DNA from: Schizosaccharomyces osmophilus
Lineage: Eukaryota > Ascomycota > Schizosaccharomycetes > Schizosaccharomycetales > Schizosaccharomycetaceae
Assembly: GCF_027921745.1 (NCBI RefSeq)
Contig: NC_079240.1
Span: forward strand, 1,977,001 to 2,041,000
Length of the DNA: 64,000 nt
Direction: 5' to 3'
Part shown: positions 1 through 64,000 of the stretch, in pieces
Position numbering within the stretch: position 1 is the first letter of the stretch
How the letters are laid out: each line of letters starts with the position of its first letter
Notes under the pieces: model-generated
What the model was told of the DNA's origin: nothing
The model's database searches: none
Seen by the model: the letters and a program-made list of their open reading frames with translations, nothing else
Program-made: the position numbers and the translations under genes

Positions 1-408
1 TGACTCCCAAAGTAAACGGTAATTCAATGTTTTAAACTATATCAATCGATTCTTCCAATCTGAAGATTTATACTTTCTATGCTGTGAACGAATTTTACCT
101 CTGGCGGTAATCACTTTCGTTCTTACAATTAATGAAAGACACGACACAGTGTTGAGTAAAAAACTAGTTAATTACGATGGTATTTTCCTCAGAATAATTA
201 AATAATCATTAAAAAGGGTGTCTATTCATGCAGAAAATGAACGATGCCGTGAAACGAATAAGAAGATTCATGAAAGAGAAATGAGAAAAGCAATCAAAGT
301 CTGCTGGTTTCAGCTGATCCAAGCTTTTGTGGAAACGAACACAGGAACTTGGTAGACTGCAATTGACAAGATGCGAAATATAAAGAACGAAAGCAGGTTC
401 GGTAAAAC
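1..408. other. 3' flank of the wtf gene, no gene seen
   Basis: AT-rich sequence downstream of the wtf stop codon. The only open frame here (minus strand, about 209-412) overlaps the end of the wtf final exon and shows no family features. I see no LTR-like ends, tRNA or 5S copy in this stretch. Confidence 0.5.
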
Positions 409-1140
409 TCAAACATCAGCCCTTTGCTCAGCAAGAGGCTGAAGTTCGATTTCTTCGTTACGAGGTGGACCATTCCTGCTAATTCTGTTCTGACAGGTTA
501 TTAAGAGATCCTAGATTAAGAATAATAAATGTACTTACTACACGTGTCATATCTTGAATATCTTCAATCACATCTGGGTTTCCTAGAGAAGTTAGAAAGG
601 TTGATAGAAAATAGCACCTTACGAATGAGAAGAACAAACAAGCATATGTTCAGTACAGCTAAAACCATTAACACCGCAGCTGAATGTATAAATTCAAAGC
701 TTCCTGATAATTTTAAAGCACCACCCCCAACTCCATTGAAAATAATGAGTGTAATTAGGTCTTTACACACAGCTGGCGCTCCTCCACCTTTCTTAATGTA
801 CTTCTTTGTTGCTCTTCCAGCTTGCGTGAACAATCCCAGATAGAGCATATGCGTTGCTAATAGTTAGTAAATTGCTCAAAGTGAAAGACATTGTTGTTAA
901 CTTACCAAATAAAAACAACCCTAACACTACAAAAAAGCTGCCAAAAAGCCACCAAAAGGCTTGTGCATTCACAGAAACCTTCAAACCGAAAAATAACACA
1001 GGTAAAACAGCATAGGCCGCAATGTAGGCAAAAGATGTAGAAAACAACAAGTACATTATTATCTGCCACTTATCCATCGAACTCGACCTAGTATTATTAA
1101 CAGTATCTTGGGCGGAATTTTGAGCGGATCCATCAGCCAT
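409..1140 (-). CDS. wtf: wtf short (poison) form, predicted alternative product
   Basis: An in-frame ATG (MADGSAQN) lies at 1140-1138, a few codons into exon 2. Starting there gives a protein of about 197 residues. It lacks the exon 1 acidic/PPPY segment but keeps all membrane segments and the tail. This is the layout known for wtf poisons, which are translated from a transcript whose start site lies inside intron 1 of the antidote transcript. The sequence shows the in-frame start and the long intron 1 (about 193 nt against about 40-50 nt for the others). A separate promoter and meiotic expression are inferred. A second in-frame ATG (MDKWQ) about 20 codons later could also serve. Confidence 0.6.
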
Positions 1141-1474
1141 TTCTAAATCAATAAATTTGCTTGAAGCTAATGGATGTATTAGTAAATAGTTCGTTGTTTG
1201 TGAAAAGATAAAGGTGTCTATTATGTTTGCTGACAGTTATCGACAAGGTTATTGATTTCAAACCCAACAATCAAATAAACAAGCATGATTCTTCCATCAA
1301 GAACCGTTCAAAAAGCACGCAAAGAATTAACCTCTCTATTTTAATTCAACAAATCTTACCTGTATACGGAGGAGGCGTACCATCTGAAGGAGACGACCGA
1401 CTATCTGCCTTTTCATCATTGAGCGTTTTGGAAGAGTCATCAGAATCTGAAATAGGAGAGTACTTGTTTTTCAT
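409..1474 (-). CDS. wtf: wtf-family protein, long (antidote) form; candidate meiotic driver
   Basis: Five exons: 1474-1360, 1166-906, 856-623, 582-539 and 489-409, giving about 244 residues. Every intron has a GTAAGN donor, and most have a CTAAC or CTAAT branch point just before the acceptor. Exon 1 begins MKNKYSP, is acidic and serine-rich, and ends in a PPPY motif, as in wtf antidotes, where PY motifs recruit a Nedd4-type ubiquitin ligase for trafficking. Later exons encode several membrane segments (for example around IIMYLLFSTSF, FWWLFGSFFVV, LITLIIFNGVGGG and AVLMVLAVLNICLF) and a short polar tail ending EQRADV. The exon 2 acceptor could instead be at 1142, removing eight residues; both choices keep frame. 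In S. pombe, wtf drivers make an antidote from the long transcript and a poison from a transcript starting in intron 1, and they kill spores that do not inherit the gene. The copy looks whole. Family assignment is by architecture and N-terminus; driver activity is inference. Confidence 0.82.
1167..1359 (-). promoter_or_regulatory. wtf intron 1, candidate internal promoter for the short form
   Basis: This first intron is much longer than the other introns of the gene and lies directly upstream of the in-frame ATG of the short form. It contains a forkhead-like ATAAACAAGCA on the plus strand at 1275-1285, which matches 9 of 11 positions of the FLEX element GTAAACAAACA bound by the meiotic factor Mei4. 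In S. pombe wtf drivers, poison transcription starts within intron 1 and FLEX-type motifs have been described there. No transcript evidence is available here. Confidence 0.4.
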
Positions 1475-2569
1475 ATTTACAATCGCAATTAGATCCCTTT
1501 AATAATACCGATTTTTACACTCTAAACGAAATCAACTTTTGAATCGCCGAGAAAAGTCCGTAGGAACTGGTTCCGCTCTTCACAATTCTGTCAGAAAAAG
1601 GAATTGGACCTTGCTTAAAAAGCAAGCTAATCTTGCAACACGAGTGTTCCCTTAAAACCAAAGATACGAGTTTGAAAAACCTTGGTAATGGCTTTTCGCA
1701 TGTCTCAATTCATAAAAGCAGCGACATTATGTCACTGACTGGTCACAGTCCTCGTTACGATTATTCAACGTTGGTTTTTCATTGCGATTTTTCGTAATAG
1801 TATAATATAAAAGAGTCGTCATTTATTACAAAAAGTAAACAAAGGAAACATTTGGCAAAACAACCATGCTGTTTGCTTAAATTATAAATAGCAGGATTAG
1901 AAATGCAAATCTTTGTATTGGAAGGTTCCGTGACTTTGGCTTAACAGGTTTCACAGTTTTCATTTCGTTAATTAGATCCTAAACTTGAGAATAATTGGTC
2001 CACTGGTATAAAAGCAGAATCCCAATTAAATGAAAATATGATTATTTACACAATCAGTCATCTAACAAGAAATTGAAAGGGAAAGGTTCGACGCTTGTTT
2101 TATAATGTTCCCAAGACCCATCAGAAGTGTCATACAATACTTGTGTAGCTGTAAATATGGAAAATCATAATGAACGACATTTATAGTGACTAGTACATCT
2201 TTATTTAATTTATTTTAATCACACGATAGAAACAAACAAAAGCGATTTCGGACAGGTCATTTATTGTAAATATATATAGAATAGCGTACGCTTACTAGCT
2301 ATCGGTATGTGTGTCAGAGAGGGTGGATGACAGCTTCACCTCTGCAAAATTCTAACCATTGCCATTGCGGGCTCATTTCTCGGCTTTTATAGGAACTTTT
2401 GTTAGCGTTTTACTTTTATTTGTAGCGCCAGTTGATCTGGGTGCTTTTTTTCGAAAATTGTAAGCGTTTTTGTCCTTTTACTACGTAATTCGATAATAAT
2501 CGCAGTATCTTTCTTACCATTGCAAAGGTGATTGAGTAACTCTTTAAGTCTCAGCTAGTTTTAACAAAA
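1475..2569. promoter_or_regulatory. divergent intergenic region between wtf and the PPxY membrane protein gene
   Basis: About 1.1 kb without a convincing ORF, shared as upstream DNA by two divergently transcribed genes. A forkhead-type site GTAAACAAAGG lies at 1835-1845, 361 nt before the wtf start codon, matching 9 of 11 positions of the FLEX consensus. I see no repeat ends or RNA gene. Confidence 0.4.
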
Positions 2570-3440
2570 ATGAATGAAAAAGAAAGAGAAAGGCATCTAA
2601 AAACTGTCGAACCAGCCGAAGTTGCTTGTTTGAGCTCTTCTACAAGTCCTGACAGCTATTTACCGAAATACAGCGAAATCCCCTATTCTCATGTTGACAA
2701 TATGGAGAAAGGTTGTTTATGTTTACATTACGATCCAGTTCCTCCATACTCAGGAAGCAGACACCAAGAAGCGTCTACCAACATGGCAGGAGGAAATATA
2801 TGCTCTATTTCTTTACGAAAAGTCTTGACGGCATTATTGTGGTTAATTTTCTGGCCGGCAAAAATTGTGAGAATCCCCGAAGCACAACGCAGACAGGAAA
2901 ATGAAACTGCTCGGCTTAGTTTTTGCTTTATTCTTTCGGTCATAGTAAACTTTTGGTTTTCTTACAAATACCTTGTCCCCTTTATAAAGGAATCGATGAA
3001 AGAATCTGTAGGGGTAAACTTTCAAGCTACTGTAGCAGCTGTTCTTGTCGTCATGGCTTTCTACATGTTTCTATATGTTTGTTCATGTAAGTGAAATGGT
3101 GGAATTTTAATTTGATATGTTTACTAATGGGGTACTTATAGTGTTGCTGGATTTTATTGCTTTAGTGCTTTCTGGGATTGCTTGGATTGTTTCTTGGATT
3201 GTTTCTTGGATTATTGCTGCTCTTGGTTTCAGGATGTCGTCGGAAAGAAACGACTCGACGGATGGTAACTGGATCCCACTAAGCACTATGCCGGCAGAGT
3301 CTGAAAATCAATCCAACGATCGTAGTGATAATACTGCCGAACAACCGTCCTCTGAACATACCTCTGAACATACTGAGCAATCTCCAGGGTTACGCCAGGA
3401 ACCGGGTCAGTCTAGGGATGTTGAAAGCGGTGGGAAATGA
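2570..3440 (+). CDS. Multi-pass membrane protein with PPxY-like motif, wtf neighbour, function unknown
   Basis: Two exons, 2570-3086 and 3142-3440, give 271 residues. The 55-nt intron has GTAAGT, TACTAAT and TAG signals and joins the frames exactly. The N-terminal ~90 residues are polar and proline/tyrosine-rich, with YLPKY, IPYS and VPPYSG; the last resembles the PPPYTG at the end of wtf exon 1. The middle carries about four hydrophobic segments: around LTALLWLIFWP, FCFILSVIVNFWF, ATVAAVLVVMAFYMF, and a second-exon segment with the repeated unit WIVS. The tail is Ser/Glu-rich with a short SEHT repeat. I do not recognise the family. It may be a lineage-specific membrane protein, or a distant relative or antidote-like partner of wtf; that idea rests only on the PY-like motif, membrane topology and divergent position. 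Confidence 0.65.
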
Positions 3441-3768
3441 TTTATACGGAAAGTAAAGCATTGTTTTTTATAATGTCCGGTCTTTTCGATTTTTCTCCAG
3501 CATGCTTTTGCTTATGTTTATGTTTCATCTTTGCATTTTGTATTTTATATTTATTCGTCAAGCACTTTTTAATTACTGATCCTTATAGAATCTTTTATTT
3601 TCTAACTAATAAGGAATTTAATTAAGTATTGAATCATGGATGACCATTGCTTCCTTGCAGTCACTCGTATCACTAAGTCAAACGTCTATGTCGATCAAGA
3701 CGAAAGTCATGTGCTTCAATAAAAAGAGCAACAGAAAAAGAAGCAAAAAGTAAAATAAAAAAGTGAAA

Positions 3769-3887
3769 AGCCTACAGCATCCCGGATTCCCATGTTGTCT
3801 CCAACCATAGTACTAACGAGACCCTCAGACGCTTAACTGCAGTGATCGGACGGGAACTGGTGTTTTCGCCTAGGTGTGGCCGTAGAC
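3769..3887 (-). rRNA. 5S ribosomal RNA
   Basis: The reverse strand matches the fission yeast 5S rRNA along its length: it begins GTCTACGGCC, contains the internal control region around AGTTAAGCGTCTGAG, and ends near GCTGTAGGCTT. The length of 119 nt is right. A T-rich run follows the 3' end, as expected for an RNA polymerase III terminator. In fission yeasts 5S genes are dispersed rather than part of the 45S repeat. This copy lies 2.3 kb from the start of the wtf gene and about 0.33 kb past the end of the PPxY protein gene. Confidence 0.93.
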
Positions 3888-4582
3888 GTTCTCTAATCCA
3901 GATTATCGAATCTACATTAATACAGCTGAGATCAGGACTGATTTTCAAAAAGTAAACTTACTTCAGTTGGCGTAAGAGGTCGCTGGCTATTTCAGAGCGA
4001 CCCGTAGATTTTTAACATTAGAATAAACTATTTTCCAAGTCAAAAAAGATTTTTAACGGTTCTCTCAATCCAAAAAGTACCACACACGAAAATTACCAAC
4101 AGTCATTACGTCTGGCTGCATTGTATGAGAATGATTGAATGAAAAGACACACACTCTAAATAATAATTAAAATTGAAATACAAAATCAGGTAATAGAAAT
4201 TTCGCAGTTCATTGTGCACTTTGGATACTGCAATTACTTGAAACAGAGTCAGCCTGTAAATTAGACAAACGTAGCTTAACCAGCTTACAAATAACATCGC
4301 TACCTTCTTAAATTGCTCTTTGCAATGCGGCTGAAGAACAATTACTCAGGACAAATTGCAAACCAGTATGAACGTACTTACTGAAATACATTTGTAAACA
4401 ATGTGAAGAATTAAATGGTCTGAATCATACAACTAGAAAAAAGTATATAGAACATAACTGACATTAATTATATATAGATCTACAGGAATTGGTTCTTTCT
4501 TTGAACATTTTTCAACATAGATCACCAAAGGATTGTATCTTGACTTCTAACATGAATCACCCACCATTGACGGTCTTCCAGC
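3888..4582. other. Intergenic, 5S upstream region
   Basis: No convincing coding frame. A forkhead-type core, GTAAACAATGT, occurs at 4394-4404, about 180 nt before the small ORF at 4583. Nothing else stands out. Confidence 0.4.
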
Positions 4583-4822
4583 ATGCCAGTAACATATCAA
4601 GAAGCTCTTGTAAAGATTAATGATAATTGGGGAAGAATAAAGCTATGGCTAAAAGTATTGATGGGGCTTATTGCTCTCGATTTTGCATTACTAGCATATA
4701 TGTATGAAAACACAACCACAGTAAGAGCAAACCACATGTGGACTATTCTTAACGGACTGTCTGTTTGTATTAGCATTTATGTTATTTATTTATTTCAAGT
4801 TCCAACACCAACAGGGTGGTAG
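4583..4822 (+). CDS. Small two-TM protein, unrecognised
   Basis: A 79-residue ORF with a proper ATG. It has a charged N-terminus (MPVTYQEALVKINDNWGRIK), a hydrophobic stretch around VLMGLIALDFALLAYMY, a short polar loop, and a second hydrophobic stretch around GLSVCISIYVIYLF. The alternating amphipathic and hydrophobic pattern looks protein-like, but the ORF is short and I see no homology. A missing upstream exon is possible, since the ATG follows directly on a TTCCAG that could act as a splice acceptor. I infer a membrane protein; it may be a spurious ORF. Confidence 0.4.
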   Translation: MPVTYQEALVKINDNWGRIKLWLKVLMGLIALDFALLAYMYENTTTVRANHMWTILNGLSVCISIYVIYLFQVPTPTGW

Positions 4823-6354
4823 AACTACTTGTGAACATTCATTGAGGAATGTGTGTTTTTCTCATTAAAGAAGAAACGATTTACAGAGTCTTTTATTTTT
4901 ATTGAGTCAACTAAATTCCCTATATCATCTATAAGCAGTGAAACCTTACAAGTGTCTTTGTCTACAGTCAAGGGTAAAGGTGCCAGCCATCAGATGTTGA
5001 ACTTTTTCATACAAAACAACTATGTGTATTCAACTAAAGCTATGGAGACTCATAAGAAGAGGACTCTACATACCTGTTTACCCTGTAGTTGACTACTTCA
5101 GGATTTTGCTATTCCTGTATACACTTTACTAGTTGAAATCCGATTGATTCGCCAAGCTATCATAATTAATGAAGAAGGTCCGATTGATTAGCGAAAGGAG
5201 GCAAAGATATATAAAGCACACTACCGTCATTAAGACTGCATCAGATATAATAAAGAGACATGAGTTTTGTTTATGGAAGTTCATTGCAAAAGTAAACAAC
5301 AGAATGCGACTAAAGGTCGTTAACATCATAGTCGTTAGTATGAAAACAATCTTCAAGGTTTGATGCCTGTGTTTTACTAAACACCAAATGCGCTTCATCA
5401 TTTGTTCATTCCCTGCGCTAAATTTTAAGAAATGGGGCATATCTTGCAACTCCATTCTTCCTGCCAGAATATGATTATAAATGTAAAAACTTTTAAGATA
5501 TTTAGTACGGGTGATTTGACAAGCAATCTCTACGATACAAGATTAGTATGCTCTTAAAAGAATGAATTGCCCATACTTAATGGTGTAGTGTCTCGCAACG
5601 TTTATTTTTCCTGCAACATGTTTTGAAAAATAAACAAAGACTCTTAGAGAAATACTTAATATAATATCATTGTTTGATAAACATATTATAATATTTCTTG
5701 ACGGTTTTTGCTCCTGTATTCACAAGATGAAAGTGGCAGAAAACAAAATCATTAAAGGTTTTGAATGAAGAATTTGCTTTATTCCTAAAATGTCTAAATG
5801 AGCTCTCATCAACGGACAGCAAAGGACTTTTGATAGATTATGACATTGCTAACAAAACACGAAACTTCACAAACAACCACCAGTTGCCATATGACTTGTA
5901 AAAAAGCTTGCTAGCTCTGTTGATTCGACAAAGTGTTTTTGCTTACTTGCACTATTAATCGGATTATAGACGCTTTTTAACGTACATGTCTATTAATGAT
6001 CAAAGAGACATATCGCTCACATGTAACTGTCTATGAGAACCCTTTTCAATAAAACTGGTTATTATTTAAGTATAAAGTCTTTTAGAAGACTTTTTTTATG
6101 CACTTTTTATCAATATGGTGAGCGTGACTTATGAGGTAACAATCATTTGTGAGACTACCGCAGTAAGGCGACAAACAAGGTATAATCTTCAATGAAAGGT
6201 GGGCTGCTTTTCATATTCAAAGGGCATAGTAATCATTTATTTTTTATTTATTTCTTTTTTGACAGCGAGTGTTACTTTTTCCTAAGCTTTCAGTTTTCCA
6301 TCTCAATCTACACACGTAAATGAGATAGTTTTTTTGATGAAAGACTATCAAGTT
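4823..6354. other. Long AT-rich intergenic stretch with one weak ORF
   Basis: About 1.5 kb without a recognisable gene. The best frame is a 108-codon minus-strand ORF at 5129-5455 with an ATG and two hydrophobic stretches. Its composition could arise by chance in such AT-rich DNA, so I do not annotate it as a gene. Sequence from 5500 to 6350 shows only scattered short frames. Confidence 0.35.
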
Positions 6355-6426
6355 GGCCGTTTGGTCTAGTGGTATGATACCATCTTAGGGTGATGGTGGT
6401 CCTGGGTTCGATTCCCAGAACAGCCC
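6355..6426 (+). tRNA. tRNA-Pro (anticodon AGG)
   Basis: The 72-nt cloverleaf has an A box (TGGTCTAGTGG), an anticodon stem CCATC/GATGG with loop TTAGGGT, and a B box (GGTTCGATTCC). It closely follows eukaryotic tRNA-Pro(AGG). The acceptor strands GGCCGTT and AACAGCC pair except at the fourth base pair, where C faces A. A T-run follows within 12 nt. No intron is seen. Confidence 0.9.
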
Positions 6427-6853
6427 AACTTTTTATCTCTTCCGTAAGATCCAATGGCGCACTAAGATCTACATTTCTGACATGAATTATCGCATTGCTA
6501 TGCTCTGAAAAAAGTTGGTCCTACCTAAGCGACGAAAAGCGACTTATTTGGTAAAATAAATCTCATAATGTGATAAAGATCTGACTTGCCAAAAGAGGGT
6601 TTCAACCTTTTAAAACCATTTTTGCGTTTGTTTACCAGGAAGCATTCTTAATACCATGATATTTAAAAGAGCCGAATCGTTCCCGAATTTACTAAATATG
6701 AAACAAAGACTAAATATCGTTCGAATTGGGGTTTACACTAAAGCAAAAATGGTTGCTGAAAGGACACATTTGGTGACTGTATTCCACCGGGTAAAAACTT
6801 ATTGATATTCTTTTACGCTATATATATACTGTTGGCCTAAAGATAACAATAAA
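6427..6853. other. Intergenic between tRNA-Pro and tRNA-Gly
   Basis: AT-rich spacer. It has the T-rich terminator region of tRNA-Pro at its left end and a TATATATA stretch about 25 nt before tRNA-Gly. No ORF of interest. Confidence 0.4.
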
Positions 6854-6924
6854 GCATCAGTGGTGTAGCGGTAACATGGATGCCTTCCAAGCATTCGCTC
6901 CGGGTTCGACTCCCGGCTGATGCA
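6854..6924 (+). tRNA. tRNA-Gly (anticodon TCC), copy 1
   Basis: A 71-nt cloverleaf. Acceptor strands GCATCAG and CTGATGC pair fully. The A box is TGGTGTAGCGG, the anticodon loop CTTCCAA gives TCC, and the B box is GGTTCGACTCC. A run of eight T follows shortly after the 3' end. The sequence is identical to the copy at 9520-9590. Confidence 0.95.
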
Positions 6925-7205
6925 AGCTGTTCACAGAATCTTATTTTTTTTCAACAAAAAGAAAATAAACAACTACATAAAGCTTAAAGCATTGCCAATT
7001 AAAAAACGGATGAAGTTTCATTAAATAGACAAGTAAATAAATACCTAAACTTTACAAGAGCAATGCTATACCATCAAAAAGTAATTAGCAAAAAGGGAAG
7101 GGGGAACAGAATCTCGACTTAAATCGAGCGTACGACAAAATGGCCTGAATGTATCATATTTCTTGTTTTTGGGATTACCTCGTTAGCAAGTAATATAGAT
7201 GTGTA

Positions 7206-8729
7206 TTAGTGTGAAAGCCTGGTCACTAGTGGAACTTCACTGAGGGCTTGGCAACTGTATCCAGTAATTAATAAGCCAGGAGGAAGTGATTCATATCTGT
7301 TATACACCTCAATAACATTATCCAAAGTTGAAAAAATAAATCGTTGATCGGGACAAGAGACTCGCTCTGCTATACATACAGGCAGATCTTTAGGCCAACC
7401 ATTCTGCAACAGAGCAGAAACGAGAATGTCCAATCGATGCAACGCCATCAGAAAGACAGCTGTTTGCGAAGCGACAAATGGAGGTATTACTGGCATGGCA
7501 CCTTTTTGGCTCGTACCAGTGCAGACCAACAATTGATCTGCTATCCCTCGTTGAGTTATGGGAATTCCAGCTGAAACGGGAGCCATTAACGCGCTGCTAA
7601 TACCAGGAATAACTTTTGGGACATAGCCGTGCTTATGGAAGAATAATACTTCTTCACCACCTCTCCCATATATGTAAGGATCACCTTGCTTCAATCGCAC
7701 GACATAGTCACCTCGCATTAATGCGTCTAAAGCTACTTCGTGAAGCTCATCTTGGGCTCTATCAGCATTTCCTGGGAATTTTCGTGCAATAAATAAAGGC
7801 GTATGACGAGGAATGAGCTTCAAAACAGATTCTGGTACCAGCTTATCGGCTAGGATGTAGTCGGCCTTTCGAATGGCGTTCCGGGCAGCAACGGTCAAAA
7901 GCTCAGGATCTCCTGGTCCACTACCCACGAGCACGATCGTTCCTTTTTTATTAGTAGAGAAATTATTTGGATCGAGGGGAAGAGAGACCTTTTCCTTTGC
8001 AAAGTCTTCCTGAGAGGACAGGCTTGTTCGGGAGCTACTTGTGGAAGAGGGTTCACTGGAGGAGAGAGGTAAAACATAATCATCCGAGATAATAGAAAGG
8101 ATATCATCTTCAGACATACGAATTAGTTTTTCAAGCGGCCAAAATTCGCTGACGTGGTTGATCCACTGTCTCTTTTGTGGGTTCTGAGTAGAGGAACGGG
8201 CAATCCCAAAACGACGTACAGCTTCACCGGTTCCTGATGGAAGACTACTGACAACATGACGCAAAAGCCTTTGAGCAATTCGGCAACCGTTGGAAGTAGT
8301 ACTGAGAGCTATCTGTAGCGGGGGCTCTGACCAGCAGGCTGGAAGGGTAAAAGAACACAAAGAAGGAGAATCTACGATATTAAGGGGAATGCGATTTTGT
8401 TTACATAGGTCATAAATGTCCTCGTTGAACGTAAACTTTGTATCGGTAATGAAGACTATGTCGACAATATAATTTGTGAAAGCATTACCTAAAGTGAACA
8501 AAGAAGTTGAAAGGTCGAAAGAATGCATAGGTACTAGCTGTACCTTATCAATGGCCAATTTATCAGGTTGAAAAGGACCCAAATCAAATCCACCGGTCGT
8601 GCTTGATTCACAAAACCAAATAACCTTGGAGACATCCTCTGACAAGCAAAGATCTACCCGTTTGCATGCTGATTTCCCAGAACCGATGACAATAGCCACC
8701 GCATCCTTTAATGAAGTAGACAAAAGCAT
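7206..8729 (-). CDS. Uroporphyrin-III C-methyltransferase (siroheme pathway, MET1-like)
   Basis: A 507-residue protein. The frame opens earlier, but the first ATG is at 8729 (MLLSTSLKDA). The N-terminal ~200 residues look like a precorrin-2 dehydrogenase-type Rossmann domain (AIVIGSGKSA). The C-terminal ~250 residues are a tetrapyrrole methylase: VGSGPGDPELLT, the YILADKLV strand, RLKQGDPYIYGRGGEE, and VIPGISSALMAPVSAGIP. These are classic SUMT/CobA signatures. The enzyme would use S-adenosylmethionine to methylate uroporphyrinogen III twice, yielding precorrin-2 for siroheme, the cofactor of sulfite reductase. From memory the S. pombe counterpart is SPCC1739.06c, about 496 residues. The neighbour on its other side, cti1 (SPCC1739.07), keeps that order, apart from the inserted tRNA-Gly and pseudogene. 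Whether the N-terminal domain is still catalytic cannot be judged here. Confidence 0.9.
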   Translation of the reverse strand: MLLSTSLKDAVAIVIGSGKSACKRVDLCLSEDVSKVIWFCESSTTGGFDLGPFQPDKLAIDKVQLVPMHSFDLSTSLFTLGNAFTNYIVDIVFITDTKFTFNEDIYDLCKQNRIPLNIVDSPSLCSFTLPACWSEPPLQIALSTTSNGCRIAQRLLRHVVSSLPSGTGEAVRRFGIARSSTQNPQKRQWINHVSEFWPLEKLIRMSEDDILSIISDDYVLPLSSSEPSSTSSSRTSLSSQEDFAKEKVSLPLDPNNFSTNKKGTIVLVGSGPGDPELLTVAARNAIRKADYILADKLVPESVLKLIPRHTPLFIARKFPGNADRAQDELHEVALDALMRGDYVVRLKQGDPYIYGRGGEEVLFFHKHGYVPKVIPGISSALMAPVSAGIPITQRGIADQLLVCTGTSQKGAMPVIPPFVASQTAVFLMALHRLDILVSALLQNGWPKDLPVCIAERVSCPDQRFIFSTLDNVIEVYNRYESLPPGLLITGYSCQALSEVPLVTRLSH

Positions 8730-9519
8730 TTTTCTCTCGGTTACAATGGATACAAAGACCAAAAGATAATTCTGATTAAGACGAAAACTTAGGTGGGTTT
8801 CGACTTCGTAGCCTCGTCAAATGCTTGTGTACGGAAAGGACAAGCCAAATTGTGGGGGACGACTAGGAATTGTTCAAAAAAACCAAAAATTCACGCTTTT
8901 GAACTGTTCCCTATGGGCGTACTCAACTGAAATGCACTCAAAAAGATTCCAAAAAACGACAATAGTATTTCCTAAAAGTCAAATAAAAGAAAACAAAAAC
9001 AAAAACAAAAAACGAAATTCTCAATCCTCTATCCTTCTAGATTCAGCGTTTTCCTGTTCTTTCAAATGAACTTGTTTTGTATGCTGCTTTTCGGATACTG
9101 TAGAATTTTTACAACACCGTAAAACAAATTGTGTTTGTCAGCAAAATTCCTCAAGTAGTCTTTAGTGCTTTGCAACGTGCCGTGAAATACAAAGACAATG
9201 CCATACAACGAAGACTAATGCAAGAAAAACTAAAAGTTGGTTTTGGGAATCAAGAGAATTTAACACATCAAAAGCTCAAGCGCTAATGGTGCAATTTTAC
9301 TCTACGATTGTACCATATAACTGGAGATATATTTGTCCAAGAGATGCTAGGAATTGATTGAAAACAAAAAAGGTAGTTGTTTTTAGCGTTTACTGAGTTA
9401 TATTTTGGGGTTTGAAATACAGAAAAGGTAGAAATAAATACTTACCATGTTGAACGGTCACTCGAATATAAATTTCGTTTTACTATATAACAATAAGAAA
9501 TCCTTTCTTTTATAAGCAA
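8730..9519. other. 5' flank of the siroheme gene to the second tRNA-Gly
   Basis: About 790 nt. It begins with a short purine-rich stretch and shows no gene-like frame. Includes the presumed promoter of the minus-strand methyltransferase gene. Confidence 0.4.
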
Positions 9520-9590
9520 GCATCAGTGGTGTAGCGGTAACATGGATGCCTTCCAAGCATTCGCTCCGGGTTCGACTCCCGGCTGATGCA
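9520..9590 (+). tRNA. tRNA-Gly (anticodon TCC), copy 2
   Basis: Identical over all 71 nt to the copy at 6854-6924 and in the same orientation, with its own T-run (nine T) just downstream. The two copies flank the siroheme-pathway gene as a 2.7-kb direct repeat. Confidence 0.95.
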
Positions 9591-9662
9591 TAAAGTTTTT
9601 TTTTGTAGTATTCTATTTCACTGAATAGATATATTTGCAAGTTTTTTATTGAACAGAACTTC

Positions 9663-10660
9663 TTAATGATGGAGTTGGGATTCAGTTTTCTTACACTTAG
9701 CTTTCCTAATCACATTGGCAGTGTAGTGTATATGGAGAAAGCAAGATTTACTTGAAGAGTCAATCACAGTTTCTAATTGTTGTAGAATAACTAGAGGAAG
9801 CTTCAAACGAATTTTATACATTAAGTGTAGGTTCGATGTTTTTATTATAGCAATAACCCGCAATGGGAAACTTATAGCCATCTTGGGAAGTGTTAGGTTG
9901 TAAGACTTGGCCTGCGCTTCAAGGGCATGAATGCAAGTAAGGTTCGTTTTAAATATCTCGGACTGAAAACTATCCACGTGATGAAAAAGAAGAAAGGCCT
10001 TTGTAAACCGTTTTCAAGTCTACTATTTTCTTTACAGTGCCGGCAAGTAAACCGCGGGCAACGGGGCTATAGGCAATAAGGAAAATGTTTAAACTCTTGT
10101 ATGTAGACAAAACACCGTTTTCTTAGATATCATGAGATCTCAAAGAGTATTTCGCTTTGACGGCGGCTATGGACAGGACGGCGTGGAAAAACGAATGGTA
10201 TTGGCAGATGCTTCACTTAAGCCAAAAATACCAATCTCGCCTGCATCCACAAACTTTTTGAGAGTCTTCATTACGTTCTCAACAGGCACTTTGGGGTCAA
10301 CACGAATATATTCAGAGAGGTCAAGCTTTTGCTGCGAAGATGTTTCAGCACGGTTGCCAATAGTCTCCTCGTCACAGCGTGAATAAAGGTACTATCGATA
10401 CCAATAATTATGAACAAAAATACCTTGTTTGCATTTTTTGGTCTTCTTCAAAGTAAAGAAGCCAGCAGCATCAAATTCGCTGTAGGTGAATCCAATCCAT
10501 AGAATTCACTGCCGTTTCAAAAGGTTGCACCATGCTCCACTGCATAGTCAATGGCTTTAAAAGCTTGTTCATCTGGAGTCTGTTCGGTTCTCCAATCCAA
10601 TAAATCCCATCAATCCAAACCCATAGGTCCAACAGGAAATCCGTTTATAGGTGGCGTGTA
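9663..10660 (-). pseudogene. Decayed aldo-keto reductase (pyridoxal reductase Plr1-like)
   Basis: Pieces of an aldo-keto reductase are found in order on the minus strand but in different frames with interrupting stops. They run from GFPVGPMGL near 10640, through TEQTPDEQAFKAIDYAVEHG, SPTANLMLLASLL and [28 protein letters not shown] and [14 protein letters not shown], then IAYSP-ARGLLAGT near 10050, and end with ALEAQAKSYNLTLPKMAISF near 9900. The order and motifs match S. pombe pyridoxal reductase Plr1, as I remember it, over nearly its full length. The gene would have reduced pyridoxal to pyridoxine with NADPH. It carries several frame breaks and stops and is surely inactive. It is a host-gene relic, probably a duplicate, and separates the second tRNA-Gly from cti1. 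Confidence 0.8.
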
Positions 10661-11263
10661 TAGATGGCGTGTTTCAAAGTCAAACCAGTCCGAATATTTG
10701 GAAAATCGTTCTCTGAAAACTGTTTTATGATTGAAAAGAGAGAGAACACAAATCTTGTCAGAAACAAGCCAAAATCAAATCGATAATTTGATTTCAAGAA
10801 GCACGACGGTTATGTTAAATGGGGATTCAAAAGGTTCCTTCGATGAGCCTTTAAGCTAGAGATAGTCCTGCTTTCTAATAAATCTACAAAAGGTCGCCGA
10901 CAACAAGACTATGGTGTTTACATACGTCATGTTTCTGCGCGATCGTTGGGAAATGTAAGAGCGACTGTATATCAAGTTCGCCTATACTGCTGAAAGAGCT
11001 CGAAACAAGAGACGCTTGCAATGCGACTTGCTTTCTCATAAATGGAAACCTGCATTTTTTTATGAATCAGCAAAACGATTATTGAAGCTTAAGATTTGTT
11101 TCCTTTTTCATTTACCGTAGTCCAACAATAACGGTATCCACAATGGGAAGGACCAAGGAGGTACGCCAAATATGTATTAGGAGTGGATGATTGTTTCGCT
11201 ATTCTCTTCCCACAAATTTTCTACAGCTTGAACTGGGTCAAAGTCAAACTCTTGAGACATACA
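10661..11263. other. Intergenic before cti1
   Basis: Upstream of the decayed reductase and of cti1. No gene-like frame; the frame open from 11183 starts with GTG and is only a 5' extension of cti1. Confidence 0.4.
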
Positions 11264-11635
11264 ATGAATTCCGAATATTCTCACTTGTTTGAGAGGTTGC
11301 ATGAACAATTGGACCAGGTAGAAGAATCTTTGCAGCCTTTAAAAGACTCAGAATCCATATTTGATCTTGTGGAAGGAAAAGACGATGTCGAGCAAGCCAA
11401 GCAGTATGTTAGTCTAAGCTATGCCATCAATTCGGCTTTGTATTCGTATTACAAACTCCATGGCACTTCCACCGACGAGTCTCCCATCATGTCTGAATTG
11501 CAGCGCGTCAAGCAATATGTTGGAAAAATCAAACATGCTGAAAAGCAAATCCAGCCTAGCTCAGAAGACAAGAATGAACAGCGTCCAAAAGTAGCCAAAG
11601 ATGCAGCTTCTAGAATTATCAAGCATCATACTTAG
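11264..11635 (+). CDS. cti1: C1D / Rrp47 family nuclear exosome cofactor
   Basis: 123 residues from the ATG at 11264 (MNSEYSHLF). The frame is open further upstream but without an ATG. The N-terminal two thirds form the helical Sas10/C1D domain (LFERLHEQLDQVEESLQPL, then the SLSYAINSALYSYYKLHG motif typical of C1D/Rrp47). The C-terminus is basic and lysine-rich (AASRIIKHHT), as expected for an RNA-binding tail. Rrp47/C1D binds the exosome nuclease Rrp6 and helps trim 5.8S rRNA, snRNAs and snoRNAs. S. pombe Cti1 (SPCC1739.07) has similar length and occupies the same position between the uroporphyrin methyltransferase and the short-chain dehydrogenase. Confidence 0.88.
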   Translation: MNSEYSHLFERLHEQLDQVEESLQPLKDSESIFDLVEGKDDVEQAKQYVSLSYAINSALYSYYKLHGTSTDESPIMSELQRVKQYVGKIKHAEKQIQPSSEDKNEQRPKVAKDAASRIIKHHT

Positions 11636-12196
11636 GATATGCGGTTGCTACATGGATTTGTGGTTTACGAAAATGGGATGAATTGGTTTGCTTCTATAGA
11701 GAGCGGTTTTAATCATATTTATGGCATGAAATTGTTTTGTATAATCTAGTATAATGCACGAGTGTAGCACACAGTATTGGTCAGGATGGCTTCCAAAGTT
11801 GGATTGAGAAATCCGAGATGGCCATTCTATCTATTTTATCTCCATTGCAAGGACCTGACTCAATATTACATGGTCTAGCATAATTTTTCTACTTGTCACT
11901 TTCAACTCTATACAAGCGCAACTCTTATTTTTGTTTTGTTTTTTGAATTGACTTAAAAGTAACGTGTCTGTTCATTAATTTGATCATTTCTAGGTATTCG
12001 TTCATCAGGCGTCACGAAAGTTTCGAGGTCCAATCTTCACTATCAAAAAAAAACAGAAAAACAAAAAAGATTGTCCGACAAAAGCAACTTTTAGCAAATT
12101 CATAAAAGAAGGTTCTTCCAAATAAGTCTATATATAGTTGATCAAGAAGGATTCGCAATGATATGAAAGCGGAGACAGCAGACAGCCGCAGCTGCT
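11636..12196. terminator. Convergent 3' region between cti1 and the SDR gene
   Basis: About 560 nt of AT-rich sequence between two convergent genes, presumably holding both polyadenylation sites. No ORF or RNA gene recognised. Confidence 0.4.
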
Positions 12197-12994
12197 TTAA
12201 ATGACGGTATAACCACCATCCACAACCAAGTCTAAACCAGTAATAAAGGTTGAAGCATCACTACCAAGGAATAAGTAAGCACCACGTAGTTCAGTGCTCA
12301 AACCAATACGTTGCATGGGGACATAAGGCTCCCAATCCTTCCTAAATTGGTAGCCAGGCATGTCGGTAGCAATGTAACCGGGAGACACTGTGTTGACACG
12401 AGCAAAGCCGGCCCACTCGATAGCCAATGCCTTGCAGTAGTGCTTGACAGCAGCCTTTGAAGTGCAATAAGCAGAAATCTTTTGGGGAGTGTTGACAATG
12501 GTTCCAGACATGGAGGCAGTAGCGATAAAGTTACCGAATCCTTGCTCTTTGAAAATTTGACCGGATCGAGAGGCGATACGGTGAATGGAAGTCACGTTCA
12601 CATTCATAATATTTTCCCATTGATCTGTGGTACACTCTTCAGCAGCGCTACGGAAAGCGACACCGGCGTTTGCAACGACAACGTCAATTTTGTCGTGAAG
12701 ACGCTTGATTTCCTCAAAAGCAGAGGCTACGGATTTTTCATCACCAACATTACATTCAATAGCGTCGACACGAACACCCGTTTCCTTGGCCAATTTCATT
12801 GCTTTCTCTTTGCAAGGAGTGCTATGATAAGTCATAACGACATTGGCACCGGCTTGAGCAAAGGCTGAACAAACGCTCATGCCAATTCCCTTACTACCAC
12901 CGAAAACGACGGCATTCTTTCCACTCAATCTGAACAAATCCAAGACGTGCTTGTTTTCAAGCTCTGTAGGGACGGGGTTTACTTTAAAGGTCAT
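12197..12994 (-). CDS. Short-chain dehydrogenase/reductase
   Basis: 265 residues from the ATG at 12994 (MTFKVNPVP); the frame upstream opens with TTG only. It has the classic SDR features: a cofactor-binding GGSKGIG at about residues 32-38, NAG at 109-111, a catalytic serine region (TASMSG near 160) and YCTSK with Tyr176 and Lys180. A substrate-binding VSPGYIATDM motif and a C-terminal GLDLVVDGGYTV complete the fold. The sequence resembles the fungal NADP-dependent mannitol dehydrogenase / sorbose reductase group. The S. pombe counterpart by order would be SPCC1739.08c. The substrate cannot be told from sequence. Codon use looks biased to preferred codons, suggesting good expression. Confidence 0.9.
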   Translation of the reverse strand: MTFKVNPVPTELENKHVLDLFRLSGKNAVVFGGSKGIGMSVCSAFAQAGANVVMTYHSTPCKEKAMKLAKETGVRVDAIECNVGDEKSVASAFEEIKRLHDKIDVVVANAGVAFRSAAEECTTDQWENIMNVNVTSIHRIASRSGQIFKEQGFGNFIATASMSGTIVNTPQKISAYCTSKAAVKHYCKALAIEWAGFARVNTVSPGYIATDMPGYQFRKDWEPYVPMQRIGLSTELRGAYLFLGSDASTFITGLDLVVDGGYTVI

Positions 12995-14368
12995 GTTTGC
13001 GATAATTAAATGATGGTCTAGGTTCAGTTTTTTCAACTCAACAAAAGAGTAAAACGAATGTTAGAAAATATAAAAATAAGAAATAAATAGGAAAAAAACA
13101 AAGCTTTTTTAAATCCTCTTGTATATGATTGTGGATGTTTAAAGAAAAAGGTGGGTTTCGCGCTCTATTTATGTCTTTCAAAATACAGATTTAAGGTTGA
13201 GGAAGCACCTTGTTCTTTCCATGCGCTACTACGTACATCATGTGGGTTTCTTACGTACCACTTCTCCAGTCTTGCAAAGGTAATCCAATGGCATCCAAGC
13301 AAAGGGCAACATGAAGTCAGGAATTGCTCCCGGACGTTCTTTATTCGAATATATTCGAATAAAAAGCGGGTGGACGAGGAATAAGTTTTCCAATCAACGT
13401 CAACTCAAAACCTTCTACTCCTTTACCCCATCCACCTATCTGGGTATGATGAAACTGCGAATTATTTCACGGTTTACGTCATTCTCGTGTTGTTTATCAC
13501 AACAAAACGTTGAGACAAAACAGAAAAAAACGCATGCAGTCTTTGATGTGTTATGGAATGATGAATGGAAAGGTTGAAGGTTTCCATGATGAATGGGAGA
13601 TGTGTGTGATTTCGAGCATGGACAAGAAATCCACTAGGTTTTGAGAGTTGAGGAACTCGACTTTCGTAGAGTCTCGTAGGAACAAAAGTCACAAAGGAAA
13701 AGAGAAATGACAAAGAAAAGTAAGAAAGGATAGGAAAGGAAAAAAAGGAAAAGTGAAAACAATTGTTCAACGACTGTTAATGATTGTTGGATAAATTGAA
13801 AACAAAAAAAAAAAAAAGTTTGATTTTTGTAAATGGATAACAATAGTGGAGGCTTTTGTTGGTAGAAAATTTAGGTTTCAAGTTTCAGGTTTCAATGAAG
13901 GATGGATGGATGGTAGACTAGATTGACTGTTTGTACTTGGTTGCAATTCAGTGTTCATTCTCAATTACCTATGGAAGAAAGAAAGAAATAAACAAACGAG
14001 TTCAAAGAAAGCAAGCGATTCCACTTTGGTTAGAGGTCTAGGATCCCTTCCAGAAGAAACCTCCATGGTTATGAATCCACAACGAAATGGAGAAAAAAAG
14101 AACAAAACTGAAACAATCAACAGTTTCGTCTGAAAAAAAGCATCCAACTGCTTTCTTAGTCGTTCTTTAAATGGTTGACATTGTCGTTCCTAAGCTGGTT
14201 AGCATGGAATTCTGGGACTTATGTAGAAACTATCTATGACCTATCATCAGCGATAGCGATAGGTCGTACCAGCCTAGCAAGTAATCGTCTTTGCTAGTAT
14301 CTCGCTTTTACTAGCATAACGTCTCGCATGTATCGCACGCGTCTTTGCTAGGCTGTACAAACATCCTC
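12995..14368. other. Intergenic between cox13 and the SDR gene, with structured 3' region
   Basis: About 1.4 kb covering the SDR promoter and the cox13 3' region, both on the minus strand. It contains a long purine-rich tract with an A15 run around 13680-13820, and short inverted repeats right after the cox13 stop, listed separately. ORFs here look accidental. Confidence 0.4.
14238..14354 (-). repeat. Inverted repeats in the cox13 3' UTR region
   Basis: Two nearby hairpin candidates lie just past the cox13 stop. GACCTATC (14238-14245) faces GATAGGTC (14258-14265) across a 12-nt loop. AGCCTAGCAA (14271-14280) faces TTGCTAGGCT (14345-14354). A direct repeat CGTCTTTGCTAG also occurs at 14286-14297 and 14340-14351. 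The second structure begins only 15 nt after the stop codon. Both could form in the cox13 transcript. Confidence 0.6.
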
Positions 14369-15035
14369 TTACCAGAAAAGAGTCTTGCTTCCATCACCCC
14401 AAGGGTACTTTTTGAAACGCAGATTTTCAAATCTAATCCAATCAGTTAGCTGTAGGTCCTTTTCCCCTTTCTACTTTTTCCAGCGTCTCTCCACTTACGT
14501 ATAGGGAACATCGATTTCAGGATCATGATGGTGCTCAGCGTGTTCTTGATGTTTTTTGTCTAATCCCAAACGTTAGCCTAATCTTTCTTTCTGAGAGAGG
14601 GGCATGGGGACTGGAAAAGATGTGCCCAAGCGGAACCTTTTTCTTTCCCTTTCCCTCCTTGCAATGCCACCCTTCACATACAAATGTAATAAGCATTCAA
14701 GCCAGACAAAATCAAAGCAGGGCCACCAACACTATAAATCATAGATTAGTAATTGTTTGAACCTACAGCCATCCACACATACTAGTAGGTCACCTTTTTC
14801 CAAAACTCTGCATCTACATTAGCTTCTTTCCATCCAAGCATCCTTTAAACACAACACAACTTAACAAAACAAACATACCACTCGAGCGTTTGGCGTGTTC
14901 TTGCTCAGCTTTAACTTCTTCCAACCAGCTCAACTTGGCCTCACTGCTGTAGCCTCTTGAGACCGGAGAAAAAGCCTTCTTGGAAAACAAGCCACGAGGA
15001 ATTTGACTACAACGTCCAACGGAGCGATTCATCAT
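14369..15035 (-). CDS. cox13: Cytochrome c oxidase subunit VIa (Cox13), five exons
   Basis: Exons 15035-14879, 14813-14783, 14731-14682, 14559-14499 and 14432-14369 give 120 residues. All frames join, and each intron has GTATGT or GTAAGT and a CTAAC/CTAAT branch. Exon 2 is only 31 nt. The N-terminus (RSVGRCSQIPRGLFSKKAF) is basic and Ser/Arg-rich, as for a mitochondrial presequence. The mature part has FWKKVTYYVGGPALILSGLN leading into one membrane span, then a His-rich loop (HQEHAEHHHD) and the conserved end YPWGDGSKTLFW. Cox13 is a supernumerary subunit of complex IV in the inner membrane that stabilises and modulates the enzyme. Either of two consecutive ATGs could be the start. It keeps the S. 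pombe position (SPCC1739.09c) between the SDR and mug33. Confidence 0.87.
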
Positions 15036-15708
15036 CAAACAAGTCAATTTTTGCTACTTTTAAGAAATTTCAAAGAGATGGGGGTTGTTTACTCTTCCTC
15101 TTCCCGTCCCTCCTACTCTCTCACTCTCTCTTTCTCTCTGTCTCTCGTTCTCCCTCTCTTTTCATTTCCGCGGCTCGTTATTTTCTTCCGTGGCTTATCC
15201 ACCCACTTGCCGTCTTTCTCCACATTCTTGTGCAATAAACTTCGGTAAGGATGGTTCAGTAGCTGACGTGCTAATTTCATTTTACACCACCAACCACCCC
15301 AAACTGAAAACTTCACCAAAACCCACCACGAGTCATAACGAAATCCGCTGAGATTGGATTTTCTTTTCTATATTAACCGTTAAATTCTCATATTTAAGGC
15401 CAAATTCGTTTGATTCTTGATCATTTTTGAGTTCAAACGAATTTTGCTTCGTCCTTTGGAAAATTTTGCTTTTTCCATCTAAAGTGGCTTCTTTCGCATT
15501 TTTGGTCACTTCCAACGATATCTAGCTTACTGTATGTGTAGTTTTTGAACGTCGAACTTTTCTAGCTACACGACTACACGTTACCGAGCCTCTTAGACTT
15601 CAACTTCAAAATAAAAAAGAAAGAGTTTTTTTGCTCTTTTCCATCTTGACTGCTTCCTCTCATTCTTTTTAATTCTTTTTTTTCCCTAATCTCTTTTTCT
15701 CTTCCATC
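15036..15708. promoter_or_regulatory. Divergent promoter region, cox13 / mug33
   Basis: About 670 nt between divergently transcribed genes. It contains a CT-rich (TCTC) stretch around 15105-15165 and a pyrimidine-rich tract just before the mug33 ATG. No gene. Confidence 0.45.
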
Positions 15709-16659
15709 ATGAGGTTCAGCTGCGCTACCCCTTCCTTAATTTTGCTGCTTGTGGCCATTGTGTTTTTCGTCTTGTCCATCTGTACCGCCCCCCTTTCCAA
15801 GAAAATTGGTCTCTCCAAATCTGACGATGTCCTTTTTGGTACCTTTGGATATTGCAAGGGTGACCAATGTAGCAAAACTATCGTTGGCTATAGTTTGGAT
15901 TATTTGAATGATCATGCCTCTTCCGGTTTCCGTACCTCCACTACGGTCCGTCAAAGAGCTTCTTACGGTCTCGTCTTGATTCCGGTCGCTGCTTGCATTT
16001 GTGCTTTTGCCACAATCTTGCTTTTGTTTGCTCACATTGGCCGTATCTCCCGTTCCCCTGGCTTTTTCAATTTCGTCGCTAGTATCATCTTCTTTAATGT
16101 TTTCATTACTGCCATCGCCTTCGTCATCTGTGTAATTACTTTTGTTCCTCGCATTCAGTGGCTTTCATGGCTTGTACTTGCAAATGCCGGAATTCAATTG
16201 ATTGTTCTCTTCTTATTGTTGATTGCCCGTAGACAGGCCGTCAAGGCCCAAGCCAAGCATATTCGCCGCTCCCATGCCGATAGCATGGCTTACAATCCTT
16301 ACTCTCTTCAAAACAACAGCAACCTCTTCTCTACTTCCTCCCGTACTGGTGACCTTCCCAAGTTTGCTGATTATAGTATGGAGAAGCCTGCCTACGACTC
16401 TCTTCCTGATTACGATAAACTTTCTCACAAGCGTGGTGATTCTCTTACGAAATTGAAACCTACTTTAAGTGGTGACAGCCGTTCGTTATCCTCATACACT
16501 CCTGAAGCTGCTCCTCAGTCATCTGGATTCAGATTTCCTTTTATGCGCAACAGCAGCAAACAAAATGCTCCCGAAAATCCTTTCAAAGATCCCGAAAACC
16601 CTTTTAAGGACCCACCTCCAAATCCTTGGTCTATTGAAGACATCAAACCTCCGAAGTAA
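15709..16659 (+). CDS. mug33: SUR7/PalI-family plasma membrane protein Mug33
   Basis: 316 residues. There are four membrane spans: about residues 6-26 (SLILLLVAIVFFVLSI), 88-112, 118-142 and 147-168, with a cysteine-containing extracellular loop (YCKGDQC) after the first, as in the SUR7/PalI/Rim9 group. The cytoplasmic tail of about 145 residues is Ser/Pro/Tyr-rich and ends with two tandem NPF motifs (NPFKDPE, residues 290-292 and 297-299), which are ligands for EH-domain endocytic proteins. S. pombe Mug33 (SPCC1739.10) is a cell-tip protein linked to polarity and exocytosis. Position and topology agree. The gene is followed by convergent cdc11. Confidence 0.85.
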   Translation: MRFSCATPSLILLLVAIVFFVLSICTAPLSKKIGLSKSDDVLFGTFGYCKGDQCSKTIVGYSLDYLNDHASSGFRTSTTVRQRASYGLVLIPVAACICAFATILLLFAHIGRISRSPGFFNFVASIIFFNVFITAIAFVICVITFVPRIQWLSWLVLANAGIQLIVLFLLLIARRQAVKAQAKHIRRSHADSMAYNPYSLQNNSNLFSTSSRTGDLPKFADYSMEKPAYDSLPDYDKLSHKRGDSLTKLKPTLSGDSRSLSSYTPEAAPQSSGFRFPFMRNSSKQNAPENPFKDPENPFKDPPPNPWSIEDIKPPK

Positions 16660-17139
16660 TGATCTCTAACATGCATTTCTGAAAGCTATGCTTGGTGAAT
16701 CCATTGCTTATTTTTCGAGCCTTGGCAACTTTTTTTTAGTTCGTACTTTTTATCTTTATCTTTCTACTTGTAAGTCATCGATTTGTTATTTTGTGGTTTG
16801 TTATTTATATACATAAGCGGGGTTTATCCCTATCTATTCTTAGAAACGAAGTGTATTCTTATTTGTGCTTTGTCGTTGATTTTTTATTAATTACTATTTT
16901 ATGATTTTCTATTTTTGCCTGTATATTTTATCATTTGCATTCATATGAATTATTACTCTTTCTTAAAGCTCATTACAAATGACATTACTTGAACCATCCA
17001 TAGAAGTTCTTTGATTGTGCGTGTTTTGAGTACATTCAATTTCTTTTCCATTTCTCAACAACATTATATCTTTACAAAAAATTTAGCTCGTAATATATTA
17101 ATGTATAACGTTCATTAACCAAAAAGTTTCGCTTGTTAA
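16660..17139. terminator. Convergent 3' region mug33 / cdc11
   Basis: AT-rich 480-nt region that must contain both 3' ends. No coding frame. Confidence 0.4.
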
Positions 17140-20100
17140 TTATTTTATCTCATGAAGCACAGAATGTAATATAGAAGTATCGTTTCCATTAAGTTCAAAA
17201 TCCAGTCCATCTAGCCATTCTAAGCGAGAACAAGATAGAGTAATTGCTTCTGTGTACATTTTCCGGCGGCTCTTTCCTGATTCTGGCATCGTTTTTATAA
17301 ATGCGCTGTCTTTCTCAGCCCACTTTTGTCTTGGATGTCTAAGTGTTCTTTGGGACGATTGGTCAAAATTCTGATGGTACTTAGAAGCAGCAGACAGTTC
17401 ATATACAGGATTGTCAATCATAGGATAAATGTTAAACGTCAAAGGATTCATGCGTAAGTCAAGATGAGTCAACTTTTTCAAGTGGGACAGCGTATCGCAT
17501 ACATTCTTCATCTTGTCAATTCTGTTGCCAACAAGATATAAACGGTGTAATAAAGAAAACCCTCTTAAAGCAGATAATTCACTTATATAATTGTGAGACA
17601 AATCTAAAACTCGCAGGTTCGGCAAACTCTTTGCAAAGTCGGCGGGTAGTTCTGTTATTTGAATATTTGCTAACTCCAAATACTTAATCCCCAATAACAT
17701 ATTATGGGTTTGAAGTACCATAGAGGCATTGTTCGACAAGTACAAATTCCTTATGTCTAAAGGAGGTGTGAAGATATATCTACCAGATTTGAATTCTTGC
17801 GATCGGAAAGAAAAATTAACTAAACGCTTTAGCCGATTAATATTAGGAATGTTCGTAAAGCAGTTGTAATCCATATATAACGTCCGTAAATTTGGGTACT
17901 GATCTACTTCCAGATGTTGAATGGCATTGTTGTTTAGGCGCAAAACGCGTAGATGAATCATCGGTTGGCTAGCTTGCAAGGTTGTAAGTTGATTGCCATC
18001 CAGCTGTAAAACCATTAAATTCTGAAGAGAGCTAATCTCTTCGATGCTTTCTAATGCATTATTGCCCAAAAGTAATTCTTCCAGCCTATTTAAATTAGAG
18101 TTTGTGAACGAGAGTTGCTTAAATCGATTTCCGCGAGCGCTTAATTTGAGAAGTCCATCCAAACGTAATATACCATCAATATTCCACAGTTGGTTGTTAT
18201 CAACGTTTAGTTCACGCAAGTGAATCAAAGGAGAGAGAGCTGTTAGATCTTCTAACTGGTTAGACGATAAATCCAAGTATTGGAGATTTATCAAGTGCGA
18301 AAAAGTAGTAAGACTAGAGAAATGATTGTTGACAGCATTTAAATTCCGAATTGAAGAAGGACATCCAGTTAAGTAGGATAACTCATTACTCTCTATATTA
18401 AGGTCTTCAAGACAAGGACATTGCTCAGAAAGCCCAATCAGAGAATCCAAGTTCCTCCTGCTTATGTCTAGTTGAATAATCCTTCTCCAAAATGGATGGT
18501 AAGGCTCTACATCTTCAAGTAAACGAGTGATAGATTGCTTTGAGACAGAAAAACTGTAATCCTCATCCATTGCCTGGTCGTCATGGGTTTTTTCGGGGGA
18601 AGTAAAGGTAGAGGTTGGACCATCGGCAGGGAAGTCAGAAGAATTGTTGGCAAGCAAATGATTGAAATTGTCATGACTATCATCCTTTGGTAGAAAATCC
18701 TGAAAGGAAAAAGCGATTTGAGAAGGAGTATTGGAAACATCACGAAGAGATAATGATGAATATTTAGGATCTTTACTATTATCTTTCCTCATAGGGTAGG
18801 AGTTTGGCTGCTTTTTCTGAACATTAGGGTGTTTATTCGAAGGAGGACTAGAATCTTGCGCAGCTTTGTAGGAAACAGTCAGATTAGATGAGAATCCGTC
18901 ATCCTCTCCTTCAGAACTGAAATCAAAAGCCATATCAGAGTCATGACCACGACGACGCCAACGGTTGTGTACACGGTCATACTCCATTGACCCTTGAGTC
19001 GTATCGATGCCATCCGGTAAGTCTGCTGGAGTGATTACGACCATGTTTGGATTTTCTGACTGCGCTTTAAAGTCGTGTTGATTATTGCTATCATTTTGTG
19101 TTTTCTGACTGCGTGACTTGAAGGAATCTTTCATACGGTCATCAGAAGAAGCATAGGAAGATCGCTTTTCACTTTTTGTTCCAGCAGACGACTGAACAAG
19201 AGAAGGCGGTGAGTGACTGGAGACAGTTTCTGACTGATTTTGGTGTAAATTCAAAAGTTTTTGCTTCTTTTCTAACTCGCGCAAGTGAAGCTGGTCACTA
19301 AGAGAAGGAAACGGGTTAGAGCTATCATCTTTGCTAAATTCGCTGGCTTCATTTTGTTCCTCTTCCTCTTGAAGACCGCTTAGTTTCCGGGGAAGGAAAA
19401 CGGTGGATTCGTGACTTGAAGGTGGTATTCGACCTCGTAGCTTTGCCATAACTTCTTCTACTTCTTGGTATAAGTCCTTGGTATTGAGCCCGGCTTTCCG
19501 CTCAGTTGTGCGCACAGGCTTAGAGACTCGCCTGGAGCTTGGCAAGGGAAATGAGTCTTCTGCGGAAGACTCGAAAGAGTTTGATTTGACATCCTGAGCA
19601 AGTTGGTTCAAATGTTCACGGGTAAAAGGATCACTAGCGCCCTGAAAAAGTTTTAAGGGAGAAGAGTTACCTTTCTGGACGGATGGTGAGGAAGCCATGG
19701 AAGACGGGGAAGATGATTTTGAGGAATTTGTCACAGAAGGATGTCGCCTCCGGGAGGAAGACCGGGAAGGGTCTTTCTTGGGAGACGAAGAAGATTTCTG
19801 AGAATGAGGTGTAGTAGAATGAGAAACAGTATGGGGTGGAGAGCTTGTGATCGGAGGAGAGCTATTTAAAAAAGTAGGAGACTGTTTTGATTGTGAAGAA
19901 AACGAATGATTGGGAGAAGATTTGGCATGATAGCTTCCTGAAGGTTCAGAGGAGATGGATGGAACTGAAGAGCTTGTAGGGATTGGGTTGGAAGAGGAAT
20001 CTGGTCGCTTTTGGGATGTGCTGGAATGATTCCTTGAACTACCGCCTCCATCAAACAAGTTTTCTAGATCTAGTTTTGCAAAAATATCACGAGCCACTGG

Positions 20101-20331
20101 GTTCTTTGCATTGATCTGTTTCCATTGCGGAATATCTAAAGAAGATTCTGATCCCTTCTTGAAAGTTCCTGGATCGCTGGAAGGAGCGGTAGGTACCTTC
20201 TTGGATGAGTTTGTGTTTGTGGGATTTGGAGAAGACTGAATTTCCTCCTTGGAGTCTAAATTATCGGAACTCGATCTCGGAATCCATTCTTCACTCAAAT
20301 CATGTTCTAGCCACAGTTGTTCCATGTTCAT
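17140..20331 (-). CDS. cdc11: Septation initiation network scaffold Cdc11 (centriolin/Nud1-like)
   Basis: 1063 residues, single exon, starting MNMEQLW (a second ATG lies two codons in). The N-terminal ~600 residues are low-complexity and Ser/Pro/Asn-rich with many SP/TP sites, fitting a heavily phosphorylated scaffold. From about 615 to 960 there is a run of leucine-rich repeats (LEDLNIESNELSYL, LQYLDLSSNQLEDL, LRVLDLSHNYISEL and others), followed by a C-terminal cap. S. pombe Cdc11 has 1045 residues with the same plan. Together with Sid4 it anchors Spg1, Cdc7, Byr4-Cdc16 and Sid2-Mob1 at the spindle pole body to trigger cytokinesis. It keeps its S. pombe place (SPCC1739.11c) between mug33 and ppe1. 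The upstream DNA carries forkhead sites. Confidence 0.93.
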   Translation of the reverse strand: MNMEQLWLEHDLSEEWIPRSSSDNLDSKEEIQSSPNPTNTNSSKKVPTAPSSDPGTFKKGSESSLDIPQWKQINAKNPVARDIFAKLDLENLFDGGGSSRNHSSTSQKRPDSSSNPIPTSSSVPSISSEPSGSYHAKSSPNHSFSSQSKQSPTFLNSSPPITSSPPHTVSHSTTPHSQKSSSSPKKDPSRSSSRRRHPSVTNSSKSSSPSSMASSPSVQKGNSSPLKLFQGASDPFTREHLNQLAQDVKSNSFESSAEDSFPLPSSRRVSKPVRTTERKAGLNTKDLYQEVEEVMAKLRGRIPPSSHESTVFLPRKLSGLQEEEEQNEASEFSKDDSSNPFPSLSDQLHLRELEKKQKLLNLHQNQSETVSSHSPPSLVQSSAGTKSEKRSSYASSDDRMKDSFKSRSQKTQNDSNNQHDFKAQSENPNMVVITPADLPDGIDTTQGSMEYDRVHNRWRRRGHDSDMAFDFSSEGEDDGFSSNLTVSYKAAQDSSPPSNKHPNVQKKQPNSYPMRKDNSKDPKYSSLSLRDVSNTPSQIAFSFQDFLPKDDSHDNFNHLLANNSSDFPADGPTSTFTSPEKTHDDQAMDEDYSFSVSKQSITRLLEDVEPYHPFWRRIIQLDISRRNLDSLIGLSEQCPCLEDLNIESNELSYLTGCPSSIRNLNAVNNHFSSLTTFSHLINLQYLDLSSNQLEDLTALSPLIHLRELNVDNNQLWNIDGILRLDGLLKLSARGNRFKQLSFTNSNLNRLEELLLGNNALESIEEISSLQNLMVLQLDGNQLTTLQASQPMIHLRVLRLNNNAIQHLEVDQYPNLRTLYMDYNCFTNIPNINRLKRLVNFSFRSQEFKSGRYIFTPPLDIRNLYLSNNASMVLQTHNMLLGIKYLELANIQITELPADFAKSLPNLRVLDLSHNYISELSALRGFSLLHRLYLVGNRIDKMKNVCDTLSHLKKLTHLDLRMNPLTFNIYPMIDNPVYELSAASKYHQNFDQSSQRTLRHPRQKWAEKDSAFIKTMPESGKSRRKMYTEAITLSCSRLEWLDGLDFELNGNDTSILHSVLHEIK

Positions 20332-21806
20332 TTAAGCTACTCTCATGTCTTCTTTATGCCGTTTCGTGTTTGTTTACGTTTCAGCTGGCATGCCTTTTGG
20401 TTAGTACGGAATAACGTGGTCGACCGTCCTTCCTACCAATATCTTTTCGGTCCTTAACTGATTTTTCGTACAATACCAAACATCACTACTCATTCTTCAT
20501 ATCTTGAATGCCGATTTGTTTACAAAGAAACCGGGTGGGATATTGTAATAAAAAAATTCCTTTAGTATGAGCGTATTCGAAAACAATTGATTGATTTGTA
20601 TAATATATGGGTTTTTAAATTTAAAAATGGATTCGAAAAGAACATAAAGGGTCTATAGTTTAAAAAAAGAACTTATGACTCACTATAAAATATTCATTAT
20701 TTACTGATTTTTAATTTCTGTGATTTGCTTCCTTTATAAAATAATTTTTCCTTATTCATTCACTCACTCGTTCTTTTCTGGTTAGGTCTGTCTGTGTGTC
20801 TTGCTCTCTTTTTTTATTTTTATTTGTTTATTGTTTGTTTATTGTTTCTTTTTTTTTACCAGGAACAAATATGTTACTTAGTAATCTGCTACCATACAAG
20901 GCATTACTAGCTGTGCTGGTGACATAGCGTTACTTGATAGAGTATCAAAGGTAAATAAAGGAACAACTGAAATAGGCATTGCAGGCATTGCTGTTTAGTT
21001 TCCAAATTTTCATTGTTTCGTCTACCGATGAATCAGCCAAAGAATAGCGAGTTGAGTTTCGCTGTACGTATCGTCCATCGAACTTGAAGCGTTCAAGATC
21101 TGTAACGTTACCACAATCCGTCTTTTTTCACGGAATTCAAGAGTAATTATTTGCCCTACCAATGTGATGATTGAATTATGTATTACTGCTAAATGGCATG
21201 AAGTTACCATATTGTTTTCATAAACATATAATTGAATATATACTCTTGCTCATTCATATAGCAAAAAATAATGATTGGCGGTAAAAGAGCCAAGACAATC
21301 GTTACATTCCATTAACAAACAAATTTCTACCAAAAATTTTGACTAGAGAAAAATTTATGAGAAGGGAAAGTTTACAAGAACTGAAGAATTTCTTTTTTAA
21401 TGAAGAAATCCAACTGTTCCTCAAAGAAATTCGTCGATTTTGGCCTCCAGGTACAAAAGCATCCTGTTACACATTACTAAGACACTTTCTAGACTTGCTG
21501 ACTTTACATATATTTGTAATGCGAATAACATTGGATCCTTATAAATAAAATTTATAATTTTATAATTTTTCATCTTAAATCTTTCTATTGGTATCTATCC
21601 ATGCACTATCGAATGAACAGAACGAAGTATTTATATCCCTCGTCAGATCTCACTTGACTTCACTAACCTATCTAGACTGACAGTAAAATCCTACTACTTA
21701 CGTATCCTTAGCCTACAACAAGCATTTGAAGAAAACAAAATATTCCTAAAGGAAGCAATAAAACGAAGAACAATATATTTCTTAAAAAGAAAAAAATCGT
21801 TTCAAC
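20332..21806. other. Divergent intergenic region cdc11 / ppe1
   Basis: About 1.5 kb with the cdc11 forkhead sites at its left end, T-rich and TTTG-rich tracts around 20800-20850, and only short random frames such as 21339-21548 (no ATG at its start, no known features). Confidence 0.4.
20367..20523 (-). promoter_or_regulatory. Forkhead/FLEX sites upstream of cdc11
   Basis: On the minus strand an exact GTAAACAAACA lies at 20377-20367, 36 nt before the cdc11 ATG. A second site, GTAAACAAATC, lies at 20523-20513, about 180 nt before it. This is the binding consensus of fission yeast forkhead factors (Sep1/Fkh2 in mitosis, Mei4 in meiosis). Use by any of these factors is inference. Confidence 0.6.
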
Positions 21807-22724
21807 ATGGCGGATTTAGATGAATGGATTGCAACGGTTCGAAAATGTAAATACTTACCAGAACACCAGTTAAAACGCTTGTGTGAAATGGTGAAGGAAA
21901 TATTAATGGAGGAATCAAATATCCAACCTGTTAGAACTCCCGTTACCGTCTGCGGAGACATACACGGACAATTTTACGACCTTTTAGAACTATTCCGTGT
22001 CAGTGGAGAACTTCCGTCAACTAATTACATTTTTATGGGCGATTTTGTAGACCGCGGTTATTTTAGTTTGGAAACCTTTACATTGTTTATGTTATTAAAG
22101 GCCAGATATCCTGATAAAATTACACTACTCCGCGGAAATCACGAAAGTAGGCAGATCACACAGGTTTATGGATTTTATGACGAGTGTCAAACAAAGTACG
22201 GTAATGCAAATGTTTGGAAATATTGTTGCCAGGTATTTGACTTTTTGACTCTGGCTGCTATCATTGACAACAAAATTCTGTGTGTGCACGGTGGCTTATC
22301 CCCCGAAGTCCGTACATTAGATCAAATCCGCATTTTGGCTCGCGCTCAAGAAATTCCTCATGAAGGTTCATTTTGCGATCTCATGTGGTCGGATCCCGAA
22401 GACATTGAATCTTGGACCGTATCGCCCCGTGGTGCTGGCTGGCTGTTTGGTTCAAAAGTCACTGGCGAATTTAGTCACATAAATGATCTGAAGCTGATTG
22501 CTAGGGCGCACCAGCTTGTTCAAGAAGGATACAAGTATCATTTCGATGAAAAAAATTTGGTCACTGTTTGGAGTGCTCCCAACTATTGCTATCGGTGCGG
22601 TAATGTTGCGAGTGTTATGAAAGTAGATGAATCTTTAGAACCCGATTTTCGCATATTTTCTGCTGTACCCGATGAAGAAAGGACTGTTCCCCCAAGCCGG
22701 AAAAGAAGTGAATATTTTATTTAG
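21807..22724 (+). CDS. ppe1: Ser/Thr protein phosphatase Ppe1 (PP6/Sit4 type)
   Basis: 305 residues, single exon, standard length. PPP signatures are present: GDIHG (50-54), GDFVDRG (78-84), RGNHES (109-114) and the later HGGLSP and [11 protein letters not shown] blocks. The N-terminus MADLDEWI and overall pattern match the PP6/Sit4/Ppe1 branch rather than PP2A or PP1. In S. pombe, Ppe1 with Ekc1 or Mis12-linked functions supports cell shape, chromosome segregation and stress responses. The gene lies between cdc11 and ssa2 as in S. pombe (SPCC1739.12). The C-terminus reads SEYFI; most PP2A/PP4/PP6 catalytic subunits end in YFL, whose leucine is carboxymethylated. Confidence 0.94.
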
Positions 22725-24995
22725 GACAGATGCATTGCTTTGGATTTCTTGTGATGTTTAGGTTGTTTTTTCATTTTAATATGGTTAATCATCGTTTCAT
22801 CTTCTCTGATGGGCTATTTTTTCATATTCGTTTCTGGCTCTTCTTTTTTCCCTTTGTCTCTTCTCTTATGCTTGTCCTTCTACTCCCATTAATCTACCGT
22901 CGATTATATAATATTAAAGACGTCTAATTATAAGAATGTCGAAGCATCTTCCTCCGTCTTTTCTTTGGTCTTTTAAAAGCGACTGCATTTTCCTCAGCTA
23001 TACTATGTACTTTTTGCTCAATTCAATGAAATTTCCATTGATATATAGATCCATTTGTGCATGGACAAAACCGAAAAGGGGTTTTTTTTATTTTTTTTTG
23101 AGGAGGAAAAGACGAATGTTTTAGAAGGTGTATGAAAGAATCCAGAAAGTTTTGATGTATATTTTGACAGCCCGTGAATGGTGAGGAGGTTTTAACTATG
23201 AGCACACGGTAAATCTCTTGGAAATCTGTGTAAAATGATTTAAGAGTGACACACGTATAGTATGCGAAGAGCATTAATACTTTCTTAAGGAAAAGCAACC
23301 AAATCGTGCTTGAGAAGCTTGAAAGCAATGCACATTGAAAGATATGTGATTTCTATGCTTGGTAACGTTGCCAATCTTGTAGTTTTGGTCCTTGCATTTC
23401 GGCTTCCTATGGCTGCATTTGCCAATAATACTTTTCTATGAGTATGTTGGTACAGTTGCTGCATTCTCCAACGGTTTGCCAAATAAAATTTGCGATGATG
23501 TTCAGCGGCGCCGGATTTATGACGGTGCTAAAAATGAGCTATCGGCTTTGGGAAAAAGTACAGTCATTGCTAGAAAAAAAAAAACATGGAATGAAATGAA
23601 TTCGAAGCTTCGGAGAATGTGCGATACGAGAGCAATGTTTGAATAAAGTGGTTTATGTTTACAATGATGAATGAAGATGAAAGATGAGAGCTGAATTCAC
23701 GACCCTAGTGGGAAAGCTAAGGGTAGAAGAAGTATGGAAGCATTTTTGGTTTCATTTGAAGCCAAAAGGTAAAATAAACTGTTGAATAGATGGTTACTAT
23801 TCAATACCTGGGTTGTCGTCAAGAGAACAACTATAAGGATCTTTTATGAAATTGTGTTTTGTCCTTTTACCTAGCTTGAATGAGATGAGATTGTGCACGA
23901 GTTTGCTTGATTTTTATATTTGAGCGGCATGACTTGTTACAAAGCATGCCCGTTCATGAACCAAGTTTTGGTATATCTGCCCTATGCAGATCGCTTTTCG
24001 TTGATCTAGTTGATTTCACGAAAGGAAAAGTAATACCTTTCTTGCAACCCTTCGTCTTTGGACTAACTGGATGATTAAATTAACCCGCAGAAAGGGTTAT
24101 AGAAGTAGAAGAAGATCTTTGGTAACGAATGAGTGGACTCTGGATAGCGGAATAGATCATCTACGTTCCCTTCCCACTTGGCAAGAAGGTTGAGCTGTTT
24201 GCAGGATAAAAAACATTTCTCGATTAGACACATTTCGTCTATGGGTCTTGCTGCCGATGGAGAGAAAGAGAAACTAGCGAATGAACAAACCAGCAATTGT
24301 TAGAATTTCAAATAAAATAAAATAATATAATGAATTTATACATTCAAGCGGAACAGACATGCTTCCTTTCATGTAGTTTAAAAGCTAGCTCGTCATTCGA
24401 GATATATTATGCTTGCCAAGAAAGCGCCAAATTGATTTGATATTTAGTACATCTTTACACATCCTGCTTCCCCAAACAAAGTCTCTCAACAGTCGCCATG
24501 CTACGATACCATAAAGATTATAATCCTTACTGCTTTGCTCTCCACATCTACCGATAGCAATACAAAGTATGCCTCGTTCAATCCCTTTACCGCACTACTG
24601 TAACCGATCGTAAGCACTTTACCGCACTTGAGCTTATCATTCTCTGTCTTTGTTCGCAAAGCTTCTTTAAGTTACGTTGTGCTTCCAAGAACAGTGACGT
24701 TGCCACTGGAAAGATTCCACTCGCTTCTACTACTTCTTTCAGCACTTATTTTTTTCAACAGGGTAAGGGTTTTTCGAAACTTCCAGAATTGAATCTTAGA
24801 AATAAATAGCTTGGTGTTCCCCGCTACACTACAACTGTTATCCTTTACTTTGCATTATTAAAATTAACGATTATTGTCGTTTATCCCCTGTACTGAATAA
24901 CGAAATATTTGCATCAAGGATACAATAAAGTATTTTATATCCTCAACTGTCTTTAGATTTTTTTTATTTAACGATCTTTAAATTCTCATCAAAAA
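22725..24995. other. Long upstream region of ssa2
   Basis: About 2.3 kb between ppe1 and ssa2 in tandem. It contains many short frames but none with recognisable features. The right end carries the heat shock element and TATA-like sequences of ssa2 (TTTTATATCC at about 24935). It could host a noncoding RNA, but nothing in the sequence shows one. Confidence 0.4.
24775..24789 (+). promoter_or_regulatory. Heat shock element upstream of ssa2
   Basis: Three contiguous inverted nGAAn units: cGAAa, cTTCc and aGAAt. They lie 207-221 nt before the ssa2 start codon. This is the standard binding site of trimeric heat shock factor and fits an inducible Hsp70 gene. Confidence 0.75.
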
Positions 24996-26930
24996 ATGAG
25001 CAAAGCTATTGGTATTGATTTGGGTACTACCTACTCTTGTGTTGGTCAATTCTCCAACAACCGTGTCGAAATTATCGCCAACGACCAAGGTAACCGTACC
25101 ACTCCCTCCTATGTTGGTTTCACCGACACTGAGCGTCTTATCGGTGACGCCGCCAAGAACCAAACTGCTATGAACCCTCACAACACCGTCTTCGACGCTA
25201 AGCGTTTGATCGGTCGTAACTTTGAGGATGCTGAGGTTCAATCCGATATGAAGCACTGGCCTTTCAAGGTCATCCCCAAGAACGGCAAGCCCGTTTTGGA
25301 GGTTGAATTCAAGGGTGAGAAGAAGGTCTTCACTCCTGAAGAAATCTCCTCTATGGTCTTGATGAAGATGCGTGAAACTGCCGAAGCTTACTTGGGTGGT
25401 AAGGTTTCTGACGCTGTCGTTACCGTCCCTGCCTACTTCAACGACTCTCAACGTCAAGCCACCAAGGACGCTGGTACCATTGCTGGTATGAACGTCTTGC
25501 GTATCATCAACGAACCCACTGCCGCTGCCATTGCCTACGGTTTGGACCGCAACACCACTGGTGAATCTAACGTCTTGATTTTCGATCTTGGTGGTGGTAC
25601 CTTCGATGTTTCTCTTTTGACCATCGAAGAAGGTATCTTCGAAGTCAAGTCCACTGCTGGTGACACTCACTTGGGTGGTGAAGACTTTGACTCTCGCTTG
25701 GTTAACCACTTTATCCAAGAGTTCAAGCGTAAGAACAAGAAGGACATTACTGGTAACGCTCGTGCTGTCCGTCGTCTCCGTACTGCTTGCGAACGTGCTA
25801 AGCGTACTCTTTCTTCTTCTGCTCAAGCTAGCATTGAGATCGACTCCATGTACGAGGGTATTGACTTCTACACCTCTATCACTCGTGCTCGTTTCGAGGA
25901 ACTTTGCGCTGACCTCTTCCGTAACACTATGGAACCCGTCGAACGTGTCCTCCGTGATGCCAAGGCCGACAAGTCCTCTGTTCACGAAATTGTATTGGTT
26001 GGTGGTTCTACTCGTATCCCCCGTATCCAAAAGCTTGTTTCTGACTTCTTCAACGGTAAGGAGCCTTGCAAGTCTATCAACCCTGATGAGGCTGTTGCTT
26101 ACGGTGCTGCTGTCCAAGCTGCCGTCTTGACTGGTGATACCTCCGAAAAGACTCAAGACCTCTTGTTGTTGGATGTTGCCCCTCTTTCTATGGGTATCGA
26201 AACTGCTGGTGGTGTCATGACTGCTCTTATCAAGCGTAACACTACCATTCCTACCAAGAAGTCCGAAGTCTTCTCTACTTACTCTGACAACCAACCCGGT
26301 GTCTTGATTCAAGTCTACGAAGGTGAGCGTGCTCGTACCAAGGACTGCAACTTGCTCGGTAAGTTCGAACTCTCTGGTATTCCTCCTGCCCCTCGTGGTG
26401 TTCCTCAAATCGAAGTTACCTTCGATGTTGACGCCAACGGTATCTTGAACGTGTCCGCCCTCGAGAAGGGTACTGGTAAGACTCAAAAGATTACCATCAC
26501 CAACGACAAGGGTCGTCTCTCTAAGGAAGAAATTGACCGCATGGTTGCTGATGCCGAGAAGTACAAGGCTGAAGATGAAGCTGAAGCTGCTCGTATTCAA
26601 GCCAAGAACCACTTTGAATCCTATGCCTACTCTTTGCGTAACTCCATGGATGACCCCAACTTGAAGGACAAGGTTGAGGCCTCTGACAAGGAAACCATTG
26701 ACAAGGCTGTCAAGGAGAGCATCGAATGGCTCGACAACAACACCACTGCTGCTAAGGACGAATACGAGTCCAAGCAAAAGGAATTGGAAGGTGTTGCCAA
26801 CCCCATCATGGCCAAGGTTTACCAAGCTGGTGGTGCTCCTGAAGGCGCTGCTCCCGGTGCCGCTCCTGAGGGTGCTCCTGGTGCTGCCCCTGGCGGTGAG
26901 CAAGGTCCCGAAGTTGAGGAAGTTGATTAA
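24996..26930 (+). CDS. ssa2: Cytosolic Hsp70 chaperone
   Basis: 644 residues, intronless, starting [17 protein letters not shown]. It has the ATPase domain ([14 protein letters not shown], the [13 protein letters not shown] strand), the substrate-binding domain and a Gly/Ala/Pro-rich lid ending in EEVD, the cytosolic Hsp70 tail that binds TPR co-chaperones. Codon use is strongly biased to preferred codons, unlike its neighbours, as expected for a highly expressed gene. The S. pombe gene in this position is ssa2 (SPCC1739.13). A near-perfect heat shock element lies upstream. The long antisense open frame is a by-product of this codon bias. Confidence 0.96.
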
Positions 26931-27072
26931 ACTTTCAAAAAATAATCTGTTAATAGGCGGTTTGTTGTTTTTATTTGTAAATTTTGTTACACGATGTTTA
27001 ATATCTAATAGACATGATTAACGATCACTTGTTTAAAATTGAATAAATTGATTTGCAAGGGGAAATTTTGTA

Positions 27073-27104
<32 letters not shown>

Positions 27105-27360
27105 GCAGGAGGGATAGTGGCAACATGATGAAAAATTTGTAGGTGCTGAAGTTTAGTGGAATTAAAAAACAACACGAAGATGAAGAAACGCTTGTGTACT
27201 TCGGGGTTTAATTATATTTCTTCTTGAATGTAAATAAGCGCGAGAGTTGCGATTTAGGGTTGAAGTCAGAGGTACGCAATAGAGGAAAGACCGAGAAAGG
27301 TAAGGCGCATTTTCAACTAGGAAAGCAAAGCTATTAAATGAATGAACATCTATAGTAGAT
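26931..27360. other. 3' flank of ssa2 with a trinucleotide repeat
   Basis: 430 nt containing the ssa2 3' UTR and a (GTA)9 microsatellite at 27078-27104. No gene. Confidence 0.5.
27078..27104 (+). repeat. (GTA)9 microsatellite
   Basis: Nine perfect GTA units, followed by a degenerate G-C-A-G edge. It lies about 150 nt past the ssa2 stop and would be length-variable between strains. Confidence 0.9.
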
Positions 27361-28128
27361 ATGAAGCAATTTAATGGAATTGAGACGGAAGCCTTTATGA
27401 ATAAGGCGCAGAAAGTCGACAGACCGCCTCTTGGATTTTCGGCTTCCGATCCACTGGAGCGAGACTGGTTTTTGGGTCTAGAAGATAAGCCAGAAAAAAA
27501 GAACGGGAATAACGAAAGTGGCCCAAGTGCCAGTGCTGGCTCCTCTCTTGCCAAGCAATATTCTGGTGCTGAAATTGCAGATCGATTAAGTGAGAGAAGA
27601 AATGAATCCAAAAAATTTAATGAGAGAAAAAGAGAAACGAAATCCAGGCTATCAGAAGCTGAAGAGTATAATGTTTTGCGACGGCATCGAAACCCAAGTC
27701 GAAAGAAACTATTGATGAAAGCATTCTTGCTATCTTTATATACCCCAGGGCATATCGGTATTGTGAGTTTAATTTTACAGTACCTGCAATGTACTAAGGG
27801 CTATTTTCTCCTATTTTTTATTATCTCTTTGATTGTTGGAATTGCTCGTTTTTATACTCAGTACCGTATGTGCTTGAATAGAAATCAAAAGGGTTGCTAA
27901 CGAAATTTAGAGATGCTCGAAGGCGAGTTCTGGGAAGAGGCGGCGAAGGAAAATCCAAATATTGGTAAGTAAAGGGCAGAGAAATAAGATAGTATGCGGG
28001 TACTCGTTTTACTAAACAAGGAAATAGCAAAACTGGTTGATCTTGGAGGGATTGAAGCGCTTGGCCAAAGTGGTTCGCGATCTGATATACCGAAACGTCA
28101 GACGCTTCTTGAAAAAAAGAATGATTGA
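27361..28128 (+). CDS. Two-TM protein of unknown function, three exons
   Basis: Exons 27361-27865, 27911-27964 and 28028-28128 give 219 residues. Intron 1 (45 nt) has GTATGT, GCTAAC and TTTAG signals. Intron 2 has GTAAGT and an AG after a weaker branch. The combined length is a multiple of three, and the join QYQMLEGEFWEEAAKENPNI reads like real protein. The N-terminal ~115 residues are soluble and charged (DPLERDWFLGLEDKPEKK, then a basic KRETKSRLSEAEEYN region). Two hydrophobic spans follow (around HIGIVSLILQYL and YFLLFFIISLIVGIARF), then an acidic and basic tail ending LLEKKND. I do not recognise the family. If intron 2 is not spliced, the protein ends at 27972. It sits between ssa2 and npp106, where I recall no S. 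pombe gene number. Confidence 0.6.
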
Positions 28129-28475
28129 CAGTTTCTTCAAAGGCTTAATTGCAACGGCAGTAAGATATAGATATATTTAAACTGGGTTTGTTGCATCTGC
28201 CACGGCTTTCATGTTCATGAACAAGCAGATAAAGAAGAGAACAGTTTAGATAAAAAAAAAAACAAAATGGGATACCAATAGAAAAGCGGAATCTCTTTAC
28301 TTTTTCTTTGGTTTCCACAAATCATGAATTTATTTATTACTGCACCATCTATAATAGCGTTATAACATATACAGAAATGGTGCACTGCACTATAGGAAGG
28401 TGATTGGAAATGTTAATTTAAGTCTTTAGTTATGCTATACTTGACCTTTACCATTTTTGTAAATAAATCCATGTA
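28129..28475. other. Intergenic before npp106
   Basis: About 350 nt, AT-rich, with an ATG-TAA minimal upstream frame at 28471 overlapping the npp106 start. Otherwise nothing seen. Confidence 0.4.
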
Positions 28476-31403
28476 ATGGGGTCGAAAGAACAAGAAAAAG
28501 AGTCACAAACGGCAAAGAATGCAAGCAAGTTGCAAGTATCCAACTGCGTTTCAGATTTATCGGAGAAATCTCAGCATTTGTTTGGTTCTTTGCTGAAACC
28601 TCAAGTCCCAGTCATTCAGTACAATTTGAATCAATTAGAGGAGAGAGCAAAAAACTTAGAGTTAAAGGTCGTATCTACACGTGATGGCGACACAAAAGCG
28701 TAAGTTTCGACTTTCCAAGACAAAGGTTTTATTGGAACGGGCCGGAAAACAGAGGATAACAGAAGAGTAAGATGAGTAGGAAAGACCTCTGTATTGTGTT
28801 GAACAAAAATCTCTACGTTTCGCTTGGAATACTTCATAAATGGAATGCTAATATACTCTAGACATTATTTGCTCGCTGAGAGTGGTATGAATGTAGAGCA
28901 GACACGACAAAAGATTTATTCTGTTCACATCCATTCCCAATGGGATTCCCTTGAGATGGAAAAGCGTACATTGTACGAACGCCCTCACGCTAAAATCTAT
29001 AAAGAGCAAAACGTGATTGCTAGTATCGAAGCTGGCTTACAATCCAGTGCAAATGATTTTCAGATAAAATTAATGAAAGATAGTGGTATTTCCTGGGAAA
29101 ATCGGAAAATGGTGTTTCTGCAAGACACAGGGAGGATGCTACGCTCCAAGGATAATACTGTTTTGGGCGCTTCCGTAACCATGTCTCTGCAATCGAGTTT
29201 TGCCAAACCTGCTTTGAAGGCATCGTTACTTGCTCAATCGCAGCCAGCCTATTCTTTGAGGACACCAGCTTCGAGCGTACTGCATGTCGCTGACCAAGCT
29301 TCTTCTACCATAGGGAATGAAGCAACCCGTAATCAATTTTCAGGCCAGTCTGGAATTTCTGAGAAATTTGGGGTTTTTGCTGCCGCTATTCACAAATTGA
29401 ACGATGCTCGCATACATGGCCGCATAGTTCGAGTTTGGTCGCTATTCGCTTCCGCTAGCAGAAAAATTGATCGAGAACATCCTCAGCTTCTAGATGCATG
29501 GTCTTTATTAGCTTATATGGTAGATGAGAAGTCAAACAATGTGCATGCCTTTGAAGCTATGAAAACAAGTAACGCCGACAAGACTGATATTAGTCCTTCA
29601 TTTCAAAACAACATTATTCATGGGTCTTTGCGCTTCTTGGAAGTTCAATTTTTAGCATTCGTTGACGCACAATTATCCGATAACGGCCATGTTTCTTCAA
29701 CTAAGTCATTGGATAAAATGATTGCATACAGTCGCTTAAGGTTTTTTAAGAATAATTCTTGGGTTAAGCCAACTATCTCGATCGCTGATGACATTCCTGT
29801 GTGGGCAGTCTTGTTTTATCTTATGCGTGCTGGCCTACTGGATCTCGCATTAGAATTTGTGACTACGAATGCACATGTATTTGAAAATTTTGGTCGCTCT
29901 TTCCCTTCTTATTTCAATGCCTACGTAAAAAATCCCCATCAACCTCTTCCCAAGCAGCTTCGTGATCGTTTGCAAGCCGAGTATGCTCAACTCATGAAAT
30001 ATGCTCCCGAAGATCCATTCAAGCACGCTATTTATAAACTCCTTGGTCAGTGCGAGCCTCATCGTATTTCACTTCCTGAAGTATGCATTACTTCTGAAGA
30101 CTATATGTGGATGCAATTGATGTTTTGCCGAGCCAATGCTAATAATTCTGTCACCTTTAACTTAAATCAGCGCTCGATAAACAATTTTGATCTGCAACAA
30201 CTTCAGAAAAAGATTGTCGCTTTTGGACCAAGGTATTTTAATCCAAAGAATAGCACACCTGTTAATTATTTCCTTGCTCTTTTAATCTGCGGTGAGTTTG
30301 AGCGAGCTGTTAATTATCTGTATACCTTTTATCCCATCGAAGCTACCCATTATGCTATCGCCATGTCATATTATGGTCTTCTTCATACCTGTAATTATGA
30401 GAAAAACGAAAATATTCTTATTCACGAAGCGGAATCCGTACGCATTAATTACCCTCAACTTATCGTGGCCTACATTGGCTACCTTGACTCCGTGGATACG
30501 TTGGTTTATCTTGACTATATTGCTTGTATATCTTTGGTATCCTCATATAAAACGTGCTGCATGAACCTGGTTAAAATCATGTTGCTTCAATCACATGACT
30601 TTTCAAAATTTTTGGGTGATATCCGGCAGGATACTGAACGCACAACAGGTTTATTAGACCTCTATCTGCCTTTGGTGCCGTTTGATCAAGCTTCATTACA
30701 GGCCTTGTACGCGGAAGGCGCTAGAAACGCAGATGATGATGGACGTTACGGAGATTCTATTCTCTTGTATCATCTCCTTGGGGATTACGATACCGTGATT
30801 GGAGTTGCTGTGAAAAACCTCAGCCAAAGTATAATTTCACGTGGTCTGTGGATGGCAGATTCTCAAGAGCAGAGTCAACGGAAGTCCTCGCCTAATGTTG
30901 TAGCTAATGGTGCACCTGATGCTTTAGCAAGAAGTCTTTTAGAAATATATGAGAGCAATCCCGAAAAGTCAGTGAAAGTAAGCAAGACGAATAAAGACAT
31001 GTGCAAATTACTGCTTCTGGTTATGGATGCAAGAACTCTGTATGATAAGGGAGAATGGCAGGGTGTATTGAGTGAAATTGCAAAAATGAATATCTTGCCT
31101 CTCGATGGAGATTTGGAGCATGCGCATGAATCTTTGAATTCGTTATTTTTGCGTCAAAAAGCATATGACCTTTCAACACTATCACCCGAAATTATGAACA
31201 TCGTTCCTTTCTTATTGTTTATGGCTATGTCTAGTATCAAAATACTGTTTAGTACACTGCATAATAACCCTACAGAAGCTGATGAAGGTCTGTTGTCAAG
31301 CATAAAATTCATAGCTTCAAACTTGGTTATGTACAGTACTATGATTGAGCATCGCTTGCCTCCGCAAGTCCTTGAGTACTTACAGTCGATGCAAATTAAT
31401 TAG
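28476..31403 (+). CDS. npp106: Nucleoporin Npp106 (Nic96 / Nup93 family)
   Basis: Exons 28476-28699 and 28862-31403 join in frame (GTAAGT donor, GCTAAT branch, CTCTAG acceptor) to give 921 residues; S. pombe Npp106 is about the same length. The first exon encodes the N-terminal coiled-coil-like segment ([14 protein letters not shown]). The bulk is all-helical, with family blocks such as [32 protein letters not shown] and [17 protein letters not shown]. Nic96/Nup93 is a structural scaffold of the inner ring of the nuclear pore and anchors the Nsp1 channel complex. The gene follows ssa2, as in S. pombe (SPCC1739.14). Confidence 0.93.
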
Positions 31404-31905
31404 ACGTAAAACATCAATTTTTTGACTAAAAATTATACATAGATATTGGAATGTTTGCTGATGAATACTACTTTGTGGGTTGGATAATAAAATAAATAAG
31501 TTTTCTTTATTATTTTGGGTTCATTCTTTGCGTCGACTTGTTTGAATCTATGTTCTTAGCAGTTATGGGTCTTTCTTTGTTGTCCTTTACGCTCTCTTTC
31601 ATATTACGTTTGTTTCCTATTCAACCTGCGATGAATTTATATTATTTATGTTTTTCTTTTCAACATTACATATAGAATAAAGTTCGTATAAATTAGGTGT
31701 TTTGTATTATAACGAAATATAACCTTCGTTATCCATTCAACCTGACTGACTCTTCAGGTTACGCTTCTCTGGCGTCCTAACCTTTACCACCAAGTCTGTT
31801 ATAATCAAACCGGAATTTCCACAGAAATAGAGTACCCAAAGGATAAAAGTTTTATTTGTTACTGAAGGGTTTATAGCAGATTACAAAACATCTGCTTTGT
31901 ACTAG
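31404..31905. other. npp106-ssp2 intergenic, no wtf gene
   Basis: 500 nt of AT-rich sequence holding the npp106 3' end and ssp2 promoter. From memory S. pombe has wtf21 (SPCC1739.15) directly after npp106; no wtf remnant, LTR or 5S gene is visible here. Confidence 0.5.
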
Positions 31906-33837
<1,932 letters not shown>

Positions 33838-34870
33838 TAACTTGAAAGTTCCTGTATATTTTTATTCAATCACCTTCTTTTCTTTTTCTCTTTTTTTTAC
33901 GAACTCTATTGAATTATGTTATGAATTCACATTTCGGACAAGTTTCTATGGTGGATAAACTATGTGCCATGCATGTTTATGCAGATTATAACATTTTGAA
34001 ACTCGCATTTGGGTGGTGTTTGCTCTGTAATAAATCCTATAATGTTTATTATAAAATTCAGAATTTTAAAGCATTTAAGATGCTTACTTTGTCTAAGCAC
34101 ATTGACTATCCTAGTATTGCACCTTTTAAGAACATATCCGGTTAGTCTTTACCATGTAATCCTTTTATTTAAAAACTTTTAAGAAAATACGCATAAGTAT
34201 TAGTGTCACTTTCTTATGTTATATATAATGTCATTAAATACTTCTCATTTTTATGCATAGTTTTGAAAGTAAGTATTGTAAAGACAATCAAAGCAAAAGA
34301 GGATGGGTTAAACGGATAGCTATTCGAATATTTACATGCTGTTTATATGAATCTTGAAACTTTTAAGAAGCTTTACTGATTGAAAATGATGGAGCAAGCT
34401 TTGGCTATTATGATTCTTAACATACTCATACCTGAGAAAGAAAGTCTTTGAAAGTTTCTCAGATAAAATGAATAATGACTTCTAGATGCTCAAAAATTTA
34501 GTATTGACCAGTTATGTACTTACAACAATCAATTTTTTTCTTTGGGTTATTCTATATGTACAGTATTATTGCGTAGCAATACCAACTTTCATACTTATTC
34601 CCTTCCAGCTTACGAATGCTAATATTTAGTTTTATTTAACGGTCTAAAATTGTTCCTTTCCAGCGTACAATACTCATCATTCTACCGTCCATGTTAACCG
34701 AAAACTTAGTAAAAATACAGACGCTCAGAAGGTAACAAGTGTTTGCTGGTGGAGACATTCATTAAGTAGCAAGGCCTATTCAATCCTTAACGCGACATAC
34801 GAACAATTTAGAAAGACTCAAAGTAAACTGGTGAAAACTGTTAATCAAAGAGGACTGTTTAATTCCGTTT
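33838..34870. other. ssp2-ppn1 intergenic
   Basis: About 1.0 kb, very AT-rich. The longest frame (33909-34145) looks accidental. Includes the 3' end of ssp2 and the promoter of ppn1. Confidence 0.4.
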
Positions 34871-37204
34871 ATGAATAATTTTAATCATACTCAAAAGGGT
34901 GTTAGTGAAGCTCCTTTTGACACCTCATTTGGAAGCCAACCTAGCAACTCTTCTGGAGCCTCTCAGTTTCCGGTAACTTTGAACACAGGAGGTAATGATT
35001 TAGAAAAAAATTTAGACGAAAAGCTGATGAACGCATTTCCTGGTATGTATTGACCCAATTTTTTAGGACAAAAAGTGAGATAAAATTGAAAGAAGCAGCT
35101 TTTTGTCTTTAATATTTGGCAGATATGGGTATTAACGATCTCCTAGGATTAGAGTCTCATGTTTTTCAGCATTCCCAGCCACCACCACATACGTTTGAGA
35201 TGCCTGCTTCTTTTGAAGATCAATACCCGTCAAGTAAGTTTTGAAAGCATTCATATTCGGATTGTACTAACATCGTATTCCTTAGATTATTTTCCTCTCG
35301 AGGCACCTTATCCCAATCAGCCACACTTTCCATCTTTAGCATCACCTCCTACCAATGCATTACCTTTTCCTACCCAATTTCCTTACTCTGATACGGATAA
35401 TAGTTGGCAAATTCCTCAATTGCCTCCAATTACTTCAAACATATCTACAGGACAATTGGACCCTTCGCCTTTATCTTCTTTCCAGCCCGATATTACTTTT
35501 CACCCCAGTGCGTCATCTTCTTTTCAAAATCCCGTATTAAGACAGCCAAGTGGACCTGTTGACTTTAAAGATACTTCCATGAACAGTACTTCTGCTCCTA
35601 CTTCTTTCTACGGAGGCATCGATACTTCCTCGGGCAACATTAGCCCAAGTCCACTCGTAAGGTCGTCTTCACCTGAGAAATTAGTCATTGAAAAGTTAAA
35701 ATCAAAAGCAAATCAAAAGCCGACGGAAACTTCTTTAGGATCTTTACGACAAACACTAAATGAATGCCTTGATCCATTAAACACTAGCCAGGCACCCAAA
35801 GAATGTGTTGCTATTCTGGTGAACATGATGAGTACCGTAACTCAGGATGATCAGAAATTACTCTTTCTTGAGATTTTGAAAAACAATAGTGAAGCAACAA
35901 TCTTCTCAGAACTAGTAGATGGTGGTCGCAAGTTATTTCTTCCGAAACTACGTAATTGGTTTGTTTCTGCTATTCGCTCTAAATCAGATAAAGTTATTCA
36001 TTCAATTTTGCTTTTGTTATGTAAATTACCCATATCTGCAGAAAGGCTTGCAGATGTTAAGTTCGGTAAACCAATTCTGATTGTAAAAAAGAAATCAGCA
36101 AATTCCGTTATTCGACAACATGCTGAAAGACTCTCAGATCTTGCCGAAAAATCTATTGCAGTTGAATTAGGCAAGGATCAAACGAAAGATGCTGAGAAAG
36201 AACCCACTAAACCCGAAACTACTACGAAGGCAACGAATGTGGCATCTACAAATATCAAGAATCCTTCTACAAAGAAGGTCACGAGTGTTCCTGGTACTTC
36301 CTTTTTCAAAAACTTGTCTAATCCATCGAAAACCGGGCCCTCTATTACTACTGCTGCAAAACCCTCCATAGTAGGTGCTAAGCAGACTTCTACTTCAACG
36401 CCCCTTTCCTCTATAGTAGCTGGGCTGAAAGGGAAAGATGCCGATTTACAAAAGTCTCAATCATCAACCCAGTCGAATACGCGTGATGAGTTGCCTAGTT
36501 TCAGAAAGCGTTCCGCGAAATCCGAAGAAGGATCTGAGAAATCTGAACCATCCAGTGAAGAGAACTCTTTAAAGACGAAGCGCCGGAAGAAATCCGTTGC
36601 ATGGAAATCTGATGATGAGCTTGTTCAAGTCAAGATTATTGAGCATGCAAATGAAGAAGAGTCAGCTGTAAAAACCCCTCATATTTACGGTAGCGCAAGA
36701 GATCTAGATAGACAGGAAGCTCGTGTTGCTTTTGGCAATCAAGTGGAAGACGATGTCGAAGACGAGATAATTTGGTACAAGCCAAAGCCTATTCAATTTG
36801 CGATTTCAAAAGAAGAATTACATCCACGGGGTTATAAGCGTGGTGGTGATCCTAACGCTAAGTCAACTTTGGAATCTAAAGACGAGGAAGAAAGAGAAGG
36901 TCAGCTCAATGCAAATTCGTCTTCAATTACGTCTGTTCTGTCAAATGTTACCGAGCCCATAAAAGTTTTTGATGCCACCGCACCTCCCGTGTCAATACCG
37001 CTTCCCAAGGAAGTTGAACATTCCCTTCATGAAAAGAATAGTGATCGAACAAGTGCCGGCGCCGATGAACAAGTATCTGAGAACAATTCGAATACTCATT
37101 TAAGTTCTATACTGTCCAATCTGTCGTCATCTGCCTCTTCCCAACATCTTCAAAATCCGTCCCTCATGATACCCAATAATGCAAGTGCCTCTTCAAATGT
37201 TTAA
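34871..37204 (+). CDS. ppn1: PNUTS-like PP1 regulatory subunit Ppn1 (cleavage/polyadenylation factor)
   Basis: Exons 34871-35042, 35123-35233 and 35286-37204 join in frame (GTATGT and GTAAGT donors) to give 733 residues. The N-terminal ~150 residues are Pro/Ser/Asn-rich. A helical block around residues 190-290 (LRQTLNECLDPLNTSQAPKE, then DQKLLFLEILKNN) fits a TFIIS N-terminal/LW domain. A basic patch leads into KKSVAWKSDDELVQVKII, an RVxF-type PP1-docking motif like that of PNUTS. In S. pombe, Ppn1 with phosphatase Dis2 and Swd22 forms the DPS module of the cleavage and polyadenylation factor, controlling Pol II termination. By position it corresponds to SPCC74.02c. It converges on sly1. Confidence 0.85.
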
Positions 37205-37471
37205 TTATGAACTTCAGCTTTTATCTAATGTAGGATGGTTGGTTTATTTAAATGGTTCGCTGTTATAATATTTTTTATATTTAACGGACTATTTGGCTGA
37301 TTGAAGTGTTCATTTTCTGAATTTTTTTGTAATATAATATTTAGCTCATCAGGAGCATCCGTTAATCAATTACATATGTACAGGAACTAGCGAGTATACA
37401 AAAGTTAAAACTTTAGTTCGTAGACTTTATTATTTTCCTTTCCAAAGGGTTATCATATGCTATTATTAAAC

Positions 37472-39638
37472 TCATGATAGAGATGCCATCTCGTTCATAA
37501 ACTGACTAGGTGACTGAACGTCGGTACTGCCGTAGGTTATATGCTTAGGTGGATTTTGCTCTTTTGCCCAATCCATCAAATTTCCGTATTCCAAGTAATT
37601 ACCACCACCCAAGACGCAGACGATAGCTTCGTTAAAAATTTGGCGTTTGTTCATGCCTCTGGGATCACTTGAAGCGTGAGAAGCTTTGGGATCAAATACA
37701 AGATACGACTCTGTCTGCTTGGACACGGAAGAAGATCCAGGATCCATTAAGCTTTGAACGATGGAAGTAATCGTCCCGTCTTTTCTAAAGGGGATTAAAT
37801 TCTTAACACCAGATATTATGTTCTCTAGACCGCCAATCCCAGCCTCCTTAAATCGATCGGTAAACTATTAGTTAGAATTTTTCTTAATAAATCCAATTCA
37901 CATACTTTACTAGAAAGGCTTGAGAAACCACCGAAAATATTATCACCTGGCTGATTAGCCATTGGGCGCGTCGTGGAAGAAGCCAGCATGGTCATTTTAG
38001 TAATTTCACGGACCCTGTCATGATTAGTATAAGATAAAGCAAGCCATTTGTGAAATATTACCTTTTAACAAAATTAAGAGCCTCCAAACTACAACCATTA
38101 TTAACCAATGCTTCTTCATATGCTTGCAAGTCGGCACCCGGGACAGTGTCAACACTCAAATACCAAATAATGAAAAATCGAAGCTTGTCGTCAGGTGTGC
38201 CTTTGTCTTTATCTTCTAAGCAAGAAAGAATTGCACTTTTATTAAGTCCTGTAACGTTGTCTTCCATTTGGAAAAAATCATCGAGGTGACGCTCTTTAAT
38301 GGCTTTCAAAATTGTTGTTGCAATACTCATATGCATATCCAATAGCTGTTTACGAGCCGTAAGCTCTGGGAGAAGGCTAACCGCGGCTTTCAAGTATGTT
38401 GAATCGGTGAAAGCATCGGCATTAAATTCCTCTAAAGAAGAAGCACCAGAACGCCTTGTAATTTCATTTGCATCATTCTTGTAACGGGTTAATTCTTCGT
38501 CGATATTCTCAGCCACCTCTGGAAATGGCTTATTGGCGTTTGCTTCCCAAAAATAATCGCTCCCATTTAAGTCATAGGATTGTTTAGAGACTTTTCCCTC
38601 ATCGACAGATTCCAAAATTACTCTGTTAAGGTGCATGTTTAGAGTGTCATGGATCAAAGCTTGGTAGGTCCAAGAATGATTGATCATGGGAACGAGGTCA
38701 ACTGTTCTATCCAAAAGGATGAGTAAAGGACGGATTTTAGGATTTAAAGTACCAAAAACATCTTTTGTGTTCATCAAATGGTCTTTTAGACGCTGGTTTA
38801 ACTTTCTAGCTACCAACTCAGCAGCAGACCCTTGAGGGCAACGAATAATGGGGATTGTCCCGAGGGTAACAATAACTGAAAAAAGACGGTTCACTGTACT
38901 TTGAATGGTATTTTCAATCAGCGCATCATCGGAAGAAGGACTGTGGATAGTGTGGAAGACTCCTGGGAGCTGGAGTGAGAAAAAGTCAGACTCTAAAACT
39001 ACATAGTTTAGGTACTGATCGTAAACTTGATTAATCATGTGGCTTGTATTTGTTTTTGAAGCGAGTTCTGCGAATTTTTCTAAAAGGCTGCGTGGAATGC
39101 TGGAAGAGAAACAGACGTAAGCAGATTCGTACAAACCTTTCGAGAGATCCTAGATTTGTTAGCAAGAGGTATCATTTAGGTTTTGGATATAGAATTGAAA
39201 ACAAGACGTTTTAGTCGCTCAAAAGGACAATGGTAAGAGAACTTACATCAATGATATACTCAACATTTTCCTCAGTAGGTTGAACAAAATAAATCGCAGG
39301 AACATCTGCTATAGGTTGACGAGAAGAAGTGATATTCATGTGGACGGTGACACCGTGTTTTCTCAACTCAGTAATGCGCATTACAGAAGATATAGTGTCT
39401 GAACCAGACTTATCAAAAATCAAAACTTTCCAGATCGGAAACTCCGATTTATAATTAGGATCCTTTTCTAATTCATCAACATTTTGATTTAAATTCAATA
39501 GCTTTTCTAAAGAGCCTAAATTTCCAGGTTAATAAGAGTCCGTGCAATTGATTAACGTTTTGAGGCAAGAATGATTTTTGACGTACGAATATGAGTTTCT
39601 CTCAAAGTCGAGGTTTCGTTTGAGATTGCTAGCGACAT
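37472..39638 (-). CDS. sly1: Sec1/Munc18-family protein Sly1 (ER-Golgi SNARE regulator)
   Basis: Five exons (39638-39587, 39515-39247, 39149-38062, 38014-37906 and 37864-37472) give 636 residues; S. pombe Sly1 is about 639. Frames join at every intron. Exon 4 uses a weaker GTAATA donor before it. Conserved SM-family blocks: WKVLIFDKSGSDTIS, EENVEYIID followed by AYVCFSSSIP, RPLLILLDRTVDLVPMINHSWTYQALIHD, and a C-terminal FGGFSSL / SIVQSLMDPGS region ending in the VCVLGGGNYLEY motif typical of SM proteins. Sly1 binds Sed5-type syntaxins and is essential for ER-to-Golgi fusion. Its neighbours match S. pombe clone c74. Confidence 0.94.
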
Positions 39639-41422
39639 CTTATCGATCTGTTTTTCAGCATAAATACAGCTTTAGTAATGTGGTGGACAAGGTTCTCCTT
39701 TGCTGTTGAACCAAATCCCTGGTGGTGAGTTTCAAATAAGGAGACAAAAGGAAGTACCATGATGGAAAGAAGTAAACAAAAGAAAAAGAGAGTAGAGTAG
39801 AAGTCTATGGCATTCATGAAAAATGATTTCTTTTCAGCTGGCTTTAGTCTTTATTCAAGACTTTCAAACTTGTTAACGCTGAATCAGTATTCCCCGTTTT
39901 TACCATTCGAAGTGACGGAAAGCGAAAAGTACTTTCGATCCATTTTAAACTATAAGATGGAGCATAAACGGTTAAGGTTCTTTACAGTTAGAAAAGAAAA
40001 CATCGTAAATTGAATGTTCAACTACAAGGAAGGATCATCCTTTCACTGAGAAAACTTTCCCTTCTGTTCTACCTTGGACAAATTCACGGGCACGAGTACA
40101 AGAGTACGATGTTTCAGTCAGTTGTAAACTCATAACTGCTTATTACCCTTGGGTTCTTTTGTCTGGCTTCAAATAGGAACCGTGTCCAAGTGACAGTAAA
40201 TAATGCAATCAGGTAACAGTTTTAGGAAGTGATTTTAGTTTTCAGCATTGCATTCTTACGCGTGGTTATTTAAGGGTTTTCTATGAAGAATGTTGAGAAT
40301 GAATGATTGATGGATCAATTTGAAATGCAATTGAGCTTCGTACGGCGTTTGACACCATAGATTTCAACAAAACCGAGACTTTTGTTTGATGAGATACTTT
40401 ACATTACAGATTTTCCAGGACTCCATAGGTTTTCCCATTCTGATACAAACCAGTGTCGAACATGGATGAGCCTTTGAGACAATGATGAATTTTTCCTCCT
40501 TTCAAGGAGGCAACATCTGGTGTTTATAGTGTCTGAACAAACTGTGGGTGGAAGGGACATTGTCACTACCCATTTCAAATGCATATAGTGTTACTATGTC
40601 ATTTCGGAATCCTCGCGTTTTACCATTTGTCCAAACAATATATGCACTTGAGAATTATGCGTCATCCAGATTATAAACAATGAGGGGTTTCTGGAAGTAT
40701 AAATAGACCTAGCAGTATGCCTTTTCACTCAGGCCTCCTTTTTATTTGATGAAAAAAAAAAAAAAAGGAATTGGAATGTTCTTCCTTAAAGAGTAATAAA
40801 CATATATTTTATGGCAAAAAAAAGCATTTTTATCTGTTCTTTAAAACATTCTTTGTATACTTAAAGTCTTAAAACCTGTCTCGTTTTCTTTTTTTGATCG
40901 CGATAATCAAACATAAAATTTTTTGCAAATGAACTTTTTCTTTTCTGGTTTTGTGTGCTGTTAAAGGATTCGGCTATGTCATTTCATATATTAAAAAAGG
41001 TCAGTCATCGATTTTACGCGAAGCTATCCTTGGTCTGTGGATTTTCTTCAAGAAGAACCCGTCCATATATATGCTACGCGTAGAAGGAGAGATTGTTTTA
41101 TGGAGACGACCAGTTCGCTGAAGGCAGACCGACCATAACAAACCATATTGGATCAGTACAAGTTGAATATTCTCTTCAAGGGTTTGTTTCATCCTTGTTC
41201 TCATTAAACACCAATCTTTTTATTTTTATTCATTAAACTTCATAAAACCATAAACTACAGTATACATACAACTACAGTCATGAGCAACTTTTTTTTTTTT
41301 TTTTTTTTTTGAAATTGAGGAAAAAAACCATCTGGCAGACAACCCGTGTGCTTGCCTTTATATTCATGTCTTTCTTCACTGTGGTTAGTGGAGAAAGAGA
41401 ATCGACGCAACGAATAGTCTTC
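39639..41422. other. sly1-ski3 intergenic with poly-T tract
   Basis: About 1.8 kb upstream of sly1 and downstream of ski3, both on the minus strand. Short frames (for example 39807-40013) show no family features. A run of 22 T lies at 41289-41310, about 110 nt past the ski3 stop. Confidence 0.4.
41289..41310 (+). repeat. T22 homopolymer
   Basis: A perfect run of 22 thymines on the plus strand, seen as poly-A in the ski3 3' flank. A likely site of length polymorphism. Confidence 0.85.
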
Positions 41423-44400
41423 TCATGAAGACTGAATTGTTTGTTCCAACGAATTCCAGTTTTCTGCCTCCCATGGAACTAAATGAACGGACACCTGGGC
41501 TTGACTCACCGTTTTCTGATGTCGATATGCTTCTGCTAAATCAGCAGGTTCAGAAGGATGTGTATATAGAGTGCGAGCAAAAGCTGTAGCTACTGAGGGC
41601 GAAGTGTATCTTTGCTGTATGAGTGAAGACCAAGTGGCGGCTGCATTGGGATGTATAAATAGTTGCTGCAGAAGTAAAGCTTGTAATTCTTTCGGGTCAT
41701 ATGCCGTTGTTAGAATCGTTAGTAACTTCTCTATCACAGCTAGTGTTTCTGGGTTTGTGACCTTGTCCTTGTTTATATTTAAAAGGGCCTCTTGGATTGC
41801 CGCCATCATAGCAGTGTCCTTGTCAGCAACACCAATGGCACCCAGGCACACAAGGGAGTCGATATGTTCAGGATGTTGTTCAGTCACTGAAAGTAGCTGC
41901 TCTCTTGCTGCCTGCTTACCGGTTTCACTTCCCAACGCCCACAGTACCTTTGCGACAAGTATTACAACATCCGGGTGATATTCTCCCAACTCGAGAGATT
42001 TCTCAAAATGTTGTAGAGCCTGTTCCAAATTACTTAGGAAGTACGCCGCCAATCCACACGTAAGATTCAAGCCCAAAGAGATTTGCTTAGCACCAGTGTC
42101 TTCTTCATTGATCAAGTCCAAAGCAACAGAAGCATTCTCGGAAGACTCCTCAAACTTGTTCAGTCGTAAACATAATCTTGCCAACTGTCCCTTGGCATCA
42201 ACGTATTTTTCAAGTGCACTAGCAGACTCGGTAGCATCATACTCTTTCTCCAGCAATTGGCAAAGCTCATGCGCAGTTTGAGCACTGTCATTCGGTTCTT
42301 CCAAATGTTCCAAAAGGCTACTTCTTATGAATTTGGCATAGGCGTCGTTAGGGATTTCAGAAAGATAGCGTTTGATGGCATACACAGCATTCCATAACTT
42401 AAGAACGTCTTTTTCTTGCTCCAAGTTTGCCAAAGCAAGCATAGTGCTTGCAAACCAGTAATTAACATCTCGTATATTTCCGCCTGAGATTTCAAAAGCA
42501 TGCTGTAGAGCTTGAACATTCTTTCCATGGTCTCCTACAGAGATTGAACAATACGCATATCCCAGCCATGCACGCGAATTATCAGGGTCTATGGAAATAG
42601 CGCGCGTGAATGCAGTATCTGCGCATTCAATATCCAAAATTTGTAAACAAAGAGCTCCATAATTTACCCAAACATCAGCATCTCTTTCGTTTATTTGCAA
42701 GGCTTGAACAAAGCAGTGTTGCGCAGCTCGAATAGCAGAACTGTTGGACAATAAGACACCAAGCATACACCAGAAGTTATTATTTTTTGGCTCTAGTTTA
42801 ATAGCTTGCTTAAGACAATCAATAGCGACTTCCAAATATAGCTTGTTTTTACCGCAATTAAACAAAGTAAAATATGAAACACCTGTATTGTACCACGATG
42901 CTGGTAACAAAAATCTATCATCGGCTGAAAGGGACAATAAAATAGTAAAGCAGGTACATCCACAGGCAATCATATAATTAGGATCCTTGTTCTCTAAATC
43001 TGGAAAATAGATCATGTTGTTAATCTGTCGACCATTGTTTGCAAGGTTCATTGATTCCGTGGATACTAACAAATCAGAAACACTGTTCGCAGGGAAGTCA
43101 GCATGATACTTTCCTAATTTCGAAAATATCATGCACGCATCCCCGAGCATTTTCCAACATGAATATATATTATTATCCATATTCAAAATCGTGCAGCAGA
43201 TATCAATTGTCTTTTGTGAAGTCAATGCAGATCTTTGGTAATAACCGTGATGAATATAGTACTTTGAAAGTCGTAGGCTACTTTCCGCTAAACACATCAG
43301 TATACATAACTCGGACGGACGGTACTGTAATACTGATGACAGCGTTTCCATTGCATTCTCGAACTCTCCCATATCTTTTTGAATAGAACCAATAAAGTAT
43401 TTCGTGTACCAATCATTTGGATCTAATACACTGGCTCTGTTGAATGCTTTAGAAGCAGATATGTAACGACCGGACCGAGCATAAGCTTCCCCTAGACCAC
43501 TCCAACAATGCGTATCTTTGGGGAAAATACGTAAGGCTGCTTGAAAATGGACAATAGCGGTTTGAAAATTTTTGGAATGTAATTGAAAGACACCCAAAGA
43601 TTTATGATGCCAATTGAACTTTCTTTTGCGCTTTAAGTCGTTTTGACTAGTACTTAACACACGTTTGGAAATTACCTCCACCAGCTCCCATTCTTCGGCT
43701 TCAGCAAACATTTTAGCTAATTCTTCAGCAGCATCTGTCTGTGACGCTTCTAATTCAAAAGCCTTCTGGTAACATTTCATAGCACGAGAAGTATCATGTA
43801 CATTTTTATAGTAATGTCCTAATTCGGTGTAAGTGGAAGCAAAGTTTGGCTCGCAGCGCAAAGAGGAAACAAAGGCTGAAAAAGATTCCTCTTCGTAATT
43901 TTCAATTTTGCTCTTCGTCATATAAATACCAAAACGATAGTAAGCTTCTGCCAAAGCCGGCTTATTTTTTGATTTTCCTTGCAAAATCCGTAAGCAAAAT
44001 TGAACCTGCTCCATGGCTTTATCGAGATCTCCCAACATATAGTAACACCACGAAAGCTGAGATAAACAAGGATCTTCAGGATTTTCCCTAAGCACACTCT
44101 TTAACGTTTGAGCGGCATCCCCGTACTGCTCATTTTCCATTTGCACACCGGCTAAACCAATAAGAGCACTATAGTTATCCGGTACGTGAGCTATCACCTT
44201 TTTATAAAGTTCTCCAGCCTGCAATAAATACCTAGGCACCTCATAATGAGAATAACCAATAGCAAGGAATAAAGAGAGAACATATGGTAGTTCTTGATAC
44301 TGAAGGCCTGTGTCTGATTCTGTCTTCTTCAATGTGTTCAGTGCTGATAAGCTAAGCTGGACTACATCAGTATACTCTTTCAAGTAAACACAATACTGGG

Positions 44401-45520
44401 TATACACTTCAGCAATTAGCAAGGATTGAGGGCATTCCTGATAGGCTTGTGTCAATATGGACAGCACTTGATCTTGTGAAAGCAGATTGTCTTTGGATTG
44501 ATTTGCATCATAGTTCTCATTTTGTTTAGATGGGGAATCATCAGACTCACTTCCTTCCGGCGGATGCGTCTCCATCCAATAATCAGACTTTTGAATTGCA
44601 GCCAACGCTTTTGATAAAGGGTTTTCTGAAAATAGAGTACAGAACTCTGTCACCTCACCAGAGTTTAATTGATCGATATTTGAATGATCCTGCCATTCCA
44701 AATAAATAGTCCACGCGGTCGGTTCCGGAATATGTAATGTAACCATGCCTTGCACAAGTTCCCAAACTTTGTTCTGCCAAATTGGCTTTCCTTGACTGTC
44801 AGATGCGTAGAGTCGTTTCAAATACATGTACAGTAACTTAGTTTCCGTCAAGCGACGAATTTCATCATCCTGAGACCAATTAATGATTTCCATATAGATA
44901 TTTTCGATAGGAGAATTATCCATGATTTCTTTTTCCACATCGCGAATTACTTGATCAAGGCGAGCGCCAAGTCTGCTTTTTCTTTTATTAATTTCCCTTT
45001 GATAGTAGTCATGATCAAGAAACTCTTGCAAGTCTGCCATTTGCATATACAAACTTTGGACAGGCTCAATTCGACCCTCAAGGAATTGATATAACTGACC
45101 TTGACTAGGCGTCAGTAAAGACAATGCTTTTATTTGATCAGGTTTAGATCCTTGTTCACGAACGAGATCTAAATACTTTTTCACAAAACTTAAACATTTT
45201 TCACTCTCATTGGCTTCCATGAGCTTATAAGCCAACACTTCTGTTGACTGATGAAGCCCATGAATGTCTTTGAATTTTTCCTGTAGGTTCCACAAACCCT
45301 GCCAAGCAAGCAGAGGTTTATCATCTAATTCTATTGCATTTTGATATGCCTTCTTCGCCTCAAGTTCCTTACTTAAAGAAAAGTTAGCAACACCTAGAAA
45401 CACATAAGCGTTATAATTTTCAGAGTCAAAAGAGAGAGCTTTTTCACACTGAGTTATAGTTTCTTCATAATCTTTTGTGCTCAAAGCCTCTCTAGCAGCT
45501 TTTAGCGCAGGTTTTGCCAT
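41423..45520 (-). CDS. ski3: Ski complex TPR scaffold Ski3
   Basis: 1365 residues from the ATG at 45520 (MAKPALKAAREAL). The frame runs 63 codons further upstream to 45709, but this start matches the family N-terminus, and S. pombe Ski3 is about 1389 residues. The protein is built of tetratricopeptide repeats along most of its length, for example YNAYVFLGVANFSLSKELEA, AEAYYRFGIYMTKS, CWSGLGEAYARSGRYISASK and NNFWCMLGVLLSNSSAIRAA. In the cytosol Ski3 scaffolds the helicase Ski2 and the WD protein Ski8, which feed mRNAs into the exosome for 3'-5' decay. From memory the S. pombe gene is SPCC1919.05. With cti1, csl4 and lsm8 it adds to the RNA-decay genes in this window. Confidence 0.92.
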   Translation of the reverse strand: MAKPALKAAREALSTKDYEETITQCEKALSFDSENYNAYVFLGVANFSLSKELEAKKAYQNAIELDDKPLLAWQGLWNLQEKFKDIHGLHQSTEVLAYKLMEANESEKCLSFVKKYLDLVREQGSKPDQIKALSLLTPSQGQLYQFLEGRIEPVQSLYMQMADLQEFLDHDYYQREINKRKSRLGARLDQVIRDVEKEIMDNSPIENIYMEIINWSQDDEIRRLTETKLLYMYLKRLYASDSQGKPIWQNKVWELVQGMVTLHIPEPTAWTIYLEWQDHSNIDQLNSGEVTEFCTLFSENPLSKALAAIQKSDYWMETHPPEGSESDDSPSKQNENYDANQSKDNLLSQDQVLSILTQAYQECPQSLLIAEVYTQYCVYLKEYTDVVQLSLSALNTLKKTESDTGLQYQELPYVLSLFLAIGYSHYEVPRYLLQAGELYKKVIAHVPDNYSALIGLAGVQMENEQYGDAAQTLKSVLRENPEDPCLSQLSWCYYMLGDLDKAMEQVQFCLRILQGKSKNKPALAEAYYRFGIYMTKSKIENYEEESFSAFVSSLRCEPNFASTYTELGHYYKNVHDTSRAMKCYQKAFELEASQTDAAEELAKMFAEAEEWELVEVISKRVLSTSQNDLKRKRKFNWHHKSLGVFQLHSKNFQTAIVHFQAALRIFPKDTHCWSGLGEAYARSGRYISASKAFNRASVLDPNDWYTKYFIGSIQKDMGEFENAMETLSSVLQYRPSELCILMCLAESSLRLSKYYIHHGYYQRSALTSQKTIDICCTILNMDNNIYSCWKMLGDACMIFSKLGKYHADFPANSVSDLLVSTESMNLANNGRQINNMIYFPDLENKDPNYMIACGCTCFTILLSLSADDRFLLPASWYNTGVSYFTLFNCGKNKLYLEVAIDCLKQAIKLEPKNNNFWCMLGVLLSNSSAIRAAQHCFVQALQINERDADVWVNYGALCLQILDIECADTAFTRAISIDPDNSRAWLGYAYCSISVGDHGKNVQALQHAFEISGGNIRDVNYWFASTMLALANLEQEKDVLKLWNAVYAIKRYLSEIPNDAYAKFIRSSLLEHLEEPNDSAQTAHELCQLLEKEYDATESASALEKYVDAKGQLARLCLRLNKFEESSENASVALDLINEEDTGAKQISLGLNLTCGLAAYFLSNLEQALQHFEKSLELGEYHPDVVILVAKVLWALGSETGKQAAREQLLSVTEQHPEHIDSLVCLGAIGVADKDTAMMAAIQEALLNINKDKVTNPETLAVIEKLLTILTTAYDPKELQALLLQQLFIHPNAAATWSSLIQQRYTSPSVATAFARTLYTHPSEPADLAEAYRHQKTVSQAQVSVHLVPWEAENWNSLEQTIQSS

Positions 45521-46181
45521 GACAATGGCTTGCTGGTTGTATGGTGGTAGTTTGAATGGTATACATACGAACCTCTGTAAGGTCCACATGCATTGACTAT
45601 AGAAAGCGCGTGTCTTACAGAATTTCTGAGAACAAACTTTGCTAGCTTTTACAATGCCAAAAAGCAGAATGTCCTCATTGTTTAGATTTGTCGTCAGTTG
45701 GAAACGCAAGTACTAGCTGAGTGATTCCAAGCTACTAAGAAAGCAACGAGAGTATTTCTGTGTTTTTTATTAGCTCTCTATAAGTTGAGGAGGAAGAAAA
45801 ATAGAAAACGTGACATTCATTTTTTCCTTCATGCAATCCTTACAATTACTTCACTTATTGGAAACTAGATGAAGCTAGGTATATCAAGATGTTACATTAA
45901 AGAATTGAATAAAATTCCATTGGATCCTTTTTATGTCTAATATTTTAAGAAGGAGAAACGACTTCGATTTGCCAGCATTGAATAGCAATTTGGGGAAAGA
46001 GAAGGGGAATAAACCGCAGACACATCAAGGCATATTGCCAAAAATAAACATTAAAACGATAAATAAAAGCATCCTTATCATGAAACGTGAAAATGAATGC
46101 CATAAATATATACCATACACATCATAACAAAATTTAGTTTGCGTAAATCACAAAAAAAAAAGCAATCGATTTTCTAGAGTT
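45521..46181. other. ski3 upstream region
   Basis: About 660 nt, AT-rich, with a short plus-strand frame (45933-46127) that looks accidental. No RNA gene seen. Confidence 0.4.
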
Positions 46182-46961
46182 TCACGCATTTATCGATTTA
46201 CTTCGCACGGATTTTGGCGAACGATGCTTGCGTTTTCTAGCTGGTGAAGGGATTGGAAATTCAGCAACAATCCTTGTTTCAACCGGCGAAAACTTTGGAT
46301 CTTCTTTTTTATGTTTTTCTACTGATTGAGAAGAGTTCTTGTCCTTATTTCCGTCCTTTTCGTTCAAAGACACAGAAGAACTTTTCTTATGCGACTTGGT
46401 GGCTGCGCTTTTTGATTTAGTGTCATCCGCAAGTTCACGTGGAGATTCTGGATGGCTATGCACATTTAATAAAGTAGAAAATATTGGAGAAGCAACAGGA
46501 AGCTCCTGTATGTTCGATTTTTCATCTACACTGGGAGTAAAGCAGGAATCCAAAGCGGAAAATAGTGTATGCAATAGAAACCCGGCAACGATACCAAGGA
46601 AAACGGCCCACGATAGCAAAACATACAATGGATAAAGGGTGACACCTACCATAAAAACAAAGCGAGCTGGTGCACGTATAAAGTACCAGTATACAGATTG
46701 TATCATGAGAATGGCAGGATCGGCAATGATCAATAGGAGCATCGTACTAGCTTTGATAAAGAACATAGAAATTGTTAGAAAAAGATAAATCCCTGGCAAG
46801 AGGATCCGTCGAAATATAGAGGCACTAATGCTCCATAAAACGACAAATGCAATATACAGAAAACCAGACATAATGTTCGTAAAATTCACCGTCCATTGTA
46901 AAAATCCTTTGCGTAGACCAGGAAGAAGTCCCTGAAATTTCTCTAAAATGGATTTATCCAT
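46182..46961 (-). CDS. Four-TM membrane protein with basic tail, unknown function
   Basis: 259 residues from an ATG at 46961. The first ~20 residues are amphipathic (KSILEKFQGLLPGLRKGFL). Four closely spaced hydrophobic segments follow to about residue 135 (around IMSGFLYIAFVVLWSI, ILLPGIYLFLTISMFFI, MLLLIIADPAILMI and YPLYVLLSWAVFLGIVAGFLL). The C-terminal ~125 residues are hydrophilic, Ser/Lys-rich and end in a nuclear-localisation-like basic cluster (PARKRKHRSPK). I recognise no family. The short paired hydrophobic hairpins recall proteins of the ER or lipid droplet such as promethin/LDO-type, but this is only a topological impression. Confidence 0.7.
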   Translation of the reverse strand: MDKSILEKFQGLLPGLRKGFLQWTVNFTNIMSGFLYIAFVVLWSISASIFRRILLPGIYLFLTISMFFIKASTMLLLIIADPAILMIQSVYWYFIRAPARFVFMVGVTLYPLYVLLSWAVFLGIVAGFLLHTLFSALDSCFTPSVDEKSNIQELPVASPIFSTLLNVHSHPESPRELADDTKSKSAATKSHKKSSSVSLNEKDGNKDKNSSQSVEKHKKEDPKFSPVETRIVAEFPIPSPARKRKHRSPKSVRSKSINA

Positions 46962-47693
46962 GGCTGCAAGTTCTCACAATGAACTTGGTTCAGTATAAAC
47001 AAACCTCATGTGACGCATGTTAGGGACTTCCATATAATTATAGAGACACTATTATATTATAGTATTATAAGTTTTTGACAAATTGAAATGAAGTACTTTC
47101 ATTATGTAAGGAACGCCTACTTTCAGATCTTTTAGTTCTTTTTGTTTTCAGGAAAATAAATATGAATATTAACAACATTGATATTCCTTGTCCTTGGAAT
47201 CGTTCATAATTGGTGGGTTACAATGTTACCTAATTTTGTACAGAAGAAAAATCCAAGTCAATTACAAGGGCAAGAAAGAAATATAGATTTGTACAGGCAA
47301 ATTGCAATACAAAAGGAAGCCCTCAGAAAGAAATCGAGGAAAGCAGAGTGATAGGACTAAAATCATTGAGAAATAATGTAAACTTCCTTTGTCTGCAAGA
47401 TGCTTCCATTGCACCTAGTCATTCACTCTTTTGTTCTTTACTGTCGAAAAATGACATAGAAACACCATTCAAGATCCCAACTTTTCATTTTATAGATGGC
47501 ATCGCTTATGATAATCTAAGATATTTCTTATAGGGCAATACTAAAAACAAGAAGTCGGCGATAACGAAGATATAGTGGATATAATCTGATCCTATAAAGA
47601 TTATAAAACGATTTACTATTCTTGCGTTTTCCCATTTTTAGTTATAACAAGGTCTTTTCTTGTACAGCATTTAATACAACACATACATACAAC
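46962..47693. other. Divergent intergenic region
   Basis: About 730 nt between the four-TM protein gene and the DUF1989 gene. The frame from 47622 opens with TTG and is a 5' extension of the latter. Nothing else seen. Confidence 0.4.
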
Positions 47694-48605
47694 ATGGCCC
47701 AAGATGTAACACCCACTATAGCTGCATCGTCCCAACGACCTGAAAGACAAAAATACAATGTCCCAAAACCAGTTCCTGCTTATTACCCACATTCGGGTTC
47801 TCCTATATATGCCGACAAAGAGTTGTACGCCCGTATTGCAAAGGCCCCTAAAAAATTAGTGGAAACTCATACTTGTGCTCCTCGTTCAGGTATCGCTGTT
47901 ACGATTCCTGCTAAGTCGGTGTTTCGTATCACTACACCAAAAGGTCCTCAGGTTTGTGATCTCAATATCTGGAACCTTCATAATCCCAGAGAACGCTTTT
48001 GGGCTGCTAGGACCCGTCAACTTCATTCCGCTCATGTTTCCACTTTTGACAGACTCTGGTCGAATTTGCCCTACCTGCGTCCCTTGGTTACCATCACTGC
48101 CGACTCTATGGAGGCTCGCCATGACGAGTGGGGAGGCCGAGTTCATGACACTTTAGGCACAAGATGTGATCCTTATGTAGACAAACTGATTTCGGGCATG
48201 GACAACGATTTACATTGCCATTCAAACCTAACAAGATCAGTCATGCCTTATGGCCTTACTGAATTCGATGTTCATGATGTCCTGAATGTCTTTCAAGTTA
48301 CTGGCTTGAACGAACACGATCAATATTTCATGGAAGCATGCCCAGCGACCCCTTCAGACTATTTTGAGTGCTTTGCTGAACAAGATCTCCTTATCGCTAT
48401 TAGCGCATGCCCTGGAGGCGACTTATCCCAATGGGGTTGGGGTGAAAATGAGGAAAGCACAAAGGAAAGCAAAATGGTTGATTGTTGTCGTCCCTTGGCG
48501 ATTGAAGTGCATCAATTACAAAACGAGAAAGACACTCTAAAATGTTGGAACCCTCCTCAATATATCAACTATAAGGGAAATCATGGTCTTCGTGGACCCC
48601 AATAA
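47694..48605 (+). CDS. DUF1989 / urea carboxylase-associated (UAAP) family protein
   Basis: 303 residues from the ATG at 47694 (MAQDVTPT). Central features are those of DUF1989: a beta strand IPAKSVFRITTPKGPQVCDL, the RLWSNLPYLRPLVTIT region, DPYVDKLISG, LHCHSNLTRSV, the PYGLTEFDVHDVLNVFQ motif and LLIAISACPGGDLSQW near the end. His and Cys residues in these blocks are probable ligands or catalytic residues. Bacterial members include carboxyguanidine deiminase subunits that act with urea/guanidine carboxylases. In fungi the role is not established to my knowledge. It converges with a fumarase-superfamily gene 217 nt away, which may point to shared nitrogen or amidine catabolism; this is inference. 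Its neighbours do not follow the conserved S. pombe block. Confidence 0.8.
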   Translation: MAQDVTPTIAASSQRPERQKYNVPKPVPAYYPHSGSPIYADKELYARIAKAPKKLVETHTCAPRSGIAVTIPAKSVFRITTPKGPQVCDLNIWNLHNPRERFWAARTRQLHSAHVSTFDRLWSNLPYLRPLVTITADSMEARHDEWGGRVHDTLGTRCDPYVDKLISGMDNDLHCHSNLTRSVMPYGLTEFDVHDVLNVFQVTGLNEHDQYFMEACPATPSDYFECFAEQDLLIAISACPGGDLSQWGWGENEESTKESKMVDCCRPLAIEVHQLQNEKDTLKCWNPPQYINYKGNHGLRGPQ

Positions 48606-48822
48606 ACCATTTCTGGGCTCGAACACTGCTTTTTCCATAATGCGAGCATATCCGTTTTGTAATGATGATATACAGACATGGTTAATTGAATACTTCGCGA
48701 AATAGCATTTTACAGCTTTTGGAATTGAGAAAGGAATATCTGCTACCTCAGCCTATTGCGAAGCTTCCTAGTAAAAGCTACAGTCATTACAAAAAGAGAG
48801 ATGGTGGTTCACTCATAAGTAT

Positions 48823-50160
48823 TTATTTCAAGACACGATCAATCATTGCCAAAGTTTGCCCTAAATAGTTCGCTGGGTTGACGAGGTCCAACACTTGCTT
48901 CTCTGTCAAGTGATCAGTGACTTTCTTTTCTTGTAGCAATACTTCTTCTAGAGACTGATCTTTCTCGTTGGCTTTTCTACATAATGAATAAACCAAATCG
49001 TGTGCTTCATCGCGCCCCAAAAACGACGCTAATTTCATCATCACCGCCTCGGAGGAAATGAGTCCTTTTGTCAAACTTAAATTAGTTTTCATTCTCTCGG
49101 GATTTACTTCTAAACCCTGAAGCACAAACACGGTGTGCTCTAATGCTTTTCCTGTCAGAGAAAATATCTCCGGTAAAACAATCCATTCAATTTCCCAAGT
49201 GCCAGTTGCGCGTTCATGGTCTTCTACCATAGCATCCAGCAAGGCCGCAACCTTTTGTCGTACACAAGATACGCAAGCTGTAATATATACACAGGAAATA
49301 GGGTTCCTTTTTTGGGGCATAGTGGATGATGATCCTCGGTTGACAATGTAGGGCTCACTCACTTCTCTTATTTCATTCTGCATCATCAATTTAACATCAC
49401 AGGCAAACTTACCCAAAGTGCCAGTGACAAGACCTAAGAAACATCCAGCTTCTGCAATCCGGTCTCGTTCTGTATGCCAAACAATTTCAGGAGGAGACAG
49501 TCCAAGTTCTTTCGCAAGTCGTTCCTGTACTTTTAGACCATTCTCTCCTAAAGAAGCAAGAGTCCCGCAAGCGCCGCCAAACTCCACGACGGAGAGACGT
49601 GGGACTAACTCATCCAAGCGCTGAATATGCCGACGGAACGTACAGAGGAGACGGGCCATCTTAAATCCAAACGTAATGGGAACTGCTTGCTGTAAATTAC
49701 TCCTTCCCACCATTGGTGTATCCTTGTATTTGCGAGACAAGGTTTCTGTAAGCTCAATGGCTTGCTCCAAAAAATACCGGATGATTTTGAAACTTTCTAG
49801 TATTTGTAGTATCGTAACTGTATCGGTAACATCCTGTGTAGTTGCACCCCAATGGCAATATTTCCCTGCATCTTCTCGACAAAGCTTTGAAATTTGATGT
49901 ACGACGCCCAATACGGGGTATCCGATGGTCAACGTTTCTTCTTCTAATTTTTTAAAATCAATATTCTTCACTTCGCATACGCGCCTAATTTCCTCTGCAG
50001 CTTCTTGTGGTATGAGTCCCAATGAAGCTTCTACTTTCGCTAGGGCTGACTCCCAATTTAAGTATTGCTGTGTGCGATATTCGTCCGACCAAATATGGCT
50101 AATTTTGGTTTCCCCAAAAATTCCCCGAAAGACAAAAGAATCAAAAACGCTCGTTGGCAT
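48823..50160 (-). CDS. Fumarase/aspartase superfamily lyase (adenylosuccinate lyase / CMLE-like)
   Basis: 445 residues from an ATG at 50160. Superfamily blocks: IWSDEYRTQQYLNWESALAKVEA, HWGATTQDVTDT with the catalytic-region Thr/Asp, GRSNLQQAVPITFG, and the signature GSSTMPQKRNPISC with the catalytic serine loop. The C-terminal domain with GLISSEAVMM resembles 3-carboxy-cis,cis-muconate cycloisomerase and adenylosuccinate lyase more than fumarase. S. pombe has an uncharacterised member of this type, recalled as SPBC8E4.05c, in addition to its true purine enzyme Ade8. The substrate is unknown. It converges on the DUF1989 gene, the only clear clue to its role. Confidence 0.85.
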   Translation of the reverse strand: MPTSVFDSFVFRGIFGETKISHIWSDEYRTQQYLNWESALAKVEASLGLIPQEAAEEIRRVCEVKNIDFKKLEEETLTIGYPVLGVVHQISKLCREDAGKYCHWGATTQDVTDTVTILQILESFKIIRYFLEQAIELTETLSRKYKDTPMVGRSNLQQAVPITFGFKMARLLCTFRRHIQRLDELVPRLSVVEFGGACGTLASLGENGLKVQERLAKELGLSPPEIVWHTERDRIAEAGCFLGLVTGTLGKFACDVKLMMQNEIREVSEPYIVNRGSSSTMPQKRNPISCVYITACVSCVRQKVAALLDAMVEDHERATGTWEIEWIVLPEIFSLTGKALEHTVFVLQGLEVNPERMKTNLSLTKGLISSEAVMMKLASFLGRDEAHDLVYSLCRKANEKDQSLEEVLLQEKKVTDHLTEKQVLDLVNPANYLGQTLAMIDRVLK

Positions 50161-51064
50161 TTCGATTAGAACAATATTATTTCAAGAACGAAATATCTTG
50201 CCAGAAGATGGAATCTTCGTAAATCATTTATGTTGAAAACTACATAAGTATGATTTCATCTTACTGCCGTCAAGTCATTCTACACTGAGAGAACCACGAG
50301 TAGAGGAAGAGTTTTGAATAAGCATTCAACTATTAAAAAAGTAAGTCTTGCCTCTTCATCGTAAGTCTTAGATAACCTGCCTGAGCAACACTAGAAAATA
50401 CGTTTCCAAAACTCAGAAACGAAGTTATGTCTCCTTTGACTTTTCAAAAGTAGCGTGAAAAAGTCTCTCAAGATAGCGGACTCTTTATTTGCATGAGTTT
50501 TGTTTTTGATGTGTTGGTCGCAGGTATTTTCTGAGACATCAAGTCCCATTAGCAGGTCCCTGTTCGTTGAATTTAGGATTTTAAAATATAATTATTCCTT
50601 TCATATTCTTTCCATAGAATTGACAATACGAAGTAAAGTATTCCCATTCTTGCTTTTCATCGTAATGTTTCCTTAATATAATATTTTGGGTAAGTCGCGT
50701 TGTTCAGAAAACCATCTGTTTGTGGGCATCTTTTGCTATAGATTAAAGCTGCTTTCGAATTGTATAAAGTCTTTCGATGCCAAAAAGCCTAGATTTGGAT
50801 GGCAGCTGGAGTATGGAAAGTACGCTCCACGCTAACATTGAAGCCTACCATTATCCAGAGGGACGAAACATCCGCTCTTCCTTTATCATATGTATTTTCT
50901 TTCTTTATATTTTACATAAAGTTAATCTTAATCACACACTAACTCCCATTTTTTCCACCAAAGAGACGAGTAACTTGTTACCTTCTGTCCAAGTTCAACA
51001 AGGGTACATCAATTCCAAGTCAACGATACAGCAAGAATCAAATCTTGTAAAAATTCCTGACATT
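50161..51064. promoter_or_regulatory. Divergent intergenic region, lyase / lsm8
   Basis: About 900 nt with promoters for both flanking genes. The frame at 50777-51163 runs into lsm8 exon 1 in another frame and is not a gene. No RNA gene seen. Confidence 0.4.
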
Positions 51065-51453
51065 ATGAGCTTGGCTGACTTTGTTGAAAGTAAGTACCTT
51101 TTTTTGAAAGAAAATATTGACACTGGTTATTGTGACAGAGAAAGTTCAAGTCATTACAAATGATGGGCGTGTTGTTTTAGGCTTCTTGCGAGGATTTGAC
51201 CATACAACAAATTTGATTCTTTCAGAGTCTATAGAAAGAATTATTACTTTAGACCAAGACGCAGAAACGATTCCTTTAGGTGTTTATTTGTTACGCGGTG
51301 AGAATGTGTACGTAACAACATGCGTTTTACAAGGAATAATGAGACGTGCTAACCTATTATAGAGCTATCGTTGGGCTGGTAAATGAAAGTTTGGACGCCG
51401 ATATTGATTGGGAAAAAATTCGGGGTGAGCCAATTCCTGATATTGTTCATTAG
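51065..51453 (+). CDS. lsm8: U6 snRNP protein Lsm8, three exons
   Basis: Exons 51065-51089, 51139-51307 and 51363-51453 give 94 residues, the S. pombe length. The first exon is only 25 nt (MSLADFVE plus one base). Donors are GTAAGT and GTACGT; the second branch is GCTAAC. The Sm fold is complete: Sm1 VQVITNDGRVVLGFLRGFDHTTNLIL and Sm2 VYLLRGENVAIVG, then DIDWEKIRGEPIPDIVH. Lsm8 defines the nuclear Lsm2-8 ring that binds the U6 snRNA 3' end and also takes part in nuclear RNA decay. Confidence 0.93.
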
Positions 51454-52126
51454 AGAGGATATGTATTCCGATAGAACTAAGCAAGGAATAATGTTTCTTG
51501 GTACCATAAACTATAAGAAAAAATGAGTTTTTGAATCTCAAATTTGAGGAATTGAGAATATGGCCTTGACTTTAATTCATCTGCCATTCCAACATGGATT
51601 TTTCCTCGATCTTGGTTAGGAAACGTAAAAGGAAACATGATTATTCAAAACAAGTATCCAAATGCATCTTCAGTGGAGCATATGCGTCCTGCACTCTTCT
51701 TTGACCTGCCCAATGTGTACTTTTCCGAGTTAGTTATTACCAATAACTTTGCACCGCTGGATATTTTTTTCAGATCATCGATAGAAATTCTTTTTCCCGT
51801 TTCAATATCTTAAACCATACCTATACAAGTCTTGTTTTACACATGTGAAAGCATGGTTGCATATGATGGGGACAGCCATGCGATCGAGCTTGCGTGATTC
51901 TCTTTTGCTTTTCTCTCTCTTTCTCAAAAAGAAAAATAGCTATTATTCAAAAGACATGATTGCAATGCTTCCTTCCTTGGACGAGAAAACTTCGTCATAC
52001 TGCATGCTGATTTGGGAATACAATGTTACCTGGCTAGGTTCAATTTTCTCCAACAAGCACAGGAAATGAAAACACACCTTTTGAACATAGTCATCCTGTT
52101 ATTTTGGAATTTTAATATCTGAAAAA
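51454..52126. other. lsm8-csl4 intergenic
   Basis: About 670 nt between tandem genes. Only short frames without features. Confidence 0.4.
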
Positions 52127-52746
52127 ATGAGTCTCGTTTTGCCTGGACAAACTGTCGCTAGAGGTGTTGCAAATGGCGAAGGCACAACCACCAAAGGCGA
52201 TTTTGTGATTTCAACTCGGGCTGGCATTTTTGATCCCAAGACAATCTCTGTTAGGTTCCCTGAAAAGATAGAAGAGACGGGAATATTACCGAAAGTTGGG
52301 TCTCTCGTTTTGGCTCGAGTGACAAGGATTAATGTTCGACAGGCTACCGTTAGCATAAGCGTTGTGGACGATATTTGTGTTAAAGAAGAATTTCAAGGAG
52401 TCATTCATGTTCAGGATATTCGTGCTAGTGAAAAAAATAAAGTGAAAGTCCAAAATTCTTTCCGACCAGGTGATATTGTTCGAGGTTTGGTGGTATGTAA
52501 ACTTATGAATTTCGATGAGTCGAATCTCTAAAATTGTTAACATTTAAAACTAATTATTGTAAATAGCTTTCTCTAGGAGATGGATCCGCTTATTTCTTGA
52601 CCACAGCGCGCAACGACTTGGGCGTTATTTTTGCCCAATCGAGTGAAACCGGTGAACAAATGTTCCCAGTTGACTATCAACATATGCAGACAGAATCCGG
52701 ATTCACTGAGCAAAGGAAATGCGCAAAGCCCGTTTTGGATGAGTAG
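52127..52746 (+). CDS. csl4: Exosome cap subunit Csl4, two exons
   Basis: Exons 52127-52492 and 52567-52746 (GTATGT donor, CTAAT branch, TAG acceptor) give 181 residues. The N-terminal domain [11 protein letters not shown] begins in the usual Csl4 way. A central S1 RNA-binding domain covers [21 protein letters not shown] to [10 protein letters not shown]. The C-terminal zinc-ribbon-like end has [25 protein letters not shown] and [16 protein letters not shown]. Csl4 is one of three cap proteins on the RNA exosome and couples RNA entry to the core. The intron splits the S1 domain just before the SLGDGSAY block. Confidence 0.93.
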
Positions 52747-53419
52747 AAGATCTCGTTTTCATTTTCTCTTCCTCTTTGATGTTATGATTCAGTCGTTTCT
52801 TATTTTTGTGGAATCGTCGGAATTTTTTAACGAAATAATCCTCCTCAATGGGATATTACGTCCATCTCTAGTTCTATCTCCTTGGATCTTTGTATAAGGA
52901 TCACTTAGTTTACGTTTTTTGTTCACTGTAATGTACAAATGGATATAATTTCAATGGATTCTGGTTTAATAAAATGGACACTTTTGGTAAAAATTAATAA
53001 AGTCGTTTATAATAGTGTACACACCATTTCTACAATAGGGCTTTGCTGTGTTGAGCAGAACATCTGTCCGATACAAGTTGTTGTATTTTGAAGAGCTTTT
53101 CCTCAAGATACATATCATTAATTAATTGAATTTAAAACAACTAATAGAAATTATTTATGCATACGCCTTTGCGTCTGCTTCTTCGGTCGACTTAATTTGG
53201 TACTAAGGTAAGAACACGAGATACCAATTAAGAGTATTTTTGTATTAAGAGCTTTACTTAGTAGTATGGAATCAAATGAATTCTCAATAAAAGAATTCAT
53301 TGCTGGATTCATTCCAAACTAGTGATTCTTGATATCAGACTTACTTGACCACTACCCAGATATACTTTAGTTTCAATTACCTGCAGGACGCCAAGTTTGG
53401 CCAAGTATTGTATTAAAAG
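52747..53419. other. csl4-vma8 intergenic
   Basis: About 670 nt; csl4 3' end and vma8 promoter. Nothing else seen. Confidence 0.4.
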
Positions 53420-54477
53420 ATGTCGTCTGGACAAAGAGAAAATGTATTTCCTACTAGAATGTATGGCATGTTTCGGCTGAAAAAGCACTAATAGACGTAG
53501 GACACTTACGGCGATGAAAACCCGTCTTAAGGGAGCTCAAACAGGTCATTCTTTACTAAAAAGAAAGTCTGAGGCTTTAAAAAAGCGATTTCGCGAGATC
53601 GTTATGCATATAGATCAGGTAAGCTACCTTTTACAAGACGCGAATTCAAACTATTCAGACACTTCTGTCATTGTTTGTCAGAAAGCCTGTTTAATACGGG
53701 TTTCATGTCATAAAGTCATTCGCAAACTGTGGAAATTTACAGGATAGTATCTAACATAGTCTACTCAAGGCGAAACATAAAATGGGTCGTGTCATGCAGA
53801 TAGCTGCTTTCTCAATGGCAGAAGTAGGTTTTGCGATGGGAAATAACATCAATTTTGAAGTGCAGCAATCCGTGAAGCAAGCGAGACTTAAAGTTCACTC
53901 AAAGCAAGAAAACATTAGCGGAGTTTTTCTTCCAGCATTTGAAACAAATCTTAATGAGAATATCGATGACTTTCAATTGACTGGTTTGGGTAGAGGAGGA
54001 CAACAAATTCAAAAAGCTCGACAAGTGTACGGAAAAGCCGTGGATACTCTCGTTCAATTAGCTTCCTATCAATCTGCATTCATTCTGTTGGGTGACGTTC
54101 TACAAACAACGAATCGACGTGTAAACTCAATTGAACATATCATCATTCCAAGACTTGAGAATACCATCAAGTATATTGAATCTGAGTTGGAAGAGCTTGA
54201 GCGTGAAGACTTTACTCGATTGAAGAAAGTCCAAAAGATTAAAGAAGAGAGAGAAGAGAATGAGGCCGTCGCAGATACTAAAGAGGCCGGTGCTAACGTA
54301 GTTCAGGCTACTTCAGATGGTGAAAAAGTAAAGCCTCCTTCTACTGAAGTTGGGAAGCAGTTTGTTTCAGAAACAGAGCAAAATACTGAGAAGGAAGATA
54401 CTTACTCACTTCCATCAACCTCTACTAACGTTTCTGATGATGATAAGGCTGATTCTGATGAAGACGTTATCTTCTAG
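53420..54477 (+). CDS. vma8: V-type ATPase V1 subunit D (Vma8), three exons
   Basis: Exons 53420-53460, 53501-53618 and 53770-54477 give 288 residues. The first exon encodes MSSGQRENVFPTR and is joined through a 40-nt intron (CTAAT branch) to TLTAMKTRLKGAQTGHSLLK, the hallmark of subunit D. The second intron has a CTAAC branch. The third exon starts AKHKMGRVMQIAAFSMAEV. The protein is a long antiparallel coiled coil forming the central rotor stalk. The tail after about residue 220 is acidic and variable. It drives proton pumping into the vacuole and Golgi by rotating within the V1 head. Confidence 0.94.
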
Positions 54478-55010
54478 ACGGCCGGAATTTCCTTCCTCGT
54501 CTTCGTTTCATGTTGATCAAACGCGGTTTCTCGTTTAATGCTTTTGTAATATCCCTTTTTAAAACTACCTTTTTAGTGCATAAAGGGTTTCTTGTTTTCT
54601 ACGAAGCATATTACTGACTCTTCCAAGTTATTTTATAAAACGACGTAATTTGGTGATTGTTGCTTCTTGCAAAATACTACTATTTGTTGATCTTTCTTTT
54701 AGCCTATTTAATGCCATATATAGAATTATCCTTAAGCTGATCTGATGAGGGACATGACTATATTTACATTTAATATACAACTATGCGTGCAAATTGAAAA
54801 AATGGTTGACATCGTTGTTCTATTACAAGGTTTCATTAGCATAATTTTTTATTTCAGAAAAAAAGCAATTTTTGTACCCTCAAAACCAAACTGATCTGAC
54901 CAATAAGCCAAACAAATACAAAGTATTCACTTTGGACAGTTCGTCATCTTATAAGAGAAACCATTAACCATAAGGCCTAAATCCTTTATTACTGAGAACA
55001 AGGCAAATAA
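54478..55010. terminator. Convergent 3' region vma8 / yme1
   Basis: About 530 nt of AT-rich sequence between convergent genes; no gene. Confidence 0.4.
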
Positions 55011-57166
55011 TCAAGTTAGTTTGGCTCTTGTAATATCTTTTTCGCCATTCATAACAAGTCTCATTTCCTCAGCAGTTAAATACTCGTAATCAACCAAAGC
55101 ATTAGCAACTGAATCGAGCTCTTTTTTGTGTGACTTTAAAAGTGAAAGGGCTCTTTGGTAAGCTGCTTCCAGTAAAGATTTGATTTCAGCTTCTACTATA
55201 GCTTTGGTGGTAGGGGAGAGAGAATCCAAATCTGCTTCAAGGCTGACAGGTCCTACTTGTTCCGACATGCCAAATTGAGTAACCATTCTTCTAGCAACAT
55301 GTGTTGCTTTGTCTATGTCATTATGAGCACCGGAGGTAATGTTATTTTTTCCGTAAAGTAACTCTTCAGCAGCGCGGCCTCCCATGGCAACGTCCATCAT
55401 AGCAAGATACTCATCCCGAGTCCAGCTATCCTTATCCATATCCGGAAGTGATATGGTCATACCAAGACTACTTCCTCGGGGCATGATCGTGGCCTTATAT
55501 GGTCGCATAGCATTTCTAGTTAGCAAAGCTACTAGTGCATGACCGCCCTCATGGTACGCAGTCATTAGTTTGCTCTCGGTGGTAATCACGGCGCTTTTTC
55601 TTTCAGCTCCCATTAATATCCTATCCTTAGACCACTCAAGATCCTGCATGGCGACATTAGAGCTATGATTCTTGCTAGCACGTACTGCCGCTTGATTAAC
55701 CAAGTTTGCTAAATCTGCTCCTGCAAATCCAGATGTACCTCGTGCTATGATACTGAGATCAGCAGTGTAGTCTAAAGGAACGTTTTGAGTGTGATGGCGT
55801 AGAATTGCCATACGTCCCCGAACATCAGGAAGAGGAACATGTATATGGCGGTCAAAGCGTCCAGGGCGTGTTAAGGCTGGATCAAGACTTTCGGGAAAGT
55901 TAGTAGCTCCAATGAATACAACAGGATGAGCTATATCATCGCTTTTGGAAAATCCGTCTAAATCTACCAGAAGCTGGTTCAAAGTTTGACGCATATGGGC
56001 AGCATCACGAGCATTCCTTTTTTGTCCTATGGCATCTAGCTCATCAATAAAAATGATTGCAGGTGCGTGTTTTCGAGCGGCTATAAAAAGCTCCCGAACT
56101 CTTTTGGCACCGACGCCGACATACATTTCGTCAAACTGGCTCCCACTCATAAAAAAGAAAGGAACATTAGCTTCGCCAGCAACAGCACGGGCAAGCATGG
56201 TTTTTCCAGTTCCCGGTGGTCCGGTCAATAAAACACCTCGAGGGAGCTTTCCTCCAAGTCTCGTAAAATGAGTAGGATCCTTCAAAAAATCGACAATTTC
56301 TTCAAGTTCTTCCTTTGCTTCGTCCACGCCTTGCACATCCGAGAAGCGGACATCAATAGAACGTTCCTCAATTGGTTCTTGTTCAGCAGAGTTGGACATG
56401 ATATTATTGAGGCCGGAAGTTTCAGCGAAGATACTAACTCCAAGCAAGACAAAATAGGAGGCAACACTGATACCAGCAATAAATTTGAAAATGCGAAAAA
56501 ACTTCGTAAAGCGAGGCTCATCGACCACGACGTACATTGGAGTTTTACTGCTTGAACCCAGAGTAGATGACAGAGGAGGAGTAGAATACATTGGGTGCAT
56601 AGAAGGTTGCGTTGCATGTGCAGAAGAATGTAAGTTTTGCATAGTTTCGGCGGGTTTCATGAATTCGTTCGAAGTTTTTGGATAAGAGTTTAAGTTGGTT
56701 TTTAAATAAGGGGGGAAGGATGATGGTAAGTTATGATTATGAGATAGCTTTAGCAAAGCTTCTTGATAATATCGATCACATATCGAATTCCTGGCTACTC
56801 CTTTAGTTTCGTAGCGATGCTGGATTGCTTCGGGATATAAATTAGATAATTCCTTGTATAGCCGGGCCTGAAAATAAGGGTCAGACAAATTTTCGTTCGC
56901 TAACTGTTCATAGTCTTCCAGTTTTTTTCGTTTACTGGGGTGTAAACCAGCAGCTATCGAGTAGTTGCGGTTTCGCCAAATGAAATTTGAAAAAGGAGCC
57001 CATTGAAGCCGTCGACATCCAGTGTACAGAAATCGGTTGACGCCCTATCATAATTAGTTAATAAGCCAAACAAAACTTGACCAACGGTATATTTGACGAT
57101 TCCAATTCTATTCCTGGCTTCTGTTCAACTTACGATTAAAGGCAGTGAATGCAAGACTCTTGACAT
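55011..57166 (-). CDS. yme1: Mitochondrial i-AAA protease (Yme1/FtsH family)
   Basis: Exons 57166-57134 and 57044-55011 (GTAAGT donor, ACTAAT branch, GATAG acceptor) give 688 residues. Exon 1 is just 11 codons ([11 protein letters not shown]) and starts a mitochondrial presequence. One membrane span (about 198-217, [20 protein letters not shown]) is followed by the AAA module: Walker A GPPGTGKT (about 286-293), Walker [12 protein letters not shown] and an SRH with RPGRFDRH. The metalloprotease domain has HEGGH as its zinc site. Single-span FtsH proteins with this plan are i-AAA enzymes facing the intermembrane space. They degrade Cox2 and unassembled inner membrane proteins. Confidence 0.92.
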
Positions 57167-57446
57167 AGAATTTATAACAAACCTATCTCTTTATTTCCTA
57201 TATTGCTCTTCTACTCGGTTGGGATCAACAACTTGAAATTATCGTTCTTTTTAGAAATCCTGCGTAGTATGAATATATCTGGGAAGTTGAATTTTAAAGA
57301 ATGCTAAACTAGGTAACAGGGTAAATATCATAGTATACACATTGAATTATATTAATTACTAGAACTGTGGACCAGATGATTAGAATTGTTTATACATTAG
57401 TTCAATCTAAATTATAATTAAAATGGGTCGATAGGGGGATAAAAAT

Positions 57447-57629
57447 TCAATCTTCGAACGAACTGGTTTTGAGCTGGAAGAAAAAGTTGTCAATGACAGG
57501 TAGGCGCTTATACAAAGCATTCTCCATGAAGCGAAGAGCCTTTTTCGACGCCCAAAGTCTGCGCATGTGTAGAAAACTGAAGAAGCTCATCATAAGTAAG
57601 AACAAACAGTCAAGTAAAACTTTTTGCAA
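57447..57629 (-). CDS. Orphan exon-like ORF, hydrophobic then basic
   Basis: An open frame of about 60 codons, extending slightly upstream without an ATG at its 5' end (it begins NQIRQLQKVLLDCL). It has one hydrophobic stretch (LFLLMMSFFSFLHM), then a basic segment ending in a stop. It reads like the C-terminal exon of a membrane protein. It may belong with the frame at 57764-58246 on the same strand, although I could not find a convincing intron between them. Plausible families include peroxisomal Pex11-type proteins, but this is only an impression of the hydrophobic pattern. Confidence 0.3.
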   Translation of the reverse strand: MQKVLLDCLFLLMMSFFSFLHMRRLWASKKALRFMENALYKRLPVIDNFFFQLKTSSFED

Positions 57630-57763
57630 TTGACGGATCTGGTTGTACCTGTTACTTTTGTAATGCTTTTACTTGCTTTTTCATGCAGCAATGAACTGCT
57701 TGTAGGAAGGAAAAAAAAAAGAAGATCGATTTAGCCTAAAAGTCAAATGGAGGAAAGTCATTT

Positions 57764-58246
57764 TCAGTCGCATCCAAAATCTTTCGCCTCTCTCTTCTCA
57801 GATGAAGGCTGGCTTTTCGGAGGGCAAACGTTCGAACGACAACAATTATTCTTTGCATTTGCTAACCGCAGCTCTCGATCCAATATCCGTTCTTGTCTTT
57901 TTTCCTCTTTTCTTTTCTTATCTTTCTTTATTCTGTCCAGCTCTTTCCTGGGTAGGAACTCTGAAGAAAGATCTTGTATGTGCAATTTGGCAAAAGATGC
58001 GAACCAAACACAATAAGAACCAATATGGAACCACACAACTAAATCTGGTTTCTGATGGTAATTCGAAGTTAATGACAGCAGTCCGCTAACAAAACAGAGG
58101 GATAAAAGACTGCAAACGTGTACAAGCAGTTTGAAGTTATATCGATTTATTTCCCGGTTGGTATCCTCGTAGGAATTATCATCAGGTCGTCGATAACTAT
58201 AACATGTTGAGTCGACTTTACGGAAGGTTTGTTTTCTAATGAACAA
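57764..58246 (-). CDS. Orphan membrane-protein ORF lacking an ATG
   Basis: About 160 open codons with a coding-like composition but no methionine codon anywhere in the frame; the frame opens with TTG. It has two hydrophobic segments (LLVHVCSLLSLCFVSGLLSL and VVWFHIGSYCVWFASF), then a strongly charged helix (RIKKDKKRKEEKRQERILDREL) and a Cys-rich end. Either an upstream exon supplies the start (an ATTAG acceptor lies just at its 5' edge), or this is a gene in decay. I do not recognise the family. Confidence 0.4.
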   Translation of the reverse strand: MFIRKQTFRKVDSTCYSYRRPDDNSYEDTNREINRYNFKLLVHVCSLLSLCFVSGLLSLTSNYHQKPDLVVWFHIGSYCVWFASFAKLHIQDLSSEFLPRKELDRIKKDKKRKEEKRQERILDRELRLANAKNNCCRSNVCPPKSQPSSEKREAKDFGCD

Positions 58247-58421
58247 ACACTCACAGTGAAGTTCAGTGAAAGAGGAAATCTAATTACAGTCATCACTATC
58301 TCACAACCGCCATTTTATTAATGATTTAAAATTCAATAATGAGTCAAAATGAAAGAGCCTCTGAAGAAACTGCTCCTATATCATCTGAAGTCACTTTCAA
58401 TCTTGAAGAGGAATCTGGCAG

Positions 58422-58814
58422 ATGCCTCTGGGAACGTCTACAAACGAGAAAGACGATTTAAATAGTCTATTGAACATATCCGTTACGTTGTACTCTATAT
58501 ACTGCTTTATTCTATTTATTATTTACCTTGTTAATTTTTTTTCAAGCGAATATAGTAAATTCGGCGAAGAATGTGTCAGTGGGCAATTTGGACAAATGCG
58601 TTATATTCATACGGCGTGTGGTAAATCTGAAAGGAAAAATATTGAAAATATTGCATCTGTTTTTACATTTTTTCCATGCTTGATACTTGGTATTATCTGT
58701 ACGATCCTTTTTTCAATTTACAATCGACCCATAGTTGTCAGGATCGAGGACAATGCAATCCCTTTGGAAGATATATCGAGGAAGAGTGGTAAAACGAACA
58801 TTCAATCAAATTAG
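58422..58814 (+). CDS. Two-TM protein of unknown function
   Basis: 130 residues from an ATG at 58422. It has a polar N-terminus (MPLGTSTNEKDDLNSLLN), a span around YSIYCFILFIIYLVNFF, a loop with two cysteines (EECVSG and HTACGK), a second span around FFPCLILGIICTILFSI and a polar tail. Immediately upstream another ATG frame (58339-58461, MSQNERASEETAPISSEV) encodes an acidic, Ser/Glu-rich stretch that overlaps in a different frame. The two read as though they once formed a single N-terminus. The short form may still be a gene. No family recognised. Confidence 0.42.
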   Translation: MPLGTSTNEKDDLNSLLNISVTLYSIYCFILFIIYLVNFFSSEYSKFGEECVSGQFGQMRYIHTACGKSERKNIENIASVFTFFPCLILGIICTILFSIYNRPIVVRIEDNAIPLEDISRKSGKTNIQSN

Positions 58815-58829
58815 AACCAATTTGAAGCT

Positions 58830-59689
58830 CAACTCAATGGCATCCATTTGTTCTCGATATGGAAAAATTCTTAAAGATGCCTTTTCGAAAGAAATACGAA
58901 AACTCAAAAGCATTGTTGGACTGGTTGAACATTTACAAGGATCTTCAAAAGTAATCTACCGTTCCCACTGAACGCAAAAAAGCAAGAAGCATTGATAAGC
59001 ATGAGCATGAATTGTGAGTGCAAAGACATAATAGCAAGAAAGAACCCTCAAACGATTATATGATTTTGCTCCTACGAGAACGTTTTAATGAATTAATTTT
59101 GTGAATGGCATCGCTTACTACCTGCCAAGCTAAAGATTCGATAGCTACAGGTTGTTAAATTTAGTGATCTAGTTTCTACAACTAGTCAATCTATCTTATT
59201 TCTTTTATAATTGCTTCTTTGTTGTCAATTGTTACGTACAAATGTCAACGATGAATTCTCTTACTTTTTTTTGTCAGAGGAACGTCTGATATTTAAAACA
59301 TTTATTACACTATCCAGTATATTATCGTATAGATCAACATAAACACAGAAAACAATGGATTCTTGTGGTAAGATCCGGTCATTACAAATTGCTTTTTTAG
59401 AGTAATTGTTCTTTGTTTTTTCGTTTAAGCTATATAAGTACCAATGTTCTTGAAAAAACTTTCAGTTAGGAAAATTTTGCTAGCAGAACTAATACAGTTG
59501 TTTGATGACATATTCATTATTATCACTAGAGTCGTAACTAAACAAATAATCTCTTCAGAAATTCAGTATTTATTCTTATAAAACTGCTTATATTAACGTC
59601 AAAGCAATTACCATTGCATTCCACTTGCTGTGACAACAGGCCAAGTCAATAATACAATAGTTCCAAGAAAACCCGGTATCTAGCTGGAT
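58830..59689. other. Intergenic, no gene seen
   Basis: AT-rich; frames such as 58735-58971 are short and overlap the preceding ORF. No RNA gene recognised. Confidence 0.35.
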
Positions 59690-60022
59690 CGAAAGTTTCC
59701 AAATTGGGATTTTTCTTTCCGTAAAGGTATAATAGTGGAAGGCTCATGCTAAAAAAAAAATGAAAGCAAGTAGCTTACAGTCCTCTCCATATCAAATTCG
59801 ATTAAATTAAGATGCTGAAACAAAGGAAATATGCCAGCAAGTGTAAGTTGCAATACTTTAACTGCTGTTGATATGCTAGCAAAGTAAATACCCAAAGCAT
59901 CCACGACATACATGTTTAAAGAATTTGAAGTCATAATATATCCAGCACCGAGGATCGTTGAGCCTATCAAAGGTACAAACCAAAATACTTCGTAAGCTGC
60001 AGTCCAACCAAAAACAAATTTG
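59690..60022 (-). pseudogene. MFS drug:H+ antiporter (DHA1-type) C-terminal fragment
   Basis: The minus strand encodes the end of a major facilitator transporter: FGWTAAYEVFWFVPLIGSTI, ILGAGYIMTSNSLNMYVVDA, LGIYFASISTAVKVLQL and TLAGIFPLF, followed after a frame change by PLLYLYGKKNPNLETFDPA, the usual cytoplasmic end. These match the last two to three membrane segments of fungal DHA1 multidrug or polyamine exporters. I found nothing of the first ~400 residues upstream (60023-60600). This is a truncated host-gene relic. Confidence 0.6.
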
Positions 60023-61274
60023 GCTCCTCGTCTCTAGCTCTTTGTGAATATAAAGACGGCGCTGATGATTGATAGACGCTTGTTTCTATGTTTTTATTGG
60101 CGAACTTTCAAAAGAGGAAAACCAAACCCTCTGAATCCATGCGATGCAAAGCAGAAACTTGTAAAGACAATAATGTAGCACGCATAGCGGAGAAAGGGAG
60201 GGCTGAAGTCATGAAGAAAGCATCGTCATGCCAAATTGTTTGGGTCCTTGTTGTTCCATTGGCTTTTGGCTAATTTGGTGGAGAAACGTTTTACCGTTGG
60301 AAAACTAATGGGCCTCACATAAGTCAATTTATAATTTCACTTTTTAAACGTAATGGATAATCCCTGTCGTTGACACATTCAACTTGACTCAGTATGGCAC
60401 CCGAGGTTTTCTACACAAAAGAAGGTAGGCGCGTCCTTGATTAGTTCAATAAAACTAGCTACTATCTTTCATCTTTAAATAGACGTATAAACCAGAAGCA
60501 TTTCATGTCGCATCTACTTGTGGGATAAGGAAGATTGCAGTACTTGGAGAATACTGCCTCATTTCCCATTTATCGTCAAATTCATTGACCTAAAGAAAAA
60601 ATAAAAAATCAAAATATAATCAACCGCAAACAAACTTCGTTGCACACATGCCATACCAAAGGAACTCAACCTAAGTTGTGCCTTGCCAATGAAAGAGATT
60701 ACCAACAGTAACGATTGGTTTCCAATTTGTGAGGGTAGACTTGGATGGTGGACAAATCCGTCAGTTATTTTGTGAGAATGCGTTGGTCGCCTCGGTAGAA
60801 AGAAGCGTCTTTGTTGATACGCTTTGTATTTTTTTTATTTCTATCTTTTATTAAATTGGCAATGACCCAGGATTGCGAAGCTTAGCTAGGAGGTTCAGTA
60901 CCAGATTGTCACTTGTATAGTAGCAGCCTAAGTTGGCAAGAATGATATCTGAATTTCCATTGTAATATTTGCTGTAAGTGTACATTAGGTGTGTAACAAG
61001 TGATGAATCCATTCTGAGTTGCTATAGTCAAGCATCGCAAGATTTGACAAATTACGAATAAGTGTATTATAGTACAAAGCTGGCACAAATGCGAGTCCAT
61101 TGAATGCACAAACGTTCCTTCTTTCCAACAAAATAAATAAAAATTCAATATTCAGTCTTGATTTTTAGATATCCAACCTTTAAACCCAGATAAGCTAGTG
61201 TAAATTTAAATAGATGTCAATGCACAGATTCGGTTTATTCGATAATGCTTATTGCGAATAAAATCTCCTCTTTT
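60023..61274. other. Intergenic, gene-poor
   Basis: About 1.25 kb. Short frames at 60088-60273 and 60909-61148 show no features. It may contain more eroded transporter sequence, but I could not recognise any. Confidence 0.35.
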
Positions 61275-61860
61275 TTAATTTACGTGATCTTCTTTCCAAG
61301 CATCTATCCATTGAAGGATGCGAGTCAAGTTTGATTCCATATCGTCTGTTGAGTTGCTTTCGAGCTCTACGATCATTTTAAGGTCAAAGCTTTCTCTTAC
61401 TTCTTCCAAACAAACCTGCATAATCTCAGCTTCATTGTTTTCTTGAATCTTGTGCAATGAGTATCCTCTAGCTTCAAGTCTTTCCCATAATTTGGAATGA
61501 TCAGTTCTCAAGACAATGGCCAAGTCGATTAATTCTTCAGGGAATATGCCACATGTGTGCCAATCAACAATACAGCCTCCTTTTATTAGCCTTGGTTCAA
61601 GATAATCCAAGACTTTCTCTTCATCAACATCATACGTCTGCCATTTCTCATCAAAGCCAAAATGAAGGTGATGCTCTTTTACGATTGTGCCCATGCACAA
61701 ATGTTCGAGTTCAGAAGCATCTGCAAGCTGTTCGGCAAGGGTGGTTTTTCCCGTACTACATTTGTTAGCTGAAATTCTGTTTCATCAAGCTTTCAACGTT
61801 AACATACCCAGGAGTGCCGCAAAGAATGATATTGGGTAAGTCTCTCTGTTCTGTAGCCAT
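61275..61860 (-). CDS. fap7: Fap7 / adenylate kinase isoenzyme 6 (hCINAP), ribosome biogenesis NTPase
   Basis: Exons 61860-61808 and 61755-61275 give 177 residues. The 52-nt intron (GTATGT, GCTAAC, TAG) splits the P-loop: GTPG before it and TGKTTLAEQ after it, restoring the Walker A GTPGTGKT at residues 15-22. Later blocks are typical of the family: YDVDEEKVLDYLEP, GGCIVDWHTCGIFPEELIDL (the VDWH motif) and LRTDHSKLWERLEARGYSLHKIQEN. Fap7 binds Rps14 and is needed for final cleavage at site D of 20S pre-rRNA in the small subunit. It is divergent from the kinase gene to the right. Confidence 0.93.
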
Positions 61861-62344
61861 TTGATAATTTTTTAAAATCCTTTTTCCAAGTATATATTAT
61901 ATTTATATTTGCGTATAGTTTAATGAATGCAGAAAACTACGCTTTTGTTAAGGAAAGACCGTTTAGTGGAAGAAGTATGTTATAACAAGTAAAGGACGCT
62001 TAAGGAATGAAGGGAGCTTTTTTCTTTTAAAAAAAAAAATGTTTACTATCTTATTTGGTTTCAGCTTTGCTTTCCTTGAACAAACCGAATCAGGCTATTT
62101 TCTGGAAGATGGGCGAGCGAAGCCAAATTTCTCAGACCATACAACAGCAAACAATCGACTTGATATATTATAAAGGCTTTCGGGATTTTTTTTCTATATT
62201 ATAAGAAAAAAATGAAACATACCTTCTACCAGCTTTGAAGCCGAATAGCTTTTCCATTATATGCAACAACTTTGACAATTCGACTTTTTGAACTACGTCA
62301 ATCTATAATATTTAAAAAATAAATAACATACAGGAAATGTTAGG
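61861..62344. promoter_or_regulatory. Divergent intergenic region fap7 / kinase
   Basis: About 480 nt with the promoters of both genes. Nothing else recognised. Confidence 0.45.
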
Positions 62345-63617
62345 ATGGAAACAGAGAAACAAATAAACAACGTTGAAGAATTCTTGACATTACCACTTTC
62401 TGATACGAGTCCTTTGACGGAGGGACCAGACGAAGAAGAAGACTTTGGTTTTGCTACAAATGAGTATTTTGCTCATAGCATCATTGGACGTGGTTCTTCC
62501 AGTACCGTATGGTTGGCTACGAAAAGTTCTACCAATGCTGAATATGTAAGCGCAGCAGCGTTGTGCAAACTAATTCACTTTACATCAAGCAGCTAACGAA
62601 ACGATTACTTTTAGGCAATTAAAGAATTCCGTAAAAGTCTTTTGCGCCGCCAGAAAAGAACCGATTTGCTTTATGGTACAAGCAAGCAAGGTGAAAGGGT
62701 TCCTTTAGATCGTGTATCTTTGGAGAAAACACTGCTTCAAGACGAGCAGGCAGACCCATTTTGTTATATACGAAATGAGCTTAACATTGTTCAGTCATTA
62801 AATCATCCAAACATCGTCAAAGTAGTGGAAGTCATAAATAATGAATATATGGATATGCTACTTGTCGGTATGTGAGGGGAAATACAGCTCCCTTTGCTTT
62901 TTAAAATGCTAACTGTTTTACTTAAAAGTATTAAATTACTGTCCTAATGGAAAATTGGCCTCTGTTGATCATGGTATATCTTTCTCTGCATTTCCAGAAG
63001 AGCGTTGCCGATTTTACTTTCGTCAGCTTGTAATTTGTGTCGATTACAGTATGTTTATATAACTATTTTAAATTCGCGTTACTAATGAATCCAACTATAG
63101 TCCACAGAGAAAACGTGGTCCATAGAGATATAAAACCTGACAATATTTTGTTGGATGCTGCTCGAAATTTATGCCTTATTGATTTTGGACTAGCAGAGTT
63201 CCTTCCAGCGGATGGTATGGTCGATGTTGTATCCTCAACACCAGCTTTTATGGCACCTGTAAGTAATTCTTCTTCTTTCAATCGCTAATGTCTAGGAACT
63301 ATTGCTTTGTCCCCATCAAAAAGTGGATGGTAGAAAAACCGATTTCTGGTCTATGGGAGTTACCCTGTATGTTTTGGCTTTCGCAAAGCTTCCTTTTTCC
63401 GGATTTTCAATTGCTGAAATGATTACAAACATAAAAGAAAAAGAGTAAGTTGACTCTTCTGATTGCAGAGTAATTATCATTAACAAGGATTACTAGTCTT
63501 GATATACCTAGTCACGCAAGTGATAATCTTCGAAATGTACTAAAAAAACTACTCGAAAAGGATCCTCAACTAAGAATAGACACTCAAGAATTATTGAAGG
63601 ATCCCTTCGTAGCGTAG
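62345..63617 (+). CDS. ppk34: CaMKK-like Ser/Thr protein kinase (Ppk34-type), six exons
   Basis: Exons 62345-62545, 62615-62867, 62929-63048, 63101-63258, 63296-63444 and 63497-63617 give 333 residues. All joins keep frame; introns are 37-69 nt with GTAAG/GTATG donors. The kinase domain fills most of the protein: glycine loop GRGSSSTV (48-55), Lys70 in AIKEF, and an insert rich in basic residues before FCYIRNELNIVQSLNHPNIV, as in CaMKK/ELM kinases. It then has HRDIKPDN with Asp201, DFG at 219-221 and TPAFMAPE in the T-loop, the CaMKK-type activation segment. S. pombe has two such kinases, Ssp1 and the smaller Ppk34. The length here fits Ppk34; there is no long Ssp1-like tail. CaMKK-class kinases phosphorylate the AMPK T-loop. 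Confidence 0.82.
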
Positions 63618-64000
63618 TAAGAATCCTTCAATTCTAGAAATCCGAACGAACAAGGGAAATGGTGGTTTATATACGTATACTATTTATTTATTTATGAATA
63701 AAAGTGCAATGCAGCATTCCAACTTTTGATTTCACATTTCGCTTTGGAGTTGGCAATCTCTACCACAGCTTTCTGTGGCATTGTTATTCTCATGATTAAT
63801 GATTTAGTGATTTATTTTCCTTGATTTTTATATACCAAAAATGGGTTTTTATTAGAATGAAAATTATGGTTGATAGGCAGTAACATTGCAGAAAAAAGGT
63901 ACTGGATATTCATTGATTTTCTGGCACGCTTGTATTAATTAAAATTCTTTTCATTTTTATCGCTGAGAGTTTTTCTTTATGGTGTGGATGTGTTCCAAAC
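63618..64000. other. 3' flank of the kinase gene to window end
   Basis: About 380 nt of AT-rich sequence; no gene start or RNA gene recognised. Confidence 0.4.

What the first reader, a model, noticed from the sequence alone, without database searches (positions are those of the whole stretch)
409..1474. Apparently whole wtf-type killer meiotic driver outside S. pombe
The minus strand holds a five-exon gene with an MKNKYSP start, an acidic exon 1 ending in PPPY, a long intron 1, a second in-frame ATG at the exon 2 border, several membrane spans and a polar tail. This is the antidote/poison layout of wtf drivers. All frames stay open, so both products could be made. Seen directly: exon structure, open frames, motifs. 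Known: the wtf family architecture and its spore killing. Inferred: that this copy drives.
Basis: partly seen in the sequence, partly recalled or inferred. Interest (0 to 1): 0.85.

Follow-up and report, generated by a model that had tools for sequence, protein, structure and literature searches.

The report
Intact wtf gene beside wag, 5S
A fission yeast that is not S. pombe carries an apparently intact gene of the wtf poison-and-antidote family, in a gene arrangement already published for three such species, so it is a good but expected example.

Summary
The minus strand has a five-exon gene at 1474-409 encoding 244 residues, with an in-frame second start at 1140-1138 giving a 197-residue short form. 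The frame stays open far beyond chance (0 of 500 shuffles). Residues 1-144 align with Pfam's WTF profile from position 1 (E 0.00083, 19.7 bits, under the curated cut-off of 25); 0 of 6 scrambled or reversed controls match it. Upstream lie a divergent two-exon membrane-protein gene and a 5S rRNA gene: the published 5S rDNA-wag-wtf unit of S. octosporus, S. osmophilus and S. cryophilus (PMC9562144). The short-form start is base 27 of exon 2, as in S. octosporus wtf25. One PY motif is present, only in the long form.

That wtf genes occur and drive outside S. pombe was published in 2022. Drive by this copy is not shown: intron 1 has forkhead-type cores but no good FLEX site, exon 4 lacks the repeat, intron 4 lacks a standard branch site. 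I could not name the species or match the copy to the catalogue. A small lead: the wag-like neighbour also has a PY motif.

The parts
1360..1474 (-). wtf exon 1: start of the long (antidote) form, MKNKYSP...PPPYT; PY motif at residues 34-37
1167..1359 (-). intron 1 (193 nt), presumed poison promoter; CTAAT branch site near acceptor 1167; no ATG between those at 1286 and 1140
   Evidence: promoter role inferred from published wtf genes
906..1166 (-). wtf exon 2 (261 nt)
1138..1140 (-). in-frame ATG, base 27 of exon 2: start of the 197-residue short (poison) form
623..856 (-). wtf exon 3 (234 nt)
539..582 (-). wtf exon 4 (44 nt), without the IGNxxxG repeat
409..489 (-). wtf exon 5 (81 nt with stop), polar tail; intron 4 before it lacks a CTRAY branch site
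1275..1285 (+). weak FLEX-like site ATAAACAAGCA (2 mismatches) in intron 1, opposite to the gene; holds a forkhead core
1224..1234 (-). weak FLEX-like site GTCAGCAAACA (2 mismatches) in intron 1, along the gene; holds a forkhead core
2570..3086 (+). wag-like gene exon 1, divergent from wtf; PY motif LPKY at residues 31-34
   Evidence: called wag by position, orientation and kind only, not by sequence
3142..3440 (+). wag-like gene exon 2 (271-residue protein in all)
3769..3887 (-). 5S rRNA gene, same strand as wtf
   Evidence: Rfam RF00001, 103.8 bits, E 1.1e-21

Best explanation
It is an intact wtf gene of a Schizosaccharomyces species other than S. pombe, of the S. octosporus / S. osmophilus / S. 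cryophilus type, inside a 5S rDNA-wag-wtf unit. Shown here: the open five-exon frame, the in-frame second start, the PY motif confined to the long form, the weak WTF profile match, and the wag-like and 5S neighbours. Inferred from the published family: a long transcript makes the antidote; a meiotic transcript starting in intron 1 makes the poison, the same membrane protein without the PY-motif tail. The poison reaches all spores and does its harm at the trans-Golgi or beyond. The antidote binds it, is ubiquitinated through the PY motif by a Rsp5/NEDD4-type ligase, and carries it to the endosome and vacuole, so spores that inherit the gene survive. I put membership at about 0.92, and active drive by this copy at about 0.3.
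For: Pfam WTF PF03303 aligned to residues 1-144 from profile position 1, E 0.00083; same for two variant 3' ends, absent from 5 block shuffles and the reversed protein. Short-form start at base 27 of exon 2, as in S. octosporus wtf25; the antidote form is 141 nt longer here, 135 nt in wtf25 by the repeat coordinates. One PY motif (PPPY, residue 34) in the long form, none in the short one, as published for the intact wtf genes of the three species. Five lysines in the long-form-only tail, one in the shared tail up to residue 72. Divergent wag-like gene and 5S rRNA gene upstream, the published layout. Frame beyond chance and codon choice. Four forkhead-type cores in intron 1; 19 of 3026 overlapping noncoding pieces of the same length have as many. 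Mechanism (passages).
Against: The WTF score is below Pfam's curated cut-off, and the short form alone does not match. The 236-residue model gave no WTF row but a DUF2207_C row at E 0.0022, 18.2 bits, so E-values near 0.001 are not safe for this hydrophobic protein. No non-pombe wtf sequence was available for direct comparison. For drive: the FLEX consensus is met only with 2 mismatches; no exon 4 repeat, which the validated S. octosporus drivers have; intron 4 has no standard branch site.
Confidence: 0.92

Rival explanations
1. An intact wtf gene that does not drive now: the short form is made too weakly or is not toxic, so the gene acts at most as an antidote against close relatives. (This is a rival on drive, not on membership.)
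For: FLEX consensus met only with 2 mismatches in intron 1. In S. octosporus 31 of 48 intact genes had detectable short transcripts; 3 of 7 tested genes clearly drove and 2 more perhaps weakly, though well-expressed ones were preferred for testing. One natural poison, S. osmophilus wtf19, was not toxic. No exon 4 repeat.
Against: Poison start and frame are intact; 14 S. octosporus genes without a confident FLEX site still make short transcripts; one S. pombe driver lacks the homologous repeat; intron 1 is rich in forkhead-type cores.
Confidence: 0.55
2. A recently decayed wtf copy that has lost the splicing of intron 4, leaving a four-exon product.
For: Intron 4 lacks a CTRAY branch site; leaving it unspliced still gives a 237-residue protein. 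In S. osmophilus, copies without a fifth exon were annotated as pseudogenes.
Against: Donor GTAAGT and acceptor CAG are intact and exon 5 reads in frame to a stop.
Confidence: 0.1
3. An unrelated multi-pass membrane protein gene that resembles wtf by chance.
For: WTF score under the curated cut-off; the 236-residue model matched an unrelated membrane family, DUF2207_C, at E 0.0022.
Against: Profile match collinear from residue 1, absent from 6 controls; several independent published features coincide.
Confidence: 0.03

Closest known systems
wtf genes of S. octosporus, S. osmophilus and S. cryophilus (De Carvalho et al. 2022, PMC9562144)
   Different: No exon 4 repeat here; no confident FLEX site (also lacking in 28 of 48 S. 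octosporus, 31 of 31 S. osmophilus and 1 of 2 S. cryophilus intact genes). Sequence identity could not be measured.
S. octosporus wtf25 (proven driver)
   Same: Short form starts at base 27 of exon 2; antidote form longer by 135 nt there, 141 nt here.
   Different: wtf25 has 30 bp of repeats in exon 4, absent here.
S. pombe wtf drivers (Pfam WTF, PF03303)
   Same: Weak but collinear profile match from residue 1; dual-start layout.
   Different: Most S. pombe genes are tied to Tf LTRs rather than to wag and 5S rDNA; the score here is under the curated cut-off.

Membership tests
wtf gene family | Sequence similarity to wtf proteins | tested here: inconclusive
   PF03303 E 0.00083, 19.7 bits, cut-off 25; 0 of 6 controls; no row for the 236-residue model or the short form. 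The closest published pombe-octosporus pair shares 16% identity, so a weak score is expected.
wtf gene family | Five-exon structure with long intron 1 | tested here: met
   intron 4 the weakest
[quoted passage not shown]
   ATG at 1140, base 27 of exon 2
wtf gene family | PY motif in the antidote-only tail | tested here: met
   PPPY at residue 34, none in the short form
wtf gene family | Multi-pass membrane protein | tested here: met
   Hydropathy scan: stretches about 74-105, 106-136 and 175-209; number of spans not settled
wtf gene family (outside S. pombe) | Association with 5S rDNA and a divergent wag gene | tested here: met
   the neighbour is called wag by place, orientation and kind, not by sequence
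wtf driver | FLEX (Mei4) site in intron 1 | tested here: not met
   Only two sites with 2 mismatches, though four forkhead-type cores. A correlate of short-transcript expression, not of membership.
wtf driver | Exon 4 seven-residue repeat (IGNxxxG) | tested here: not met
   one functional S. pombe driver lacks the homologous repeat
wtf driver | Poison toxicity, antidote rescue and biased transmission | not testable with these tools
   needs laboratory expression and crosses

The most novel reading that the evidence does not exclude
The divergent wag-like protein is not a bystander. It too has a PY motif (LPKY, residues 31-34) in a tail of about 76 residues before its first hydrophobic stretch, so it may be a PY-motif membrane protein sorted by the same ubiquitin ligases. 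It would then be a helper or modifier of the poison-antidote pair, which would explain why wag travels with wtf.
Probability: 0.1. Interest if true: 0.5.

Novelty: already known. Interest (0 to 1): 0.25.

Why it matters
It shows that a fast-evolving selfish gene can be recognised in raw sequence at about the limit of profile detection, and gives a clean 5S-wag-wtf unit for study. Its lack of a good FLEX site and of the exon 4 repeat makes it a fair test of what a wtf gene needs in order to drive. The PY motif in wag is a small testable lead on a gene family described as uncharacterized.

Tried and rejected
A 236-residue model with intron 1 acceptor 1143 was rejected for acceptor 1167: a branch site close by, and only the latter gives a WTF row. 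An intron 4 acceptor at 511 would make a 28-nt intron and was rejected as too short (minimum size recalled); it would add seven residues.

A whole genome for the window is not held, so other copies, the catalogue entry and the species could not be checked. tBLASTn of the 236-residue wtf model and the two unspliced pieces of the wag-like gene gave no second copy in the window; the best non-self matches had E 1.2 or more. The 5S gene has no second or partial copy in the window at E 1. No solved structure matches the wtf protein at E 1. wtf and wag show no BLASTP similarity (best E 2.5). Structure prediction was not run, because a spliced protein is not read letter for letter from one frame, as that tool requires. 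FLEX-like sites: 60 in the window against 37.3 expected, 0 of 100 shuffles as many, so they are common here; one or more fall in 547 and two or more in 90 of 3026 overlapping noncoding pieces of 193 nt. Four or more forkhead cores (RYAAAYA, pattern recalled and chosen after looking) fall in 19 of those 3026. The first codon test used the 236-residue model and failed for wag through a one-base slip in its acceptor (3143 for 3142); one search repeats both with the final models (wag: +0.6 against -18.8, sd 7.5; 7 of 2000 draws as high).

Papers. PMC9562144: outline, sections 5, 7-12, 16 and 38, part 1 of 2 of section 6, and 12 of 17 found places. PMC10721834, PMC11892871, PMC10085805, PMC9762604: found passages only. 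Others: search listings only. Supplementary tables were not open to me. The MKNKY start of S. pombe wtf proteins and S. pombe gene names of neighbours other than ssp2 are recalled; a text search for MKNKY found no paper.

Full report
What is there. On the minus strand a five-exon gene runs from 1474 to 409. Exons are 1474-1360, 1166-906, 856-623, 582-539 and 489-409; introns are 193, 49, 40 and 49 nt. All four donors begin GTAAG. Introns 1-3 have a CTAAY branch site close to the acceptor; intron 4 has none. The second in-frame start at 1140 gives a 197-residue form. No ATG lies between those at 1286 and 1140, so a transcript starting there would meet 1140 first.

Is it more than chance? A search for the longest spliced frame gives 714 nt in the real region. 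In 500 dinucleotide shuffles the mean was 163 and the largest 426. The search required a branch site and so left intron 4 unspliced; the five-exon model has 735 nt. Codon choice favours the frame: 3 of 2000 synonymous draws scored as high.

Is it a wtf protein? My first model (acceptor 1143, 236 residues) gave no WTF row, and an unrelated membrane family, DUF2207_C, at E 0.0022. The 244-residue model matches Pfam WTF over residues 1-144 from profile position 1, E 0.00083, 19.7 bits, below the curated cut-off of 25. All 3 of 3 long forms with acceptor 1167 match; the short form alone does not; 0 of 6 controls (5 block shuffles and the reversed protein) match. Taken alone the score is not proof. 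A weak score is expected: the closest published S. pombe-S. octosporus pair is 16% identical (PMC9562144).

Neighbourhood. Divergent from it lies a two-exon gene at 2570-3086 and 3142-3440, 271 residues with hydrophobic stretches. Its frame is 816 nt against a largest of 549 in 300 shuffles, and 7 of 2000 synonymous draws scored as high. Beyond it is a 5S rRNA gene at 3887-3769. This is the published 5S rDNA-wag-wtf unit; in S. octosporus wag and wtf are all divergent. I call the neighbour wag by place, orientation and kind, having no wag sequence to compare. Downstream, the window ends 408 bases after the stop, so a second 5S gene there cannot be excluded.

Which yeast? The C-terminal part of the ssp2 product (frame 32821-33834) is identical to the S. 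pombe protein at 107 of 137 residues, so the genome is most likely a Schizosaccharomyces but not S. pombe. Species within the genus was not determined.

How it would work. In S. pombe, PY motifs in the antidote tail recruit Rsp5/NEDD4 ligases; ubiquitination sends the antidote and bound poison from the trans-Golgi to the endosome, and tests with four S. octosporus antidotes fit the same rule (PMC10721834). In S. pombe wtf4 all spores are exposed to the poison and only inheriting spores get enough antidote (PMC9762604). Here the long form has one PY motif, PPPY, and the short form none; the long-form-only tail has five lysines and the shared tail one. The anatomy fits that mechanism; the mechanism itself is inferred.

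Does this copy drive? Not shown. Intron 1 has two FLEX-like sites with two mismatches each. One (1275-1285) is opposite to the gene, its core 135-141 bases upstream of the poison start; the S. pombe wtf4 site is also opposite and lies about 110 bases upstream. Two or more such sites occur in 90 of 3026 overlapping noncoding pieces. Looser forkhead cores number four in intron 1, matched by 19 of 3026 pieces, a hint in favour of a Mei4-type promoter, though the pattern was chosen after looking. Published confident FLEX sites: 20 of 48 S. octosporus, 0 of 31 S. osmophilus, 1 of 2 S. cryophilus intact genes. Exon 4 lacks the IGNxxxG repeat; the validated S. octosporus drivers have such repeats, one functional S. 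pombe driver lacks the homologous one.

What is new. Little. wtf genes outside S. pombe, their 5S and wag context, their poison-antidote action and drive in S. octosporus were published in 2022. The copy is most likely one of those catalogued, but I could not check; S. lindneri, which has wtf genes but lacked a high-quality genome in 2023, is not excluded. One small lead: the wag-like protein has a PY motif, LPKY at residues 31-34. Thirteen conserved protein stretches of the window have 3 such motifs in 7421 residues, so about 0.03 would be expected in a 76-residue tail. It is one protein and one motif. In a text search for 'wag gene' with 'Schizosaccharomyces octosporus', only PMC9562144 was found.

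Noticed in passing
window 24978-26903 (-) and 24996-26930 (+): A 641-residue open frame runs antisense through almost the whole Hsp70 gene; probably a by-product of codon choice.
   Followed up: no
window 6852-6924 and 9518-9590: Two identical tRNA-Gly (TCC) genes flank the sirohaem-synthesis-like gene at 7206-8762.
   Followed up: no
window 3182-3217 and 3351-3374: Short in-frame 12-base tandem repeats in the wag-like gene, in a membrane stretch (IVSWIVSW) and in the tail (SEHTSEHT).
   Followed up: no
window 4583-4822 (+) and 5129-5455 (-): Two small membrane-protein-like open frames between the 5S gene and the tRNA-Pro gene; no Pfam match above cut-off, no longer spliced frame of note.
   Followed up: partly
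window 20367-20377 (-): The only exact FLEX (GTAAACAAACA) site of the window lies just upstream of the LRR gene at 17140-20331 (recalled as cdc11-like).
   Followed up: no
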